From NCBI RefSeq assembly GCF_002160895.1, contig NZ_NFLL01000004.1, positions 1-64,000 on the forward strand: a stretch of 64,000 nucleotides of DNA. Direction: 5' to 3'. Positions 1-64,000 of this stretch are shown one piece after another. The DNA comes from Faecalibacterium sp. An122 (GTDB lineage: Bacteria; Bacillota; Clostridia; Oscillospirales; Ruminococcaceae). Each line of letters opens with the position of its first letter. The first letter of the stretch is position 1. Both the position numbers and the translations under genes were made by a program. Below the pieces are notes generated by a model, which saw nothing but the letters and a program-made list of their open reading frames with translations, was not told the origin of the DNA and did not search any database.

Positions 1-338
1 CCACAGCGACCAGGGGTTTCAGTATACTTCCCAAGCGTACTTTAACCTGACTAAAGAATACGGCATTACACCATCTATGTCAAGACGGGGAAATCCGTAT
101 GATAACGCGATGGCTGAAATTTTTTCTCCATTCTCAAAACGGAGTGCATCTACCGCCACAAACCGGCTACATTCTCCGAGGCCAACGAGATGATCGACCG
201 ATACATCCAGTTTTATAACTACGAGAGAATCCAAGCGAAAGCAGGAGTGGCTCCGCTAACGCTCCGCCACTCCTGCTGAATCCTAATATCCTACACTTGG
301 GGCTTTTTTGTACTGTCCGCACAATTTGGACCGGTTCA
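1..338 (+). mobile_element. IS3-family insertion sequence, 3' part
   Basis: The window opens inside an IS3-type element. The C-terminal third of a DDE transposase is followed by a non-coding tail that ends in ...GGACCGGTTCA at about 338. Read from the outside, that end starts TGAACCGG, like the TGA-starting terminal repeats of the IS3 family. The other end and the target duplication lie outside the window, so the boundary at 338 is inferred from the end sequence only. Confidence 0.7.
2..279 (+). pseudogene. IS3-family transposase (OrfB), C-terminal part, frameshifted
   Basis: The first frame reads HSDQGFQYTS..., then SRRGNPYDNAMAE, the hallmark rve/DDE core of IS3-group OrfB with the second Asp region and the NPYDNA block. 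At about 116-121 one A is missing from an A/T run. The reading then shifts, and the expected continuation (NFFSILKTE, then YNYERIQ and a TGA at 277-279) is found only in another frame. The catalytic Glu lies just after the break, so the product made here would be inactive unless the frame is restored. The 5' part is outside the window. A sequencing slip in the homopolymer is the alternative explanation. Confidence 0.8.
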
Positions 339-413
339 CGGTGGACAAACCCCGGGCAGGGGGCGTTTTCAGCAGGGGACGGCGGGTCCCTTCTATTTAT
401 ATATAGGAGCGGC

Positions 414-1514
414 TCAGACCTGGAGGGCAATCCGGGTCATGGCGTCGAATTCCTTCTCCATGCCCTGCACCAGGGTGAACTGGGTCCGGGCGCGGTCCAG
501 GTTCTGGTCGGGACGGCTGATCTTGAAGTAATGGTCTCCCTCCAGATAGTCGGTCAGGAACCGGATGCCGCACTCCAGGGTCATCAGCTTGGCGCCCCAG
601 GGCAGGCTCTTGCGCTCGGCCTCGGTCATGGCGCTGCCGGCAGCCGACAGATAGCCCTTGGTAAACACCTCGTACAGGTGGAGGCTGAAGTGGACCTTGC
701 TCTGGTCGGGCTCGTCCTCGGCACAGTCGTTGGCGCCGAACCGGATGGAGTCGCCGAAGTCATAGGCCGACAGGCCGGGCATGACGGTATCCAGGTCGAT
801 GACACAGATGCCCTTGCCGGTGGCCTCGTCGATCAGGACGTTGTTCAGCTTGGTGTCGTTGTGGGTGACCCGCAGGGGCAGCACGCCGGCGGCCAGCTGG
901 TCCACCAGCACATGGCAGTCGGCCTCGTGGGCCCGGACAAAGGCGATCTCGGCGGCCACATCCTTGGCGCGGCCCATGACGTCGGCGGCCAGAGCCTTCT
1001 CAAAGTTGGCGTAGCGGTTGGGGGTGTCGTGGAACCGGGCGATGGTCTCGTGCAGGGTGGCGGCGGGGTAGCCGGCCAGCTGGTTCTGGAATCCGCCGAA
1101 GGTCTCGGCCACAGTGTAAAAATCCTGCTCGTTTTCTACTTTCTGTAAACAGACCGTCCCCTCCACAAAGATGTAGGCCCGCCATGCGCCTCCTTCGGAG
1201 TCGGTGTAGTATGGCTTGCCGTCCCGGGTGGGGATGACGTTCAGGGTTTCCCGGGCGGGGTCGCCGCCCCAGGCCAGAATCTGGCGGCTCAGGTAGCTGG
1301 TGACGCCGCAGATGTTCTCCATCAGCCCGGCGGGGTCGGTGAAGGTGTCGGTGTTGATCCGCTGCAGGATAAAGCGTTTGCTTTTGTCCGCGGCCCAGAC
1401 CGCAAAGGTGTCGTTGATGTGGCCCGCACCGTACCGCTCGATGTCGCCCGTGGCGCAGTCAAAAGCGAAAGCAGCGGCAGCCTGGTGCAGCAGAGCTTCT
1501 GTAATGGGTTTCAT
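414..1514 (-). CDS. nahK: N-acetylhexosamine 1-kinase
   Basis: A cytoplasmic kinase that phosphorylates C1 of GlcNAc or GalNAc released by lacto-N-biose/galacto-N-biose phosphorylase. The 366-residue protein has the aminoglycoside-phosphotransferase fold. It is strikingly like the Bifidobacterium NahK/LnpB family along its length: YGAGHINDTF near residue 29, GGAWRAYIF near 108, the catalytic THNDTKLNN with Asp220, and IDLDTVMPG with metal-binding Asp residues near 240. Length equals the family norm (about 360). The start is supported by GGAGG upstream. It sits 24 bp downstream of an AraC regulator on the same strand, and lnpA lies 5 kb away in the divergent operon. That pairing of kinase and GH112 enzyme is the main reason for a specific call over a generic phosphotransferase. 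Confidence 0.9.
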   Translation of the reverse strand: MKPITEALLHQAAAAFAFDCATGDIERYGAGHINDTFAVWAADKSKRFILQRINTDTFTDPAGLMENICGVTSYLSRQILAWGGDPARETLNVIPTRDGKPYYTDSEGGAWRAYIFVEGTVCLQKVENEQDFYTVAETFGGFQNQLAGYPAATLHETIARFHDTPNRYANFEKALAADVMGRAKDVAAEIAFVRAHEADCHVLVDQLAAGVLPLRVTHNDTKLNNVLIDEATGKGICVIDLDTVMPGLSAYDFGDSIRFGANDCAEDEPDQSKVHFSLHLYEVFTKGYLSAAGSAMTEAERKSLPWGAKLMTLECGIRFLTDYLEGDHYFKISRPDQNLDRARTQFTLVQGMEKEFDAMTRIALQV

Positions 1515-1538
1515 AATGCAATTCCTCCGTTTTTATTT

Positions 1539-2402
1539 TCAGCGCCGTGTGGGCGGCGCGGGACGCTGTCCTTGCCGCACCTGGCGGCGGTATTCGTTGG
1601 GGCTGATGCCCTCGGCCTTGCGGAAACACTGGGAAAAGTAGCTGGGGGACGAAAAGCCCAGCAGCTCGCTGACCTGGGCCAGGGTGTGGTTGGTATTGCC
1701 CAGCAGGTACTTGCTCTCCTCAATCCGGCGGCGGCTCAGGTAGGTGATGGGGGAGACCCCGTACTCCTTCTGGAAGGTGTGGGCCAGATAATACTTGTTG
1801 ATGTGGGCCAGGGCCGCCAGCTTGTCCAGGGTCAGGTTCTCCTTGTAGTTGACGTCGATGTAACGCTTGATCTCGGCGCACTCCCGGTTGTCTGAGCGGG
1901 CGACGGTCTTTTGGATCTGGAGGGAGAGGGTGGTGGTGCGCACCAGCCAGATCAGCAGCACTTCCAGCAGGTCCTGACACACCGTCTCGTAGCCGTCCAG
2001 GCTGTGGTCCGCTTCGGCCAGCAGCATGTGCAGCAGGGTGCCCAGCCGCTCCCGGTGCTCCTTGCAGTTCAGGATGGCGTAGGGGGCGTCGGCGTTGCCG
2101 AACAGGACCTCGATGCCCGAGATCCCCAGCACCACATATTCCAGAGGGGCGGCGTTGAGGCTCAGCTCGGTGTGCTCCACCTGGGGGTTGACGATCACCA
2201 TGTCGTCGGGGTGGACCGGGTACAGCCGCCCGCTGATGTAAAACTGACCTTCGCCGCTGAGACAGTAGAACAGCTCGGTGCAGGAATGGGTGTGGGCCGT
2301 GCTGTTCCAGTCGCCGCCGAAGCGGCTTTTACTGATGTACAGCAGCCGGAATGCCTCCCGCGGGGCGGGGGCGTGGCTGATGTCAAAGCGGTCGGTGCTC
2401 AT
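1539..2402 (-). CDS. AraC-family transcriptional regulator (cupin + AraC HTH)
   Basis: A 287-residue regulator with an N-terminal cupin-like sensor domain (HTHSCTELFYCLSG, about residues 38-52) and a C-terminal double helix-turn-helix. The HTH ends in the usual LLGFSSPSYFSQCFRK and SPNEYRR motif. The start at 2402 is chosen because AGGAGG lies 6 bp before this ATG; a longer reading to 2441 has no such site. It is transcribed with nahK and faces the importer/lnpA operon across a 430-bp gap, so it probably senses a sugar of the LNB/GNB pathway and controls both arms. The ligand is inferred from context only. Confidence 0.85.
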   Translation of the reverse strand: MSTDRFDISHAPAPREAFRLLYISKSRFGGDWNSTAHTHSCTELFYCLSGEGQFYISGRLYPVHPDDMVIVNPQVEHTELSLNAAPLEYVVLGISGIEVLFGNADAPYAILNCKEHRERLGTLLHMLLAEADHSLDGYETVCQDLLEVLLIWLVRTTTLSLQIQKTVARSDNRECAEIKRYIDVNYKENLTLDKLAALAHINKYYLAHTFQKEYGVSPITYLSRRRIEESKYLLGNTNHTLAQVSELLGFSSPSYFSQCFRKAEGISPNEYRRQVRQGQRPAPPTRR

Positions 2403-2832
2403 GAAAAACCTCCTGGCCGAAACCTCTAAAATGCGAAGCAATATTTATAAAAATAAGAGCAAGATTGCACTTTCCGCCCTGGCGGAAGCTCCGGAATTTG
2501 GTTTTATTATAGAGAATCCCGCCGCATTTTGCAAGGGCCAATTTCGGTCGGATTGTGCAGAGAAAATTCTGTGGTTTGTCACTTTTTTGTAAATATTTGA
2601 CGGTATCAGTCTTATATAAGCAATATGTACAAAGTTGTTGGAAATTGCATAGCAATTTGACCTGTTGTATTTTACTGAAAGCAAGATTTCTAAAAAACGG
2701 AACAAGAATGCGCTTGTGAAACAAGTGAAAATCTTCTATATTGGGTACAGAGAAAAAGACGCGGCACCTGGCCGGACCTGTGCGGCCGCCCGTCTTGAAC
2801 GGACAGGATAATCCAAGTTGGAGGATTGACTT
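2403..2832. promoter_or_regulatory. Divergent regulatory region between araC-nahK and the lnp importer operon
   Basis: An AT-rich 430-bp gap between divergent genes, much lower in G+C than its surroundings. It holds a perfect 7-bp inverted repeat (see 2472-2487). The importer gene has its RBS (GGAGG, about 2820) just before ATG 2833. No promoter matching the consensus at both hexamers with 17-bp spacing stood out; TTGACG at about 2597 is a weak candidate. AraC-type control often works with poor -35 boxes, which would fit. The 3' 70 bp of the gap are GC-rich and may fold in the leader RNA. Confidence 0.5.
2472..2487. repeat. Inverted repeat TTCCGCC-CT-GGCGGAA, possible operator
   Basis: Perfect 7-bp arms around a 2-bp centre, 70 bp upstream of the araC start, in an otherwise AT-rich gap. 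AraC proteins usually bind direct repeats, so another regulator or mRNA folding is possible. Confidence 0.4.
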
Positions 2833-4197
2833 ATGAAACGCATTTCTCGTCGCAACTTTATCAAGATTGTGGGCGCTGGCGCAGCTGCCCTGGGCCTGGC
2901 CGCCTGCGGCAGCAGTTCGTCCAGCTCCACCGCCGCTTCGGGCGCTGCCTCCTCTGGTGCAGCCGCCCCCGCTGAGAGCATCAAGGTGGCCGCCATCGAG
3001 ACCGCTTATGGTTCCGAGATGTGGCAGAAGGTGGCCGACGCCTTCACCGAGCAGACCGGCATCGCCGTGGAGCTGACCACCGACAAGAACCTGGAGGACG
3101 TCATCGGCCCCTCCATGCAGGGCGGCGACTACCCCGACGTGGTCCATCTGGCCACCGGCCGTGAGGCAGCCCTCACCGAGCAGTTCATCAAGGGCAACCT
3201 GATCGCCGACATCACCGACGTGCTGAGCATGACCGTTCCCGGCGAGACCGTGAAGGTCAGCGACAAGATCGCCGGCGGCTTCACCGACACCAGCCTGACC
3301 AACCCCTACAACGACGGCAAGACCTATCTGGCCCCCATGTTCTACAGCCCCTGCGGCCTGTTCTACAACGCCGCTTTCCTGGCTGAGAACGGCTGGGAAG
3401 TGCCCCAGACCTGGGACGAGATGTGGGAGCTGGGCGACGCCGCTCTGGCCGCAGGCACCTACCTGTTTACTTACCCCACCACCGGTTACTTTGACGCCTT
3501 CTTCTACGCTCTGATGTACGCAGCCGGCGGCCCCGAGTTCTTCGAGAAGGCCACCCACTACGAGGAGGGCATCTGGGATACCCCCGAGGCACAGACCTGC
3601 TTCGACATCGTGACCAAGCTGGCCACCTACACCAACCCCATCACCCCCGCCCAGGCCAACGATCAGGACTTCACCCAGAACCAGCAGCTGGTGCTGGACA
3701 ACAAGGCCATCTTCATGCCCAACGGCACCTGGATCGTGGGCGAAATGGCTGAGGCTCCCCGCGCTGAGGGCTTCGAGTGGGGCATGACCGCCCTGCCCGC
3801 AGTCTCCGAGGGCGGCGACCGCTACAGCTACACCTGGTTTGAGCAGGCCTGGATCCCCGCCGGCGCAGAACACATCGACGCCGCCAAGCAGTTCCTGGCC
3901 TTCCTGTACAGCGATGTGGCCTGCGAGCTGTTCGCTGAGTCCAACGCCATCCAGCCCGTCCTGGGCATCGCCGATGGCCTGGAGGGCGACAACAAGCTGT
4001 TCTACTCCATCTACGACAACGGCGCCAAGGCTGCCATGGGCAACTTCGCCGCCTTCACCGCCATCCCCGGCATCGAGATCCGCACCGTCTTCTTTGATCC
4101 CGTCAACTCCCTGGTCTCGGGCAGCATCACCGAGCAGGAGTGGATCGACGGCATCAAGTCGGCCAGCGATCAGATGCGGGCCAACCTGGTGGAGTAA
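2833..4197 (+). CDS. ABC sugar importer, solute-binding lipoprotein (probable LNB/GNB binding)
   Basis: A 454-residue extracellular binding protein. It starts with a Tat-like basic n-region (MKRISRRNF), a hydrophobic stretch and a lipobox LAAC, so it is lipid-anchored at Cys25. A Ser/Ala-rich linker (to about residue 55) leads into a family-1 carbohydrate-binding fold. The RBS GGAGG lies 8-9 bp before ATG. It is the first gene of an operon with two permeases, a small membrane protein and lnpA, which points to lacto-N-biose or galacto-N-biose as ligand. That substrate is inferred from the neighbours, not from binding residues. Confidence 0.88.
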   Translation: MKRISRRNFIKIVGAGAAALGLAACGSSSSSSTAASGAASSGAAAPAESIKVAAIETAYGSEMWQKVADAFTEQTGIAVELTTDKNLEDVIGPSMQGGDYPDVVHLATGREAALTEQFIKGNLIADITDVLSMTVPGETVKVSDKIAGGFTDTSLTNPYNDGKTYLAPMFYSPCGLFYNAAFLAENGWEVPQTWDEMWELGDAALAAGTYLFTYPTTGYFDAFFYALMYAAGGPEFFEKATHYEEGIWDTPEAQTCFDIVTKLATYTNPITPAQANDQDFTQNQQLVLDNKAIFMPNGTWIVGEMAEAPRAEGFEWGMTALPAVSEGGDRYSYTWFEQAWIPAGAEHIDAAKQFLAFLYSDVACELFAESNAIQPVLGIADGLEGDNKLFYSIYDNGAKAAMGNFAAFTAIPGIEIRTVFFDPVNSLVSGSITEQEWIDGIKSASDQMRANLVE

Positions 4198-4280
4198 TCC
4201 ATCCTTTCCCAACCCAAGCCCTGCCCAGCGGGGGCGGTTAAGCCGCCTCCGCTTTTGATTTGAAAGGAGCGGTCCCCTGT

Positions 4281-5165
4281 ATGAAGTCCAATAAGCGCCG
4301 CAGCCGCTTTCTGGTGCTGTGCGTCGCCCCGGCGACGATCCTGTTCTTTATCTTCATGATCCTGCCTACCCTGAACGTGTTCCGGATGTCGCTGTATGAG
4401 CGGGGGGCCTATTCTCCCAATGAGACCTTCGTCGGATTGAAAAATTTCCAGCAGCTGATCCATGATACCCAGTTCATCCGTTCGATGCAGAATATGATCC
4501 TGCTGGTGGTGGTGGTCACCATCGTCACCTTCGCCTTTGCCCTGGTCTTTGCGGCCATCCTGACCCGGGAAAAGATCAAAGGCCAGAACTTCTTCCGCAT
4601 CGTCTTCTACATCCCCAACATCCTGTCGGTGGTTGTCATCTCGGGTATCTTCTCGGCCATCTACAAGCCGGAGAACGGCATGCTCAACAGCATCATCGGC
4701 CTGTTCCGGGACATGACCAACCCCATCCTGTGGAAGGGCGAAAAACTGGTCATTCCCTCCCTCATCATCGCCATGGTCTGGCAGGCGGTGGGCTACTACA
4801 TGGTCATGTACATGGCGTCCATGGCGTCGGTGCCCGCCAGCCTGTATGAGAGCGCCAACCTGGACGGCGCCGGCCGGCTGACCCAGTTCTTCCAGATCAC
4901 CATCCCCCTGATCTGGACCAACATCCGCACCACCCTGACCTTCTTCATCATTTCCACCATCAACATGGCTTTCCTGTTCGTCACCGCCATGACCAGCGGC
5001 GGCCCCAACGGCGCGTCGGACGTGGCCCTGAACTACATGTACAGCCAGAAAAACGCCGGCCTGTACGGCTACAGCATGGCCATCGGCGTGGTGATCTTTG
5101 TGTTCTCCTTCGCTCTGTCCGCCTGCGTCAACAAGGCTACCAGCCGTGAGCCCCTGGAATTCTAA
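4281..5165 (+). CDS. ABC sugar importer permease (MalF/UgpA type)
   Basis: A 294-residue inner-membrane permease with six predicted segments and the EAA loop (LYESANLDGAGRLTQFFQITIPL, about residues 185-207) that docks the ATPase. ATG 4281 follows AAAGGAG by about 12 bp; an upstream TTG at 4260 lies over the RBS and is unlikely. Second gene of the lnp importer operon, 83 bp after the binding protein. It would pair with the next gene to form the channel for the disaccharide. No ATP-binding subunit is encoded here. Confidence 0.9.
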   Translation: MKSNKRRSRFLVLCVAPATILFFIFMILPTLNVFRMSLYERGAYSPNETFVGLKNFQQLIHDTQFIRSMQNMILLVVVVTIVTFAFALVFAAILTREKIKGQNFFRIVFYIPNILSVVVISGIFSAIYKPENGMLNSIIGLFRDMTNPILWKGEKLVIPSLIIAMVWQAVGYYMVMYMASMASVPASLYESANLDGAGRLTQFFQITIPLIWTNIRTTLTFFIISTINMAFLFVTAMTSGGPNGASDVALNYMYSQKNAGLYGYSMAIGVVIFVFSFALSACVNKATSREPLEF

Positions 5166-5180
5166 GGAGGGAAAAACTGT

Positions 5181-6080
5181 ATGGAAAACAAACAGGAACA
5201 GAAAACCCCCCGCTCGGCCGAGGGGCTGTACAAATTCTTCATCTACTTTGTCCTGATTCTGCTGGCCGTCACCATCCTGGTGCCGGTGGCCTGGGTCTTT
5301 ATGGCCTCCATCAAGCAGAACTCGGAGTTTTACGGCAATCCCTGGGCCCTGCCCGCCGGCTTCTACTGGCAGAACTTTGTGGACGCCTGGAACGGCGCCA
5401 AGATGGGCCAGTACATGCTCAACTCGGTGATGGTCACCGCCCTGGCCCTGGTGCTGCTGCTGGTGATCGCCCTGCCGGCGGCCTACTGCCTGTCCCGGTT
5501 TAAGTTCCGGTGCAGCAAGCTGCTGAACACCCTGTTCATGGCGGGCCTGTTCATCAACGTCAACTACATTGTGGTCCCCATCTTTCTGATGCTGCGGGAC
5601 GGCGACACCTGGCTGAAAAACGTGGTGGGCACCAGTTTCCTGCTGAACAACCTGGTGGTCCTGGCGGTGGTGTACGCCTCCACGGCCCTGCCCTTCACCA
5701 TCTACCTGCTGTCGGGCTATTTTGCCACCCTGCCCCACGACTTTGAGGAGGCCGCCTACATCGACGGCGCCGGCTACTTCTCGGCCATGGTCAAGATCAT
5801 CTTCCCCATGGCCAAGCCCTCCATCATCACCATCATCCTGTTCAACTTCCTCTCGTTCTGGAACGAGTACATCATCTCGATGACCCTGATGAGCTCCACC
5901 AGCGCCCCCCGCACCCTGCCGGTGGGCCTGCTGAACCTGATGCAGGCCCAGCAGAGCGCGGCCCAGTACGGCACCATGTACGCCGGCCTGGTGCTGGTGA
6001 TGCTGCCCACCCTCATCCTTTATATCTGTGTGCAGAAGCAGCTGACCCAGGGCATGACCGTGGGCGGCCTGAAGGGCTAA
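5181..6080 (+). CDS. ABC sugar importer permease (MalG/UgpE type)
   Basis: A 299-residue permease and partner of the preceding gene, 15 bp downstream with GGAGG in the gap. It has a short charged N-terminus, six membrane segments and a MalG-type EAA loop (DFEEAAYIDGAGYFSAMVKIIFPM, about residues 191-214). It ends near the membrane with the MalG-type C-terminus (LTQGMTVGGLKG). It forms the heterodimeric channel of the probable LNB/GNB importer. Confidence 0.9.
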   Translation: MENKQEQKTPRSAEGLYKFFIYFVLILLAVTILVPVAWVFMASIKQNSEFYGNPWALPAGFYWQNFVDAWNGAKMGQYMLNSVMVTALALVLLLVIALPAAYCLSRFKFRCSKLLNTLFMAGLFINVNYIVVPIFLMLRDGDTWLKNVVGTSFLLNNLVVLAVVYASTALPFTIYLLSGYFATLPHDFEEAAYIDGAGYFSAMVKIIFPMAKPSIITIILFNFLSFWNEYIISMTLMSSTSAPRTLPVGLLNLMQAQQSAAQYGTMYAGLVLVMLPTLILYICVQKQLTQGMTVGGLKG

Positions 6081-6093
6081 AGGAGGAGACACC

Positions 6094-6288
6094 ATGGAAT
6101 TTTGGAAAGAACACCCTGTCCTGCGCATCGTCTTAATCGCGGTGCTGTTCGTCCTGGCAATGGTGCTGGTGGTGAAAGGCTGGCAGATGACCGGCCAGCT
6201 GGCGGGCCTCGGCGTGATGGTAGTGGGCGTGGCGCTGCTGCTGGCGGCGCTGGCCATCTACAACAGTCCCTTCCGGGACCGCCGCTGA
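6094..6288 (+). CDS. Small two-helix membrane protein, unknown function
   Basis: A 64-residue protein with a strong RBS (AGGAGG, 7 bp before ATG), 13 bp after the permease and 52 bp before lnpA. It has a charged start (MEFWKEHP), two hydrophobic helices (about residues 11-27 and 34-54) linked by a short polar turn, and a basic tail (FRDRR). The family is not recognised for certain. Its place inside the importer/phosphorylase operon and its codon use, matching its neighbours, argue it is a real gene. A role as an accessory to the importer is possible but unproven. Confidence 0.75.
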   Translation: MEFWKEHPVLRIVLIAVLFVLAMVLVVKGWQMTGQLAGLGVMVVGVALLLAALAIYNSPFRDRR

Positions 6289-6340
6289 CCTGCCCCGAGG
6301 GAATGTTGGAAAACGGAAAAGGAAACAAAGGAGCATACGC

Positions 6341-8506
6341 ATGAACGACACGCAGAAAAAAGGGCGCGTAACCATCCCCACCGACCTGGATGTGGTGCCC
6401 GAAACCCTGGAAATCCTGAAAAAGTGGGGCGCTGACGCCATCCGCGACTGTGACGGCACCGATTTCCCCCAGCAGCTGCGGGACGCCGACGCCAAGATCT
6501 ACTCCACCTACTACACCACCCGCAAGGACAATGCCTGGGCCAAGGCCAACCCCGATGAAATCCAGCAGTGCTACATCATGACCGGCTTTTACACCGCCCA
6601 TGGGGACACCGTCACCATCCCCCTGATGAAGGGGATCAGCCCCGAGCTGATGGAGGTGAACACCCGGGACGACATCACCCGCTGGTGGGAAGTCATGGAC
6701 CGCACCACCGGCCAGCCGGTGCCTCCCAGCCAGTGGAGCTACGCCGACGGCTGCGTGACGGTGCAGGCTGTGCCCTTCCATGAGTACACCGTCAGCTTCC
6801 TGGCCTACCTGATCTGGGACCCCGTCCACATGTACAACGCCACCACCAACGGCTGGACCAACTTTGAGCACCAGATCACCTTCGACGTCCGCCAGCCCAA
6901 GACCCACAAGTACTCCATGGAGCGGCTGCGCAAGTTCATCCAGGAGCATCCCTACGTCAACGTCATCCGCTACACCACCTTCTTCCATCAGTTCACCCTC
7001 ATCTTCGACGAGCTGAAGCGGGAGAAGTACGTGGACTGGTACGGCTATTCCGCCTCGGTGAGCCCCTACATTCTGGAGCAGTTCGAGAAGGAAGTGGGCT
7101 ATAAGTTCCGCCCCGAGTACATCATCGATCAGGGCTACTACAACAACCAGTACCGGGTTCCCAGCAAGGAATACCGGGACTTCCAGGCCTTCCAGCGCCG
7201 GGAAGTGGCCAAGCTGGCCAAGGAGATGGTGGACATCACCCACGAGTGCGGCTGCGAGGCCATGATGTTCCTGGGCGACCACTGGATCGGCACCGAGCCC
7301 TTCATGCCGGAGTTCAAGACCATCGGCCTGGACGCCGTGGTGGGCAGCGTGGGCAACGGTTCCACCCTGCGCCTGATCTCGGACATCGAGGGCGTCAAGT
7401 ACACCGAGGGCCGGTTCTTGCCCTATTTCTTCCCCGATACCTTCCACGAGGGCGGCGACCCGGTGCGGGAGGCCAAGGAGAACTGGGTGACCGCCCGGCG
7501 GGCCATCCTGCGCAAGCCCATCGACCGCATCGGCTACGGCGGCTATCTGAAGCTGGCTTTGGAGTTCCCCGAGTTCATCGACTATGTGGAGAGTGTCTGC
7601 AACGAGTTCCGGGAGCTGTACGACAACATCAAGGGCACCACGCCCTACTGCGTCAAGCGGGTGGCGGTGCTGAACTGCTGGGGCAAGATGCGGGCCTGGG
7701 GCTGCCACATGGTTCATCACGCCCTCTATTATAAGAAGAACTACAGCTACGCCGGCGTCATCGAGGCCCTGAGCGGCGCACCCTTTGACGTCCAGTTCAT
7801 CAGCTTCGACGACATCAAGGCCGATCCCCACCTGCTGGACAACATCGACGTCCTGATCAACGTGGGCGATGCCGACACCGCCCATACCGGCGGCCGCTGG
7901 TGGGAGGACCCCGCCGTGGCCTCGGCGGTCAAGCAGTTCGTGTGGAACGGCGGCGGCCTCATCGGCGTGGGCGAGCCCTCCGGCCACCTGTACCAGGGCC
8001 GCTACCTGCAGCTGGCCGGCGTCCTGGGCGTGGAGAAGGAGAACGGCTTCACCCTCAACTACGATAAGTACAACTGGGAGGAGCACCGCGACCACTTCAT
8101 CCTGGCCGACTGCCCCGACCACGACATGGACTTCGGCGAGGGCCAGAAGAGCATCTACGCCCTGGAAGGCGCCCAGGTCCTGATCCAGCGGGACAAGGAA
8201 GTCCAGCTGGCGGCCAACGACTTTGGCCAGGGCCGCGCCGTCTACATCAGCGGCCTGCCCTACAGCTTCGCCAACAGCCGCGCCCTCTACCGCGCCATCC
8301 TGTGGAGCGCCCACAGCGAGGAGGAGCTCCACACCTGGTTCAGCTCCAACTACAACGTGGAAGTTCACGCCTATGTGGCCAACCACAAGTACTGCGTGGT
8401 CAACAACACCTACGAGCCCCAGGACACCACCGTTTATACCACCGACGGTCAGAGCTTTGACCTCCACCTGGAGGCCAACGAGATCAAGTGGTACGAAATC
8501 CACTGA
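6341..8506 (+). CDS. lnpA: 1,3-beta-galactosyl-N-acetylhexosamine phosphorylase (GH112)
   Basis: A cytoplasmic enzyme that cleaves lacto-N-biose and galacto-N-biose with phosphate to galactose-1-phosphate and GlcNAc or GalNAc. The 721-residue protein follows the GH112 family end to end: WGADAIRDCDGT near residue 28, HEYTVSFLAYLIWDP near 147, EAMMFLGDHWIGTEP with the catalytic Asp at 313, and VKYTEGRFLPYFFPDTF near 352, then a glutamine-amidotransferase-like and a beta domain. GH112 also contains galactosyl-rhamnose phosphorylases. The nearby nahK makes the N-acetylhexosamine activity far more likely. It is the last gene of the importer operon and is followed by a terminator. The UDP-sugar enzymes that finish the pathway (galT, galE) are not in the window. 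Confidence 0.93.
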   Translation: MNDTQKKGRVTIPTDLDVVPETLEILKKWGADAIRDCDGTDFPQQLRDADAKIYSTYYTTRKDNAWAKANPDEIQQCYIMTGFYTAHGDTVTIPLMKGISPELMEVNTRDDITRWWEVMDRTTGQPVPPSQWSYADGCVTVQAVPFHEYTVSFLAYLIWDPVHMYNATTNGWTNFEHQITFDVRQPKTHKYSMERLRKFIQEHPYVNVIRYTTFFHQFTLIFDELKREKYVDWYGYSASVSPYILEQFEKEVGYKFRPEYIIDQGYYNNQYRVPSKEYRDFQAFQRREVAKLAKEMVDITHECGCEAMMFLGDHWIGTEPFMPEFKTIGLDAVVGSVGNGSTLRLISDIEGVKYTEGRFLPYFFPDTFHEGGDPVREAKENWVTARRAILRKPIDRIGYGGYLKLALEFPEFIDYVESVCNEFRELYDNIKGTTPYCVKRVAVLNCWGKMRAWGCHMVHHALYYKKNYSYAGVIEALSGAPFDVQFISFDDIKADPHLLDNIDVLINVGDADTAHTGGRWWEDPAVASAVKQFVWNGGGLIGVGEPSGHLYQGRYLQLAGVLGVEKENGFTLNYDKYNWEEHRDHFILADCPDHDMDFGEGQKSIYALEGAQVLIQRDKEVQLAANDFGQGRAVYISGLPYSFANSRALYRAILWSAHSEEELHTWFSSNYNVEVHAYVANHKYCVVNNTYEPQDTTVYTTDGQSFDLHLEANEIKWYEIH

Positions 8507-8533
8507 GCTCCTGACCTGAACCCATAAAACCAG

Positions 8534-8584
8534 ACAGCCCGCACCCAACCGGATCGCCTTCCGGAGGGGGCGGGCTGTTTTTTG
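8534..8584. terminator. Terminator between lnpA and the convergent araC
   Basis: Stem ACAGCCCGC / GCGGGCTGT (8534-8542 and 8570-8578) followed on the plus strand by a T-rich run. It ends the lnp operon. The minus-strand araC ends at 8591 and probably reads into the same hairpin. Confidence 0.85.
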
Positions 8585-8590
8585 TTTTGT

Positions 8591-9514
8591 TCAAAGGTGA
8601 GGAGCCGGTCCGGCGGACGGGGCAGGGGAGACCTTGGTGTCCAGGGAGTTCAGGTGGCTGCGGTAGTCGGCGGGGGTCATGCCGTACAGCTTCCGAAAGG
8701 TTTTCAGGAAACTGCTGTAGTTGCTGAAGCCGTTTTCGGTGCAGGCAGACAGAATCCGCTTGCCGTCGGCAATGTCCTGGCGGCAGCTCTGCATCCGCAG
8801 CTCGGTGAGATAGTCGTGGATGCTCTGCATGGTGTATTCCTTGAAGATGCGGGACAGGTGCTCCCGGCTGACGTAGGCGTACTGGGCCAGCTGGGTGACG
8901 GTCAGGTCGGGGTCCCGGAAATGCTGCTGGATGTAGTTGGTCACCGACGCCACCAGGGCGTTGGTGGAGGTGGGTTTGCCCAGGCCATCCTCCCGGATGA
9001 TCTGGCGGATGATCATGGTCAGCTGGCTCAGGAGGAGCCGGTACATCTGTTCCCGCTCGGCCTCGTCCGGGATGGTGAGGGCGGCAGCGGCCTGCTCGAT
9101 GAGGGACCGCACCTTCCACTTGTAGCCGGCGTCCTCGTGGAAAATCAGAAGCCGGTCGGGAATGGTGCAGCCCGCCGCTCCCAGGCCGCTGGTCTCCAGC
9201 GTCTGCTGCCAAAAGGCATCGTCAATCTGGATGATGAGACGGTCGTAGGTGTCGTAGTAGCCGGTATGCACCACTTTGGGGGGAATCAGCATCAGCTCCC
9301 CGGGGTGCAGCTCGTACTGGCCGCCGCTGACGTAATAGCGGGCCTTGCCGCTGACCATATAAATGTACTCGTGATAGGGGTGGTAGTGGGTCACCGACTG
9401 GTGAACCCGGCGGTTGGAATACCAGCCCACCACCACTTTGTCCCAGGGCAGGCGGCGGTTGGCCTCCTCGGGGGTGATGTTCTGGTCGGCGTAGGGGGTG
9501 ACAAACGAACGCAT
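8591..9514 (-). CDS. AraC-family transcriptional regulator
   Basis: A 307-residue regulator with a cupin-like N-terminal domain (VTHYHPYHEYIYMVSGKARYYV, about residues 41-62) and a C-terminal AraC HTH (LTVTQLAQYAYVSREHLSRIFKEY, then NYSSFLKTFRKLYGMTPADYR). ATG 9514 is preceded by AGGAGG; the frame stays open further upstream, but no start there has a comparable RBS. It converges on lnpA and is divergent from the YcxB-like gene. It may control the lnp locus, the TRAP locus or neither. The sequence gives no target. Confidence 0.85.
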   Translation of the reverse strand: MRSFVTPYADQNITPEEANRRLPWDKVVVGWYSNRRVHQSVTHYHPYHEYIYMVSGKARYYVSGGQYELHPGELMLIPPKVVHTGYYDTYDRLIIQIDDAFWQQTLETSGLGAAGCTIPDRLLIFHEDAGYKWKVRSLIEQAAAALTIPDEAEREQMYRLLLSQLTMIIRQIIREDGLGKPTSTNALVASVTNYIQQHFRDPDLTVTQLAQYAYVSREHLSRIFKEYTMQSIHDYLTELRMQSCRQDIADGKRILSACTENGFSNYSSFLKTFRKLYGMTPADYRSHLNSLDTKVSPAPSAGPAPHL

Positions 9515-9549
9515 GAACGTCCCTCCTGCATGGTTTTGCTGCTGAACCC

Positions 9550-9563
9550 AGTATATCACAACA
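9550..9563 (-). promoter_or_regulatory. Extended -10 promoter of araC
   Basis: On the minus strand the segment reads TGTTGTGATATACT: a TATACT -10 with an upstream TG (extended -10) and no good -35. The same 14-mer serves the sugar symporter gene at 55937-55950. Confidence 0.55.
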
Positions 9564-9765
9564 GGTCACATTTTGCGAACATTTTATCACACATTCAGAC
9601 GATTTTCCTCCGATAATTTGTTATTATTATGACGGTAAGTTAAAAATTAAACATATTATCCAAAATATGGAGAATATTATTGTACAATTCTCACATAGCA
9701 TGGATACAACAGCACACGCAAAAAATGATGCGCCGTTTCTGCGCCGGACAAAGGAGGAAAAACCC

Positions 9766-10383
9766 ATGGCCGTACAGTACCAGGGCCGGATGGACCACAC
9801 CGAAAACACCATTCAGGAGCTGTTTGAGACCCAGTACAACACCTACCGGATGGGCCGTGTGGTTGTGACGGCGGTGGCCGGAGTGGCGCTGGCAGCAGCC
9901 GGGCTGTTCGCACCGGTGCCCATGCTGGTTCAGGGGCTTCTGCTGCTGGCGGGATGCCTGCTGTTTGTGGGCCGGGATTTTCCGGCCATCGTCCGGGCCG
10001 AGGGGGTCATCGAGGCCCGGGGCGGGGCGCTGCCCTCGTCGGTGTGCACCTTCTGCGCCGGCCACATGGAGCTGGAGGAGGGAGGCATCCGGAAAAAACT
10101 GCGCTACGACAAGCTGGACCGCATCGTCCAGGACCGGCGGTATCTGTACCTGTTCTTCGGACCGGAGTCGGTGGTGATGGTGGACCGGTCCACCATCCAG
10201 CCGGGCACCGCCGAGGACGTGATGCAGCTGGTGAGCGAGCGCACCGGCAAACAGTGGGAGGCGCCTTTCTCCCTGCTGACCTTCAGCCTGCGGGATATCC
10301 TGCGTATCTGGGACAACCGGAAAGCAGGGAAGGCCCCGGCCGCCCAAAGAGGCAAAAAGAAGGCCGGAAGATCCAAACGGTAA
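9766..10383 (+). CDS. YcxB-like membrane protein
   Basis: A 205-residue protein. Two hydrophobic helices at about residues 31-50 and 54-68 are followed by a cytoplasmic domain with the YcxB-like pattern: an EEGGIRKKLRYDKLDRIVQDRRYLYLFF stretch, then DRSTIQPGTAEDVMQLV, in which the usual 'phenylalanine/arginine-rich beta then serine-helix' signature can be seen. The tail is very basic (GKKKAGRSKR). ATG 9766 is chosen for AGGAGG 8 bp upstream; the frame also runs upstream to 9667 without an RBS. Family function is unknown. It stands alone between araC and the TRAP operon. Confidence 0.65.
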   Translation: MAVQYQGRMDHTENTIQELFETQYNTYRMGRVVVTAVAGVALAAAGLFAPVPMLVQGLLLLAGCLLFVGRDFPAIVRAEGVIEARGGALPSSVCTFCAGHMELEEGGIRKKLRYDKLDRIVQDRRYLYLFFGPESVVMVDRSTIQPGTAEDVMQLVSERTGKQWEAPFSLLTFSLRDILRIWDNRKAGKAPAAQRGKKKAGRSKR

Positions 10384-10551
10384 CCTTGCGCCCTATGAGG
10401 GATGCGGCGGCTGCACGCCCCGGTCCCGGGCTGCTTTGGATATACAATCGAACCACGGAAAGGAGGGGGGCGGACCCAAGGAAAGACGGAAGATTCGGAG
10501 TGCGGCACCTGAAAAGGCAGGCCGCAAGTGAAAAGGAGGTACTGTATCCCA
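10384..10551 (+). other. Gap before dctP
   Basis: 168 bp holding the dctP RBS (AGGAGG, about 10534). A TATACAAT stretch at about 10440 could be a -10 box, but no convincing -35 matches it. No clear terminator for the YcxB-like gene was found. Confidence 0.3.
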
Positions 10552-11577
10552 ATGAAAAAGCTGATTTCCCGCCGTAACTTTCTGGCAGCGCTGGGCGCTG
10601 TGGCTGCGGCAGGCGCCCTGGCTGGCTGCGGCGGCAAGCAGGCAGCCCAGGCCAACGGCGACGAGAAAACTTTTGACCTGACCCTGTCCCACGGTCTGGC
10701 CGAGGACCATGCGGTCCACATCGCCCTGAGTGCCTTTGCCGATGCGGTCCGCGAGCAGACCGGCGGCACCATCAACATCGAGATCTTCCCCAACGCCACC
10801 CTGGGCAGCGAGGTGGACAACATCACCCAGATCCGCGCCGGCGCGCTGGATATGGCCAAGGTCTCGGCGTCCACCCTGGGCAACTTCCAGCAGGAGTGGA
10901 ACGTCCTGTCGGTGCCCTATGTCTTCAACGACCAGGCTCACTACTACAGCGTCATGGACGGCGAAATCGCCCAGGACCTGTACAAGCTCACCGAGAGCAA
11001 GGGCTTCATGGGTCTGACCTGGATGGATTCGGGCGCCCGCTCCTTCTACACCGCCAACAAGGCCATCCGCACCCCCGCGGACCTGAAGGGTCTGATGATC
11101 CGTACCATGGACTCCCAGATGGCCATTAACATGATGACCGCCCTGGGCGGCTCGGCCACCGTCACCAGCTATTCCGAAATTTACACCGCCATGCAGCAGG
11201 GCGTCATCGACGGCGCGGAGAACAACGTCACCGCCCTGCGTGACCACGCCGACGTCACCCAGTACTACTGCTTCGACGAGCACACCCGCATCCCCGATAT
11301 CCTGCTCATGTCCACCGAGACCTGGAACGCCTTCTCGGACCACCAGCGGGAGATTGTGACCGCCTGCGCCCGGTCCATGACCGAGGACTATAAGGCGTCC
11401 TGGGCAGCCTTTGAGGACGAAGTCCTGGCCGCCGCCGAGGAAAAGGGCGTCGAGCTGATTTATGACGTGGATATCCCCGCTTTCCAGGAGGCGTGCCAGT
11501 CCATTTACACCGACCTGCAGGCTGATTCCCCCGAGGTGTACGCCTACGTGGAGCGGATTCAGCAGGCGGCCGTGTGA
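10552..11577 (+). CDS. dctP: TRAP transporter solute-binding protein
   Basis: A 341-residue extracytoplasmic receptor. It has a twin-Arg-like start (ISRRNFLAAL), a lipobox LAGC, then the DctP fold. The family signature for the substrate carboxylate, a conserved Arg, lies in the DLKGLMIRTMDS stretch (about residues 176-187), followed by EIYTAMQQGVIDGAENN. Such receptors usually bind small carboxylates, uronic acids or sialic acid. ATG 10552 is 12 bp after AGGAGG; a GTG at 10528 would include the RBS and is rejected. It is followed by the two membrane subunits. Neighbouring glycosidases suggest an acidic sugar, but this is inference. Confidence 0.9.
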   Translation: MKKLISRRNFLAALGAVAAAGALAGCGGKQAAQANGDEKTFDLTLSHGLAEDHAVHIALSAFADAVREQTGGTINIEIFPNATLGSEVDNITQIRAGALDMAKVSASTLGNFQQEWNVLSVPYVFNDQAHYYSVMDGEIAQDLYKLTESKGFMGLTWMDSGARSFYTANKAIRTPADLKGLMIRTMDSQMAINMMTALGGSATVTSYSEIYTAMQQGVIDGAENNVTALRDHADVTQYYCFDEHTRIPDILLMSTETWNAFSDHQREIVTACARSMTEDYKASWAAFEDEVLAAAEEKGVELIYDVDIPAFQEACQSIYTDLQADSPEVYAYVERIQQAAV

Positions 11578-11649
11578 GACGGCCCCGCGCATCTGTACCC
11601 GGCGCGGGCTGTCCCCACCGCCTGCGCCTACAAATGAGGAGATGAGACT

Positions 11650-12129
11650 GTGAAAACATTTGAAAAAATCCTGGACACCGTCATGCGTTTCCTGCTGGCG
11701 CTGTCCATGTTCGCCCTGCTGGCGGGCGGTACCTGGCAGATTTTCAGCCGTATGGTGCTGGGCGACCCCTCCACCTTCACCGATGAGTTCCTCCGCTACG
11801 TCCTGATCTGGGCCTCCCTCATTGGCTCGGCCTACTGCTTCTACCGGGACGAGCACCTGTCCCTGGACCTGATCAAGGGCCGGGTCAAGGGCGGCGCAGC
11901 CGTGGCCCTCAACATCTTCATCGAGGCGGCCACCCTGTTCTTTGTCTGCTACGTCTTTATCTACGGCGGACTCAAGCTGTCCATGAACGCCCTGAACATC
12001 TCGTCGGTCATGCATCTGCCCTTCACCTTCCTGTATTCGATCCTGCCCATCTCGGGCGTCTTTATCGTGCTGGCCCGCGTGCTCAAGTACGCCCAGCTGT
12101 TCGCTGAGAAGAAAGGAGGCAAAAACTGA
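11650..12129 (+). CDS. dctQ: TRAP transporter small permease subunit
   Basis: A 159-residue, four-helix DctQ protein with the typical WQIFSRMVLG...TFTDEFLRYVLIWASLIGSAYCFYRDEHLSLDLI signature. The start is GTG 11650 with GAGGAG 8 bp upstream; the only nearby ATG is followed at once by a stop. Its TGA overlaps the ATG of dctM (TGATG), so the two membrane subunits are translationally coupled. Confidence 0.9.
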   Translation: MKTFEKILDTVMRFLLALSMFALLAGGTWQIFSRMVLGDPSTFTDEFLRYVLIWASLIGSAYCFYRDEHLSLDLIKGRVKGGAAVALNIFIEAATLFFVCYVFIYGGLKLSMNALNISSVMHLPFTFLYSILPISGVFIVLARVLKYAQLFAEKKGGKN

Positions 12130-13445
12130 TGGTCGTACAGGCAACCCTGAGCCTTTTCGGCTCCTTCTTCGTCATGCTGCTGGCGGGTGTCCCCATCTCG
12201 GCCGGCATCGGCATCGCTTCGGTCATCACCGCCCTGTTCAGCATGCCCGCGGACATCTTCGCCCTTATCGCGGCACAGCGGTGCTTCTCGGGCCTTGACT
12301 CCTTCTCGCTGCTGGCCCTGCCTTTCTTCACCCTGGGCGGCAACATCATGAACAAGGGCGGCATCGCCCGCCGCCTGATCCGTCTGGCCCGCCTGCTGGT
12401 GGGCAAGATCCCCGGCTATCTGGCCGCCACCAACGTGCTGGCCAATATGTTCTTCGGCGCCGTGTCCGGCTCCTCGGTGGCCGCCACCTCGGCCATGGGC
12501 TCCATCCTGAGCCCCCTGGAGGCAGAGGAGGGCTATGACCCCAACTTCTCCGCCGCCGTCAATATCTGCTCCGCCCCCACCGGCATCCTGATCCCCCCGT
12601 CCGGTCCGCTGATCCTCTACTCCATCACCGCCGGCGGCGTGTCGGTGGCAGCCCTGTTCATGGGCGGCTATCTGACCGGCATCCTGCTGGGCCTGTGCGT
12701 GGCAGCCCTGACCATCTATCTGGCCGTCAAGAAGGGCTACAAGGCCTCCACCGTCAAGGAGGACGCCTCCGCCCTCCGGGTCTGGATCGACGCCATTCCC
12801 TCCCTGCTGGCCGTCATCATCGTCATGGGCGGCATCCTGGGCGGCTTCTTCACCGCCACCGAGGCCGGCGTGGTCATGTGCCTGTACTGCCTGCTGCTGG
12901 CTGTGGTCTACCGCGAAATCAGCTTCGAGACCTTCTACAACATGCTGGCGGACACCATGAAGAGCTCGGCCACCATCCTGTTCCTGATCGCGGCCTCCTC
13001 CATCATGTCCTACGTCATGTCCTACTCGGGCATCCCCGCCGCCATCAGCGAGGGCCTCATGAGCATCTCCAGCAACCGCTATGTGATCCTGCTCATCATG
13101 AACGTCTTCCTGCTGATCATGGGCTGCTTCCTGGATCTGACCCCCGCCGTCCTGATCTTCACCCCCATCTTCCTGCCCATCGCCACCAGCATCGGCATGA
13201 GCCCGGTCCACTTCGGCCTGATGCTCATCACCAACCTGGGCATCGGCTCGGTGACCCCGCCCGTCGGTTCCTGCCTGTTCGTGGGCTGCGGCGTGGCCAA
13301 GGTCAAGATCGAAGGCGTCACCAAGTACATCATCCCTCTGTTCGTCGGCATGGTGGTGGCCCTGATGCTCATCACCTTCATCCCTGCCATCCCCATGATC
13401 GTGCCCTATCTGTGCGGCCTGGTGGATACCTTCTGGTGGGCATGA
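12129..13445 (+). CDS. dctM: TRAP transporter large permease subunit
   Basis: A 438-residue DctM protein with about 12 membrane helices and the family motifs GLDSFSLLALPFFTLGGNIMN (about residues 56-76), ANMFFGAVSGSSVAATSAMG and FTPIFLPIA. It forms the ion-driven channel with DctQ. It overlaps dctQ by one base and is the last gene of the operon, followed by a terminator at 13501. Confidence 0.93.
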   Translation: MVVQATLSLFGSFFVMLLAGVPISAGIGIASVITALFSMPADIFALIAAQRCFSGLDSFSLLALPFFTLGGNIMNKGGIARRLIRLARLLVGKIPGYLAATNVLANMFFGAVSGSSVAATSAMGSILSPLEAEEGYDPNFSAAVNICSAPTGILIPPSGPLILYSITAGGVSVAALFMGGYLTGILLGLCVAALTIYLAVKKGYKASTVKEDASALRVWIDAIPSLLAVIIVMGGILGGFFTATEAGVVMCLYCLLLAVVYREISFETFYNMLADTMKSSATILFLIAASSIMSYVMSYSGIPAAISEGLMSISSNRYVILLIMNVFLLIMGCFLDLTPAVLIFTPIFLPIATSIGMSPVHFGLMLITNLGIGSVTPPVGSCLFVGCGVAKVKIEGVTKYIIPLFVGMVVALMLITFIPAIPMIVPYLCGLVDTFWWA

Positions 13446-13500
13446 GCGTGAATTCCCTGCATTTTCCCGCTGCGGCATAAAGGTCGCTGGTTACCGGATG

Positions 13501-13543
13501 GAGCCCCTGACTATCTGCCCGTCAAATGGTCGGGGGCTCTTTT
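13501..13543 (+). terminator. Terminator of the TRAP operon
   Basis: Stem GAGCCCC / GGGGCTC (13501-13507, 13533-13539), extended by GAC/GTC pairing inside, followed by TTTT. It separates the TRAP genes from the GH31 pair, which have their own promoter. Confidence 0.75.
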
Positions 13544-13552
13544 CCATACCAA

Positions 13553-13573
13553 CACAGGTATGTTATACTTGTG
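13553..13573 (+). promoter_or_regulatory. Extended -10 promoter of the GH31 pair inside an inverted repeat
   Basis: TATACT at 13564-13569 with TG at 13561-13562 forms an extended -10. It lies inside an inverted repeat with arms CACAGGTAT (13553-13561) and ATACTTGTG (13565-13573), one mismatch, 3-bp centre. A repressor bound here would block the polymerase directly. The start of the first GH31 gene is 32 bp downstream. Confidence 0.6.
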
Positions 13574-13604
13574 AAAAAATGTCCTTCCGGAAAGGAGTAA
13601 TTCC

Positions 13605-16097
13605 ATGTATCTTTGCAAGGAAATCCAGGCCATGGAGCGCCTGGACGGCGCGTTCCTGTTCCACACCAACTGCGCGGACATCAAGGTCTGTTTTGTCACC
13701 GACGAAATCGTCCGTCTGCGGGTATCCTTTGACCGGGAACTGGCCGAGGAGTCCTATGTTCTGTCCACCACCGCCTGGGAGGACCGCCTGGACGGTCTGT
13801 TCGAGGCGGAGCGCAGCCGCCTGACCCCCTGCACTCCCGCAGTGGAGGAGACCGAAGGGGAGATCACCTTCGACACCGGCAAGGTGAAGCTGGTGGCACG
13901 GAAATCCCCCCTCTGCTTCCAGCTGTACAACCGGGACGGCGATCTGCTGTACAGCGATCTGGCCGGCACCCCCTATACCCTGGACTCCAACCGCCGCATC
14001 ACCCACTACAGCGCCATGGAGGAAGAGGACTGCTTCTACGGCTTCGGCGAGAAGGCCGGCGCCCTGAACAAGAACAAGACCTTCCTGCGGGAGCGTGCCA
14101 CCGACGCCATGGGCTATGACGCCGAGAAGATGGACACCCTCTACAAGCACATCCCGTTCTACATCCGTCTCTCCCGCACCACCCGCAAGGCGGTGGGCCT
14201 GTTCTACCACAACTTCTATGAGTCCGTGTTCAACATGGGCTGCGAAAAGAGCAACTACTGGTCCCGCTACACCTACTGGCAGGCCGACGGCGGCGACATC
14301 GACCTGTTCCTGCTGGCAGGCGACAGCATCCGCCGGGTGGTGGACAACTATACCCTCCTGACCGGACGTCCTGCCCTGCTGCCCAAGCGGGCGCTGGGCT
14401 ACCAGGGTTCCTCCATGTACTATCCCGAGCTGGAGAAGGACAGCGACGACGCCGTCCTGGACTTCATCGACACCGTCAAGGAGGAAGGCTTCCCCATCGA
14501 CGGCTTCCACCTGTCCTCGGGGTATACCAGCTACAACAATAAACGCTGTGTTTTCACCTGGAACACCGAGCGGTTCAAGGATCCCCGGGCTTACTTTGCG
14601 GCCATGAACGAGAAGGGCGCCCAAAACGTCCCCAACGTCAAGCCGGGCATCCTGCTGTGCCATCCCTGGTTCGACGAGTTTGTCCAGAAGGGCGTCTTTG
14701 TCAAGGATTCCCAGGAGGACACCTACGGCGTCGGCAAGTGGTGGGGCGGCGACGGCGCTTTCTGGGACTACACCAACCCCGAGGCCCGCAAAGCCTGGAA
14801 GGAATACCTGACCGCCAACGTCATCGACGTGGGCACCGACTCCATCTGGGACGACAACTGCGAGTATGACAGCCTGCTGGACAAGGACTGCCGCTGCTGC
14901 TTTGACGGCAAGGGCGGCACCATCGCCCAGCTCAAACCCCTGATGAGCACCCTGATGTGCAAGCTGGGCGCCGAGGCGGTGGTGGAGCACAACCCCAAGG
15001 CCCGCCCCTACATCGTCTGCCGCAGCGGCTCGGCCGGCATCCAGAAATACGCCCAGACCTGGTGCGGCGACAACTACACCAGCTGGAAAACCCTCCGCTA
15101 CAACATCCCCATCATCACCGGCATGGGCCTGTCCGGCCAGCCCAACGAGGGCGCCGACATCGGCGGCTTCCACGGCCCCGCCCCCGACGAGGAACTGTTT
15201 GTCCGCTGGGTTCAGAATGGCATCTTCCAGGCCCGGTTCTCCATCCACTCGGCCAGCAACGACAACACCGTCACCGAGCCCTGGATGTACCGCGGCTCGG
15301 CGGGGTTGATCCGGGACGCCATCCTGCTGCGCTACCGGTTCACGCCGTATCTGTACTCGGCCGAGTACGAGGCCAGCCAGACCGGCGCACCCATCATGCG
15401 GCCTCTGGTGTATGAGTTCCAGCAGGATCCCAAGGTTTACGACGAGAGCTTTACTTTCCTGTTTGGCCGGGATATCCTGGTGGCCAACGTGCTGGAGCCG
15501 GGCGCAAAGACCTGGAAGGTGTACCTGCCTGCCGGCTGCAAGTGGTACGACTGGAACAACCATTTCACCTGCTACGAGGGCGGCCAGACCATCGAAATCC
15601 CGGTGGACATCAGCACCATCCCCATGTTCCTCCGGGAGGGCGCCATTGTGCCCATGGCCGACAACCAGCTGATGAGCATGGCCAACGACCATATGACCGA
15701 CCTGCACCTGACGGTGATCCCCGGCGGGGAGCGGACCTACACCCTCTACGACGACGACGGCGTCACCAATGACTTCAAGGACGGCGTCTGCCGCAAGACC
15801 CGGATTCATGTGTCGGGCACCGACGTGGTGAAGGTGGACTTTGCCGCCGAGGGCAGCTACACCGACTTTGTGGAACGGGTGATGGTGGAGATGGTCCGCA
15901 AGGACCGCAGCCCCTTCTGGGTCACCCTGGACGGGCAGAAGCTGGAGCACTTCCTCAACCGCCGCAAGTTCGAGGCCGCCGCCGAGGGCTGGTACTACAG
16001 CCAGACCAAGAAGGCTGTGCTGGTCAAGTACCCCAACCCCCGCAAGGATGTTACCCTGACCGTGTCCTTTGAGGACTTTGACCTCATCGGCATGTAA
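13605..16097 (+). CDS. Glycoside hydrolase family 31 (alpha-glycosidase), first of a tandem pair
   Basis: An 830-residue cytoplasmic enzyme without signal peptide. It has an N-terminal beta-sandwich (to about residue 240), then a catalytic barrel with the nucleophile in IWDDNCE (W415, D417) and the acid/base Asp489 in WCGDNYTSW, and C-terminal beta domains. GH31 enzymes act on alpha-glucosides, alpha-xylosides, sulfoquinovosides or alpha-GalNAc; the motifs here do not fix the substrate. The gene has AAAGGAG before its ATG and is followed 24 bp later by a close paralogue, probably in one operon. The TRAP transporter upstream is separated by a terminator. Confidence 0.88.
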   Translation: MYLCKEIQAMERLDGAFLFHTNCADIKVCFVTDEIVRLRVSFDRELAEESYVLSTTAWEDRLDGLFEAERSRLTPCTPAVEETEGEITFDTGKVKLVARKSPLCFQLYNRDGDLLYSDLAGTPYTLDSNRRITHYSAMEEEDCFYGFGEKAGALNKNKTFLRERATDAMGYDAEKMDTLYKHIPFYIRLSRTTRKAVGLFYHNFYESVFNMGCEKSNYWSRYTYWQADGGDIDLFLLAGDSIRRVVDNYTLLTGRPALLPKRALGYQGSSMYYPELEKDSDDAVLDFIDTVKEEGFPIDGFHLSSGYTSYNNKRCVFTWNTERFKDPRAYFAAMNEKGAQNVPNVKPGILLCHPWFDEFVQKGVFVKDSQEDTYGVGKWWGGDGAFWDYTNPEARKAWKEYLTANVIDVGTDSIWDDNCEYDSLLDKDCRCCFDGKGGTIAQLKPLMSTLMCKLGAEAVVEHNPKARPYIVCRSGSAGIQKYAQTWCGDNYTSWKTLRYNIPIITGMGLSGQPNEGADIGGFHGPAPDEELFVRWVQNGIFQARFSIHSASNDNTVTEPWMYRGSAGLIRDAILLRYRFTPYLYSAEYEASQTGAPIMRPLVYEFQQDPKVYDESFTFLFGRDILVANVLEPGAKTWKVYLPAGCKWYDWNNHFTCYEGGQTIEIPVDISTIPMFLREGAIVPMADNQLMSMANDHMTDLHLTVIPGGERTYTLYDDDGVTNDFKDGVCRKTRIHVSGTDVVKVDFAAEGSYTDFVERVMVEMVRKDRSPFWVTLDGQKLEHFLNRRKFEAAAEGWYYSQTKKAVLVKYPNPRKDVTLTVSFEDFDLIGM

Positions 16098-16121
16098 ATA
16101 AAACAAAAAGGAAGAACGATT

Positions 16122-18638
16122 ATGCTGCTCAAACACTTCCAGTCTCTGGAAAAGACCGGGAACGGATACAAGATTCACGGCGACACGGCGGACATTCTGC
16201 TGGTGTTCATGACCGACGATATCATCCGGGTGCGGGTGTCCTTTGACCGCGCCTTCAAGGAGGAATCCTATACCCTGGTCACCACGGCGTGGCCCGACCG
16301 GATGGACGAGCTGCTCAAGGATGAGCGGGTCCGCATCACGGCCCTGGACGTCCCCTGTGAGGAGAGCGAAAAGACCCTGACCTTCCGCACCCGCACCCTG
16401 ACCCTGGTAATGAACAAGTGCCCCCTGTCCTTCCGGCTGTACACCGCCGAAGGTGAGCTGATCTACGCCGATTTGCGGGAGCGCGCCTTTGAGCGGGATC
16501 AGCTGGGCCGGCTGTCCCATTATTCCCGGATCGACGCCGCCCACGACCACTTCTACGGCTTTGGCGAAAAGACAGGACACCTGGACAAGAAGGGCCGCCG
16601 GATGCGGATGGCCCCCAAGGACGCCATCGGCCATGACCCTGAGATCGGGGACCCCATGTACAAGCACATTCCCTTCTATATCCGGGTCAGCGACCAGCAG
16701 CGCCACGCCCTGGGCCTGTTCTACCACAACTCCTATGACAGCGTCTTTGACATGGGCCAGGAGATTTCGGGCTATTGGGACCGGTACAGCTACTACCAGA
16801 CCGACGGCGGCGACATCGACCTGTTCTTCCTCAACGGCCCCGACATCCGCCAGGTGCTGGATCACTACACCCAGCTCACCGGCCGCCCGGCCCTGCCCAC
16901 CAAACAGTCCCTGGGCTACTGCGCCTCCACCATGTACTACGCCGAGCTGGAAAAGGACTGCGACCAGGAGATCTACAAGGTCATCGACAAGCACAAGAAG
17001 GAAGGCGTCCTGATCGACAACTTCTGGCTGGCGTCGGGCTACACCAGCGGGGAAGAGGACAATCTGCGGTATGTCTTCAACTGGAACTACAAGCGTTTCC
17101 CCGACCCGGCGGGCTTCTTTGCCCGGATGAACGAGATGGGGATCAATGTCATCCCCAACCTCAAGCCCGGCATCCTGAAAAATCACCCCTACATGCCTCT
17201 GTTTGAGAAGAACGGCGTCTTTGTCAAAACTCCCGACGGCGCCGGCGACTATTATGGCCGCTGGTGGGGCGGGGAAGGCCGCTTCTTCGACTTCACCGGC
17301 AAGGCCGGACGGGACACCTGGAAACAGCTGCTGAAGAAAAATGTCCTGGAGCTGGGGGCCAAGACGGTCTGGAACGACAACTGCGAGATGGACGGCGTGG
17401 AGGACCGCACCGCCCAGTGCGATTTTGAGGGCCAGAAGGGGACCATGGCCGAGCTCAAAATCCTTCATTCCAACCTGATGGCCTATGTGGGCAAGGAAGC
17501 TCTGGCCGAGGTTTACCCCGGCGAGCGCCCCTACATCATCAACCGGGCCGGCTTTGCGGGCATCCAGCGCTATGCCCAGGTGTGGGGCGGCGACAACCTC
17601 ACTGACTGGCGCACCGTCAAGTTCAATATCGCCACCATCCTGGGCATGGGCCTGTCGGGCTGCGCCAACATGGGCTGCGACATCGGCGGCTTCCATGGCC
17701 CCGCCCCCGAGGCGGAACTGCTGCTGCGGTGGATTCAGAGCGGCATCTTCCAGCCCCGCTTCTGCCTGAACTCGGCCAACGACGACAACACCGTCACCCA
17801 GCCCTGGATGTACGAGGAGAACAACGACTACATCCGCGCCGCCTACGCTCTGCGCTACCGGATGCTGCCCTATCTGTACTCCCTGATGTACCAGGCCAGC
17901 CAGACCGGCATGCCGGCCATGCGGCCCCTGTTCCTGGAGTTCCCCGACGACCCCGCCTGCTACAGCGACCAGAACCTGACCTTTATGTACGGCAGCAGCG
18001 TCCTGGTGGCCAACGTGGTGGAGAAGGGGGCCCGGACCCGCACCATCTACCTGCCCGCCGGCTGCACCTGGTACGACATGAACGACAACCTCCGGCCCTA
18101 TGCCGGCGGCCAGACCATCAAAGTGCCGGTGGACCTGGGCAGCATCCCCATGTTCCTGCGGGGCTCGGCGGTGTTCGTCACCAGCGAGGACGTGAAGCAC
18201 ATCCTCAGCGACACCCTGCGCCATCTGGACCTGCTGGTGGCCGCCGAGACCGACACCAGCTTTGTCCTGTACGACGACGACGGCCACACCCAGGATTATC
18301 AGAACGGGGTCTATTCCCGCACCGAAATCCAGGTCATGGCCGGGGAACAGACCGTCCTGTCCTTCCGCAAGGAGGGCAGCTACACCGATACCGTGGACAG
18401 CCTCACCATTCGCCTGGTCAGCAAGTCCAAGGGCGCCTACTGGGTGACGGTGGACGGCCAGCCGGTGCCCCGCACCATCGTGCGGGAGGTCTTCGACGAG
18501 TCTCCCTGCGCCTGGTATTACAATATGTCGGACCGGACCATCTGGGTCAAATATCCCAAGCCCGCCCACGACAACTACGACGTGGTCATCTCCACCGAGA
18601 AGTTCGACCTGGTGGGCATGGTCAAGGAAGAGGAGTAA
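16122..18638 (+). CDS. Glycoside hydrolase family 31 (alpha-glycosidase), second of a tandem pair
   Basis: An 838-residue paralogue of the preceding gene, similar along the whole length, with the same block order (FYGFGEK, YKHIPFYIR, GLFYHN, GGDIDLF). The nucleophile is Asp419 in VWNDNCE and the acid/base Asp491 in WGGDNLTDW. A small spaced RBS (AAAAGGAAG) precedes ATG. The two copies differ in the loop after the nucleophile (EYDSLLDK versus EMDGVEDR) and in WCGDN versus WGGDN, which may mean different linkages or substrates. A tandem duplication kept with both active sites intact argues for divided roles. Confidence 0.88.
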   Translation: MLLKHFQSLEKTGNGYKIHGDTADILLVFMTDDIIRVRVSFDRAFKEESYTLVTTAWPDRMDELLKDERVRITALDVPCEESEKTLTFRTRTLTLVMNKCPLSFRLYTAEGELIYADLRERAFERDQLGRLSHYSRIDAAHDHFYGFGEKTGHLDKKGRRMRMAPKDAIGHDPEIGDPMYKHIPFYIRVSDQQRHALGLFYHNSYDSVFDMGQEISGYWDRYSYYQTDGGDIDLFFLNGPDIRQVLDHYTQLTGRPALPTKQSLGYCASTMYYAELEKDCDQEIYKVIDKHKKEGVLIDNFWLASGYTSGEEDNLRYVFNWNYKRFPDPAGFFARMNEMGINVIPNLKPGILKNHPYMPLFEKNGVFVKTPDGAGDYYGRWWGGEGRFFDFTGKAGRDTWKQLLKKNVLELGAKTVWNDNCEMDGVEDRTAQCDFEGQKGTMAELKILHSNLMAYVGKEALAEVYPGERPYIINRAGFAGIQRYAQVWGGDNLTDWRTVKFNIATILGMGLSGCANMGCDIGGFHGPAPEAELLLRWIQSGIFQPRFCLNSANDDNTVTQPWMYEENNDYIRAAYALRYRMLPYLYSLMYQASQTGMPAMRPLFLEFPDDPACYSDQNLTFMYGSSVLVANVVEKGARTRTIYLPAGCTWYDMNDNLRPYAGGQTIKVPVDLGSIPMFLRGSAVFVTSEDVKHILSDTLRHLDLLVAAETDTSFVLYDDDGHTQDYQNGVYSRTEIQVMAGEQTVLSFRKEGSYTDTVDSLTIRLVSKSKGAYWVTVDGQPVPRTIVREVFDESPCAWYYNMSDRTIWVKYPKPAHDNYDVVISTEKFDLVGMVKEEE

Positions 18639-18679
18639 ACCCCCTTTTTCCTGAGCATTCCTGCGCCATTCCCTCCCGC

Positions 18680-18727
18680 AGCGCCCGGACGCACCCCTCC
18701 TGCCTTGGGGACGTCCGGGCGCTTTTG
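18680..18727 (+). terminator. Terminator of the GH31 pair
   Basis: Perfect 12-bp stem AGCGCCCGGACG / CGTCCGGGCGCT (18680-18691 and 18712-18723) followed by TTTT. Confidence 0.9.
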
Positions 18728-18780
18728 CGCGCCGGAACGCCGGCCGCTTCAAACGCCCCGGGCAGTGTAAAAGAAAAAAA

Positions 18781-18796
18781 CGAAACAATACGAAAC
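18781..18796 (+). promoter_or_regulatory. Candidate regulator site, CGAAACAATACGAAAC
   Basis: Two direct CGAAAC half-sites 10 bp apart (one helical turn), just upstream of the -35 of the third GH31 gene. The same 16-mer with one base changed lies in the malE promoter region at 34881-34896 on the minus strand, next to a LacI-family gene. Confidence 0.6.
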
Positions 18797-18802
18797 TTTG
18801 TC

Positions 18803-18831
18803 TTGGAACGGCGGCTGCAATCTGCTATAAT
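18803..18831 (+). promoter_or_regulatory. Promoter of the third GH31 gene
   Basis: TTGGAA (18803-18808), 17 bp, TATAAT (18826-18831) with an extended-10 TG at 18823-18824. The gene starts about 30-60 bp downstream. Confidence 0.75.
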
Positions 18832-18862
18832 AGGGCCGCAGACCAAAAAGAGGGCCTGATGG

Positions 18863-21277
18863 ATGAAGGATAAGGAAAGGATGCTGCCTATGGAAACGAC
18901 CCAGATCAAGAGCCGTCCCATCTGCCGCCGGGAAGCGGTGGTGCAGGGGGACAAATACCGGTTCAGCCTGCTGACGCCGCGGCTGTTCCGACTGGAGTAC
19001 AATGAGGCGGGGATCTTTGAGGACCGCCCCACCCAGTGCGTGATGAACCGGGAGTTCCCGGTGCCCGCCTTTGAGGTGTATGAGACCGAACACTCCCTCA
19101 AAATCGTCACCGAAGGGGTGGAGCTGCTGTACGACAAACAGGCCTTTTCCCCCAGCGGCCTGTCCCTGACGGTCAAGGCCAGCAAGGACGCCCACAACGC
19201 CGTCTGGCATTACGGCGAGCCGGTGGAGGACCTGGGCGGCACCGCCCGCACCCTGGACGGGGCGGACGGCGCGGTGGAGCTGGACCACGGCGTGGTGTCC
19301 CGGGGACGGTATGGCGTATTGGACGACAGCCATTCCCTGGTGATCCGGGAGGACGGCTGGGTGGAGACCCGGAAAGGGGAGACGGTAGACCTGTACTTCT
19401 TCGGGTACGGCCACGACTACCAGGGCTGCCTGCGGGACTTTTACCGCCTGACGGGGGATACCCCCATGCTGCCCCGGTTCGCCCTGGGCAACTGGTGGAG
19501 CCGCTACCACCGCTACACCGACCAGGAGTATAAGGAACTGGTCCAGCGGTTTGAGAAGGAACAGGTGCCCTTCTCGGTGTCGGTCATCGACATGGACTGG
19601 CACCTGGTGAACGTGGACCCCAAGTACGGCAGCGGCTGGACCGGCTACACCTGGAACAAAGAGCTGTTTCCCGACCCGCCGGCCTTCATGGACTGGCTGC
19701 ACCAGCACAACCTGCGGGTGACGCTGAACGTTCACCCGGCGGACGGCGTCCGTGCCTTTGAGGAGGCCTACCGGCCCATGGCCGAGGCGCTGGGCCGGGA
19801 CTGGCGCACCGGCGAGACCATCGAGTTCGACATCGCCGACCCCAAATTCCTGAAAGCCTATTTTGAGTGCCTCCACCACCCCCAGGAAAAGGACGGGGTG
19901 GACTTCTGGTGGCTGGACTGGCAGCAGGGCACCCGCACCAAAATCCCCGGTCTGGACCCCCTGTGGATGCTGAACCACTACCACTATCTGGACAGCATGC
20001 GGGACGGCAAGCGGGGGATGACCTTCTCCCGCTACGCCGGCGTGGGCAGCCACCGGTACCCGGTGGGCTTCTCGGGGGATACCATCATCACCTGGGAATC
20101 GCTGGACTTCCAGCCCTATTTCACCGCCAACGCCAGCAATGTGGGCTATGGCTGGTGGAGCCACGACATCGGCGGCCATATGATGGGCTACAAGGACGAT
20201 GAACTGTCCACCCGCTGGGTCCAGCTGGGTGTCTTTTCGCCCATCATGCGGCTGCACAGCTCCAACAGCCGCTTCACCGGCAAGGAACCCTGGAACTACA
20301 ACCTGATTTCCGAGACGGTGATGAAGAAATACCTGCGCCTGCGCCATCAGCTGGTGCCCTATCTCTACACCATGAACCGGCTGGCCAGCCAGGAGGGCCA
20401 GCCGCTGGTGCGGCCCATGTACTACCTGGAGCCGGAACAGCCCGAGGCCTACGAGGTGCCTAACGAGTACTATTTCGGCACCCAGCTCATCGCCTGCCCC
20501 ATCACCCGGCCCATGGACAAAAAGGCCGGGGCCGCCTCCTTCGAGGCGTGGCTGCCGGCGGGCAAGTGGTTCGACCTGTTCAACGGCCGGGTCTACGACG
20601 GCGGCCGGAAACTGATCCTCTGGCGGGGCATCGAGGACATCCCGGTGCTGGCCAGGGCGGGCGGCATCCTGCCCATGGCCGCCCTGGAACCCTACAGCAA
20701 CCGCATCGACAACCCCGAGGTCATGGTGGTCAAGGTGTTCCCGGGCAGCGACGGAGCCTTTGACCTGTACGAGGATGACGGCGTCAGCCTGGACCCGGCT
20801 CCCACCGCCGCTATCACCCATATGACCTGGGACTGCATGAAAGAAGGCTGCTTCACCATCGCCCCGGTGGAGGGCAATCCTGCCACCGTCCCCGCCCGGC
20901 GGACCTACACCCTGGAATTCCGGGGCGTGGCCGACCAGCCGGTGGAGGTGCTGGTGAACGGCCAGCCGGCGGAGGCAGTGTGCAGCTATCAGGAGGACAC
21001 CCACACTCTGACGGTGCAGGCCCCCGCCATCACCCCCGCCGACCGGCTGGAGGTGCGGTTCGGCCATCCGGTGGCGGTGCGGTCCAATGACCTGCTGCAG
21101 GAGACCTTCCAGCTGCTGTACAAGGCCGAGATGGAGTACAACCTGAAAGAGCGGATCTACGGCTACCTGCAGAGCGGCATGAATGCCGCCGAACTGCTGG
21201 GCGTCCTCCAGACCATGGATCTGACCGACGCCGTCCGCGGGATGCTGTCGGAAGTGCTGCTGGCGGAAACCCGCTGA
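18863..21277 (+). CDS. Glycoside hydrolase family 31 (alpha-glucosidase-like)
   Basis: An 804-residue GH31 enzyme of a different branch from the pair before it. Its nucleophile is Asp352 in DFWWLDWQQG and acid/base Asp406 in GFSGDTIITWESL; SHDIGGHMMG and LHSSNSRFTGKEPWNY follow. No signal peptide, so cytoplasmic. The last 70 residues, after the beta domains, form an extra helical region (LLYKAEMEYNLKERIYGYL...). ATG 18863, 18881 and 18890 are all in frame; 18890 has the best RBS (AAGGAAAGG 9 bp upstream), which would give 795 residues. A promoter element shared with malE suggests it works on maltodextrin-type glucans. Confidence 0.85.
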   Translation: MKDKERMLPMETTQIKSRPICRREAVVQGDKYRFSLLTPRLFRLEYNEAGIFEDRPTQCVMNREFPVPAFEVYETEHSLKIVTEGVELLYDKQAFSPSGLSLTVKASKDAHNAVWHYGEPVEDLGGTARTLDGADGAVELDHGVVSRGRYGVLDDSHSLVIREDGWVETRKGETVDLYFFGYGHDYQGCLRDFYRLTGDTPMLPRFALGNWWSRYHRYTDQEYKELVQRFEKEQVPFSVSVIDMDWHLVNVDPKYGSGWTGYTWNKELFPDPPAFMDWLHQHNLRVTLNVHPADGVRAFEEAYRPMAEALGRDWRTGETIEFDIADPKFLKAYFECLHHPQEKDGVDFWWLDWQQGTRTKIPGLDPLWMLNHYHYLDSMRDGKRGMTFSRYAGVGSHRYPVGFSGDTIITWESLDFQPYFTANASNVGYGWWSHDIGGHMMGYKDDELSTRWVQLGVFSPIMRLHSSNSRFTGKEPWNYNLISETVMKKYLRLRHQLVPYLYTMNRLASQEGQPLVRPMYYLEPEQPEAYEVPNEYYFGTQLIACPITRPMDKKAGAASFEAWLPAGKWFDLFNGRVYDGGRKLILWRGIEDIPVLARAGGILPMAALEPYSNRIDNPEVMVVKVFPGSDGAFDLYEDDGVSLDPAPTAAITHMTWDCMKEGCFTIAPVEGNPATVPARRTYTLEFRGVADQPVEVLVNGQPAEAVCSYQEDTHTLTVQAPAITPADRLEVRFGHPVAVRSNDLLQETFQLLYKAEMEYNLKERIYGYLQSGMNAAELLGVLQTMDLTDAVRGMLSEVLLAETR

Positions 21278-21294
21278 GCGATATCCACATAAAG

Positions 21295-21338
21295 AAAGCC
21301 GGAAGGCTGCGGATTCATTCCGCGCCTTCCGGCTTTTT
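21295..21338. terminator. Terminator between GH31 and the convergent glgP
   Basis: Stem AAAGCCGGAAGGC / GCCTTCCGGCTTT (21295-21307, 21324-21336), with T-runs on both strands' exits, placed between two convergent genes. Probably works both ways. Confidence 0.88.
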
Positions 21339-21369
21339 ATTGTGTGTGGGGCGGCCTGCCCGGGGCTGG

Positions 21370-23727
21370 TTATTCGTCCTTCTCAGGGGCGGCGGGCGTT
21401 TCGGGGGCCTCCGCGGCCTCTGGGGCGGCCTCAGCCTTTGCGGGAGCTTCCGGGGCGGCGGCTGGGCACAGATGCCAGATGTCGGCGTCGTACTGGGCGA
21501 TGGTGCGGTCGGAGGAGAAATATCCCGACTTGGCAATGTTCACCAGCATCTTTTTGGCCCAGGCGGTGCGGTCCTCGTAGGCGGCCAGCGCACGCTCCTT
21601 GGCGGCGATGTAGCTCTCCAGATCCAGCAGGGCCATGAACCAGTCCTTGTACTTCAGGTCGTTCCACAGGGGCCACAGCAGGTTGGGGTCACCCAGCGAG
21701 AGCATCTGGGGCGTCAGCAAGAAGTCCACCAGATATTCCAGGTTGGGCCGGTGGTAGTAGTCCAGAGACCGGTAGGCATTGCGGGCGTAGAGGTCGATGA
21801 CCTGGTCGCTGGATGCGCCGAAGGTGAAAATGTTGTCCGGGCCCACCAGATCGGCGATTTCCACGTTGGCGCCGTCCATGGTGCCCAGCGTCACTGCGCC
21901 GTTGGCCATGAACTTCATGTTGCTGGTGCCGCTGGCCTCCTTGGAGGCCAGGGAGATCTGTTCCGACAGGTCGCAGGCGGGGATCAGGGCCTCGGCCCAG
22001 CTGACGTTGTAGTTCTCCACCATCACCACATGGAGCCAGGGCCGGACGTCGGGGTCCGATTCGGTCAAAGCCTGCAGGCAGAGGATCAGGTGGATGATGT
22101 TCTTGGCCATGGTGTAGGCCGGGGCCGCCTTGGCCCCGAACAGGACGGTGATGGGCCGGGCCGGACGACGGCCCGACTTAATCTCACAGTATTTGTAGAT
22201 GACCCACAGGGCGTTCATCTGCTGGCGCTTGTACTCGTGGAGACGCTTGACCTGGATGTCAAAGATGGAGTTGGGGTCGATCTCCACCCCCTGGCGCTGC
22301 CGCAGCAGGGCCTGGAATTTCCGCTTGTTGTGCTGCTTGACCTCCAGCAGGGCGCTGAGGCTGTCGGCGTCGCCGGCGTAGTCCAGCAGCTTTTCCAGCT
22401 GGGCGGCGTCACGGGTCCATCCGTCGCCGATCCGCTGGGTGATCCACCGGGCCAGGGCCGGGTCGCAGGCTTCCAGCCACCGGCGGAAGGTCACGCCGTT
22501 GGTCTTGTTGTTGAACTTCTCAGGGTACAGGTCGTAGAAGGGTTTCAGTTCGCTGTTTTTGAGGATTTCGGTGTGGAGGGCCGCCACGCCGTTCACCGAG
22601 TGGCCGTAATGGATGTCCATATGGGCCATGTGCACCCGGCCCCAGGGGTCCAGGATGGACACCCGGTCGTCGCCGCTGCGCTGGCGGGCCCGGCGGTCCA
22701 GCTCCTCAATGATGGGCACCAGCTGGGGCGCCACCGTCCGGATGTAGTCCAGAGGCCACTTTTCCAGCGCCTCGGCCAGAATGGTGTGGTTGGTGTAGGC
22801 GCAGGTCTGTTCCACCTGGGCCAGGGCCTGGTCGAAGGTCAGGCCCAGACCGGTCAGCAGGCGGATCAGCTCGGGAATCACCATGGAGGGGTGGGTGTCG
22901 TTGATCTGGATGGCCACATGGTCGCTGAGGGTTTCGGGCCCGAAGCCCCGGCCGGCCAGTTCTTCCAGAATCAGCTGGGCCCCCGCCGACACCATGAAGT
23001 ACTGCTGATACACCCGCAGCAGCTGGCCCTCGTAGTCGCTGTCGTCGGGGTAGAGGAAGGAGGTCAGGCAGTGGGGGATGTCCCGCTTGTCAAACCGAAT
23101 GCCGTCGGCAGGGGGCTGGGCGGGGTCGGATACGTCAAACAGGTGAAGCCGGTTGGCAATGCCGCTGTGGGCGCCGGGCACCAGAATGTCGTAGAGATTG
23201 GCCGTCAGCTCAAAGCCCCCGAAGGGAACGGTGAAGGTCTTGCCGGTGGAAATCAGCCAGCTCTCGGGCTGAATCCAGGGGTCGGGCTGTTCCTGCTGCC
23301 TGCGGTCGGTGAACTTCTGATGGAACAGGCCGTAGTGATAGTTCAGGCCCACGCCGTCCCCGGGCAGGCCCAGGGCCGCAATGGAATCCAGAAAACAGGC
23401 GGCCAGACGGCCCAGTCCGCCGTTGCCCAGCGAGGGCTCGGGCTCGTATTCCTCCAAAGCCGCCAGCGAGCGGCCCATCTCGTCCAGCAGGGTGCGGACC
23501 GGCTCGAACAGGCCCAGGGCCAGCAGGTTGTTGCTGAGCAGCTTGCCCAGCAGAAACTCGGCTGAGAAGTAGTAGAGCTTGCGCCCGGTGTCGGGGGCCG
23601 GCAGGGCGGCGGCCCGCTCCTGGGTCAGGGCCAGCAGGGCCTGATAGAGCTGGGCATCGGTGCAGTCCGCAGGCGGACAGCCAAAGCGCTCCTGGGTGAT
23701 GGCGGACAGCTGTTGTTTGAGTTCCAT
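21370..23727 (-). CDS. glgP: Glycogen/maltodextrin phosphorylase (GT35)
   Basis: A cytoplasmic enzyme that releases glucose-1-phosphate from the non-reducing ends of alpha-1,4-glucans. The 785-residue protein has the GT35 landmarks: [13 protein letters not shown] near residue 52, [19 protein letters not shown] near 97, [12 protein letters not shown] near 269, [13 protein letters not shown] near 406, and the PLP-lysine region [15 protein letters not shown] near 643. The C-terminus has an added Ala/Pro/Glu-rich tail of about 35 residues, probably disordered. It is the last gene of the mal operon and works with the debranching enzyme two genes upstream. Confidence 0.95.
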
Positions 23728-23785
23728 GGGAAACCCCTCCTTTTCTGTGACAAAACAGAGTATGGATCAACCAAACAAGTTAGAC

Positions 23786-25408
23786 TTACAGGCTGCGCAG
23801 CCAGAGGACGGCCTCCCAGGGGCGCAGGACCCCATCCTGGGGCGCGCCCTGGGTGGCCAGCAGCGGGGTGCAGCCCCGGAAGGCCTCGGGCAGGTCAAAG
23901 GCGGCCTGCTGGCCGCTGAGGTTGACAGCGGCCAGCAGTTCCTGGCCGGCCCCCCGGCGCAGGTAGGCAAAGACCTGCTTGTCCTCGGGGCACAGCAGGG
24001 TGAAATCTCCCTCCACAAAGACCGGATGCTCCTTGCGCAGGGCAATCAGCTTCTGGTAGGTGTAAAAGACCGAGTCGGGGTCGGCCAGAGCGGCCTCGGC
24101 GTTGATCTCGGTGTGGTTGGGATTGAGCTTCATCCAGGGGGTGCCGGTGGTGAATCCGGCGTTGGGCCCGGCGGTCCACTGCATGGGGGTGCGGGCGTTG
24201 TCCCGCATCATCCGGTGGATGTGGGCCATGGCCAGCTCCTCCGGCTCGCCCTTGGCGATCAGCTCGTGGTAGGCGTTGATGCTCTCCAGGTCTCGCAGGT
24301 CTTCCAGGGGGAAGTCCACGTTGGTCATCCCCAGCTCCTCGCCCTGGTAGATGTAGGGCGTGCCCTGCAGGCCGTGGAGGGCCACCGCCAGGGCCTTGGC
24401 CGAGTCCACCCGATGGGCGCCGTCGTCGCCCCAGCGGCTGACGATCCGGGGCAGGTCGTGGTTGTTCCAGAAAAGGCTGTTCCAGCCGCAGCCGTGGAGG
24501 CCCTTCTGCCAACGGGCAATGCTCTCCTTGAGCTGGGGCAGGGAGAAGTCTTTGGGCTCCCACTTGTTGCCGGTGTGGTCCAGCACCATCTGCTCAAACT
24601 GGAACACCATGCTGAACACGGTGCCGTCGGGGGCACTGTACTGGCGGGCCCGGTCGAGGTTGGCGCCCCAGGCCTCGCCCACCGTCACCAGGTTGGCTCC
24701 GCCCCAGGTCTCCCGGTTCAGTTCCCGCAGAAACTCCATCAGATGGGGGCCGTTGGCGGTGATTTTGCGGTCGGGCTCCTTGGCCACCTGGTCGATGACG
24801 TCCAGGCGGAAGCCCTCCACCCCTTCCTCCATCCAGAACCGGATCATCCGGTACAGTTCCTGCCGGACGGCGGGGTTAAACCAGTTCAGGTCGGGCTGCT
24901 GGGGGGCGAACTGATGGAAGTAATACTGTCCCACCGCCGGCACATAGGTCCAGGCCGGCCCGCCGAAGGCGGCCCGCATGTCGTTGGGCAGGACTCCCGG
25001 CTCGCCGTCCCGCCAGACGTAGTAGTCGTGGCAGGGGTTGTCCCGGCTCTGGCAGGCCGCCTGGAACCAGCGGTGCTGGTCGCTGGTGTGGTTCAGCACC
25101 AGGTCCAGCAGAATGCCGATGCCCCGGGCCTTGGCCTCCCGGATCAGGGTGCGCATATCGTCCAGGCTGCCGAACATGGGGTCGATGGCCTGATAGTCGG
25201 CCACGTCATAGCCGTTGTCGGCCTGGGGGGAGGCGAACACCGGGCACAGCCACAGGGCGTCCACACCCAGTTTCTGGAGATAGTCCAGCCGGGAGAGGAT
25301 GCCGGGCAGGTCGCCGATGCCGTCCCCGTTGGAGTCCTGAAAGCTCTTGGGATAAATCTGGTAGATGACAGCTTGTTTCCACCAGTCTTTTTTGCTGAAA
25401 TCCATCAT
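23786..25408 (-). CDS. Alpha-glucosidase / oligo-1,6-glucosidase (GH13)
   Basis: A 540-residue cytoplasmic GH13 enzyme of the oligo-1,6-glucosidase/dextran glucosidase type. It opens with WWKQAVIYQIYPKSFQDSNGDGIGDLPGI, has the nucleophile in GFRLDVID, the acid/base Glu in TVGEAWG and the transition-state Asp in NNHDLPR. The QPDLNW motif between domains is typical of alpha-1,6 and alpha-1,4 exo-glucosidases. AAGGAGG lies 8-9 bp before the ATG. It would trim short malto- or isomalto-oligosaccharides to glucose. Confidence 0.92.
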   Translation of the reverse strand: MMDFSKKDWWKQAVIYQIYPKSFQDSNGDGIGDLPGILSRLDYLQKLGVDALWLCPVFASPQADNGYDVADYQAIDPMFGSLDDMRTLIREAKARGIGILLDLVLNHTSDQHRWFQAACQSRDNPCHDYYVWRDGEPGVLPNDMRAAFGGPAWTYVPAVGQYYFHQFAPQQPDLNWFNPAVRQELYRMIRFWMEEGVEGFRLDVIDQVAKEPDRKITANGPHLMEFLRELNRETWGGANLVTVGEAWGANLDRARQYSAPDGTVFSMVFQFEQMVLDHTGNKWEPKDFSLPQLKESIARWQKGLHGCGWNSLFWNNHDLPRIVSRWGDDGAHRVDSAKALAVALHGLQGTPYIYQGEELGMTNVDFPLEDLRDLESINAYHELIAKGEPEELAMAHIHRMMRDNARTPMQWTAGPNAGFTTGTPWMKLNPNHTEINAEAALADPDSVFYTYQKLIALRKEHPVFVEGDFTLLCPEDKQVFAYLRRGAGQELLAAVNLSGQQAAFDLPEAFRGCTPLLATQGAPQDGVLRPWEAVLWLRSL

Positions 25409-25444
25409 AGGGAAAAACCTCCTTGTTGTGGATGGGATGGGCGC

Positions 25445-27166
25445 TCAGGCCCGGCGGATCAGGATGCCGCCGGGGGCCAGGACGCCGCCGTCCCAGCCGC
25501 GGCAGAACAGTTCCTCACCGCCCGGGGCCAGGGGCTGGGGCTGGTTGCCGGCGTTGAGGCAGATTTCCAGCGCCTCGGCCGGATTGCCCCGGCGGTAGCG
25601 GACCAGACGCCCGGGGCCGGGGTCAAAGACGATCTCCCGGCCCTGGAGGGCGGGTTCCTGCCGGCGCAGGGCGATGAGGGCCTGCAGGGCGTCGTGGCTG
25701 GCCTTGCCGGCGGGGGTGTCCAGCTCCTCCCAGGGCATGCACCGGCGGCAGTCGGGGTCGGGTCCGCCCTCCATTTCCAGCTCGGTGCCGTAGTAGATGC
25801 AGGGGCTGCCGGGCAGGGTGAACAGGGCCGCCAGCTGCTGCCAGAAATCCGCCTCCGAGGCGGCGCGGGTCCGCAGCCGGATGGTGTCGTGGGAGTCCAG
25901 CAGGGTGAACTGGGCGGTGTCCACCTGGGGCGGGTAGGCCGCCAGGCACTGGCCCACATCCCAGCCGAAGGCCTCGGCGGGGAGGGCGTCGTCCTCAAAG
26001 AAGCGGCGCAGGGCGCTCTGGAGGGGATAGTGCATGACGGCGTCGTACTCGTCCCCCTCCAGCCAGGGGGAGGCGTCGTGCCAGATCTCGCCCAGCAGGT
26101 ACAGGTCGGGCTTGAGGGCCTTGAGCCGGGCCCGCAGTTTGCGGAGGAAGGCGTGGGAAATCTCGTTGCCCACGTCAAAGCGGATGGCGTCGATGTCGTA
26201 CCGGCGGACCCAGTTCTCGCACAGGGTGATGAAGTACTCCTGCACTTCCGGCTCGTTGGTGTTGAGCTTGGGCATGCCGCCGTGGAAGGCAAAGGAGAAA
26301 TACCGGCCATCCCGGGTGTCCCCCTCGGTGAAGGGCCACTGACGGACAAAGAACCACTTCCAGTAGGGGGACTGGGGGCCGTGCTCCACCACATCCCGCC
26401 AGGGGGCAAAGCCGGGGCCGCAGTGGTTGAACACGGCATCCAGCATCACCCGGATGCCGTTCTGATGGGCGGCGCGGACCAGGCGGGACAGGTCCGCCTC
26501 GGCGCCGAAATCGGGGTCGATGCGGGTGTAGTCGGCGGTGTCGTATTTGTGGATGCTGGGGGAGGCGAAAAGGGGGGTCAGGTAAAGGCCGCCGATGCCC
26601 AGCCGGGCCAGGTAGGGCAGTTTGGAGGTGATGCCCGCCAGATCTCCGCCGAAGCGGTCGGCGTTGGTGACCGGCCCCCGCCGCCAGGGCAGGGCCCCAG
26701 GCCGGCCGCTGCCGCCCCGGCAGAACCGGTCGGGGAAGATCTGATACCAGACGGTATGGCGGACCCAGTCGGGGGGCGCGATGTAGTCGGCGGGGTTCAT
26801 CCAGGGCATGGTGAAGCACTGGACCCGGTTGTCCAGCTGGAGGAAGGGCCGCAGCCCGTCCTCATAGTAATACCAGCACTCCTCCCCCTGATGCACCGCG
26901 AAGCAGTAGCGCAGACGGCGGTAGGGCGGGCGGAGGGTGGTAGTCCACAGCTGGTGATGTTCCAGGGTGAAGGCGGGGGACATGGGGGCCCGGCGGCCCT
27001 GCCAGGCGGCCTCGCCGCCGGCGATGCCGCCCTCATAGGGGTCGGCGTAAATCAATTCCACCGCGTCGGCATCCCGGCCGGTGCGCAGGGTAATCTGAAG
27101 GGTTTCCTGGTCCAGGGCACAGCACATGGGGGTGCGGGCCTGATGGGTGATGGCAGCCAGATTCAT
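25445..27166 (-). CDS. Neopullulanase / maltogenic amylase-type GH13
   Basis: A 573-residue protein without signal peptide. The N-terminal 120 residues form a CBM34-like beta domain, as in GH13_20 neopullulanases and cyclomaltodextrinases, ahead of the catalytic barrel (VWYQIFPDRF near residue 139). Catalytic residues: Asp in DAIRFDVGNE, Glu in LLGEIWHD, Asp in LDSHDT. Such enzymes cut maltodextrins and cyclodextrins inside the cell. It lies 36 bp upstream of the alpha-glucosidase in the same operon. Confidence 0.9.
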   Translation of the reverse strand: MNLAAITHQARTPMCCALDQETLQITLRTGRDADAVELIYADPYEGGIAGGEAAWQGRRAPMSPAFTLEHHQLWTTTLRPPYRRLRYCFAVHQGEECWYYYEDGLRPFLQLDNRVQCFTMPWMNPADYIAPPDWVRHTVWYQIFPDRFCRGGSGRPGALPWRRGPVTNADRFGGDLAGITSKLPYLARLGIGGLYLTPLFASPSIHKYDTADYTRIDPDFGAEADLSRLVRAAHQNGIRVMLDAVFNHCGPGFAPWRDVVEHGPQSPYWKWFFVRQWPFTEGDTRDGRYFSFAFHGGMPKLNTNEPEVQEYFITLCENWVRRYDIDAIRFDVGNEISHAFLRKLRARLKALKPDLYLLGEIWHDASPWLEGDEYDAVMHYPLQSALRRFFEDDALPAEAFGWDVGQCLAAYPPQVDTAQFTLLDSHDTIRLRTRAASEADFWQQLAALFTLPGSPCIYYGTELEMEGGPDPDCRRCMPWEELDTPAGKASHDALQALIALRRQEPALQGREIVFDPGPGRLVRYRRGNPAEALEICLNAGNQPQPLAPGGEELFCRGWDGGVLAPGGILIRRA

Positions 27167-27217
27167 AGATGGCGTTGCCTCCTTGTCGTGATGGGAAAAT
27201 GGGCGTACAGCCTTAGT

Positions 27218-29197
27218 TTACTCCTGGGCCCAGCCGTTGTCCAGACCCGCGGCGGCGGGGCGTTCCAGCGCCTCGCAGACCCGCAGCATCTCGCCCACGC
27301 TCCAGGCCTGGGCGAAGCACCCGCGGGAGGGTCCCGGCGCGGCGCCGTCATAGATTTCGGGCAGCTGGCCCAGGCATCCCTCCCGCAGGGCGGGGACCAG
27401 GGCGTCCAGATCCCGGCTCACCCGGCGGCAGATGTCGGGGCCGAAATTCCCCAGCCGCAGCTCAGCCAGATAATACCCGCCCAGGGGGAAGGGCCAGACG
27501 GTGCCCTGATGATAGGCCAGGTCCCGCACCTTCTGGGGGCCGCCGTAGACAGGGTGGAAATTGGGATCGGCGGGGTCCAGGGTCCGCAGACCGCAGGGGG
27601 TCCACAGGGCCCGGCGGACGCTGCGCACCACCCCTTCCGCCTGGGAGCGGGTGAGGGGAGTGAAGGGCATGGACACCGCCCAGATCTGGTTGCACCGCAG
27701 CTGGGTGTCGGCCTCGGAGGGCACATCCCCGATGACGTCCCGCAGCCGCTGCTGGTCCGGCATCCAGAAGCTGCGGCGGAAGATCTCGCCCACCCGGTCG
27801 GCCAGGGCGTCATAGGATGCGCCCTCGGCGCCGGTCAGGGGCGCCAGCCGGGCCATGATCCGGAGGGCGTTGTACCAGTAGGCGTTGACTTCCACCGGCT
27901 TGCCGTGGCGGGGAGTGGGAAGGATTTCCCCGATCCGCACGTCCATCCAGGTCACCTGGTCCAGGCCCTGGCCGGCGCAGATGAGGCCGTCGGCGTCCAT
28001 GTGGATGCCGTGGAGGGTGCCGGCCTGATACCGCTCTACAATGCGGGCGGCACAGGGCCAGACCTCCCGGACAAAGGCGTCGTCCCCGGTGCGGACGTGG
28101 TACAGCCACAGGCAGTTGATGAACAGCAGGGCGGCGTCCACCGTGTTGTACTGGGGCGGGGCGTCCTGGTCGGGGAAGAGGTTGGGCAGCAGGCCGTCCC
28201 GCTCGTTTTCGGCAAAGGTGCGCAGGATGCTTTTGGCATCCTCCCACCGGCCGGTGGAGAGGGTGCAGCCGGGCAGGGCGATCATGGTATCCCGTCCCCA
28301 GTCGGTGAAGAAGGGGTAACCGGCGATGATGGTCTTGCCGCCGGTGGAGGCCCGATCCACCACAAAGGCATCGGCGGCCTCCGAGAGAACCTTGCCCAGA
28401 GGGCTGTGGAGCCCGGCAGCCGCGGCCTGGGCCTTGCGGCGGCGGGCCTGGCCCGAGAGAACCGCGTCGGCTTTGGGCGGCCGGGACTCGGTGCTGAATA
28501 CCACGGCGGCCTCCCGGGTCTCGCCGGGGGCGGCCTCAAACAGGAAGCGGCCCGCTGCGCCGCACAGGCCGGTGGGGGTGCGGCCGTCGGGGGCGTCGTG
28601 GCGGAAGAACAGGGTCTCAAACTGAGGCGCTTCCAGGGCCTCGGCCCGGCCTCCTTCCACCGAGAAATACAGGTCCATTCCGCCGCTGGACACCCGATCG
28701 GCCTGCCAGTCGAACATGCGGCGGCGGGTCATCTTGCCCCCTTTGGGCACAAAGCGCAGCCAGGGGGTGACGGTCAGGGCGCAGGGGGAGGCGGAGCCGT
28801 TTTCAATGGTGTAGCGGACCGCCGCCGTGTTGGCGCCGTACTGGATGGCCACCCGGCGGGTGACCCGGACGCCCGCCGCCTCATAGACCCAGCAGGGGCC
28901 CTCGGCGTCCATCAGGATCAGATGCCGCCAGCCGTCCTCGGCGGGGGCGCCGGCTTTGTCCTGGGTAGAGAGCCAGAGGCGCTGGCCGCCTGCGTCCAGC
29001 TGTTCGGACAGGCGGTGGACCAGGTCAAAACGGGCAGCGGGGGCCCGCAGGCAGGCCATCAGAAAGGCGTGGTCGTTGCGGGTGGCCGAGAAGGCCGCCG
29101 ACAGGGAACAGTAGCCGCCCAGGCTGTTGGCCAGCAAAAAACAGTTCTGCTGGGCGTTTTCGCCGGCAAAGTCCTGCCGGCCAAAGAGAAAGTCCAT
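27218..29197 (-). CDS. Glycogen debranching enzyme, amylo-alpha-1,6-glucosidase type
   Basis: A 659-residue protein of the amylo-1,6-glucosidase/GDE family (GH133-like). The N-terminal domain carries the GGYCSLS and RNDHAFLMA blocks; the (alpha/alpha)6 barrel holds IAGYPFFTDWGRDTMIALPG (about residues 313-332), VTWMDVRIG and EVNAYWYNAL, with the family's catalytic acids in the WGRD and WMD stretches. It removes branch-point glucose so that GlgP can go on. It lies 13 bp after the pullulanase gene and is cotranscribed. Confidence 0.9.
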   Translation of the reverse strand: MDFLFGRQDFAGENAQQNCFLLANSLGGYCSLSAAFSATRNDHAFLMACLRAPAARFDLVHRLSEQLDAGGQRLWLSTQDKAGAPAEDGWRHLILMDAEGPCWVYEAAGVRVTRRVAIQYGANTAAVRYTIENGSASPCALTVTPWLRFVPKGGKMTRRRMFDWQADRVSSGGMDLYFSVEGGRAEALEAPQFETLFFRHDAPDGRTPTGLCGAAGRFLFEAAPGETREAAVVFSTESRPPKADAVLSGQARRRKAQAAAAGLHSPLGKVLSEAADAFVVDRASTGGKTIIAGYPFFTDWGRDTMIALPGCTLSTGRWEDAKSILRTFAENERDGLLPNLFPDQDAPPQYNTVDAALLFINCLWLYHVRTGDDAFVREVWPCAARIVERYQAGTLHGIHMDADGLICAGQGLDQVTWMDVRIGEILPTPRHGKPVEVNAYWYNALRIMARLAPLTGAEGASYDALADRVGEIFRRSFWMPDQQRLRDVIGDVPSEADTQLRCNQIWAVSMPFTPLTRSQAEGVVRSVRRALWTPCGLRTLDPADPNFHPVYGGPQKVRDLAYHQGTVWPFPLGGYYLAELRLGNFGPDICRRVSRDLDALVPALREGCLGQLPEIYDGAAPGPSRGCFAQAWSVGEMLRVCEALERPAAAGLDNGWAQE

Positions 29198-29210
29198 AGC
29201 AATGTACTCC

Positions 29211-31196
29211 TTAATCCAGTGATGTCCGGCCCAGAATCAGGGCGCCGGAGGTGGGCAGCTGGGCCAGGCCGTCCAGCAGGACGGGGGACTGGTCCTGCCA
29301 GCAGGTGCTGCGGCCCTCGTCGGCCAGCAGCTGCCACCGGCCCTCGGGCAGGGCGGCGGGACGGATGCGGTCGGATGCGTTGTAGAACAGCAGCAGCTGA
29401 TCCCACCGGCTGGCGGGGCCGCTGTTGTCCAGCAGGAAGGCCGCGCACAGGCGGCTGGGCCGCCAGGAGGCCAGAAGCCGGTTCCGGGCCTGCTCGGTCT
29501 TGTCCCACAGGGCGGGCAGATGCTGGCGCAGGGCCATCAGGCCCCGGTAATATTCCTCCAGCTCATGCCAGGGCCCCGACCAGGCCCGGGTCCAGTCCAG
29601 CTGGTTGAGCCGGGCGGGGGCGTTGTAGCTGTCCTGCAGGCCCTGTTTGGTGCGGCCGAATTCCTCGCCCGCCAGCAGGAACAGGCGGCCCTGACAGCCA
29701 AAGCAGAAGGCTGCCGCCAGCCGGTTGGCCTGCAGTACCTCGGGGGTGGGGGTGTCAAAACTTCGGGTGGGGTCCATGGTGATGACCAGCTTGTCCCACA
29801 GGGTCCAGTCGTCGTGGCTGGACAGGTAGGTGATGGTCTGGGAGGGGGTCCGCACCGCGAACCGGCCGCCCTTCACCCCGGCCCAGCCGGTGACGGCGGC
29901 GCTCAGGTCGGCCAGCCGGGCCGAGCCGCCGTTGACAAAGCCGGGACGCTCGGCGTGGAGGATATGGCCCTTGACCAGGTCCCGGGTGGCGTCGCAGAAG
30001 GCGCCGATGTTTTCATCCAGGGTGGGCAGGGCCCGCTTGCCGGCGGGGACCGCCTTCCGGTGCATGGGGCTGCGGCCGGCGCTCCAGGGCTCGCCGAACA
30101 GCAGTTTTTCGCCGCGGCCGTATTCCTCGTCCAGGGCGGCACGAATCCGCTCCATCAGGCCGGTGTCCAGCAAGCCCATCAGGTCGAACCGGAAGCCGTC
30201 CATGTGGTATTCCCGGGCCCAGTACAGCACCGATTCCAGGATATACCGCCCGCACATGCTCCGCTCGCTGGCCAGGTCGTTGCCGCAGCCCGAGCCGGCG
30301 GCGGGGCTGCCGTCGGGGTTCTGGCGGTAGAAGTACCAGGGCTCGGTCCGCCACAGCCAGGAATCCAGCTTGTAGGTGTGGTTGTACACCACGTCCATGA
30401 TGACCCGGAAGCCGCTGCGGTGGAGGGCCTGGACCGCCTCTTTCAGTTCCCGGATGCGGACGGCGCCGTCGCAGGGGTCGGAGGCGTAGCTGCCCTCGGG
30501 GACGTTGTAGTTCACCGGGTCATAGCCCCAGTTGAAGGCCTCGGGATCGCTCTCGGGCACCGAACCATAGTCGTACACCGGCATCAGCTGCACATGGGTG
30601 ATGCCCAGCCGCTTGAGGTAGTCCAGACAGGTGGGGTGGACCCCGTCGCCGTCCAGGGTGGTGCCGGTGAGGGTCAGGGCCTTGTACTTGCCCCGCAGTT
30701 CCTCGGGGACGCCGCTGTGGACGTCGTGGGAAAAGTCCTTGACGTGGACCTCCCAGATGATGTCCTCGGGATGGCGGGCCGGGGGCTGGTCGGCGGCCCA
30801 GCCCTCGGGGTCGGTGCGGCGCAGGTCGATGACCATGCTGCGGAACCCATCCCGGCCGCAGGCCCGGGCCCAGGGATCGGCGGTCTGCCGGGTGACCCCC
30901 TCGCTGTCGGTGACGGCGTAGTCGTAATAGCGGCCGTCCAGGTTGCCCTCCACCTCGGTCTGCCAGACCCCGCGCTCGCCCCGGACCAGGTCGATCATCA
31001 GGGTGCTGTCCCCGGCGTCGCCGTCCTCGTACAGGGACAGGGTCACCTTGCGGGCGGTGGGGGCCCAGAGGGCAAAGCGGGTGGACCGGGCCGTCCACAG
31101 GGCCCCCAGGGGGGCGTCGGTGTGGAACTGGACTTCAAATGCCTTGGAATCGTACATTTTGCGGCGTGCGGCCGCGGTTTGGGTTTCAGTCTGCAT
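29211..31196 (-). CDS. pulA: Type I pullulanase (GH13_14), cytoplasmic
   Basis: A 661-residue enzyme that hydrolyses alpha-1,6 branches. CBM48-like N-terminal domain (residues about 20-120), then the pullulanase signature FNWGYDPVNYNVPEGSY (near residue 222). Nucleophile in DGFRFDLMG, acid Glu in LLFGEPW, Asp in LSSHDDW. No signal peptide, unlike secreted pullulanases, which fits action on imported maltodextrin. The stop is 13 bp from the debranching enzyme start. A hairpin at 31224-31259 separates it from the transporter genes. Confidence 0.93.
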   Translation of the reverse strand: MQTETQTAAARRKMYDSKAFEVQFHTDAPLGALWTARSTRFALWAPTARKVTLSLYEDGDAGDSTLMIDLVRGERGVWQTEVEGNLDGRYYDYAVTDSEGVTRQTADPWARACGRDGFRSMVIDLRRTDPEGWAADQPPARHPEDIIWEVHVKDFSHDVHSGVPEELRGKYKALTLTGTTLDGDGVHPTCLDYLKRLGITHVQLMPVYDYGSVPESDPEAFNWGYDPVNYNVPEGSYASDPCDGAVRIRELKEAVQALHRSGFRVIMDVVYNHTYKLDSWLWRTEPWYFYRQNPDGSPAAGSGCGNDLASERSMCGRYILESVLYWAREYHMDGFRFDLMGLLDTGLMERIRAALDEEYGRGEKLLFGEPWSAGRSPMHRKAVPAGKRALPTLDENIGAFCDATRDLVKGHILHAERPGFVNGGSARLADLSAAVTGWAGVKGGRFAVRTPSQTITYLSSHDDWTLWDKLVITMDPTRSFDTPTPEVLQANRLAAAFCFGCQGRLFLLAGEEFGRTKQGLQDSYNAPARLNQLDWTRAWSGPWHELEEYYRGLMALRQHLPALWDKTEQARNRLLASWRPSRLCAAFLLDNSGPASRWDQLLLFYNASDRIRPAALPEGRWQLLADEGRSTCWQDQSPVLLDGLAQLPTSGALILGRTSLD

Positions 31197-31223
31197 GAAA
31201 GCTCCTTCGGTCTGTCAAAAGGA

Positions 31224-31259
31224 CAGCAGCCGCCAGATATGGGGGTCTGACGGCTGCTG
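31224..31259 (-). terminator. Hairpin between malG and pulA
   Basis: Arms CAGCAGCCG (31224-31232) and CGGCTGCTG (31251-31259) in the 105-bp gap. On the minus strand the stem is followed by CCTTTTG, only a short T run, so it may be a partial terminator or an mRNA-stabilising end rather than a full stop. Confidence 0.55.
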
Positions 31260-31301
31260 CGTGGGTTGGGACTTGGGGGAAATGCGCTCAGAGAATACCG
31301 A

Positions 31302-32177
31302 TCAGCCCTTGACCGCGCCGGCCATGCCGTTGACGTAGTATTTCTGCAGTTTCAGGAACAGGATCGCAATGGGAATCGAGATCAGCACGGCGCCGGCCGC
31401 GAAGCAGGTGTACCAGTTGTCAATGTACTCCTTCTCCAGCATCTTCCACAGGCCGATGGCCACCGTGTACTGGTCGGAGTTGGCGCGGCAGATCACCTTG
31501 GCGAAGATGAAGTCCACCCAGGGTCCGATGAACGAGGTCAGGACGGTGTAGATGACGATGGGCTTGGACAGGGGCAGGGTGATCTTGGTGAAGATCTGCC
31601 AGCGGGTGCAGCCATCCAGCAGGGCGGCTTCGTCCAGCGCCATGGGGATGGTGTCAAAGAAGCCCTTGGTGATCTGGAAGCCCAGGGCCGCGCCGCCCGA
31701 ATAGCACAGGATCAGGGCCAGACGGACGTTGTTGCCCTCGGTGAGGCCCACCGCCTTCAGGATGAAGTAGACGGCCACCATGGACATGAAGCCGGGGAAC
31801 AGGCCCAGAATCATGGCCATGTTCATGTAGGGCTTGCGCATTTTGAACCGCAGCCGGGACAGGCAGTAGGAGGCCGACAGCAGGAAGAAGGCGGACAAAA
31901 TGCAGGAGCAGACGGCGATGAACAGGGTGTTCATGAACATCTGGGGGAAGTTGAGGATGCTGGTGTCGGTGAACAGCTTGATGTAGTTGTCCAGGGTGTA
32001 GGACTTGGGGAAGAAGGTGGAGACGTAGCTGCCTTTCTCGGCGCGGAAGCTGGTCAGCACCACCCACAGGACCGGGAACAGCCAGATCACCGCCAGGATG
32101 GACAGGACCACATAGACAATGGCGTTGTTGCGGGCCTTGATGCGCTTGGCGCTGGCCTGTTTTTGATTGGAACTCAT
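31302..32177 (-). CDS. malG: Maltodextrin ABC importer permease MalG
   Basis: A 291-residue permease with a basic N-terminus, six helices and the EAA loop DEAALLDGCTRWQIFTKITLPLSKP (about residues 194-218). The C-terminus YVNGMAGAVKG is MalG-type. It pairs with the neighbouring MalF, 2 bp upstream, to import maltodextrins. No MalK-type ATPase is present in the window. Confidence 0.92.
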   Translation of the reverse strand: MSSNQKQASAKRIKARNNAIVYVVLSILAVIWLFPVLWVVLTSFRAEKGSYVSTFFPKSYTLDNYIKLFTDTSILNFPQMFMNTLFIAVCSCILSAFFLLSASYCLSRLRFKMRKPYMNMAMILGLFPGFMSMVAVYFILKAVGLTEGNNVRLALILCYSGGAALGFQITKGFFDTIPMALDEAALLDGCTRWQIFTKITLPLSKPIVIYTVLTSFIGPWVDFIFAKVICRANSDQYTVAIGLWKMLEKEYIDNWYTCFAAGAVLISIPIAILFLKLQKYYVNGMAGAVKG

Positions 32178-32179
32178 GC

Positions 32180-33571
32180 TCAGAAGCCTCCTTCTTCACG
32201 GTAGGACTTGCTGCGGCGATAGGTCAGCAGCGAGCCAATGGCCAGGATGATAAAGGTCAGAATGCCGACGACGGCGCCCACGTTGTAGTACTGCTTGTCG
32301 ATGGTCAGCTTGTACAGCCAGGTGACCAGCAGGTCGGTGCTGCCGGCGGTGGAGGCCAGGTCGGTGACGGGGTCGCCGCCCGACAGCAGATAGATGACGT
32401 TGAAGTTGTTGACGTTGCCGGCGAAGGTGGCGATCAGATAGGGGGTGGTGACGTAGAACATGTAGGGCAGGGTAATGCGGAAGAAGGTCTGCACCGAGTT
32501 GGCGCCGTCCACCGTGGCGGCCTCATAGAGGTCGGTGGGGATGTTCTGGAGCACGCCGGTGAGCTGGAGCAGGGTGTAGGGGACGCCCACCCAGATGTTG
32601 ATGAGGATGACGGTGACCCGGGCCCAAGTGGGATCGGTGAAGAAGGGAAGGCTGGTGCCCTCGGCGATGAAGCCCAGCTGGCGCAGCAGGACGTTGACGG
32701 CGCCCTCGGGCTGGAGCATGGTGCGCATGATCAGCAGGGAGACGAACATGGGCACTGCGCAGGGCAGCACGAAGCAGAAGCGCCAGAAGCCCTTGAACTT
32801 GGTTTCCTTGCGGTTGATGACGATGGCCAGGATCATGCCGGCGAAGTAGTTGGTGAAGGTGGCGAAGAAGGCCCAGACCAGGGTCCAGCCCAGGACCCGC
32901 CAGAAGGTGGAGCCCAGAACCGAGTTGGAGTCAAACAGGGTGCGGAAGTTGTCCAGGCCCACCCAGTCGAACAGGACCAGATGGTTGCCGATCTTGCTGT
33001 AGTTGGTGAAGGCCATGCAGATCATAAAGACCAGGGGCAGGATGGTCAGCACCGTGATGAAGAACATGGAGGGGGTCATCAGGAGGCGGTAGAGGTTGGA
33101 GTCCAGCAGCTCCTTCAGATCCTCGGTGAAGGTGTTGATGTGCTTGCCGGCTTTGGCCATGCACTCGGCGTGGTAGGCGCTCTTGAGGGTGCCGCGCCAG
33201 ATCCAGAACACCAGGCCGGTGATGAAGAGGGTGGCCAGGCCGTACAGGAGCAGCAGGATGGACTGGTCGCCCTGGGTGTACTCAAAAATTTGCAGTTCCT
33301 CGTTCCAGTACTCCTGCTGTTCCACGCTGCCCAGGCCCACCAGCATGGACAGGTTATAGAAGCCCTAGGTGAACATAAAGACCAGATAGGCTACTTCCAC
33401 CGCCAGGAACAGCAGGCCCTTGACCACCTGTCCGTGGACGATGTTGCCCAGGCCCATGACCAGGGCCGAGAGCTTGGTCTCGATGCCGCCGTCTTTCAAA
33501 GCTGCCGTGCAGGTGCAGGGGTTTTCGGCCACATAGGCACGGCGCAGTTTCAATGCGCTTGTCGCGTTCAT
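32180..33571 (-). pseudogene. malF: Maltodextrin ABC importer permease MalF, interrupted by in-frame TAG
   Basis: One continuous MalF-type protein of 463 codons (helices, periplasmic insert and EAA loop ADLYEAAT-like TDLYEAATVDGANSVQTFFRITLPY) except that codon 69 (33365-33367) is TAG. The residues on both sides, ...EVAYLVFMFT and GFYNLSMLVGLGSVEQ..., join smoothly in the same frame as in homologues, so no frameshift is involved. A restart at ATG 33346 lacks an RBS and would drop the first membrane segment. Either a nonsense mutation, a base-call error or readthrough. The downstream genes are intact. Confidence 0.85.
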
Positions 33572-33590
33572 CCTCGATTCCTCCCTTTCC

Positions 33591-34829
33591 TTACGAGATG
33601 CCGTTGCTGTTCATGGCGTCGTTCATGGCGATGGTCTGTTCCGCGGCGTTTTCGTGGGTGACGGTTCCGCTGCGGATGCCCTTGCCCAGGTTCTCCACGG
33701 GGGTCCAGCAGTTGCTCATGGAGGCCACGAAGGGCTGCAGAACCGAGGTGTTGTCGAAGGTGTCGTTCTGGGCGGCCACCACCAGGTCGCTGGCGATGGC
33801 GGGGTCGGCCAGCAGCTCGGTGTTGCAGGGGATCACGTTGCGCAGTTCATAGTGGAGCTGCTGGGCCTCGGCGGAGCCCAGATAGATGGCCAGCTCGATG
33901 GCCTGCACCATGTACTTGCTGTGGGAGTTGACGCCGATGGCCTTGCTGCCGGCGTAGGCGTACATCTGTTTCTCCTCGCCGTTCAGGGTGTAGGTGGGCA
34001 GGGCGGCCACACCCATATTCTCGCCCAGGATCTCCTTGATGGAGGCCGCATCCCAGGAGCCGCTGAACATGGCGTTGATGCTGCCGTCGCGCAGGCCCGC
34101 AATGCCCGAGCCGTCGGCATCCACCACGAAGTTGGGGTGATTGTACAGGTCGATCAGGTAGTTGGTGACCTCCACGGCGTTCTCGCCGCCGAAGTCGGCG
34201 CCCAGCTCTTCCTGGGTGCCGTCACCGAACAGGGTGCAGCCGTTGCCGAAGTAGAAGGCCGGCAGGTACCAGGAGTTGGTGAAGGGGAAGCTGACCACGC
34301 CCTTCTCCAGCATGGTGTCCAGGTTCTTCACGTCCTCCTCCGAAAAGACCCGCTTGTCATAATACATGTACCAGGTGTTGGTGGTAAAGGGGACGGCGTA
34401 CAGGTAGTCGTCCAGGGTCAGAGAGTCCAGCAAAGCGTCGCTGTTGGTGGACTTGATCTGATCGGCGTATTTGCCGCCAAACTTGGCCGGAGCGCCCGCA
34501 TCGGTCAGGTTGGTCAAAACGTCGTTGGTGAACATAAACACGTCGGCGCTGGCCTCGGGGTCCTGGGAGATGGTGGTGCCGGCGCTGGTCTCATCCACAA
34601 CGCCGTAGACAAAGGTGATGTCCCACTCGGGGTGAAGCTCGGCAAACCGCTCGCAGCAGGTCTGGAGCCACTGGCCGCTGTCTTTGGACTGGTCCTCGGA
34701 CGGACTCCAGACCATAAGCCGAACCTCTTCGCTCGCGCCGCTTTGTTGGCTGGAGCAGCCGGTCAGCAAACCCAGCATGGTGGCCCCTGCCAGCAACAGG
34801 GCAAGGGCTGCGGACAATTTTTTGCGCAT
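33591..34829 (-). CDS. malE: Maltodextrin ABC importer solute-binding lipoprotein
   Basis: A 412-residue lipoprotein: MRKKLSAALALLL signal, lipobox LLTGC, then a family-1 sugar-binding fold (VWSPSEDQSKDSGQWLQTCCERFAELHPEWDITFVYG near residue 38). ATG 34829 has AGGAGG 8 bp upstream; a longer reading lacks an RBS. It is the first gene of an eight-gene operon of maltodextrin import and breakdown, which sets the substrate call. Its promoter carries sites for a LacI-type regulator encoded divergently. Confidence 0.9.
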   Translation of the reverse strand: MRKKLSAALALLLAGATMLGLLTGCSSQQSGASEEVRLMVWSPSEDQSKDSGQWLQTCCERFAELHPEWDITFVYGVVDETSAGTTISQDPEASADVFMFTNDVLTNLTDAGAPAKFGGKYADQIKSTNSDALLDSLTLDDYLYAVPFTTNTWYMYYDKRVFSEEDVKNLDTMLEKGVVSFPFTNSWYLPAFYFGNGCTLFGDGTQEELGADFGGENAVEVTNYLIDLYNHPNFVVDADGSGIAGLRDGSINAMFSGSWDAASIKEILGENMGVAALPTYTLNGEEKQMYAYAGSKAIGVNSHSKYMVQAIELAIYLGSAEAQQLHYELRNVIPCNTELLADPAIASDLVVAAQNDTFDNTSVLQPFVASMSNCWTPVENLGKGIRSGTVTHENAAEQTIAMNDAMNSNGIS

Positions 34830-34875
34830 GTGGCAATTCCTCCTATCGTGTAGTATGGCCGTGTGAACCAAAATG

Positions 34876-34897
34876 CGAAAGTTTCGTAATGTTTCGC
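34876..34897 (-). promoter_or_regulatory. Candidate MalR operator in the malE leader
   Basis: Minus strand reads CGAAACATTACGAAAC (34896-34881), one base different from the site at 18781-18796. It is overlapped by a perfect CGAAA-G-TTTCG palindrome (34876-34886). The site lies a few bases downstream of the predicted malE transcription start, a usual place for a repressor. Confidence 0.65.
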
Positions 34898-34906
34898 TCT
34901 GGGATA

Positions 34907-34935
34907 AATATAAACCTGTTTTAGCGAAGAATCAA
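34907..34935 (-). promoter_or_regulatory. malE: Promoter of the mal operon
   Basis: Minus strand: TTGATT (34935-34930), 17 bp, TATATT (34912-34907). Start expected near 34900, giving a leader of about 70 nt before malE. Confidence 0.75.
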
Positions 34936-35026
34936 GTCTTTTTTGATGGTTCGTGAATAATTTGTGAAGGTTACACAACAAAAGTGTCTGACTTTATGGT
35001 GATATGACAAAACGAAGTATACCGGT

Positions 35027-35057
35027 TGAAACTCTCGAAACTTTTTTAAAGGTTTCG
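35027..35057 (+). promoter_or_regulatory. CGAAAC-type repeats upstream of the lacI promoter
   Basis: TGAAAC (35027-35032), CGAAAC (35036-35041) and the inverted copy GTTTCG (35052-35057) lie directly upstream of the -35. The inverted pair CGAAAC-N10-GTTTCG is perfect. Probably autoregulation. Confidence 0.55.
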
Positions 35058-35061
35058 ACAT

Positions 35062-35090
35062 TTGCCTTTTTGGCATGGAAAAGGTATAAT
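35062..35090 (+). promoter_or_regulatory. Promoter of the lacI-family gene
   Basis: TTGCCT (35062-35067), 17 bp, TATAAT (35085-35090). Confidence 0.8.
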
Positions 35091-35128
35091 AAAAGCCATA
35101 TTGGCATAGAAGGAAGGTGCCGGCCGGG

Positions 35129-36133
35129 ATGGTCACAATGGATGATATCGCAAAGAAAGTGGGCGTCTCCAAGGGGACCGTATCCAAGGCGCTGAACGGC
35201 GCGCCCGACGTCAGCGACGCGCTGCGCAAGACCATCCTGGAGACAGCGGTGGCCCTGGGCTATACCCGGGCCCGCCGCGGCGCGGTGCGGAGCCTGTGTA
35301 TCCTGATCGAGAACATGAGCTGCAGCAAACCGGAGGATTTCGGCACCGATATCGTCACCGGCTTCCGCCAGATGGCGGAGCCCTCGGGCTATGGCGTGCG
35401 GGTGGTGGAGCTGACCAAAGAGCTGCAGCAGTCGGTGCCTTACGATACCTTCATGCTGCGGGAGGGATATCTGGGGGCCCTGGTTCTGGGCATGAGCCTG
35501 AACGACCCCTGGATGAAGGAATTTCCCCGCAGCCGCACCCCGGCGGTGCTGTACGACAACCTGATCCTGGGCAACCCCACCGTGGCCACCCTGGGCATCG
35601 ACAACAACGAGGCCATCGGCCAGGCGGTAGAGGCCCTGTACGGCATGGGACACCGGAAAATCGGCTACCTGAGCGGGGCGCTGGGCTCCCACATCACCCA
35701 GGTGCGGTACCGCAGCTTCTTCTATGAGCTGAACCGCCGCAAGCTGCCCAGCTCCAAGAGCCTGGCGGGATACTCCTATTACTTCTCCGAGTGCCTGGAC
35801 AATCACCTGCCCCGGCTGCTGGACCAGGGGGTTACCGCCATCCTGTGCAGCTCGGACCTGCTGGCCCATACGGTGCTGATCCGCTGCCAGGAACTGGGCA
35901 TCGACGTGCCCCGGCGGCTGAGCATTGTGGGCTTTGACGACCTGCCTTTCTGCGCCCACACCGCCCCGCCCCTCACCACCATCCGCCAGGATCGGCTCCA
36001 GATCGGCAAGAGCGGCTATTACGCCCTGGACAGCCTGATGAACGGGGTGCCCATCAGCAGCCTGCTGCTTCACGGCCAGCTGATTCTCCGGGGCTCCACC
36101 GGCCCCGCCCCCAAACTGCCCCGGAACCGATGA
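35129..36133 (+). CDS. LacI-family regulator, probable maltodextrin regulator
   Basis: A 334-residue LacI/GalR protein: HTH VTMDDIAKKVGVSKGTVSKALNG at the start, hinge, then a periplasmic-binding-like sensor with SIVGFDDLPFCAHTAPPLTTIRQD near residue 270. ATG 35129 follows AAGGAAGG by 11 bp; the upstream GTG 35117 sits on the RBS. It is divergent from the mal operon, and CGAAAC repeats lie in both promoters. Same elements at 18781 suggest a small regulon. Inducer probably maltose or maltotriose (inference). Confidence 0.88.
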   Translation: MVTMDDIAKKVGVSKGTVSKALNGAPDVSDALRKTILETAVALGYTRARRGAVRSLCILIENMSCSKPEDFGTDIVTGFRQMAEPSGYGVRVVELTKELQQSVPYDTFMLREGYLGALVLGMSLNDPWMKEFPRSRTPAVLYDNLILGNPTVATLGIDNNEAIGQAVEALYGMGHRKIGYLSGALGSHITQVRYRSFFYELNRRKLPSSKSLAGYSYYFSECLDNHLPRLLDQGVTAILCSSDLLAHTVLIRCQELGIDVPRRLSIVGFDDLPFCAHTAPPLTTIRQDRLQIGKSGYYALDSLMNGVPISSLLLHGQLILRGSTGPAPKLPRNR

Positions 36134-36142
36134 AAACACAAA

Positions 36143-36179
36143 GCCCCCGCCCTCCGGAAAGCCTCTCGGGGGCGTTTTT
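36143..36179 (+). terminator. Terminator of the lacI-family gene
   Basis: Stem GCCCCCG / CGGGGGC (36143-36149, 36167-36173) followed by GTTTTTG. Confidence 0.85.
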
Positions 36180-36315
36180 GTGTCCGGAGATGCAAGCGGA
36201 AGGAATGCGCAAGCGCTGGACAGAATGCGGATGTGAGATGAAAAAGCGCGTACAGAAAAGAAAAAGCGCGCACCCTGTCGGGAAATGTGACAGGATTATG
36301 AAGAAAGAATTAACT

Positions 36316-36342
36316 TTAGCACTCTATGCTTGACAGTGCTAA
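36316..36342 (+). promoter_or_regulatory. CIRCE element (HrcA operator)
   Basis: TTAGCACTC (36316-36324), 9-bp spacer, CAGTGCTAA (36334-36342). This matches the CIRCE consensus with one base off in the right arm. It overlaps the -35 of the hsp20 promoter, so HrcA would repress in the absence of heat stress. Confidence 0.9.
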
Positions 36343-36358
36343 AAATGCGTGCTATACT
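36330..36358 (+). promoter_or_regulatory. SigmaA promoter of hsp20
   Basis: TTGACA (36330-36335), 17 bp, TATACT (36353-36358). The -35 lies inside CIRCE. Confidence 0.9.
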
Positions 36359-36374
36359 AAGGCCGTGGTCAGGA

Positions 36375-36419
36375 GGAAGGGCCCCGGGGGAAACCAAAGA
36401 ACCCCGGCAAGGGCCTTCC
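36375..36419 (+). other. Stable hairpin in the hsp20 5' leader
   Basis: Nested pairings GGAAG/CTTCC, GCCC/GGGC and CGGGG/CCCCG (bulges between) close a loop AAACCAAAGA. No T-run follows, so not a terminator. A second small stem AGCCC/GGGCT (36447-36460) sits just before the RBS. Possible role in mRNA stability or temperature-dependent translation. Confidence 0.45.
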
Positions 36420-36479
36420 CGCCCTGAGAATTTCAGATGATATACCAGCCCCTGAGGGCTGTGATAGGAGGTTTGACTT

Positions 36480-36944
36480 ATGTTACTGCCTGCTGTTTTT
36501 CATGAGAATTTGTTCGATGACTGGTTTGATCCGTTCTTCAGCGATATGGAGCGGGAGCTGAACCGCGATACCCGCAACACCTTCGGCAAGCGGGCATCCA
36601 ACATGATGAAAACCGACGTGAAGGAAGTCGAGAACGGTTATGAGATGGATGTGGACCTGCCCGGCTGCAAGAAGGAGAACGTCAAGATGCAGCTGCAGGA
36701 CGGTTATCTGACCATCCAGGCCGTCCGCAGCCACACCACCGGCAACGAAGGCCAGAATGGCCGCTACGTCCGCCGCGAGACCTTCTCGGGCACCTGCACC
36801 CGCAGCTTCTATGTGGGCGAGGAGATCAAGAAGGAGGACATCCACGCCAAGTTTGAGGATGGTGTCCTGAAGATCACCCTGCCCCGTCCTGAGGTCAAGA
36901 AGCAGCTGCCCAAGCCCAACAGCAACCTGATCGACATTGAGTAA
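36480..36944 (+). CDS. Small heat shock protein, Hsp20/alpha-crystallin family
   Basis: A 154-residue ATP-independent holdase chaperone. The alpha-crystallin domain spans about residues 40-140, with the conserved VDLPGCKKENVKMQL start and the FEDGVLKITLPRPE signature near the end. The N-terminus (MLLPAVFHENLFDDWF) is short and aromatic. AGGAGG precedes ATG. Single-gene unit between its own CIRCE promoter and a terminator, so it is a dedicated stress gene. Confidence 0.95.
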   Translation: MLLPAVFHENLFDDWFDPFFSDMERELNRDTRNTFGKRASNMMKTDVKEVENGYEMDVDLPGCKKENVKMQLQDGYLTIQAVRSHTTGNEGQNGRYVRRETFSGTCTRSFYVGEEIKKEDIHAKFEDGVLKITLPRPEVKKQLPKPNSNLIDIE

Positions 36945-36974
36945 GGCCCGCAGGGCTCCACCAAAGAACCATCC

Positions 36975-37010
36975 GCCCCCGGAAGGCATCCAGCCCTCCG
37001 GGGGCTTTTG
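36975..37010 (+). terminator. Terminator of hsp20
   Basis: Perfect 9-bp stem GCCCCCGGA / TCCGGGGGC (36975-36983, 36997-37005) followed by TTTT. Confidence 0.9.
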
Positions 37011-37051
37011 TTGTCTGTGAATGGAGGGCGCGCCTCTGCATCCGGGCATAG

Positions 37052-37087
37052 AAAAACCCGCCTGCGGCGCGGGGCCGGACAGGCGGG
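37052..37087 (-). terminator. Terminator of purC
   Basis: Arms CCCGCCTG (37057-37064) and CAGGCGGG (37080-37087). On the minus strand the stem is followed by TTTTT. Confidence 0.85.
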
Positions 37088-37107
37088 GGAGGAGCATTTT
37101 TTAAGAC

Positions 37108-37977
37108 TTACAGCTTGGTGCCGGTCAGCAGCTCGTAGGCCTCCAGGTACTTGTCGATGGTCTTGTCGATGACGTCCTGGGGCAGCAGGTAGTCGCTGTC
37201 GGGATTGGCCTTCAGCCAGTCGCGGACAAACTGCTTGTCGAACGAGGGCTGGCCGTGGCCCGGCTCATAGCCCTCCAGGGGCCAGAAGCGGGAAGAATCG
37301 GGGGTGAGCATCTCGTCGCCCAGCACCACGTTGCCGGCCTCGTCCAGGCCGAACTCAAACTTGGTGTCGGCAATGATGATGCCGCGGCTCAGTGCGTAGT
37401 CGGCGCACTTCTTGTACAGGGCGATGGTGTAATCACGCAGCTTGGCGGCGTACTCCTCGCCCTTGCCGGGGAAGTGCTTCTCCAGCACGGTGATGCTCTG
37501 CTCGTAGGAGATGTTCTCGTCGTGGTCGCCCAGGTCGGCCTTGGTGCTGGGGGTGTAGATGGGCTCGGGCAGCTTGTCCGACTCCTTCAGGCCCTCGGGC
37601 AGGGTGATGCCGCAGACCTTGCCGGTCTTCTGGTAGCTGGCCCAGCCGCTGCCGGTGATGTAGCCGCGGACGATGCACTCGATGGGCAGCATGGTCAGCT
37701 TGCGGCAGAGCATGCTGTTGCCCTCGAACTGGGGCTGACGGAAGAACTCGGGCATATCGGCGGTGTTGACCGAGATCATGTGGTTGGGCAGCAGGTCCTT
37801 GGTGTAGTCGAACCAGAATTTGCTCATCTGGGTCAGGACGGTGCCCTTCTTAGTGATCTTGTTCTTCAGGATCACGTCAAAGGCGGAAATGCGGTCGGTC
37901 GCAACCATCACCAGGGCGTCGCCCACGTCGTAAATCTCGCGGACCTTGCCCTCTTTGAAAGGCTTGTATTCAGTCAT
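37108..37977 (-). CDS. purC: Phosphoribosylaminoimidazole-succinocarboxamide synthase
   Basis: SAICAR synthase of purine biosynthesis: joins CAIR and aspartate with ATP. The 289-residue protein has GKVREIYDVGD near residue 9, TDRISAFDVILKNKI, PIECIVRGYITGSGW near 102 and IIADTKFEFG near 200, all family signatures. It is of the longer (about 290) class rather than the short (about 240) bacterial type. It is a lone gene here, not in a pur operon. Confidence 0.95.
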   Translation of the reverse strand: MTEYKPFKEGKVREIYDVGDALVMVATDRISAFDVILKNKITKKGTVLTQMSKFWFDYTKDLLPNHMISVNTADMPEFFRQPQFEGNSMLCRKLTMLPIECIVRGYITGSGWASYQKTGKVCGITLPEGLKESDKLPEPIYTPSTKADLGDHDENISYEQSITVLEKHFPGKGEEYAAKLRDYTIALYKKCADYALSRGIIIADTKFEFGLDEAGNVVLGDEMLTPDSSRFWPLEGYEPGHGQPSFDKQFVRDWLKANPDSDYLLPQDVIDKTIDKYLEAYELLTGTKL

Positions 37978-38121
37978 CGAAAAACACTCCTTCTTCTTCC
38001 AAGCGGCCGCCGGGGCCGCGATCTTTCTTACGGCCTTATTGTATCATATCTGCCCCGGTTTGACTACCGCCAGAACGGTGGAGTTGCTGCCCGGTTGGGT
38101 GTGAATTCTGGTGAAAACTGC

Positions 38122-38151
38122 AAAAAAGCCGCCCTTTTGGACGGCTTTTTT
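38122..38151. terminator. Bidirectional terminator downstream of the YitT gene
   Basis: AAAAAAGCCGCCC-TTTT-GGACGGCTTTTTTT: a 7-bp stem with one mismatch, flanked by A and T runs. It ends the minus-strand YitT gene ahead of the purC promoter region. Confidence 0.8.
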
Positions 38152-38199
38152 TGCGAATAAGTATGACTTTGCTGGCTTTGGGCAGTCGGCGAAGGGGGG

Positions 38200-39087
38200 T
38201 CAGTTGAGGGCGCGGAAACCCTTGCCGATGATCTCGCTGGAGTTGACGATGGTGATGAACGCGTGGTTGTCATTGGTCCGCAGGAAGTTGCGCAGGCGGG
38301 CGGCCTCGCGGCGGGTCAGGACGGTGATGATGACGGTCAGGTCCTTGCCGGTGTAGGCACCCTGGGCGTCCTCCACGGTGGCCGAGCGGTGCAGGTCGTC
38401 CAGAATGAAGTCGATGATGTCCTCGGGGTTGGAGGTGACCACCGTGCACACCTTGCGCTGGTTGATGTTTTCAATGACGCCGTCCACCACAAAGGACTTG
38501 CCGATCAGGCCCAGGATACAGTACAGGCCGGTGGACACGCCGAAGATGGCGGCTGCGCCAATGATAATCAGCACGTCGCTGACCATCAGGGCGGTGCCGA
38601 TGTTCAGGGATGAATGCTTGGTAAGGATCAGGGCAACAATATCGGTACCGCCGGTGGAGGCGCCGATGTTGAAGACAATGGCGGCGCCGATGGCGGGCAG
38701 CAGCACGGCGAAGATCAGTTCCAGCAGCTTGTCGTCGGTGAAGGGATGGGGCATGGGCCAGATGGCCTCGCACAAAGAAACGTAAAAGGACAGGGCAAAG
38801 GAAGAGAACACCGTCCAGCCCATGCAGCTGATGCCCAGGAACACAAAGCCCAGAACCACCAGGATCAGGTTCAGCACCCACATGAAAAAGCCCACGTTGA
38901 ACTGGGGGAACAAAGCCGACAGCAGCACCGACAGGCCCGATGTGCCGCCGAAGGCGAAGTGGTTGGGGGTCTTGAACCAGACAATGCCCAGGGCCGTCAG
39001 GATGAGGCCCAGGTTCAGCAGAACAAAAAAGCGGAAGTTTGCAATCAGTTTTTCCTTTTTAAAAGCGTCTTTGACTAGATCCATCAT
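38200..39087 (-). CDS. YitT family membrane protein (DUF161 + DUF2179)
   Basis: A 295-residue protein. Five to six hydrophobic helices (about residues 20-200, with GGTSGLSVLLSALFPQFNVGFFMWVLNL and ASTGGTDIVALILTK, the paired DUF161 repeats) are followed by a C-terminal soluble DUF2179 domain (RKVCTVVTSNPEDIIDFILDDLHRSATVEDAQGAYTG). ATG 39087 is chosen with GAGGAAAC upstream; a longer reading to 39180 has no RBS. The family's transport role is not settled. Lone gene. Confidence 0.88.
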   Translation of the reverse strand: MMDLVKDAFKKEKLIANFRFFVLLNLGLILTALGIVWFKTPNHFAFGGTSGLSVLLSALFPQFNVGFFMWVLNLILVVLGFVFLGISCMGWTVFSSFALSFYVSLCEAIWPMPHPFTDDKLLELIFAVLLPAIGAAIVFNIGASTGGTDIVALILTKHSSLNIGTALMVSDVLIIIGAAAIFGVSTGLYCILGLIGKSFVVDGVIENINQRKVCTVVTSNPEDIIDFILDDLHRSATVEDAQGAYTGKDLTVIITVLTRREAARLRNFLRTNDNHAFITIVNSSEIIGKGFRALN

Positions 39088-39551
39088 AATTTTGTTTCCT
39101 CGTTGCACAGTGCTTTCCAAAGCACAGAAAATTTCACACCATGCAGAACTATACGATACTTCATGGCGGATGTCAAGCATTCTGCACGAATTACCGGCAG
39201 AAAAAAACCGGGCGGTGAATCAAAAGAGAAAACTGGGTCCGTCCTTCTTGCAGGAAAGCTGAAAATGTTGTATGATATACCATTATAAGGGTGTGTCTGC
39301 AACACACTCAGCGGGAAAGCGGCCTGGCGTGCACCAAAAGCATGCACGGGCAGCTTTCTCTGTGGTTTTTTGGGCTGGAAGGCCGGTATTCCACGGGCCG
39401 CGGCGGCCGGGTGGAAAAACAGCCCGCACCCCGCGGCAGACAGCCGGGGAACCTTTTCCCGCCGGCCTATTTTCCCGCAGACGTTCCGCGGCGCAGCCTG
39501 CGCCGGAGGGACGATATCCGAGCAGCGAGCAGTATGAGGGAGAACTGTATT
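39088..39551 (+). other. Divergent gap with glnS promoter and long folded leader
   Basis: 464 bp. The left part (39088-39240) is AT-rich and should hold the minus-strand YitT promoter. The right part holds the glnS promoter at 39248-39276 and a leader of about 270 nt. The leader folds into several GC-rich hairpins: GTGTGT/ACACAC (39291-39307), GGGCTG/CAGCCC enclosing TTCCAC/GTGGAA (39372-39425), and CGGCGCA/TGCGCCG (39489-39505). No T-box consensus (GGTGGNACCGCG) was found, though an RNA switch is possible. Confidence 0.6.
39248..39276 (+). promoter_or_regulatory. glnS: Promoter of glnS
   Basis: TTGCAG (39248-39253), 17 bp, TATGAT (39271-39276). The coding start is about 270 nt downstream. 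Confidence 0.7.
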
Positions 39552-41228
39552 ATGGCAGACAAAAACTTTTTGACCGATATCATCGACGCCGACCTGGCCG
39601 AAGGCAAGGTCAGCGAGGTCCACACCCGGTTCCCGCCGGAGCCCAACGGCTACCTGCACATCGGCAGCGCCAAGGCGATCTATATCAACTGGTCCATCGC
39701 CAAGGCCTACGGCGGCAAATTCAACCTGCGCCTGGACGACACCAACCCCGCCCGTGAGGACGTGGAGTACGTCAACAGCATCCTGGAGGACCTGCACTGG
39801 CTGGGCGCCGATCCCAACGGCGGCATCTTCTACGGCAGCGACTACTTTGAGCAGTGCTACGCCTACGCCGAGAAGCTGATCCTGGAGGGCAAGGCCTACG
39901 TGGACGACCTGACCCGGGACGAGATGCGGGAGTACCGCGGCACCGACGCCGGCAAGCCCAGCCGTCCCTCGCCCTGGCGTGACCGCACCTCCGAGGAGAA
40001 CCTGGACCTGTTCCGCCGGATGCGGGCCGGTGAGTTCAAGGAGGGCGAAAAGACCCTGCGGGCCAAGATCGACCTGGCCAGCCCCAACATGAATATGCGT
40101 GACCCGGCCATCTACCGCATCAAGTACGAGAGCCATCACCGCCAGGGGGACAAGTGGTGCATCTACCCCATGTACGACTTTGCCCACCCCATTCAGGACG
40201 CCATCGAGGGGATCACCCACAGCATGTGCAGCCTGGAGTTTGAGAACCACCGCCCCCTGTACGAGTGGGTCATCACCAACATCTTTGGCACCGAGTTCCC
40301 CAAACAGCGGGAGTTCGCCCGCCTGAACATGACCAATACCGTCATGAGCAAGCGCTACCTGCGTGAGCTGGTGGAGCTGGGCATTGTGGACGGCTGGGAC
40401 GATCCCCGGATGCCCACCCTCTGCGGCCTGCGCCGCCGCGGCTATACCCCCTCCTCCATCTTCACCTTTGTGCGGGAGGCCGGCATCGCCAAGTGTGACA
40501 ACCTGATCGACATGCGCCAGCTGGAGGCCTGCGTCCGCAGCGAGCTGGACCTGAACGCACAGCGCCGTGTGGCGGTGCTGCACCCGGTCAAGCTGATTGT
40601 GGACAACTACCCCGAGGACAAGACCGAGACCTTTGCCCTGGCCAACAACCCCAACCGGGAGGCCAACGACAGCTCCACCCGTGAGGTGACCTTCAGCCGT
40701 GAGGTCTGGATCGAGTCGGAGGACTTCGCAGAGGTGCCGCCTCCCAAGTTCAAGCGCCTGACCATCGGCAGCGAAGTCCGCCTGATGGGCGCCTATATCG
40801 TCCGGTGCACCGGCGTGGACAAGGATGCCGAGGGCAACGTCACCGCCATCCACTGCACCGCCGACCTGGAGACCGGCTGCGGCAACCCCGCTGACGGCCG
40901 CAAGGTCAAGGGCACCATCCACTGGGTCAGCACCGCCCACTGCATCGAGGCTGAGATCCGCCTGTACGACAAGCTGTTCACCCGCGAGAACATGAACAAC
41001 CTCCCCGAGGGCACCAGCTACCGGGATTTCCTGAACCAGGACAGCGTCACCGTCTGCTCCGGCTGCAAGCTGGAGATGGCTCTGGCCGACGCCAAGCCGG
41101 GGGACAAGTTCCAGTTTGTCCGCAACGGCTTCTTCACCCCCGATTCCAAGCACCCCGGCGTCTTTAACCGGGTGGTCACCCTGCGGGACAGCTTCAAGCC
41201 CGCCAAGCCGGTGGAATGCCCCCAGTGA
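39552..41228 (+). CDS. glnS: Glutaminyl-tRNA synthetase
   Basis: Charges tRNA-Gln with glutamine. The 558-residue class I synthetase has PPEPNGYLHIGSAKAI (HIGH motif) near residue 27, the GlnRS-type KFNLRLDDTNP, the VMSKRYL (KMSKS-like) motif near residue 265, and the C-terminal beta-barrel anticodon domain. ATG 39552 has GAGGGAG upstream; the frame is open to 39291 but that stretch is the folded leader. A direct GlnRS is less common among Firmicutes, most of which use GatCAB transamidation, so it may have been acquired. Confidence 0.95.
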   Translation: MADKNFLTDIIDADLAEGKVSEVHTRFPPEPNGYLHIGSAKAIYINWSIAKAYGGKFNLRLDDTNPAREDVEYVNSILEDLHWLGADPNGGIFYGSDYFEQCYAYAEKLILEGKAYVDDLTRDEMREYRGTDAGKPSRPSPWRDRTSEENLDLFRRMRAGEFKEGEKTLRAKIDLASPNMNMRDPAIYRIKYESHHRQGDKWCIYPMYDFAHPIQDAIEGITHSMCSLEFENHRPLYEWVITNIFGTEFPKQREFARLNMTNTVMSKRYLRELVELGIVDGWDDPRMPTLCGLRRRGYTPSSIFTFVREAGIAKCDNLIDMRQLEACVRSELDLNAQRRVAVLHPVKLIVDNYPEDKTETFALANNPNREANDSSTREVTFSREVWIESEDFAEVPPPKFKRLTIGSEVRLMGAYIVRCTGVDKDAEGNVTAIHCTADLETGCGNPADGRKVKGTIHWVSTAHCIEAEIRLYDKLFTRENMNNLPEGTSYRDFLNQDSVTVCSGCKLEMALADAKPGDKFQFVRNGFFTPDSKHPGVFNRVVTLRDSFKPAKPVECPQ

Positions 41229-41266
41229 TCCAATTCAAACCATGAGGAAAGGAGGGCCTTGCCACA

Positions 41267-41665
41267 ATGCCGAAACGGTTTTTGCGCAATGCTCTGCTGA
41301 TGGCTGTCGTCACCGTTCTGATGGCGCTCAGCCTGGTGTTCTATATCCACAACACGAACCCGCTGCCCGGCGGCGAAAACCCCAACAACGTCTTGCTGCT
41401 GGATGGGGTGTACACCTCGGTGCAGCAGGGCTACCTCAGTGAGGTGACCGTCACCGTCACCATCTCCAGCGGGATGGTGTCGGATGTCCAGGTGGATGCC
41501 TCGGGCGAGACCCCCGCTCTGGGCGGCGTGGCCGCTGCCCAGCTGGCCACTGCTCTGACCGAGGCCGGCTCCTCTGCCAACGTGGACGTGGTGTCCGGCA
41601 GCACCTACACCAGCGAGGCGGTTCTCGCCGGTATGGATGACTGTCTGGCCCAGGCTGCGGGCTGA
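41267..41665 (+). CDS. FMN-binding domain protein, membrane-anchored
   Basis: A 132-residue protein: one N-terminal membrane helix (about residues 8-27), then an extracytoplasmic FMN-binding domain. The segment LSEVTVTVTISSGMVSDVQVDASGETPALGG and SGSTYTSEAV (residues 110-119) match the NqrC/RnfG-type pattern, where a Thr is the flavin attachment site. RBS AAAGGAGG lies before the ATG at 41267. It may take part in extracellular or membrane electron transfer. It lies 38 bp after glnS and 70 bp before the LRR gene, but a terminator follows it, so its link to the next three genes is uncertain. Confidence 0.75.
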   Translation: MPKRFLRNALLMAVVTVLMALSLVFYIHNTNPLPGGENPNNVLLLDGVYTSVQQGYLSEVTVTVTISSGMVSDVQVDASGETPALGGVAAAQLATALTEAGSSANVDVVSGSTYTSEAVLAGMDDCLAQAAG

Positions 41666-41676
41666 TTCACAGGAAA

Positions 41677-41720
41677 AAAGCGCTTCCCGGCGGCAACACG
41701 CCGCGGGAGCGCTTTGTTTT
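41677..41720 (+). terminator. Terminator after the FMN-binding gene
   Basis: Long stem: left arm from AAAGCGC (41677-41683) to GCGGC, right arm GCCGCGGGAGCGCTTT (41700-41715), with two bulges, followed by GTTTTG. Confidence 0.75.
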
Positions 41721-41734
41721 GAAGGGAGGCATCC

Positions 41735-42760
41735 ATGCGGTATACCTTTGATTATACGGTGCAGCCCGACGGCACAGCGGCCCTGGCCCGGGCCTATGGG
41801 GAGGAACCCATCCTCACCCTGCCCGAGGCTCTGCCCGGCCCCGAGGGGCAGCTTCTGCCCCTGGCCCGGCTGGGAGGCTACTGCTTTGCGGGAACCGTCC
41901 GGGACCGGATGCCGGGACAGCTGCTCCGCTGCGGGTGGGACGGCGAAGTCCGGCCGGTGTACGCCGGCCCTGCCGCCGAGTCGGAGGACCTGCACCCGGT
42001 GGCGGGGAACTTCCTGGAGGAAATCACCCTTCCGGCCTCCCTGCGGGAGGTGGGCAGCTGCGCCTTCTACAACTGCCGGGCCCTTCGCCGGATGACGGTG
42101 GGGGACGGGCCTCTGGCGGTGGGCAGCGATGTCTTTCTCAACTGCTTTGCCCTGACCGAGGTCCGGGTCTGCGCCCAGCCCGACGCCGTTACCGGCCTGT
42201 TTGCCATCGTCAACAATATTTCCAGCAACCTGCGGGCGGCTTTCCTGCCGGACGGGCCCGAAGGGGACACCGCGGCGGTGTTCCGCTACCCGGAGTACTG
42301 GGAGGACATCGAGGAGACCCCCGCCCACATTCTGCTCCACACCTTCTCGGGCCAGGGGTATCACTACCGCCAGTGCTTCCGGGACGGGCGTCTGCGCTGC
42401 GAGGAGTACGACGCCATCTTTGCCCAGGGCCACGGCGGGGATGATCCCACCTATATGGCCCTCCTCTGCCTGGATCGGCTGCGGTATCCCTGGCAGCTGG
42501 GAGAGGAGGCTGCCGGGCGTTACCGGGTCTTCCTGGCCCAGCAGGGGGCGGCGGTGGCTGCGGCCCTCATCCGGGCCCAGGACCGGGAGGCGCTGGGGGC
42601 ATTGCTGGCCTTGAACGTCCTGGACGGTCCGGCCCTGGCAGCTGCCTCGGCGGCAGCCCAGCAGGCCGGAGACGCCCAGTCTGCCGCCCTGCTGGCCGAT
42701 GCGGAGTACCGCGCCCGGCCCGCCCGGCCCAAACGACGTTATACATTTGATGATTTTTGA
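41735..42760 (+). CDS. Leucine-rich repeat (BspA-like) protein of the VWA/MoxR cassette
   Basis: A 341-residue protein without signal peptide. Residues about 94-145 hold BspA/LRR_5-type repeats (LEEITLPASLREVGSCAFYNCRALRRMTVGD..., then VFLNCFALTEVRV). The N-terminus (YTFDYTVQPDGTAALARAYG) is like the LRR_5 pre-repeat strands. The C-terminal half (about 215-341) is helical and Ala-rich and looks like no family known to me. GGGAGG precedes ATG. It lies 26 bp before a DUF2201/VWA gene and then a MoxR ATPase, so the three probably form one operon. BspA-like repeats often bind proteins, so an adaptor or substrate-recognition role is plausible. Confidence 0.65.
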   Translation: MRYTFDYTVQPDGTAALARAYGEEPILTLPEALPGPEGQLLPLARLGGYCFAGTVRDRMPGQLLRCGWDGEVRPVYAGPAAESEDLHPVAGNFLEEITLPASLREVGSCAFYNCRALRRMTVGDGPLAVGSDVFLNCFALTEVRVCAQPDAVTGLFAIVNNISSNLRAAFLPDGPEGDTAAVFRYPEYWEDIEETPAHILLHTFSGQGYHYRQCFRDGRLRCEEYDAIFAQGHGGDDPTYMALLCLDRLRYPWQLGEEAAGRYRVFLAQQGAAVAAALIRAQDREALGALLALNVLDGPALAAASAAAQQAGDAQSAALLADAEYRARPARPKRRYTFDDF

Positions 42761-42786
42761 GATAAATATTCCGGGAGGTGATCTGT

Positions 42787-44220
42787 ATGGTCCGCAAAGC
42801 ACCGGTGGATTTCAACGCGCCCTTTCAGTCGGCCCGGCCCGAAACCCATGAGGAATGGCAGGCCCGGATGGGCGGCGAGGTGCTGGCTGTGCTGCGCAGC
42901 GAGCTGTACCTGGACTTCCGCTTTCTGGATCAGGCCCTGGGGGCCCTGACCCCCGTTCCCGACGAGCGGTGCGGCGTCCTGGCCACCGATGGCCAGAGCC
43001 TGTTCTACCAGCCCAGCGCCCTGCTGCGGCTCTACCGGGAAAACCCAAAATACCTCAAACGGTTATATCTTCACACAATATTCCACTGCGTATTCCGGCA
43101 TCTCTGGCTGCAGGGCAGCCGGGACCCGGCTCTGTGGCATGTGGCCTGCGACCTGGCGGTGGAAAACGTCATCGACGGCCTGGGGCGCAAGAGCATCCTG
43201 CGGCCCCTGACCTACGTCCGCCGCCGGGCCTATGAGGCCCTCACCGAGGGGGGCCATGTGGCGGCGGCAGCCCCGGCCTACCGCTGGCTGCTGACCCAGA
43301 CCCCTGGCGTCCAGAAACAGCTGGCCCGGGAATTCTACGCCGACGATCACCGTCTGTGGCCCAAGCCCGGCCAGCCCAACCAGCCCGCCCCGTCCCCCCA
43401 GCTCCAAAAGACCTGGCAGAAGATCGGGCGGCGGATGGAGACCGAGCTGGAGCTGAACGACAAAGAAGCCGGCGCCAACGCCGGCAATCTGGCCGAGGCG
43501 GTGAAGGCCGCCAACCGGAGCCGCAGCAGTTACCGGGATTTTCTGCGCCGGTTCTGCGTGCTGCGGGAGGAACCCCATCTGGACCCCGACACCTTTGATC
43601 TGAACTTTTACACCTACGGGCTGTCGGTCTACGGAAACATGCCCCTCATCGAGCCGGTGGAGACCCGGGAGAGCAAAAAGATCGAGGAGATCGCCCTGGT
43701 CATCGACACCAGCTATTCCACCTCGGGCGCGCTGGTGCGGAGCTTCTTGTCCGAGACTTACGCCCTGCTGAAACAGCGGGAGAGCTTTTTCCGCCGGATG
43801 AACCTCCACATCATTCAGGCCGACAACAAAGTCCAGCGGGACCATTTGGTCACCACCGAGGACGAGCTCATCGACCTGATGGATCATTTCGAGCTGGCGG
43901 GAGGCGGCGGAACCGATTTCCGCCCCGCCTTTGCCTATGTGACTCAGCTGTGCGAGGAGAAAAAGTTCCAGAACCTGCGGGGCCTGCTGTATTTCACCGA
44001 CGGCAGGGGAACCTATCCCGCCCGCCGCCCGGCCTACGAGACGGCGTTCCTGTTTTTGGGGGATAAGTTCGACGACGCCAACGTGCCGCCCTGGGCCATC
44101 AAGGTGGTGCTGGACGAGGATGAGTTCACCCGGCCCGATTCGGTTCCCAGCCCGGCCGGCAGCCTGGCTGCGGCCCTGGATGAGGACCAGGACCTCTACC
44201 GTGACCTGAACAATTCGTGA
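42787..44220 (+). CDS. VWA-like protein with DUF2201 metallopeptidase-like N-terminus
   Basis: A 477-residue protein. The N-terminal part resembles the DUF2201 putative metallopeptidase domain, with LHTIFHCVFRHLW (H96, H100, H105) followed by WHVACDLAVENVI; the general-base Glu of HExxH is Thr97 here. The middle is charged and helical. The C-terminal VWA-like domain carries a MIDAS: DTSYS (residues 307-311), GGGGTDF and FTDGRG. ATG 42787 has GGAGG 8 bp upstream. Such proteins work with MoxR AAA+ ATPases, and one follows here. The role of the pair is unknown. Confidence 0.82.
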   Translation: MVRKAPVDFNAPFQSARPETHEEWQARMGGEVLAVLRSELYLDFRFLDQALGALTPVPDERCGVLATDGQSLFYQPSALLRLYRENPKYLKRLYLHTIFHCVFRHLWLQGSRDPALWHVACDLAVENVIDGLGRKSILRPLTYVRRRAYEALTEGGHVAAAAPAYRWLLTQTPGVQKQLAREFYADDHRLWPKPGQPNQPAPSPQLQKTWQKIGRRMETELELNDKEAGANAGNLAEAVKAANRSRSSYRDFLRRFCVLREEPHLDPDTFDLNFYTYGLSVYGNMPLIEPVETRESKKIEEIALVIDTSYSTSGALVRSFLSETYALLKQRESFFRRMNLHIIQADNKVQRDHLVTTEDELIDLMDHFELAGGGGTDFRPAFAYVTQLCEEKKFQNLRGLLYFTDGRGTYPARRPAYETAFLFLGDKFDDANVPPWAIKVVLDEDEFTRPDSVPSPAGSLAAALDEDQDLYRDLNNS

Positions 44221-44231
44221 GGAATCTGCCT

Positions 44232-45773
44232 ATGAATATCAAGCGTGCAAAAGATGAGATCAAGCGGTCGGTCCGGGCCTATCTGGCCAAGGACGCCCTG
44301 GGGGAATACGCCATTCCGGCCATCCGTCAGCGGCCCATCCTGCTGATGGGCCCTCCGGGCATCGGCAAGACCCAGATTTTGGAGCAGGCCGCCCGGGAGT
44401 GCGGGGTGGCTCTGGTGGCCTACACCATCACCCACCACACCCGCCAGAGCGCCGTGGGCCTGCCCTTCATCCGCCAGAAGCACTACGGTGACCGGGATGT
44501 CTCGGTCACCGAGTACACCATGAGCGAGATCATTTCCTCCATCTATGAGAAGATGGAGACCACCGGCCTGAAAGAGGGCATCCTGTTCATCGACGAGATC
44601 AACTGCGTCTCCGAGACCCTGGCCCCCACCATGCTGCAGTTCCTGCAGTGCAAGACCTTCGGCAACCAGGCGGTGCCGGCGGGCTGGGTGATTGTGGCGG
44701 CGGGCAACCCGCCCGAGTACAACAAGTCGGTGCGGGATTTTGACATCGTCACCCTGGACCGCGTCCGCCGGATGGACATTGAGCCCGATCTTCCCGCCTG
44801 GCGGGACTACGCCCGGGCGGTGGGCATCCATGGCGCCATCCTGAGCTATCTGGAACTGCATCCCCAGAACTTCTACCAGATCAACGCCGATGTGGAGGGC
44901 ACCCAGTTCGTCACCGCCCGCGGCTGGGAGGATCTGTCCAACCTGCTGGACACCTACGAATCCCTGGACCTCCAGGCCGACGAGGAAGTGATCCGGCAGT
45001 ATCTGCAGCACAAGCAGATCGCCGAGGACTTCGCCTCCTACCTGGACCTGTACTATAAGTACCGGGACGACTACGGCGTGGAGGAAATCCTGGCGGGCAA
45101 GCCCCGTTCGACGGCCTTTGCCCGGCTGCTGCAGGCGCCCTTTGACGAGCGGCTGTCCCTGGTCAGCCTGATGCTGGCAGGGCTGAAATCCCGCTTTGCC
45201 GCCTCCTGCCGCCGCAACCAGGTGACCGACGACTGCTACGCCCTGCTGCGTCAGCTCAAACAGGACCTGGCTCTGCTGCCCGACGCCGAGTCCTCCGACC
45301 CGGAACGGATGCTGCAGCAGCAGATTTCGGACTATGAGGCGGAAACCGCCCGCCTGCGCACCGCCAACGCCCTGGACAAGGAAGCCCTGGCCCACCGTCT
45401 GGGGGTGGCCGCCGCCCTGCGGGAGTGGGCCGGCAAACTGCGCCGGGCCAACGCCGCCGGAACCAAGGAGGCGCTGGACCTGCTGCGCAGCTACTTTGAG
45501 GAGCTGGCCGATGAGCGGGAAAAGATCCAGGAGGAGGCTTCCGCCGCCCTGGAGGCTGCCTTCGACTTCATGGAACAGGCCTTTGGCGAGAGCCAGGAGA
45601 TGGTGATTTTCGTCACCGAGCTGACGGTGTCGCCGGCAGCCCATACCTTCATCACCGAGAACGGCTGCGACCGCTATTTCCGCTACAACAAGGACCTGCT
45701 GCTGGACAGCCGGAAAGCCGCGCTGGACCACGAGCTGGCCGCCGAGGAGCTGCGCAACCCGCTCCGCGGATAA
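44232..45773 (+). CDS. MoxR-family AAA+ ATPase
   Basis: A 513-residue ATPase: Walker A GPPGIGKT (residues 40-47), Walker B ILFIDEIN near 117, sensor region AAGNPPEYNKSVRDFD and arginine DRVRRMD. The last 200 residues are helical with coiled-coil character (SDYEAETARLRTANALDKEALAHRL...), longer than most MoxR proteins. ATG 44232 follows GAGGAA; the VWA gene stops 11 bp earlier. MoxR/VWA pairs act as chaperones that assemble or activate a partner protein; the partner here could be the LRR protein. A terminator at 45790 ends the operon. Confidence 0.88.
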   Translation: MNIKRAKDEIKRSVRAYLAKDALGEYAIPAIRQRPILLMGPPGIGKTQILEQAARECGVALVAYTITHHTRQSAVGLPFIRQKHYGDRDVSVTEYTMSEIISSIYEKMETTGLKEGILFIDEINCVSETLAPTMLQFLQCKTFGNQAVPAGWVIVAAGNPPEYNKSVRDFDIVTLDRVRRMDIEPDLPAWRDYARAVGIHGAILSYLELHPQNFYQINADVEGTQFVTARGWEDLSNLLDTYESLDLQADEEVIRQYLQHKQIAEDFASYLDLYYKYRDDYGVEEILAGKPRSTAFARLLQAPFDERLSLVSLMLAGLKSRFAASCRRNQVTDDCYALLRQLKQDLALLPDAESSDPERMLQQQISDYEAETARLRTANALDKEALAHRLGVAAALREWAGKLRRANAAGTKEALDLLRSYFEELADEREKIQEEASAALEAAFDFMEQAFGESQEMVIFVTELTVSPAAHTFITENGCDRYFRYNKDLLLDSRKAALDHELAAEELRNPLRG

Positions 45774-45789
45774 ATTCCAAACAGGCAAC

Positions 45790-45836
45790 AAAAAAGCCCG
45801 CACAGGGCCTCCCTTTGGAGGCTGTGCGGGTTTTTG
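45790..45836. terminator. Bidirectional terminator between moxR and the VTT-family gene
   Basis: Arms AAAAAGCCCGCACAG (45791-45805) and CTGTGCGGGTTTTT (45822-45835), with inner CCTCC/GGAGG pairing. T-runs at both ends, between convergent genes. Confidence 0.9.
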
Positions 45837-45851
45837 CTTTTTGTGTCCGGA

Positions 45852-46454
45852 TCAGTCCAGATGATGCTTGCGGCAGAACACCTTGGAGGCAAAGTACATG
45901 CCCACCCACAGGGCCACCGCCAGAATCAGATAGAGGGGGTTCTCCAGGGCGTTGCTGAGGGACTCCCCAAACAGGGCCATCATGGCCACCATCACAAATT
46001 TGCCGGCCAGCAGCGTGGCGATATACCGGCGGCCGTCAAAATCCGAGATGCCGAAGGTCAGGTGGAGGAAGGAGGTGGGGGTGAAGGGCAGCATGGCCAG
46101 GGTAAACAGGGTGGAGGTGTCGCAGTTGCTGACCCAGCCCTGGGCCTTGCGGAACCACGCGTACTTGCTGGCGTGGCGCCAGAAAAAACGCTTGACCACC
46201 CGCCGCCAGAAGGCAAACATCAGGATGCCGCCCAGGGCCACGCCGCACCAGCTGAACAGAAAGCCCATGATGGGCCCGTGGGCTGCCACGTTCAGGGCCA
46301 CAATGGCGATGAGGGGCAGGGGAGGAACAAAGGATTCCACCATCGCCAGCAGGATGGGCACAAAGGGACCCAAACCCACAAAGCTGTCCAGCAGCGACTG
46401 CCAGAACTCCAGCGATGTGATCTGATTGCTCCAATAAAGAAGCGTTTCTTCCAT
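45852..46454 (-). CDS. VTT/SNARE-associated (DedA-like, TVP38) membrane protein
   Basis: A 200-residue membrane protein with a VTT domain (formerly SNARE-associated). The pattern is a first helix LLAMVESFVPPLPLIAIVALNV (near residue 35), then WCGVALGGILMFAFWRRV, MLPFTPTSFLHLTFGIS and the terminal helix LILAVALWVGMYFASKVF. This family includes lipid scramblases of the DedA type. ATG 46454 has GGAGG 8-9 bp upstream; an earlier ATG at 46469 lacks one. No operon partner. Confidence 0.85.
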   Translation of the reverse strand: MEETLLYWSNQITSLEFWQSLLDSFVGLGPFVPILLAMVESFVPPLPLIAIVALNVAAHGPIMGFLFSWCGVALGGILMFAFWRRVVKRFFWRHASKYAWFRKAQGWVSNCDTSTLFTLAMLPFTPTSFLHLTFGISDFDGRRYIATLLAGKFVMVAMMALFGESLSNALENPLYLILAVALWVGMYFASKVFCRKHHLD

Positions 46455-46560
46455 GTATTGTCCTCCCATTGTATCCGACTGTCTCTAGTATACCCAGTGA
46501 ATATGACAAACCAGTGAACGAATTGTCAAGTTCCTGCACAAAAAGACAAAATGACGATGG

Positions 46561-47577
46561 TTATTCCTCTTTGGCCGCGGCCCGGGCCTCGGCAGCGTGG
46601 AGCCGGTCCATCTGCTGGCGGCGCTGCTTGTGCCATTTGGTCAGCAGGTCCTCGGTGGGCATCTGCAGGCAGCGGGCATAGGTCCAGTGAAGGCCGTCCC
46701 GGCGGGCCAGCTTATACCGCAGGAACACCCCCTGTCCGGCTTCGCTTTCGGTGCCGGCGCAGTGGGGGCACTGGGCCAGGGTGTACCAGCTGTTGCTGCC
46801 CTTCTTGAGCCAGATTTCATCCGGCGTCAGGGCCGCGCCGCAGACCGGGCACTGGGCGTGGAGAAGGCTGGGGTCGTTGCGCCAGGCGAACTGCTCCACA
46901 TAGCCCTCCCACAGGCGGAAGTCCCGGTAATCCCCCGGAGGCGGACAGAGGCTCTGGCGCAGCTGCTCCTCCTCGGAGGGGTACTCAGCCAGGCCCCGGG
47001 CCAGGTCGATGCAGCGGCAGATGTCGGCGGTGTAGAGGGCGTCGGACAAGGCGTCATGGAAAGGCCGGTCGGTGGGCAGGCCCAGACGGGTGACCACGCT
47101 CTCCAGGGTCAGGCCGTCCCCCTCCTTGCGGGGGTACTGGCTGAGGAAAATCTGCTGCAGGTTGTACCAGACGGTGGGATGGCTCTCGTCCAGGTTGCAC
47201 AGGAAAAGATTCTGTTTGAGGACCGGCACGTCGTCCAGGCCCCACTCGGCAAATTCGGCGTCGGGGCCGCACCACTTCATAAAGCGGCGCAGGCCCTGCA
47301 GGATGGGCTCGCCCCGGTCCAGGTCGGCCTGGGTCAGGCCGGTGACCTTGGCGATGTGATGCTGCAGTTTGCGGAAGATCCGGGGCCGCAGATGGATCGA
47401 AAAGGTGTCCAGGACGTTGCCCTTCTCGTCGATCTTGACGGCGCCGATTTCAATGATCTCCCCCCGCAGGGTCTGCTCGACCCCGTGATAGTTGAAGGTA
47501 TAGGGATGGTAGCCGATGTTCCATTCCAAATCAAAGATAACCAAGTTGCGCTGAGGCATGATTTTATTGTTCCCCAT
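46561..47577 (-). CDS. 3'-5' exonuclease (DEDDh) with C-terminal zinc ribbon
   Basis: A 338-residue protein. Residues 8-190 form a DnaQ-like DEDDh exonuclease: VIFDLEWN (Asp/Glu), AEWGLDDVPVL, and HDALSDALYTADI with the His and last Asp. The C-terminal part adds a four-Cys zinc-ribbon (CPVCG at about 244 and CPHC at about 273). Such fusions differ from plain DnaQ or ribonuclease T and suggest nucleic-acid recognition. ATG 47577 lies 2 bp after the stop of the HAD gene, so the genes are translationally coupled. ATG 47559, with GGGGAA upstream, is the alternative start. Confidence 0.8.
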   Translation of the reverse strand: MGNNKIMPQRNLVIFDLEWNIGYHPYTFNYHGVEQTLRGEIIEIGAVKIDEKGNVLDTFSIHLRPRIFRKLQHHIAKVTGLTQADLDRGEPILQGLRRFMKWCGPDAEFAEWGLDDVPVLKQNLFLCNLDESHPTVWYNLQQIFLSQYPRKEGDGLTLESVVTRLGLPTDRPFHDALSDALYTADICRCIDLARGLAEYPSEEEQLRQSLCPPPGDYRDFRLWEGYVEQFAWRNDPSLLHAQCPVCGAALTPDEIWLKKGSNSWYTLAQCPHCAGTESEAGQGVFLRYKLARRDGLHWTYARCLQMPTEDLLTKWHKQRRQQMDRLHAAEARAAAKEE

Positions 47578-47579
47578 TC

Positions 47580-48407
47580 TTATAGTATGAATCGCTCCAC
47601 CGCTTCGGCAACGCCGTCGTGGTTGTTGTCGGCGGTGGTGACGTAGTCGGCCTCGGCCTTGACGGGGCCTTCGGCGTTGGCCATGGCCACGCCCACCCCG
47701 GCGTAACGGATCATGGAGCGGTCGTTCATTCCGTCGCCGCAGGCCATCAGGTTGTCCCGGGTCAGGCCCATACGGTCCAGCAGGGCCGCCAGGCTGCGGT
47801 CCTTGGCCACGCCCAGAGGCACCGCCTCAATGAAGAAGGGGCTGGAGGAATACAGGTCGATCTGGCCTGCAAACCGCTCCAGGCCGGCCTTCAGCACGTG
47901 GGGCAGACGGACCGGGTCCAGGGTGATGAGCATTTTGTTGACCGGATAGTTGACGTAGGCGGCCAGGTTGTCCACTTTGATCATGGGCAGCTTGTTGGTG
48001 AACCCTTCCCGCTGGGCCCAGGGGTCCTCGGGGCGCTCGGTGACAATGCCCTGGCTGTTGTAGGTCACGATGGCCACGTTCTGCTGGGCGGCAAAGTCGC
48101 ACAGGGCGGGAACCATGGCGGCGGGCAGGTCCTGATGCCACAGGACCCGGTGGCCGGGGCCGCAGTCCACAATGGCGCCGCCGTTGTAGGACAGGATGGC
48201 GCCGGCCCGGCCGGGCTGGCCCAGAGCCAGGTCCTGGGCCACCGGCGTGACGCCGGCGGTGGGACGGCCCGAGGCCAGAACCACCGTCACCCCTTTGGCC
48301 AGGGCGGCGTCCAGGGCAGCCCGGGTGCGGGGTGTGATTTGCTTTTCGTCGTTGGTGAGAGTGCCGTCCAGGTCAAGGGCCAGCACGCGGATATCTGATT
48401 TCGCCAT
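47580..48407 (-). CDS. HAD-superfamily sugar-phosphatase-like hydrolase (Cof type)
   Basis: A 275-residue HAD IIB protein with motif I LALDLDGTL (Asp nucleophile at residue 12), motif II VVLASGRP, a Cof-type cap, and motif IV GDGMNDRSMI. These proteins dephosphorylate small sugar phosphates or cofactors; the exact substrate cannot be told from sequence. It is followed immediately by the exonuclease gene. Promoter at 48447-48475. Confidence 0.9.
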   Translation of the reverse strand: MAKSDIRVLALDLDGTLTNDEKQITPRTRAALDAALAKGVTVVLASGRPTAGVTPVAQDLALGQPGRAGAILSYNGGAIVDCGPGHRVLWHQDLPAAMVPALCDFAAQQNVAIVTYNSQGIVTERPEDPWAQREGFTNKLPMIKVDNLAAYVNYPVNKMLITLDPVRLPHVLKAGLERFAGQIDLYSSSPFFIEAVPLGVAKDRSLAALLDRMGLTRDNLMACGDGMNDRSMIRYAGVGVAMANAEGPVKAEADYVTTADNNHDGVAEAVERFIL

Positions 48408-48442
48408 AAAGAGCGTTTCTCCTTCTCGTAAACAGTTTCAGC

Positions 48443-48475
48443 TTTTATTGTACAATAAAACGGCGCAGGTTTAAA
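48443..48475 (-). promoter_or_regulatory. Promoter of the HAD/exonuclease pair within a palindrome
   Basis: Minus strand: TTTAAA (48475-48470), 17 bp, TACAAT (48452-48447). The -10 lies in a perfect 18-bp palindrome, TTTTATTGTACAATAAAA (48443-48460), a possible operator. Confidence 0.6.
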
Positions 48476-48504
48476 GAGAGAAAATCGTTTTTTCCGGAAA
48501 AACG

Positions 48505-48535
48505 CTAAAAAACCCCGTTCCTCCGAGGAACGGGG
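48505..48535 (-). terminator. Terminator of the ABC exporter operon
   Basis: Arms CCCCGTTCCT (48513-48522) and AGGAACGGGG (48526-48535), 3-nt loop. On the minus strand TTTTTT follows. Confidence 0.93.
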
Positions 48536-48590
48536 CCAGGTAAAAACCGCTTGAATTGGCGCAAAATGCCATGAACTGGAAGAAGCTGGA

Positions 48591-50513
48591 TTACTCCGCC
48601 AGGTTGCCGGTGTAGAGCTGGTAATATTTGCCCTTCTTGGCGATCAGCTCGTCGTGGCTGCCGCGCTCGATGATCCGGCCCTGCTCCAGCACGATGATGC
48701 AGTCGGAGTTGCGGACGGTGGACAGACGGTGGGCGATGACGAAGGTGGTGCGGCCGTACATCAGGCCGTCCATGCCGGCCTGAACCAGCGCCTCGGTGCG
48801 GGTATCGATGGAGCTGGTGGCCTCATCCAGAATCAGCACCGGGGGATCCGCCACGGCGGCCCGGGCGATGGCCAGCAGCTGGCGCTGGCCCTGGGATAGG
48901 TTGGCGCCGTCGCCGGTCAGCATGGTGTTGTAGCCATCCGGCAGGCGGCGGATGAAGCCGTCGGCGTTGGCCAGCTTGGCGGCCACGATGCACTCCTCAT
49001 CGGTGGCATCCAGACGGCCATAGCGGATGTTGTCCATGACGGTGCCGGTGAACAGGTGGGTGTCCTGCAGCACGATGCCCAGAGAACGGCGCAGATCCGC
49101 CTTCTTGATCTTGCGGATGTTGATGCCGTCGTAACGGATTTTGCCGTCCTGGATGTCGTAGAACCGGTTGATCAGGTTGGTGATGGTGGTCTTGCCGGCA
49201 CCGGTGGAGCCCACAAAGGCGATCTTCTGGCCCGGCAGGCCGTAGAGCTCGATGTCGTGCAGAACCGTCTTTTCGGGCACATAGCCGAAGTCCACCGCAT
49301 TGAACCGGATGTCGCCCTCCAGCTTGGTGTAGGTGAGGGTGCCGTCGTGGTGGGGATGCTTCCAGGCCCAGATGCCGGTCCGCTCGCTGGTCTCCACCAG
49401 GTTGTTGTCCTTGTCGTACTTGGCGTTGACCAGGGTGACGTAGCCGTCGTCGGTCTCGCTGGGGGCGTCCATCATGGCGTAGATGCGCTCGGCGCCGGCC
49501 AGCGCCATGATAACGCTGTTGGCCTGCATGGACACCTGAGTGATGGGCATGTTGAAGCTCTTGTTCAGGGCCAGGAAGGCCATGACGGTGCCCAGGGTCA
49601 TGCCGCCGATGCCGCCCACCGCCAGGGCTGCGCCCAGAATGGCGCACAGCGCATAGCTGACGTTGCCCAGCTGGGCGTTGACGGGCATCATGATGTTGGC
49701 GTAGCCGTTGGCGCGGATGGAGCTCTCCTTCAGCTTGCCGTTCAGCTCGCGGAAGCCGGCCAGGGTTTTGTCCTCATGGGTGAAGACCTTGACCACCTTC
49801 TGGCCTTCCAGCATTTCCTCGATGTAGCCGTTGACGGCGCCCAGGTCGCGCTGCTGGGAGATGAAGTACTTGCCGCTCTGTTCGCTGATCTTCTTGGAGC
49901 AGAACAGCATCAGGGCCACCATGCACATGGTCAGGATGGTCATGGGGATATCCAGGATGCACATGCTGATGAAGACCGAGGCGATGGTGATGACGCTGGA
50001 AATCAGCTGGGGAATGCTCTGGCTGAGCATCTGGCGCAGGGTGTCCACGTCGTTGGTGTACACCGACATGATGTCGCCGTGGGGATGGGTGTCAAAGTAA
50101 CTGATGGGCAGGCTCTCCATGTGGGTGAACAGCTGAATGCGGATGTTCCGCATGGTGCCCTGGGTCACGTTGACCATGATGCGGGCATTGGCCCAGGAGG
50201 CCAGGATGCCCAGCAGGTAGATGCAGCCCACCTTGACCAGGGCGCCGATCAGGGGCCCGAAGTCGGGGTTCTGCTGCTGCAGCATGGGGGCGATATAGTC
50301 GTCGATCAGGGTCTGCAGGAACAGACTGGCCTGCACGTTGGCAAAGGCGCTGAGGAAAATACAGATCAGAACAATGACGCAGTGGGGGGCGTAGTGCTTG
50401 AACACCTCGCCCATGATCCGTTTGAGCAGTTTGCCGGGATTGGCTACCTTGGGACGGGGGCGTCCGGCCATGCCCCGGGGATTATGAACGGTACGGACAT
50501 TCTGTGCGGCCAT
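48591..50513 (-). CDS. ABC exporter half-transporter, catalytic-type subunit
   Basis: A 640-residue half-transporter with an extended N-terminus of about 30 residues, six helices (about residues 40-340) and an ATPase domain. Walker A GSTGAGKTT, signature LSQGQ, Walker B VLILDEATSSID with the catalytic Glu present. It overlaps the stop of the next gene by one base (TAATG) and forms a heterodimer with it. Such MDR-type pairs export drugs, lipids or peptides; the substrate is unknown. The MarR gene upstream suggests toxic-compound export. Confidence 0.92.
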   Translation of the reverse strand: MAAQNVRTVHNPRGMAGRPRPKVANPGKLLKRIMGEVFKHYAPHCVIVLICIFLSAFANVQASLFLQTLIDDYIAPMLQQQNPDFGPLIGALVKVGCIYLLGILASWANARIMVNVTQGTMRNIRIQLFTHMESLPISYFDTHPHGDIMSVYTNDVDTLRQMLSQSIPQLISSVITIASVFISMCILDIPMTILTMCMVALMLFCSKKISEQSGKYFISQQRDLGAVNGYIEEMLEGQKVVKVFTHEDKTLAGFRELNGKLKESSIRANGYANIMMPVNAQLGNVSYALCAILGAALAVGGIGGMTLGTVMAFLALNKSFNMPITQVSMQANSVIMALAGAERIYAMMDAPSETDDGYVTLVNAKYDKDNNLVETSERTGIWAWKHPHHDGTLTYTKLEGDIRFNAVDFGYVPEKTVLHDIELYGLPGQKIAFVGSTGAGKTTITNLINRFYDIQDGKIRYDGINIRKIKKADLRRSLGIVLQDTHLFTGTVMDNIRYGRLDATDEECIVAAKLANADGFIRRLPDGYNTMLTGDGANLSQGQRQLLAIARAAVADPPVLILDEATSSIDTRTEALVQAGMDGLMYGRTTFVIAHRLSTVRNSDCIIVLEQGRIIERGSHDELIAKKGKYYQLYTGNLAE

Positions 50514-52264
50514 TATTCTTCACCTCCCTGCTTGTCGAAGTCGCCGCCGCCCTGAGTCTGGCTGGTGTAGACTTCCTGATAGATCTTGTTGGTGGCCAAC
50601 AGTTCCTCGTGGGTGCCCAGGCCGTCGATCTGGCCGTTGTCCAGCACCAGGATGCGGTCGGCATCCTGCACCGAGGAAATGCGCTGGGCGATGATGATCT
50701 TGGTGGTGCCGGGCAGCTTCTCACGGAAGGCCTGGCGGATCTTGGCATCGGTGGCGGTATCCACCGCGCTGGTGGAGTCATCCAGAATCAGGACCTTGGG
50801 TTTGCGCAGCAGGGCGCGGGCGATGGTCAGGCGCTGTTTCTGGCCGCCCGACACGTTGGAGCCGCCCTGCTCAATCCATGTATTGTATTTGTCGGGGAAG
50901 CGCTCGATGAATTCATCGGCGCAGGCCAGACGGCAGGCCTCGATGCACTCGGCCTCGGTGGCGTTCTCGTCGCCCCAGCGCAGGTTATCCAGGATGGTGC
51001 CCGAGAACAGCACGTTCTTCTGAAGCACCATCGAGACGTCGTGGCGCAGGACGTCCAGGTTGTAGTCCCGGACATCCACGCCGCCCACCTTGACGCTGCC
51101 CTCGGCCACGTCGTACAGGCGGGGGATCAGCTGGACCAGGGAGGACTTGGCGCTGCCGGTGCCGCCGATGATGCCCAGCGTCTCACCCGGCTGGATGCGG
51201 AAGGTGATGTCGCTGAGGACCGGCTTGCCGGTGCCGTGCTTATACTTGAAGGTGACGTGGTCGAACTCCACGCCGCCGTCCTTGACCTCGTTGACGGGGG
51301 TCTTGGCGGGGGGCAGGTCGGTGGTTTCGTCCAGCACCTCAATGATGCGGTGGGCGGAGGCTGCCGACATGCTCAGCATGACGAACACCATGCTCAGCAT
51401 CATCAGGGACATCAGGATGTTCATGACGTAGCCGAACAGGGCGTTGAGCTGGCCGGTGGAAATGATGCCGTTCAGGACGTAGTGGGCGCCGAACCAGGAC
51501 AGGGCCAGGTTGCAGCCGTAGACGGCCAGCAGCATGGAGGGGTTGTTGAAGCTCAGGCGGCTCTCAGCCTTGACGAACTGTTTGTACAGATCCTGGCAGG
51601 CCTTGGTGTACTTTTCGTCCTCGTGCTGCTCCCGGACAAAGCTCTTGACCACCCGGATGGCGGCCACGTTCTCCTGAACCGAGGCGTTCAGGTTGTCGTA
51701 GTTCTTGAACACCCGGTCGAAGATCTTGATGGTGGGGAACATGATGCAGGACAGCACCACCAGCAGGAACAGGATGGCCACCAGGAAAATGCCGGTCAGA
51801 TGGGGATTGATGATGATGGACATCACCAGGGCGAAAATCAGGTGAACCGGGGCGCGCACACACATGCGCATCAGCATCTGGAAGGCGTTCTGCATATTGG
51901 TGACGTCGGTGGTCATGCGGGTGACCAGGCCGGCGGTGGAGAACTTGTCGATGTTGGTGAACGAGTAGTGCTGAATCCGCTCAAACATGGCGTCGCGCAG
52001 ATTCCCGGCGTAGCCGGCCGATGCCTTGGCCGCCATGCGCCCGGCCGTCAGGCCCAGGAACAGCGCGAACAGTGCCACCAGGAAGGTGAGCAGGCCATAC
52101 TTGAGGACGGCGTTCATGTCTCCTTTCTCGATGCCCTGGTCGATGATGTAGGACATCAGAAGGGGGAGCAGAACGTCCATGACGGCCTCGAGCGCGGACA
52201 GAAGCGGCGTGACCATGGCCGCGCGCTTGTACTCGCCGAGATGGGAGGCCAACTTTTTAATCAT
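50513..52264 (-). CDS. ABC exporter half-transporter, degenerate-site subunit
   Basis: A 583-residue half-transporter with six helices and an ATPase domain. Walker A is GGTGSAKSS (Ala in place of the usual Gly) and Walker B ends DDSTSAVD (Asp in place of the catalytic Glu); the signature is VSGGQ. This is the non-catalytic side typical of heterodimeric exporters. It is first of the two-gene operon, with promoter 52391-52419. Confidence 0.92.
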   Translation of the reverse strand: MIKKLASHLGEYKRAAMVTPLLSALEAVMDVLLPLLMSYIIDQGIEKGDMNAVLKYGLLTFLVALFALFLGLTAGRMAAKASAGYAGNLRDAMFERIQHYSFTNIDKFSTAGLVTRMTTDVTNMQNAFQMLMRMCVRAPVHLIFALVMSIIINPHLTGIFLVAILFLLVVLSCIMFPTIKIFDRVFKNYDNLNASVQENVAAIRVVKSFVREQHEDEKYTKACQDLYKQFVKAESRLSFNNPSMLLAVYGCNLALSWFGAHYVLNGIISTGQLNALFGYVMNILMSLMMLSMVFVMLSMSAASAHRIIEVLDETTDLPPAKTPVNEVKDGGVEFDHVTFKYKHGTGKPVLSDITFRIQPGETLGIIGGTGSAKSSLVQLIPRLYDVAEGSVKVGGVDVRDYNLDVLRHDVSMVLQKNVLFSGTILDNLRWGDENATEAECIEACRLACADEFIERFPDKYNTWIEQGGSNVSGGQKQRLTIARALLRKPKVLILDDSTSAVDTATDAKIRQAFREKLPGTTKIIIAQRISSVQDADRILVLDNGQIDGLGTHEELLATNKIYQEVYTSQTQGGGDFDKQGGEE

Positions 52265-52355
52265 GGGTTATTCCTCCTTGCTTCTGGGGGCCCAGCCGGC
52301 CCAGCCTGCGGCGGGATGCCAGGGGGTTCGGTCGGTTTTGCCCGTTGTGTTGAAA

Positions 52356-52371
52356 TGTTCGTTCTCGAACA
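52356..52371. promoter_or_regulatory. Palindrome TGTTCG-TTCT-CGAACA downstream of the exporter promoter
   Basis: Perfect 6-bp arms around 4 bp, just after the predicted start site (about 52384). Another CGAACA at 52386-52391 touches the -10. Candidate regulator site. Confidence 0.5.
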
Positions 52372-52390
52372 AAAAAGTTTTGCATCGAAC

Positions 52391-52419
52391 ATTGTATCCA
52401 AACATAAACCGGTTGTCAA
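52391..52419 (-). promoter_or_regulatory. SigmaA promoter of the ABC exporter
   Basis: Minus strand TTGACA (52419-52414), 17 bp, TACAAT (52396-52391). Its -35 is inside the palindrome at 52404-52428. Confidence 0.9.
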
Positions 52420-52428
52420 CCGGTTTAT
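52404..52428. promoter_or_regulatory. Perfect 25-bp palindrome over the exporter -35, likely MarR operator
   Basis: Arms ATAAACCGGTTG and CAACCGGTTTAT (12 bp each) flank one central base. It covers the -35 of the exporter promoter, right for a repressor site. The adjacent MarR-family gene is the obvious candidate regulator. Confidence 0.75.
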
Positions 52429-52485
52429 GGAAGGTTTTAAAGTCTGTTCACATTTTGTTCAACAGCGCACCCAGGGGAGCGGGAT

Positions 52486-52980
52486 TCACTCCAGCCCGGC
52501 CCGCAGCTTGTTGAGCAGGCGGAGAAGCTCGGTGTTTTCCTCCTCGGTGAGGAGGCTGGAAATGCACTGATCGGTCTGGCGGAGGCTGAGCATGATCTGC
52601 TGATGGGCCTGGGCGCCCTCCTCGGTCAGCACCAGGCGCTTGAGCCGGGCGTCCTGGGGGACGCTCATCCGGCGGATATACCCCTTTTTCTCCATCAGCT
52701 GGAGGATGTTGGTGACGGTGGAGCGGGTGATGGAAAAAGCCCGCTCCACATCCCGCTGGAAGACCTCCCGGTCCCGGGACTCATACAGATAGGCCAGAAT
52801 CCAGCCGTGCATGGCGGTGACGTCCTCCACGCCGTTGAGGCGGCTGTAATAGTTGACGCGGCGGGAAATCAGGTTGTTGACCCGGCGGATCTGGGCCGGG
52901 ACCACCTGGGGCAGGTCTTTGGGCGTTTTTTTAAACATTTCTTCCACGGGGATGGTGAGTTCGGATCGCTGCATACACAT
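52486..52980 (-). CDS. MarR-family transcriptional regulator
   Basis: A 164-residue winged-helix protein. A dimerisation helix at the N-terminal end, recognition HTH (FQRDVERAFSITRSTVTNILQLMEKKGYI, about residues 75-103), wing (RRMSVPQDARLKRLVLT) and the C-terminal helix. ATG 52980 has AAAGGAG upstream. It lies just before the exporter operon on the same strand, with a 221-bp gap that holds a perfect palindrome. Typical of exporter repressors relieved by a toxic ligand. Confidence 0.88.
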   Translation of the reverse strand: MCMQRSELTIPVEEMFKKTPKDLPQVVPAQIRRVNNLISRRVNYYSRLNGVEDVTAMHGWILAYLYESRDREVFQRDVERAFSITRSTVTNILQLMEKKGYIRRMSVPQDARLKRLVLTEEGAQAHQQIMLSLRQTDQCISSLLTEEENTELLRLLNKLRAGLE

Positions 52981-53002
52981 ACCGGTTCTCCTTTGAACAA
53001 AA

Positions 53003-53040
53003 CGGACAGGGACAAAATGGTTTTGCCCTTGGACTGTCCG
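53003..53040. promoter_or_regulatory. Inverted repeat in the marR leader
   Basis: Arms CGGACAG (53003-53009) and CTGTCCG (53034-53040) enclose CAAAA/TTTTG. It lies between the marR promoter and its RBS and could be an operator or an mRNA hairpin near the RBS. Confidence 0.4.
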
Positions 53041-53065
53041 AGTAAAAACAATTTGATACAAAACC

Positions 53066-53094
53066 ATTATGAAAAAACAAAGCGGATTTGTCAA
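53066..53094 (-). promoter_or_regulatory. Promoter of the marR-family gene
   Basis: Minus strand: TTGACA (53094-53089), 17 bp, CATAAT (53071-53066). Confidence 0.8.
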
Positions 53095-53116
53095 GACGAA
53101 ATTGTGACAAATCCGC
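53082..53116 (-). terminator. 12-bp inverted repeat, probable terminator of the GDPD gene
   Basis: Arms GCGGATTTGTCA (53082-53093) and TGACAAATCCGC (53105-53116) are perfect. On the minus strand the stem is followed by TTTGTTTTTT, a terminator signature. The 3' arm also holds the -35 of the marR promoter. Confidence 0.7.
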
Positions 53117-53142
53117 GGAGAATGATAAAAAATGCAGCCCCA

Positions 53143-54183
53143 TCAGCCCAGCATGGCGGCGGCCTCCGGGGGGATGGTGTAGGAGGGATCCAGCATTTCC
53201 AGCAGCCGCTCGGGGCGGTTGGTGACGATGGCGGCCGGGTCCATGTCCAGAATGCTTTTCAGGTCGTAGATGGCGTCCACCGGCCAGGGGGCGGCTTCAA
53301 TCCCCATGGCCTGAATCTGCTGGACCAGGTCCCGGTCCCGGAAACAGGTGTTGTACTGGCAGCTGAGGACCTCGGGCTTGAAGTCCAGGCTGGATACATA
53401 GGAGACCAGGTTGTGCTGGGACAGCAGGCTCTGGAGCAGTTCAAAGAGGTTCTGACCCGGGTAGTCCGAGGTGATGGCCCAGATGCGGTCCATGGTCCAG
53501 CGGGCCGGGTTGACGTTTTCGTCGTCCAGAAGGCCCTGCTGGGACAGCTCCAGCAGGGTGCGGGTGGCCTCCTCCTCGTCGGGCAGGCCGTTTTCGCCCC
53601 CCAGGCCCCACCCGAAATCCAGGCCCAGGGCCTGGAGCAGGGCGGGAGGCGGCGCAAAATAGGAGTCCACCGAGTTCAGAGTGAGGACGCCCACCCGCTG
53701 GTTGGGGGACAGCCGCTTGACCCGGCTGAGAATCCCATGGTTGAAGGACGTGACCACAATCTTGTCGGCCAGGCCGGAGCTCTCCACTTCTTCCAGAATC
53801 AGCTCGGCAAAGGCGTCCTGGTCGGTGGTGGAGTTGGCCCCCAGGGGGGACTTGAACTCCACCTGGATGGTCTCCACCGAGCTGCAGGCCTCCACGGCCT
53901 CCGCAAAGGTGGGGATCTTCTCGCCGGCCCACTGTTCCCCCTTCCAGCTGCCGAAGTCCAGTTCCTTCAGCTCGGCCAGGGTGCAGTTGGGAATCACCTT
54001 GTGGGCCGAACAGTGCAGGTCGGTGATATATTCGTGATGGACCACCAGCTGGCGGTCCGCTGTGAGCAGGGTGTCAAATTCGATGCCGTCCGCCCCCAGG
54101 CTGGCGGCAAGACGAAAGGCAGCCAATGTGTTTTCGGGTGCCAGATAGGATGCGCCGCGGTGCGCAATGACTTTGGGTCTCAT
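53143..54183 (-). CDS. Glycerophosphodiester phosphodiesterase family protein
   Basis: A 346-residue protein with the GDPD core: VIAHRGASYLAPENTLAAF (His/Arg and Glu-Asn), GIEFDTLLTADRQLVVHHE and IQVEFKS. The TIM barrel is longer than the usual 240-260 residues because of an insert of about 80-90 residues (from about 180 to 260) carrying a Gly/Asp/Glu-rich segment, before the final VTNRPERLL. No signal peptide. It cleaves glycerophosphodiesters to glycerol-3-phosphate in the cytoplasm. Confidence 0.87.
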   Translation of the reverse strand: MRPKVIAHRGASYLAPENTLAAFRLAASLGADGIEFDTLLTADRQLVVHHEYITDLHCSAHKVIPNCTLAELKELDFGSWKGEQWAGEKIPTFAEAVEACSSVETIQVEFKSPLGANSTTDQDAFAELILEEVESSGLADKIVVTSFNHGILSRVKRLSPNQRVGVLTLNSVDSYFAPPPALLQALGLDFGWGLGGENGLPDEEEATRTLLELSQQGLLDDENVNPARWTMDRIWAITSDYPGQNLFELLQSLLSQHNLVSYVSSLDFKPEVLSCQYNTCFRDRDLVQQIQAMGIEAAPWPVDAIYDLKSILDMDPAAIVTNRPERLLEMLDPSYTIPPEAAAMLG

Positions 54184-54300
54184 GGATAGCCCCCTTTCCG
54201 TATCGGTGTATCAGTATACCGGTCCGGCCCCGGGTTGGCAAGGCTTTTCACAAAAAGTTTTCGGTGTGGAGTCCTGTTTTAACCCTCCGCCCCCAACAGA

Positions 54301-54331
54301 AAGGCCCTCCGGCTGGAACCGGAGGGCCCTT
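54301..54331 (-). terminator. Terminator of the sugar symporter gene
   Basis: Stem GGCCCTCCGG / CCGGAGGGCC around a short loop, with TTTC following on the minus strand, downstream of 54403. Confidence 0.7.
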
Positions 54332-54402
54332 CTATTTCATATGGCTAGGAGGTTGGAACATCTCTCATCGGAGAATGAGAGAAGGAGCATGAGCTGGTAA
54401 AA

Positions 54403-55800
54403 TTACTTTTTCTCTGCGCGGCGGGCTTCCAGAATCTTGACGTTGTTGTCCACGGTCTTCTTATCCAGCGGGTAGACGAACAGCAGGACCAGAGCGATGG
54501 CAACAAAGCCGATGACGGGAGCGATGCAGGCGATGGTGTAGATGCCGCTCTGGACAGCGGGCTCGAACTGGGTCTCGGCGGTGTAGCCGATGATGCCCAG
54601 CAGGGCGCCCACCAGACCGGCGGAAGCGGCCTGGCCCAGCTTGCGGGCGAAGGAGTAGACGGAGTAGATGGTGCCGTCCTCACGGATGCCCTTGCGGACT
54701 TCGCAGTCGTCGATGACGTCGGTGATCATGGCCCAGACAACGGTGTTGAACAGACCCATGCCGATGTAGGCCAGGGTGTAGAAGCCCAGGTAGACCCAGG
54801 CGTTCTCAGGATGCACCAGGTAGCAGATCAGGAACAGGCCGGCGCCGACCAGAGAACCGGCAATGGAAATCTCCTTCTTGCCGAACTTGGCCGAGAGCTT
54901 CGGAGCCAGAGGAGCGGCAATCAGCAGGGTGCCGAAAGAAGAACACATGGCCACAGCGGACTGGGCGGCGGTGTTGCGGAAGTAGTAGGGGAAGATGTAG
55001 GGGTTCATGCCGGACATGGTCAGCATGGTGAGCAGCAGGCAGATGGCAGCCAGGATGATGCCGATCAGGGAACGGCTGGTAAAGACAGTCTTAAACAGGG
55101 TGACAAAGCTGAACTTCTCGGTCTTGGCAGGAATGACAACACGCTCGGTGGTCAGGTTGAAGCACAGCAGATAGCAGATCACGGCACAGATGCTGAACGC
55201 ACCGGACATCACCAGCATGCGGCTGCCGCTCAGGACGGGGTTGCCGTTGACGGTCTCATAGGCCAGCAGCGGGGTGGCGGTGCCGATGACCAGGCTGGCC
55301 AGGGTGGCGCCGATGCTGCGGTAGGTGGACAGCTGGGTGCGGTCGTCCGCGTTGGGGGAGATGGCGGAAGCCATCGAGCCGTAGGGGATGTTGATGGAGG
55401 TGTAGAACACCGAGCCCCACAGCAGGTAGGTGACGAACATCCACACGACCTTGAAGGCCATGGGCATGCCGGCGAACTCGGACTGGTAGATCAGGAAGGA
55501 AGCAATGGCCACCGGGCCGCACATCCGCTTGATCCAGGGACGGAAACGGCCGTCCTTGGTCGGCTTGGAATAGTCGATGATCTGGCCCATGGTGACGTCG
55601 GTGAAGGCGTCAACAAAGCGGGCTACCATCATCAGCAGACCGACGATGACGGAGGGAACGCCCATGATGTCTGTGTAGAACACCATCATGAAGCTGGAGG
55701 AAAGCATGAAGGTGAAATCGTTGCCGAAGTCACCGAACATGTAGCCGATTTTGTCCCTCATGCCGAAGGGGCGCACGGCTGTGGTTCCGGTGTTTGCCAT
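54403..55800 (-). CDS. MFS sugar:cation symporter (GPH/MelB family)
   Basis: A 465-residue transporter with 12 predicted helices. The first half has the GPH family block FGNDFTFMLSSSFMMVFYTDIMG and TDVTMGQIIDYSKPTKDGRFRPWI (near residue 72), and AYIGMGLFNTVVWAMITDVIDDCEVRKGIREDG near residue 335. These carry galactosides, melibiose, pentosides or glucuronides with Na+ or H+. The tail is short and basic. It stands alone, ahead of a GDPD gene, with a promoter shared in sequence with an AraC gene. Its sugar is unknown. Confidence 0.9.
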   Translation of the reverse strand: MANTGTTAVRPFGMRDKIGYMFGDFGNDFTFMLSSSFMMVFYTDIMGVPSVIVGLLMMVARFVDAFTDVTMGQIIDYSKPTKDGRFRPWIKRMCGPVAIASFLIYQSEFAGMPMAFKVVWMFVTYLLWGSVFYTSINIPYGSMASAISPNADDRTQLSTYRSIGATLASLVIGTATPLLAYETVNGNPVLSGSRMLVMSGAFSICAVICYLLCFNLTTERVVIPAKTEKFSFVTLFKTVFTSRSLIGIILAAICLLLTMLTMSGMNPYIFPYYFRNTAAQSAVAMCSSFGTLLIAAPLAPKLSAKFGKKEISIAGSLVGAGLFLICYLVHPENAWVYLGFYTLAYIGMGLFNTVVWAMITDVIDDCEVRKGIREDGTIYSVYSFARKLGQAASAGLVGALLGIIGYTAETQFEPAVQSGIYTIACIAPVIGFVAIALVLLFVYPLDKKTVDNNVKILEARRAEKK

Positions 55801-55883
55801 AGATGATTACTCCTTTTTTGGCTGGGGGCCGTCCGCGGGGTACCGCCTGCCCCGGACTGGCCCAAGTGGGTTTGCGTACATCA

Positions 55884-55909
55884 CTTTGCACAGTCTGAAC
55901 TGGACAAAG
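55884..55909. promoter_or_regulatory. Inverted repeat in the symporter leader
   Basis: Arms CTTTGCACAGT and ACTGGACAAAG, two mismatches, 4-bp centre, about 25-50 bp downstream of the -10. Candidate operator. Confidence 0.45.
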
Positions 55910-55936
55910 TTGCGGAATATTGGTTACCGTGCTTGT

Positions 55937-55950
55937 AGTATATCACAACA
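55937..55950 (-). promoter_or_regulatory. Extended -10 promoter of the symporter gene
   Basis: Minus strand reads TGTTGTGATATACT, the same 14-mer as at 9550-9563. TATACT with an upstream TG; no good -35. Confidence 0.6.
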
Positions 55951-56117
55951 TCGGGGTGAAAATTAGAAATATTTTGCGTTGTATCCCTACATTTTAATGG
56001 TGTTGAAACAACAATACGCCAAAAAAGTGGCGGATTTTTTGTGCAGAACTTCCAAATAAGCCGCAAAATAGGGTCTGATTTGGAGATTTCTGGCGGAAAA
56101 CCACCTTTTAAAAATAG

Positions 56118-56158
56118 TAAAAAATCCAGGCCGGGCAAAAACTGCCTGCGGCCTGGAT
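56118..56158 (-). terminator. Terminator of the scr operon
   Basis: Arms ATCCAGGCC (56124-56132) and GGCCTGGAT (56150-56158). On the minus strand TTTTT follows. Confidence 0.93.
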
Positions 56159-56191
56159 GGGATGAAATATTCTGGATTCAGGAGAAAGGGA

Positions 56192-57154
56192 TCAGAGATT
56201 CATTTCGGCGGGGGTGGGGTAGCTGTCGATGGCGCCGTAGCGCTGGACGCTCAGGCCGCAGAACCGGTTGGAGAAGGCCAGATACTTCTCCAGCTGGCTG
56301 GCAGTGAGTCCGGCCAGGGTGTCGCGGGTGACGCCGTCCCGGGCCAGCTGCCACAGGAAAGAGCCGATGAAGCCGTCTCCGGCGCCGGTGGTGTCCACGG
56401 CCTGGACCTTCTGGCCCTGGGCAAAGGCATGGGCGGTGCGGGTGTAGGCGTGAGCGCCGCCTCCGCCGCAGGTGTAGAGGATCAGCTGGACGTCGCCGGT
56501 GAACAGCTGGGGCAGGGCGGCGTCGATATCCTCGGTGCCGGTCAGGAAGGCCAGCTCCTCGTCCGAAATCTTGAGGACCGAGGCCTTGGGCATAAAGTCC
56601 AGAACGGTCTTTTTCAGGGCGTCATGGTCGGGCCAGAGGGGGAACCGGAGGTTGGGGTCAAAGCTGATGAGGGCTCCGGCCCGGGCGGCGGCCTCAATGG
56701 CGGCAATGTGTGCCTGCTTCATGGGGCTTTCCACCAGGGACACGCTGCAGAAGTGAAGGGCGAAAGCATCGTCAAACCAGGCCGGGTCAATCTGCTGGGC
56801 GCTGTAGAGCAGGTCGGCGGAGGGATTGCGGTAGAAGCTGAAGGTCCGGTTGCCGTCGGCGCCCAGGGTGACAAAGGCCAGAGCGGTGTTGGCCTTGTCG
56901 GTAAAGGATACCCGGCTGACGTCGATGCCGTGGCCGGCCAGTTCGTCTGCAATCTTGTGGCCGAAGGGATCGTCTCCCAGCTGGGTCAGCAGGGCCGAGT
57001 GGCCGCCCAGCGCGGTGAAGGCGCCGCAGACGTTGGCGGGCGCGCCGCCCACCCGGGGGCTGAAAGCGGGCACTTCGGCAAAGGAACAGCCGCTCTTGGT
57101 GGGGATCATGTCAATGAGGGCTTCGCCGATGGAAAAGAGAGTGTGACCGGACAT
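56192..57154 (-). CDS. scrK: Fructokinase (PfkB/ribokinase family)
   Basis: A 320-residue kinase that phosphorylates fructose released from sucrose-6-phosphate. Motifs GEALIDMIP at the start, RVGGAPANVCGAFTALGG (sugar-binding GG) near residue 34, and the catalytic DTTGAGDGFIGSF near residue 257. ATG 57154 with AAGGAGG 9 bp upstream; a longer reading lacks an RBS. It follows scrB with a 156-bp gap that holds a long hairpin. Last gene of the operon. Confidence 0.9.
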   Translation of the reverse strand: MSGHTLFSIGEALIDMIPTKSGCSFAEVPAFSPRVGGAPANVCGAFTALGGHSALLTQLGDDPFGHKIADELAGHGIDVSRVSFTDKANTALAFVTLGADGNRTFSFYRNPSADLLYSAQQIDPAWFDDAFALHFCSVSLVESPMKQAHIAAIEAAARAGALISFDPNLRFPLWPDHDALKKTVLDFMPKASVLKISDEELAFLTGTEDIDAALPQLFTGDVQLILYTCGGGGAHAYTRTAHAFAQGQKVQAVDTTGAGDGFIGSFLWQLARDGVTRDTLAGLTASQLEKYLAFSNRFCGLSVQRYGAIDSYPTPAEMNL

Positions 57155-57205
57155 TGGTGGTTCCTCCTTCATGGTATGGGTTGAAATCAACGCCGCACAG
57201 CACCC

Positions 57206-57236
57206 AACGGCGGGCAGGGAAAACCTGTCCGCCGTT
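57206..57236. repeat. Intercistronic hairpin between scrB and scrK
   Basis: Arms AACGGCGGGCAGG and CCTGTCCGCCGTT (one mismatch), 5-nt loop, without a T-run. It may stabilise the upstream mRNA or lower scrK expression. Confidence 0.6.
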
Positions 57237-57310
57237 GAATGGCGCGGATATTTACCTTCTTATTTATATGGGGTCCAGCGCCCTGCGCTGCCCAAATGTG
57301 GAAAACCCGT

Positions 57311-58705
57311 TCAGGATAGGGCCAGAGGCCAGAGGGTGGCGTCGGTGCCGTTCAGGCGGACCGGCACCGGGCCGGGGGCCGGATAGTAGCGGGTGCTCAG
57401 CACTGCGGCGCCGCCGTTCAGGAAGATTTCCAGGCTGGAGGCGTCGGCCAGAACCTGCAGGGCCCGGCAGGGAGCTTCCAGGGTCAGGTGGCGCTCCTCC
57501 CGGCCGCTGCCCAGGGCGGCGTCGGTGAACCGCAGGGAGACGGTCCGGGCGGCCTCGTCGTAGGAGAGGACCAGGCCCTCGGCCACCGTCAGGCAGAAGC
57601 TGCCCAGCGGGGCGGCGGCCAGCTCAAAGCAGGGGCCGACGGTCTGGGTCTGGTTGGCGGCCAGAGCGACCGCCTCCCCGCGAAGGGCTTTCAGCTCGGC
57701 AGCGGGGGTCTGGAGCAGGGAATTGTCGGCGGCCCGGGTCAGCTCCCGGGGCACCGTCAGGCAGTGCTGCCAGCCCTGCCGGGCGGTGGGGTTGGTGTAG
57801 GATGCGTCGGGCATTCCCATCCAGCCGAACTGGAGCCGCCGCACCCCGTCGGTGAAGCTCTGGGGGGCGTAATAGTCAAAGCCGTGGTCCAGCAGGTGGA
57901 ATTCGCCCAGGGTGTATTCGCCCCGGAAGTCCCCGTACAGGGGGAAGTAGCCGCAGCCGTACTGGTTCTGGCACTCCATCCCCTGGGGAGAGGTCATCAG
58001 ATACCACTGGCCGTCCAGCTCGAACAGGTCGGGGCATTCCCACATGTACCCGGTGGGCTGGGGAGTGGTCAGGGTGTTGCAGTGATGCCAGTGGAGCTTG
58101 TCGCTGCTCGCAAACACCAGGACTTCGCCCTGGCTGTCGGCGGTGCGGGCGCCCATCACCAGATAGTACCGGCCGTCCTGGGCCCAGACCTTGGGGTCCC
58201 GGACATGGCAGGAAAGCCCGTCGGGGTAGTCCCGGTTGTGGAGCAGGCAGGTCTTGGTGTCGATGGTGATACCGTCCCGGCTGGTGGCCAGACAGAGGTT
58301 GTTCTCCCGGCCGGTGTTGATGTGGTTCCCCTCCGGCAGCTTGATGTTGCCGGTGTAGAACAGCCAGAGCTGGCCGTCCTCGTAGAGGGCCGAGCCCGAG
58401 TAGGCGCCGTGGCAGTCAAAGGGCTCGTCGGGGTAGAGGATCACCGGCTGCTGCTCCCAGTGGAGCAGGTCGGTGCTGGTCACATGGGCCCACATTTTGA
58501 CCCCGCCGTCGGGGTTGAAGGGGCTGTACTGGTAGAAAACGTGGTAGGTGTCCCCGATTTTGCACAGGCCGTTGGGGTCGTTGAGCCAGCCCACCGGCGG
58601 CTGGATGTGAAACTGCTGGCGGTGCGGGTCAGCAGCCACCCGGGGAGCCTCCAGGCTCTCCATCAGGGGGACCAGACGTTTCAGGTCGCGCTGCAGTGCA
58701 TTCAT
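57311..58705 (-). CDS. scrB: Sucrose-6-phosphate hydrolase (GH32)
   Basis: A 464-residue cytoplasmic GH32 enzyme that cleaves sucrose-6-phosphate into glucose-6-phosphate and fructose. The five-bladed propeller has the nucleophile in WLNDPNGL near residue 42, RDP in HVRDPKVW and the acid/base in MWECPDLF, then a C-terminal beta-sandwich. ATG 58705 overlaps the scrA stop as ATGA, so the two are coupled; this is better than any upstream start. Confidence 0.93.
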   Translation of the reverse strand: MNALQRDLKRLVPLMESLEAPRVAADPHRQQFHIQPPVGWLNDPNGLCKIGDTYHVFYQYSPFNPDGGVKMWAHVTSTDLLHWEQQPVILYPDEPFDCHGAYSGSALYEDGQLWLFYTGNIKLPEGNHINTGRENNLCLATSRDGITIDTKTCLLHNRDYPDGLSCHVRDPKVWAQDGRYYLVMGARTADSQGEVLVFASSDKLHWHHCNTLTTPQPTGYMWECPDLFELDGQWYLMTSPQGMECQNQYGCGYFPLYGDFRGEYTLGEFHLLDHGFDYYAPQSFTDGVRRLQFGWMGMPDASYTNPTARQGWQHCLTVPRELTRAADNSLLQTPAAELKALRGEAVALAANQTQTVGPCFELAAAPLGSFCLTVAEGLVLSYDEAARTVSLRFTDAALGSGREERHLTLEAPCRALQVLADASSLEIFLNGGAAVLSTRYYPAPGPVPVRLNGTDATLWPLALS

Positions 58706-60090
58706 GCGGCAGTGTCCTCCGGCTTCCAGATCACCCAGGTGACCACAAAGGCCACCACGAAGGAGATGGCGATGGTGATGATGTACTGAATGGGCTGATG
58801 CAGGCACAGCAGAACGCCGAAGATGCCGGTGACGCCGGTGCCGGTGGCGCCCAGACCTACAATGCTGGCGTACAGCGCGCCGCAGGCGCCGCCGGCCAGA
58901 CCGCCGATGAAGGGCTTGAAGAAGCGGAGGTTGACGCCGAAGATGGCGGGTTCAGTGATGCCCATGCAGGCCGACAGGGCGGAGGGCAGAGCCATGGACT
59001 TGACCTTGGCGTTCTTGCTCTTAAGGGCAACCGCCAGAGCTGCGCCGCCCTGGCCCATGTTGGCTGCGCTGGCCAGGGGCAGCCAGTAGGTGAAGCCGTA
59101 CTGTGCCAGCTGGCCCAGGTCGATGATGGTGTACATATGGTGGATGCCGGCCACCACGGTGATGGCGTAGAGGCCGCCCATCACAAAGGAGCCGATGCCG
59201 AAGGGCAGGGTGATCAGGGCCTGAACGCCGCCGATGATGCCGTTCTCAATGGTGGTGAAGATGGGTCCGATGACGGCCAGGGTCAGGTAGCCGGTGACGA
59301 AAACCGATACCAGCGGGGTGACGAACAGGTCGATCATGGCGGGCACCACCTTGTGGAGCCGCTTTTCAATCTGGCACATGACCCAGACGGCGATGATGAC
59401 CGGGATGACGTGGCCCTGATAGCCCACCAGAGGCACCGAATACAGGCCGCCGAACACCGGCTGCATCACCTCGACGCCCGACGAGACGGTCCAGGCGTTC
59501 TGGAGGTTGGGGTGAATCATAATCATGCCGATGACGGCGCCCAGGAACTGGTTGCCGCCAAAGACCTTGGCCGCCGCAAAGGCGATCAGGATGGGCAGGA
59601 AGGTGTAGGCCGTGTTGGAAAACAGGTCTGCAAACACATAGATGGAGCCGGAGGTGTCAATGTCCAGAAAGCCGTTGTTGACCATGAACTTGAGGGCTTC
59701 CATAATGCCCATCAGGAAGCCGGAGGCCACAATGGCGGGGATGATGGGGACAAAGATGTCGCCCAGGGTCTTGATCAGGCGCTGGGGCAGGGGAGCCTTG
59801 GCGGCTGCGGCCTGCTTGACGTCCTCCTTGGTGCCGCCCTGGACGCCCGACAGGGCGATGAAGGCGTCATATACCTTGTTGACGGTGCCGGTGCCGAAGA
59901 TGATCTGGAGCTGGCCCTGGGCCTCAAAGACGCCCTTGGCCCCCTCGGCATCTTCCAGAGCCTTTTTGTCCACCTTGCTGTTGTCCGCAATCACCAGGCG
60001 GAGCCGGGTGGCGCAGTGGGCCGCCGATACAATGTTGCCGGAACCGCCGACGGCATCCAGGACCTGCTGCGCTGCCTTGTTGTAATCCAT
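58702..60090 (-). CDS. scrA: Sucrose PTS permease, EIIBC
   Basis: A 462-residue phosphotransferase transporter. The EIIB domain (residues 1-85) carries the phosphoryl Cys26 in AAHCATRLRL and ends with FGTGTVNKVYDAF; a linker leads to the EIIC domain with about ten helices. No EIIA domain is attached, so an EIIA from elsewhere is needed. The substrate call rests on the scrB/scrK neighbours. Position after the LacI gene and the operator-like sites at 60158-60203 fit substrate induction. Confidence 0.9.
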   Translation of the reverse strand: MDYNKAAQQVLDAVGGSGNIVSAAHCATRLRLVIADNSKVDKKALEDAEGAKGVFEAQGQLQIIFGTGTVNKVYDAFIALSGVQGGTKEDVKQAAAAKAPLPQRLIKTLGDIFVPIIPAIVASGFLMGIMEALKFMVNNGFLDIDTSGSIYVFADLFSNTAYTFLPILIAFAAAKVFGGNQFLGAVIGMIMIHPNLQNAWTVSSGVEVMQPVFGGLYSVPLVGYQGHVIPVIIAVWVMCQIEKRLHKVVPAMIDLFVTPLVSVFVTGYLTLAVIGPIFTTIENGIIGGVQALITLPFGIGSFVMGGLYAITVVAGIHHMYTIIDLGQLAQYGFTYWLPLASAANMGQGGAALAVALKSKNAKVKSMALPSALSACMGITEPAIFGVNLRFFKPFIGGLAGGACGALYASIVGLGATGTGVTGIFGVLLCLHQPIQYIITIAISFVVAFVVTWVIWKPEDTAA

Positions 60091-60157
60091 AAACGCTTCT
60101 CCTTTCTCATAAAAACCGTGTGCGCGGATCGCTCCGCCTTTGCAGAAAAGAAGGCGG

Positions 60158-60252
60158 GAACGATTTCACTTTGTGTCTCTAGTATAGACGGTTTTGCGCA
60201 AAATTTCCATTCGCAAATGAGACAAAGTAGGGGATATTGCGTTATCGATTTC
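60158..60252. promoter_or_regulatory. Regulatory region of the scr operon
   Basis: The scrA -10 on the minus strand is TATACT (60186-60181). Around it lie a perfect palindrome TTTTGCGCAAAA (60192-60203) in the spacer and CGATTTC elements at 60161-60167 and 60246-60252. CG-centred palindromes are typical of LacI-family operators. CTTTGTGTCTC (60169-60179) and GAGACAAAG (60219-60227) form a further, looser repeat. Confidence 0.55.
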
Positions 60253-60276
60253 AGAATGTTTCAGGACGAAACCCCG

Positions 60277-61293
60277 TCATTCTGCCCAGATGTTCTCCTC
60301 CGGGGATGCGTCGCCGGTGGAGGCGCGGGGACGCAGGACATAGTCCAGCACCCGGTTCTCGGGTTTGGCGTGGGGGTCGGCCAGATGCTGCAGCAGCATT
60401 TCGGCGGCCATCTGCCCGGCGGTCCGGTAGTGGAGCTGGACGCTGGTGATGGGGACATAGGCCACCCGGCCCGCCTCGCTGTTGCCCACGGCGGCCACCA
60501 TCAGGTCCTCGGGGACCCGGATGTTGTGGCTGCGGCAATACTGCAGAGCGCCGATGGCGATGGAATCCGTTGCGCAGAACAGGCAGTCCAGGGAGGGGTC
60601 CCGTTCCAGCAGGGTGCTGGCCTGCTCGTAGCCCGACTCCATGTTGAAGGCGGCGATGCTGGTGCGGCCGGGCCGCAGGGGGACGCCGGCCTCCCGCAGG
60701 GCGTCCTCAAAACCCCGGCGGCGGTCCAGGCCGGCGGCCTTGTCCAGCATGGTCACCCCCAGGAATCCCGGGGCCCGGCGGCCTTTGGCCAGCATATGGG
60801 CGGTGGCGGCGTAAGCCGCTCCCCGGTCGTCGTGGGACACCGAGCAGAAGCCGGGATATTCCTGGCCCAGAATGATGACCGGCAGCTTGAGGCTGGCCAG
60901 CACCGTCCGGTGTTCGGGGGTGAAGATGGTGGCGATCAGAATGACGCCGTCCACCGTGTTCTGCTGCAGAAGATTGAGGGCGGCCACCTCCCGGGCGCTG
61001 TCGTTGGCGGTGTTGACCAGGAGCAGCTGGTAGCCGTTCTGATCCAGCACATCCGAAATGCCCTCCACCATCCGGGCGCAGCTCTCGCTGGACAGCTTGG
61101 GCAGGATCACCAGGACCTGCCGGGTGCGGCGGGTCCGCAGCATCTGGGCCTGGAGGCTGGGATGGTAGCCGGTGGCCTCCACCGCGGCGGCAATGCGGGC
61201 GCGTTTTTCCTCGCTGAGGTAACCGCCGTTGAAATAGCGGCTGACGGCCGCTTTGGATACGCCGGCGTAGGCGGCGAATTCAGTGATATTCAT
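60277..61293 (-). CDS. scrR: LacI-family regulator, probable sucrose regulator
   Basis: A 338-residue LacI/GalR protein: HTH NITEFAAYAGVSKAAVSRYFNGG at the start, hinge LSEEKRARIAAAVEATGYHPSLQAQML, then the sugar-sensor fold with DLMVAAVGNSEAGRVAYVPITSVQL near residue 265. RBS GGAGG lies 7 bp before ATG. It is the gene immediately upstream of scrA, on the same strand. The specific sucrose call is inferred from that context. Confidence 0.85.
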   Translation of the reverse strand: MNITEFAAYAGVSKAAVSRYFNGGYLSEEKRARIAAAVEATGYHPSLQAQMLRTRRTRQVLVILPKLSSESCARMVEGISDVLDQNGYQLLLVNTANDSAREVAALNLLQQNTVDGVILIATIFTPEHRTVLASLKLPVIILGQEYPGFCSVSHDDRGAAYAATAHMLAKGRRAPGFLGVTMLDKAAGLDRRRGFEDALREAGVPLRPGRTSIAAFNMESGYEQASTLLERDPSLDCLFCATDSIAIGALQYCRSHNIRVPEDLMVAAVGNSEAGRVAYVPITSVQLHYRTAGQMAAEMLLQHLADPHAKPENRVLDYVLRPRASTGDASPEENIWAE

Positions 61294-61321
61294 GAGGATT
61301 CCTCCGTTTGGATGGGTGACT

Positions 61322-61373
61322 GAAAACGATTTCTATTTGATAAAAGTATAACGCAGGACAGAATATTTTGCAA
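61322..61373 (-). promoter_or_regulatory. scrR: Promoter of scrR with operator-like element
   Basis: Minus strand: TTGCAA (61373-61368), 17 bp, TATACT (61350-61345). Just downstream, GAAAACGATTTC (61322-61333) is a near-palindrome centred on CG and shares CGATTTC with the scrA region. Confidence 0.65.
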
Positions 61374-61437
61374 GGAGCGGGCGGCAAAATTCGAACGCCC
61401 GGCCCGCCGGGCGGGAAAAGGGATTTTTCCCGGTTGA

Positions 61438-61466
61438 TTGCCTTTCCCGCCGGGGAATGATACAAT
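61438..61466 (+). promoter_or_regulatory. Promoter of the M16C peptidase gene
   Basis: TTGCCT (61438-61443), 17 bp, TACAAT (61461-61466). Confidence 0.7.
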
Positions 61467-61503
61467 AGAAACAAACCTTTACCCCCTTATAAGGAGAACC
61501 AAC

Positions 61504-64000
61504 ATGAAGGATCAAGAAAAGAACCCCACCCCGGGGGCCGTGTACCCCGGCTATACCCTGGTGAAACGGGAGGAAAGCCCCATCTTCCACGGGACGGCCA
61601 CCACCCTGACCCACGACGTCAGCGGCGCCACCGTCCTCCTGATTGAGAACCAGGACGAGAACAAAGCTTTCGGCATCGGCTTCGGGACCTTCCCCTGCGA
61701 CGACACCGGCGTATTCCACATTCTGGAACATTCGGTGCTGTCGGGGTCGGAGAAGTACCCGGTATCTTCGCCGTTTATGCAGCTGGTCAAGAGCAGCATG
61801 GCGTCTTTCCTCAACGCCATGACCTTCCCGGACAAGACGGTGTATCCCTTCGCCACCCCCAACGAGGCGGACTTCCGCAACCTGATGGACGTCTATCTCA
61901 ATGCGGTGTTCTGCCCGCTGGCCATGAAGGAACGTTCGGTCTTTGACCAGGAGGCCTGGCACCGGGAGGAGGACGGCCATTTCAGCGGCGTGGTCTACAA
62001 CGAGATGCAGGGCGCCCTGGCCACCCCCGAGGCCCAGCTGGACGCCGCCCTCAACGCCGCCCTGTTCCCCGACAACGGCTATGGCTTTGTGTCGGGCGGC
62101 GACCCGGCCTCCATCCCCGGCCTGAGCTATGAGCAGTATGTGAAGATTTACCGCCGCCACTACCGGCCCGACAACTGCTGCATCACTCTGTACGGCCGGA
62201 TGGACATGGCCGAAAAGCTGGCCTTCCTGGACGAGAACTATCTGAGCCGGATGCCCAAGGGGGCACCGCGGCCCCGCACCCCTCTTCAGTATCCCCAGGC
62301 CGGAACCAAAAAAGTGGTGACCTACACCACCGAGACCCCCGAGACGGTGCCGGTCCAGTGTGCGCTGGGCTGGTACACCGGCCGGTTCGACGAGGCGGAA
62401 AAGCAGACGGCGGTGAACCTGCTGCTGGATGCCCTGCTGAGCACCAACCAGTCCCCCCTGAAAAAATACCTGCTGGAACAGAACCTGGGCGCCGACATTG
62501 ACGTGGGCTTTGACAGTTCGGTTCAGCAGCCGGTGCTGGAGCTGCTGCTCAAGGGCACCGACAAGGAGCGGGCTGCCCGCTTTGGGGCGGCGGTCAAGGA
62601 GGGCGTGGCCAAAATCTGCGCCGAGGGCATCCCGGATGAGATGCTGACCGCCTCCATCAACTCTCTGGAATTCCAGGTCACCGAGCGGCCCGGCAGCCTG
62701 CCGGACGGCGTGCTGGCGGCCATCGAGGCGGTGACCGGCTGGCTCCATACCGATGACCCCATGTCCGACCTGCGGCCGGAGGAGATTTTCGCCTTCCTGC
62801 GGGGCAAGCTGGGGACCGACTGGTATACCCAGCTGCTGGGCGAGCTGTTTGCGCCCGACCCGGTGGAGGTGATTCTGGTCCCCGAAAAGCCCCGGGATGA
62901 GGATGCCCCCTCGGCCCGGCAGGAGGGCAAACTCCAGCTGGACCACCCCCTGACGGTGGCCGACCTGAGCGAGCCGCCCCACTTTGCCGCCGCCCAGGTG
63001 GAGGATGTGGCCGGCCTGACCCTGGTGACCCGGCCCACCACCGGCAGCCTGTACCTGAACTTCTACTACGACATGGGCGCCCTGACCCCCGAGGAGATGA
63101 GCGACGCGGCCCTGCTGCCCTTCCTGCTGGAAGAGCTGGACAGCCGCCGCCATACCGCCATCGAGCTGACCACCCTGCGGAACACCTGGCTGGGTGAGAG
63201 TGTGGTGTCCACCGACCACTGGGCCGGCCGCCAGGAGGGCCAGCCCTGCATCGCCAAGTTTGAGGCCCGGACCAGCCTGCTGGAACGGAACCTGGACAAG
63301 GCGGTGGAGCTGATGAGCGAGCTGCTCTATGAGACCCGTCTGGACGGCCCCCAGGCCGAGGCGGCCTTTGAGCAGGTGCTGGAACAGTTCAAGCTGAACT
63401 TTGAGCAGGACTTCATCCAGAGCGGCCACAATTACGCCATCCTTCGGGCGGGCCGCTGCTTCTCGGTGAATGCCGCCCTGGGAGAGCGGAACGGCGGCGT
63501 CAGCCTGTACCGCCACATCTGCGCCCTGCTGGAAGCCAAAGACTGGGCGGGCCTGTCGGCTCGTCTGGAGGCAGTGCGGGACAAGATTCTGAATCACTGC
63601 GCCCTGACGGTGGCCTGTCACGGCAGCGAGGCCGCCTGCCAGCGGCTGCGGGAGCTGCTGCCCGGCAGCGCCTTTGCGGCGGAGGGCCGCGCCCCGGCCC
63701 AGCCCTACAGCGAACCCCTGCCCGCGCCCCGGAACGAGGCTTTTGTCATCCAGGGCGGGGTGAACTACGACGTCCTGGCCTGGCCGGGAACCGGCAGCGC
63801 CGCCCGGAAAGTTCTGGCCCGCTTTATGAGCTATGAGTATCTGTGGCAGGCCATCCGGGAAAAGGGCGGCGCCTACGGCACCGGCATGCTGAGCCGGGCC
63901 GACATGGAGCTGATTTACACCTACCGCGACCCCCACGCCGGCGGCAGCTACAAGCGCTTCGCCGAGGGCCCGGCCCTGCTGGCGGAAAAGGAATACACCC
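61504..64000 (+). CDS. M16C metallopeptidase (presequence protease/insulinase family), 3' truncated by the window
   Basis: 832 residues are visible of a family that is usually about 970-990 long; the frame is still open at the window end. The inverted zinc motif HILEH (H72, E75, H76) and the downstream VVYNEMQGAL with the second zinc Glu are present, followed by the M16C linker and the C-terminal half (GGAYGTGMLSRADMELIYTYRDP near residue 790). It is cytoplasmic, without signal peptide, and would degrade peptides. RBS AAGGAG precedes ATG. It is divergent from scrR. Confidence 0.92.
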   Translation, partial: MKDQEKNPTPGAVYPGYTLVKREESPIFHGTATTLTHDVSGATVLLIENQDENKAFGIGFGTFPCDDTGVFHILEHSVLSGSEKYPVSSPFMQLVKSSMASFLNAMTFPDKTVYPFATPNEADFRNLMDVYLNAVFCPLAMKERSVFDQEAWHREEDGHFSGVVYNEMQGALATPEAQLDAALNAALFPDNGYGFVSGGDPASIPGLSYEQYVKIYRRHYRPDNCCITLYGRMDMAEKLAFLDENYLSRMPKGAPRPRTPLQYPQAGTKKVVTYTTETPETVPVQCALGWYTGRFDEAEKQTAVNLLLDALLSTNQSPLKKYLLEQNLGADIDVGFDSSVQQPVLELLLKGTDKERAARFGAAVKEGVAKICAEGIPDEMLTASINSLEFQVTERPGSLPDGVLAAIEAVTGWLHTDDPMSDLRPEEIFAFLRGKLGTDWYTQLLGELFAPDPVEVILVPEKPRDEDAPSARQEGKLQLDHPLTVADLSEPPHFAAAQVEDVAGLTLVTRPTTGSLYLNFYYDMGALTPEEMSDAALLPFLLEELDSRRHTAIELTTLRNTWLGESVVSTDHWAGRQEGQPCIAKFEARTSLLERNLDKAVELMSELLYETRLDGPQAEAAFEQVLEQFKLNFEQDFIQSGHNYAILRAGRCFSVNAALGERNGGVSLYRHICALLEAKDWAGLSARLEAVRDKILNHCALTVACHGSEAACQRLRELLPGSAFAAEGRAPAQPYSEPLPAPRNEAFVIQGGVNYDVLAWPGTGSAARKVLARFMSYEYLWQAIREKGGAYGTGMLSRADMELIYTYRDPHAGGSYKRFAEGPALLAEKEYT

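Follow-up and report, generated by a model that had tools for sequence, protein, structure and literature searches.

Here we describe a triad of genes, encoding an LRR protein, a VWA protein and a MoxR-type ATPase, that has stayed linked, mostly in the order given, in many clostridial genera and also outside Clostridia, the LRR gene persisting even where it has moved away from the other two. We propose, with a probability of roughly 0.6, that the three proteins form a single ternary machine for remodelling, of the MoxR-VWA type, with the LRR protein as its specificity subunit, docked on the MIDAS of the VWA protein via its C-terminal peptide. MoxR-VWA pairs are widespread and most of them are without a known client; a third subunit travelling with the pair offers a direct handle on that client. 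The triad is carried by Faecalibacterium, Gemmiger, Roseburia, Blautia, Coprococcus comes and others. No description of an LRR-type MoxR-VWA triad was found in a literature search, the coverage of which left out most subscription journals.

Results

The triad forms one unit between two terminator-like hairpins

The genes lie in a window of 64,000 nucleotides, the whole stretch of DNA analysed, from Faecalibacterium sp. An122 (contig NZ_NFLL01000004.1, positions 1 to 64,000; source genome GCF_002160895.1, 3.26 Mb in 80 contigs). The nearest named relatives in our scan of named genomes, uncultured Faecalibacterium, carry a VWA protein that is 89-93% identical. Four open reading frames were confirmed on the + strand: an FMN_bind membrane protein (41267..41665; Pfam FMN_bind, E=1.1e-12), the LRR protein, a candidate adaptor or receptor of 341 aa (41735..42760), a putative DUF2201_N + VWA (DUF2201) co-chaperone of 477 aa (42787..44220) and a MoxR-type AAA+ ATPase of 513 aa (44232..45773). 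A membrane-protein gene on the minus strand (45852-46469) is convergent with the MoxR gene.

The terminator that the original prediction had placed between the FMN-binding and LRR genes was recovered as a terminator-like hairpin (41677..41716, + strand, by folding), directly followed by the ribosome binding site (RBS) of the LRR gene; the folding energy of the entire 81-nt stretch in this interval is -36.5 kcal/mol, and a hairpin stands at the corresponding place in G081 and in three further loci of Faecalibacterium. The short gaps and the lack of a promoter among the last three genes were likewise borne out: LRR and VWA are separated by 26 bp and VWA and MoxR by 11 bp, each gap holds an RBS-like GGAGG or GAGG, and in neither was a sigma-70-like site found. 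A terminator hairpin at 45794..45832 (+ strand; -35.3 kcal/mol by folding) follows MoxR and ends the unit. In another genus, G054, the LRR gene comes after a terminator and an apparent good promoter (TTGCCA-17-TATAAT, read by eye); the unit is thus LRR-VWA-MoxR without the FMN-binding gene. That gene had been counted into the cluster by the original prediction and is rejected here as a member: it is a neighbour only, confined to its own genus among the 21 loci compared. The glnS gene adjoins the unit both in Faecalibacterium and in G054.

The three genes are retained together

The scan of named genomes returned 587 relatives of the VWA protein, and linkage was scored in the best 80 of these 587. 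The LRR gene lies directly upstream of the VWA gene in 70 of the 80 loci and is non-adjacent within the locus in six (five upstream at 0.5-8.7 kb, one after MoxR); for the remaining four (L061, L085, L095 and L114) a full-length LRR protein is encoded elsewhere in the genome, on a different contig or stretch (217-302 bits). An LRR homologue is therefore present somewhere in the genome for all 80 loci. These counts support the prediction, made from the window, of a three-part system in which the LRR protein may be the partner or an adaptor: the neighbourhood search found the LRR homologues usually with the VWA/MoxR pair rather than away from it.

Larger genome sets gave the same picture. Across 119 genomes of the family, every full-length LRR match (E<1e-20) lies beside VWA and MoxR or in the same genome as the two, and the other LRR matches span the repeat core only. 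Across 391 genomes of the class, the strong VWA and the strong MoxR matches fall in an identical set of 24 genomes, to which LRR matches reaching the helical tail are confined. The LRR search in these 391 genomes scored few candidates per genome and flanks were therefore inspected directly, which revealed a tail-bearing LRR gene adjoining VWA-MoxR in most of the genomes that the search had missed. Outside the class, a member of the phylum encodes an LRR protein of 1177 aa that has the same tail and ends DDYEL, followed by VWA and then MoxR. Within the genus, MoxR was found in 31 of 31 congeners.

Gene order is flexible while the content is preserved: in addition to LRR-VWA-MoxR we observed VWA-LRR-MoxR, VWA-MoxR-LRR and two LRR genes around the pair, and the rearranged orders retain all three genes. 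Conserved flanking genes had been suggested as a further line of enquiry; the triad itself proved conserved and no other conserved neighbour was found across the triad loci, the flanks changing while the triad stays. No natural fusion of any two of the three genes was present among the loci. All three are under purifying selection, with omega of about 0.21-0.27 for LRR, 0.08-0.14 for VWA and 0.13-0.15 for MoxR; divergence is greatest in the LRR protein.

VWA and MoxR are present and a full-length LRR protein is not detectable in three genomes (G209, G443 and G111), in two of which (G443 and G111) VWA and MoxR are themselves divergent. No LRR gene was detected in G408, where the locus with VWA and MoxR stops at a contig edge, or in G398, where VWA is split. 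Ankyrin-like proteins are encoded nearby in G111 (Ank_2, below cut-off). MoxR relatives with no adjoining VWA or LRR gene also occur (in G065, G071 and G035, and in G113 as a second copy).

The VWA protein has an intact MIDAS and a degenerate peptidase motif

The VWA protein matches Pfam DUF2201 (4.6e-9) and DUF2201_N (3.7e-7), both above the curated gathering cut-offs, and both families were matched in 16 of 16 homologues; a profile search against the PDB gave no match. Its MIDAS (43705..44001, + strand), composed of DTSYS (D307, S309, S311), T376 and D405, occupies invariant alignment columns and is intact, DxSxS being present in every homologue whose site was displayed. The HExxH motif, by contrast with that of canonical DUF2201 pairs, is degenerate: it reads HTIFHCVFRH in the window (43072..43101, + strand; H96, H100, H105), with the glutamate replaced by threonine. 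None of the 109 VWA proteins scored has the catalytic glutamate, and the site is now HxxxHxxxxH, with the third histidine kept in 101 of 109. Since the glutamate is lost in 109/109 and histidine is kept, DUF2201_N of the triad is predicted not to cleave peptides, and the site may still hold a metal.

The ATPase is a predicted NorQ/CbbQ/RavA-type MoxR with a helical extension

The third protein matches Pfam AAA (5e-8) and AAA_5 (5e-7), both above cut-off. Its Walker A motif, GPPGIGKT (44349..44372, + strand), is conserved in all homologues, and Walker A and B were found in 112 of 112. The AF2 model (pLDDT 83.6) places a beta-hairpin before helix 2 (residues 80-93; 44469..44510, + strand; DSSP), the position of the MoxR-clade helix-2 insert. 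In a Foldseek search with this model, which gave few significant matches overall, ranks 1-15 were NorQ chains, and CbbQ2 (E 4e-4) and RavA (E 7e-4) also fell below 0.001; VIA-align scored Z 8-9 across many AAA+ clades and does not discriminate between them. Motifs and modelled fold together identify the ATPase as a predicted MoxR of the NorQ/CbbQ/RavA type.

The original prediction had remarked on extended helical ends of the LRR and MoxR proteins, and the models agree. The end of MoxR (residues 304-508; 45141..45755, + strand), with a conserved GQEMVxFVTEL, is modelled as long helices (304-347, 357-377, 383-406, 411-450 and following). Canonical DUF2201 pairs, with MoxR proteins of ~370 aa, have no such extension.

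The LRR protein ends in a helical domain and a conserved acidic peptide

Pfam LRR_5 matches the LRR protein of the window (3.5e-7) and all 69 of the 69 homologues scanned. In the AF2 model (pLDDT 95.1, pTM 0.90) the N-terminal part resembles BspA-type LRR structures (6mlx, Z 14.2, 1.9 A over 110 residues), with further matches to 4oju (Z 13.3) and 4gt6 (Z 13.1). The LRRs are followed by an alpha-helical repeat domain (residues 208-327; 42356..42715, + strand; helices at pLDDT 95-98), which accounts for the extended helical end and is found in the triad LRR proteins but in none of 24 LRR_5 proteins from the same family that lie outside the triad. Beyond residue 330 the chain is less ordered, at lower pLDDT, and leads to the C-terminal peptide YTFDDF (residues 336-341; 42740..42757, + strand), which we propose from its conservation as a ligand of the MIDAS. 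No signal peptide or membrane segment is apparent in the LRR protein.

A motif of this kind, [FY][DE][LF] or YxF[DE]DF at the very end, is present in 84 of 98 triad LRR proteins compared with 1 of 24 non-triad LRR_5 proteins and 11 of 846 neighbouring ORFs, the pattern as scored also permitting S, T, K, A or V in the middle position. With a strictly acidic middle residue the counts are 67/98 for the triad and 5/846 for the neighbouring ORFs; the latter include spurious ORFs, and the 24 non-triad LRR_5 proteins are the fairer control. Some of the 14 LRR proteins (of 98) without the pattern end in WDLDF, WDIDF or YSFD, and a few end entirely differently.

Discussion

A proposed ternary machine and its alternatives

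The model presented here, like any statement on the docking, stoichiometry, client and function of the triad, is one that we infer. The LRR protein would be the specificity subunit, an adaptor or receptor whose repeats bind a cytoplasmic target, and its helical domain would be the scaffold facing the machine. We propose that it docks on the VWA protein because its conserved free C-terminus offers an acidic residue, as a MIDAS would bind: the LRR protein probably plugs into the VWA protein via this tail, the acidic peptide acting as sixth ligand of the MIDAS metal. Driven by ATP hydrolysis, the MoxR ring would move the VWA protein and thereby remodel or release the target bound to the LRR protein, and the dead peptidase domain would probably be a scaffold, for binding or for holding a metal, rather than an enzyme. 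There are precedents for such a contact. The MIDAS of NorD is indispensable in NorQD, where the acidic NorB residues D220/E222 are its proposed ligand (PMC9976466); in the rubisco activase the MIDAS takes an acidic residue of the client, rubisco D82/E75 (PMC4660213). Alternatively, the acidic residue of the LRR protein may be recognised by MoxR or a different factor. The C-terminal peptide makes recognition of a partner by the VWA MIDAS testable in a single experiment.

The closest competitor takes the LRR protein to be the client, which would do the job itself while VWA-MoxR acts as a dedicated chaperone folding, disassembling or switching it. This reading fits the data nearly as well as that of an adaptor: dedicated MoxR pairs often adjoin their sole client, as in norQD/cNOR and cbbQO/rubisco (PMC9976466, PMC4660213), and the greater divergence of the LRR protein also speaks for it. 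However, no catalytic or effector domain is recognisable in the LRR protein by Pfam, and proteins of very different length and repeat number (256 to 1177 aa) share the helical tail, as would suit a receptor that varies on a connector that does not. We consider the LRR protein less likely to be the client than the adaptor.

Much less probable is a role in conflict (defence) like that of the MoxR-vWA ternary systems of Kaur et al. 2020, the LRR protein sensing the invader. Those systems, too, combine this core pair with a third protein, and LRRs often serve as sensor folds (PMC7159879), but the triad has no conserved effector gene nearby and PADLOC returned no convincing family for it. MoxR is carried by all 31 congeners, glnS stands beside the unit in Faecalibacterium and one other genus, the hosts are not multicellular, and strong purifying selection (omega 0.08-0.27) together with absence from plasmids further argues against defence, for which we find no support. 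A mobile element was also considered and rejected, with no plasmid match. Seven unannotated records of 4-15 kb from human faeces, labelled 'Bacteriophage sp.', contain MoxR at 42-76% identity and may be bacterial fragments; viral contigs hold distant VWA relatives only (about 20-37%). Finally, descent alone can keep gene order within a genus, but an incidental linkage, with an unrelated LRR gene in a stable region of the chromosome, is scarcely credible when flanks change around the triad, the LRR gene relocates and is still retained, alternative orders keep all three genes and the triad recurs in another class.

Comparison with known MoxR-VWA systems

The ternary machine proposed here is best placed against the MoxR-VWA systems already described. 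NorQ-NorD, the iron-insertion chaperone of cNOR, likewise combines a MoxR with a VWA protein whose MIDAS is proposed to contact an acidic residue of its partner, and NorQ is the best Foldseek match of the triad ATPase. It differs in that the client is a membrane NO reductase and there is no LRR protein; the N-terminal domain of NorD is not a DUF2201_N pseudo-peptidase, unlike that of the triad VWA protein, and NorQ is without the long C-terminal helical extension. CbbQ-CbbO, the rubisco activase, is also a MoxR-VWA system in which the MIDAS depends on an acidic residue at the client surface, and a contribution of the client C-terminus has been proposed; it has two components, an enzyme as client and no LRR. 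RavA-ViaA is a third such pair, and RavA extends C-terminally beyond the AAA+ module as the triad MoxR does. The RavA extension, however, is a different domain, which binds LdcI, and RavA-ViaA is not known to include an LRR or DUF2201_N.

BspA-type LRR_5 surface proteins share the LRR fold (6mlx, 4gt6, 4oju) with the triad LRR protein, which differs from them in having no apparent export signal, a helical-repeat tail and an acidic C-terminus. Four MoxR-vWA ternary types have been described, with VMAP, iSTAND, FtsH or beta-propeller partners (Kaur et al. 2020, PMC7159879). The triad shares with these conflict systems the MoxR-vWA core and a characteristic third protein, whereas its third protein is built of LRRs and helical repeats, it comes without effector modules and it is genus-core in unicellular gut Clostridia. 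Pfam revealed no VMAP, iSTAND, FtsH or beta-propeller domain in the three proteins, a match to the bpMoxR profile falling below cut-off (18.8 of 27 bits); no linked effector domain was found either, with no conserved flanking gene and no convincing defence family. We suggest tentatively, at somewhat under even odds, that the triad represents a fifth MoxR-VWA ternary kind, part of the core of many gut Clostridia, whose LRR receptor would place its free acidic C-terminus in the VWA MIDAS and in which a former metallopeptidase domain would have become a non-catalytic scaffold.

The canonical pairs of DUF2201 and a short MoxR are made of the same two families, adjacent to each other and found in the same bacterial family as the triad. 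They have no LRR and a MoxR of ~370 aa, and HExxH is intact in three of the four seen (HEVLH, HEILH and HEAMH; the fourth reads HQMMH). An entire clade with a dead HExxH beside intact relatives would show a peptidase turned into part of a chaperone.

Expression of the LRR-VWA-MoxR triad

In the interval 41677-41735, a terminator-like hairpin lies between the upstream gene for the FMN_bind membrane protein (41267-41665, + strand) and the start of the LRR gene (41735-42760, + strand), and is conserved in Faecalibacterium (homologous loci L046, L047, L052 and L026). The ribosome binding site of the LRR gene follows directly behind this hairpin, leaving no space for a promoter within the same interval. 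Transcription of the three genes may depend on read-through past the hairpin or on a promoter within the FMN_bind gene.

Variation among homologous loci

Four genomes from the window's own bacterial family carry close MoxR relatives that are 33-39 % identical and have no adjoining VWA or LRR gene (loci L039, L040, L041 and L042). In genome G398, the VWA gene is split into two frames (L138, 5027-6382) and a search of the genome detected no LRR; the entire system looks as if it is decaying there.

The LRR component also varies. At L145 (G163), the VWA gene is flanked on both sides by LRR proteins, both of which end C-terminally in FEL. At L037 (G113), two further proteins are encoded downstream of the triad (3617-6090): another LRR protein, which may contain a zinc ribbon, and one with a protein kinase domain. 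Outside the class Clostridia, G729 encodes a 1177 aa LRR version carrying an additional N-terminal region (L252, 7026-10559).

Viral and phage-labelled records

Many IMG/VR viral contigs carry distant DUF2201/VWA relatives at about 20-37 % identity (L152-L226). The MoxR gene is found at 42-76 % identity in MT837937 and six other short, unannotated faecal records labelled 'Bacteriophage sp.', which are possibly bacterial fragments filed as phage.
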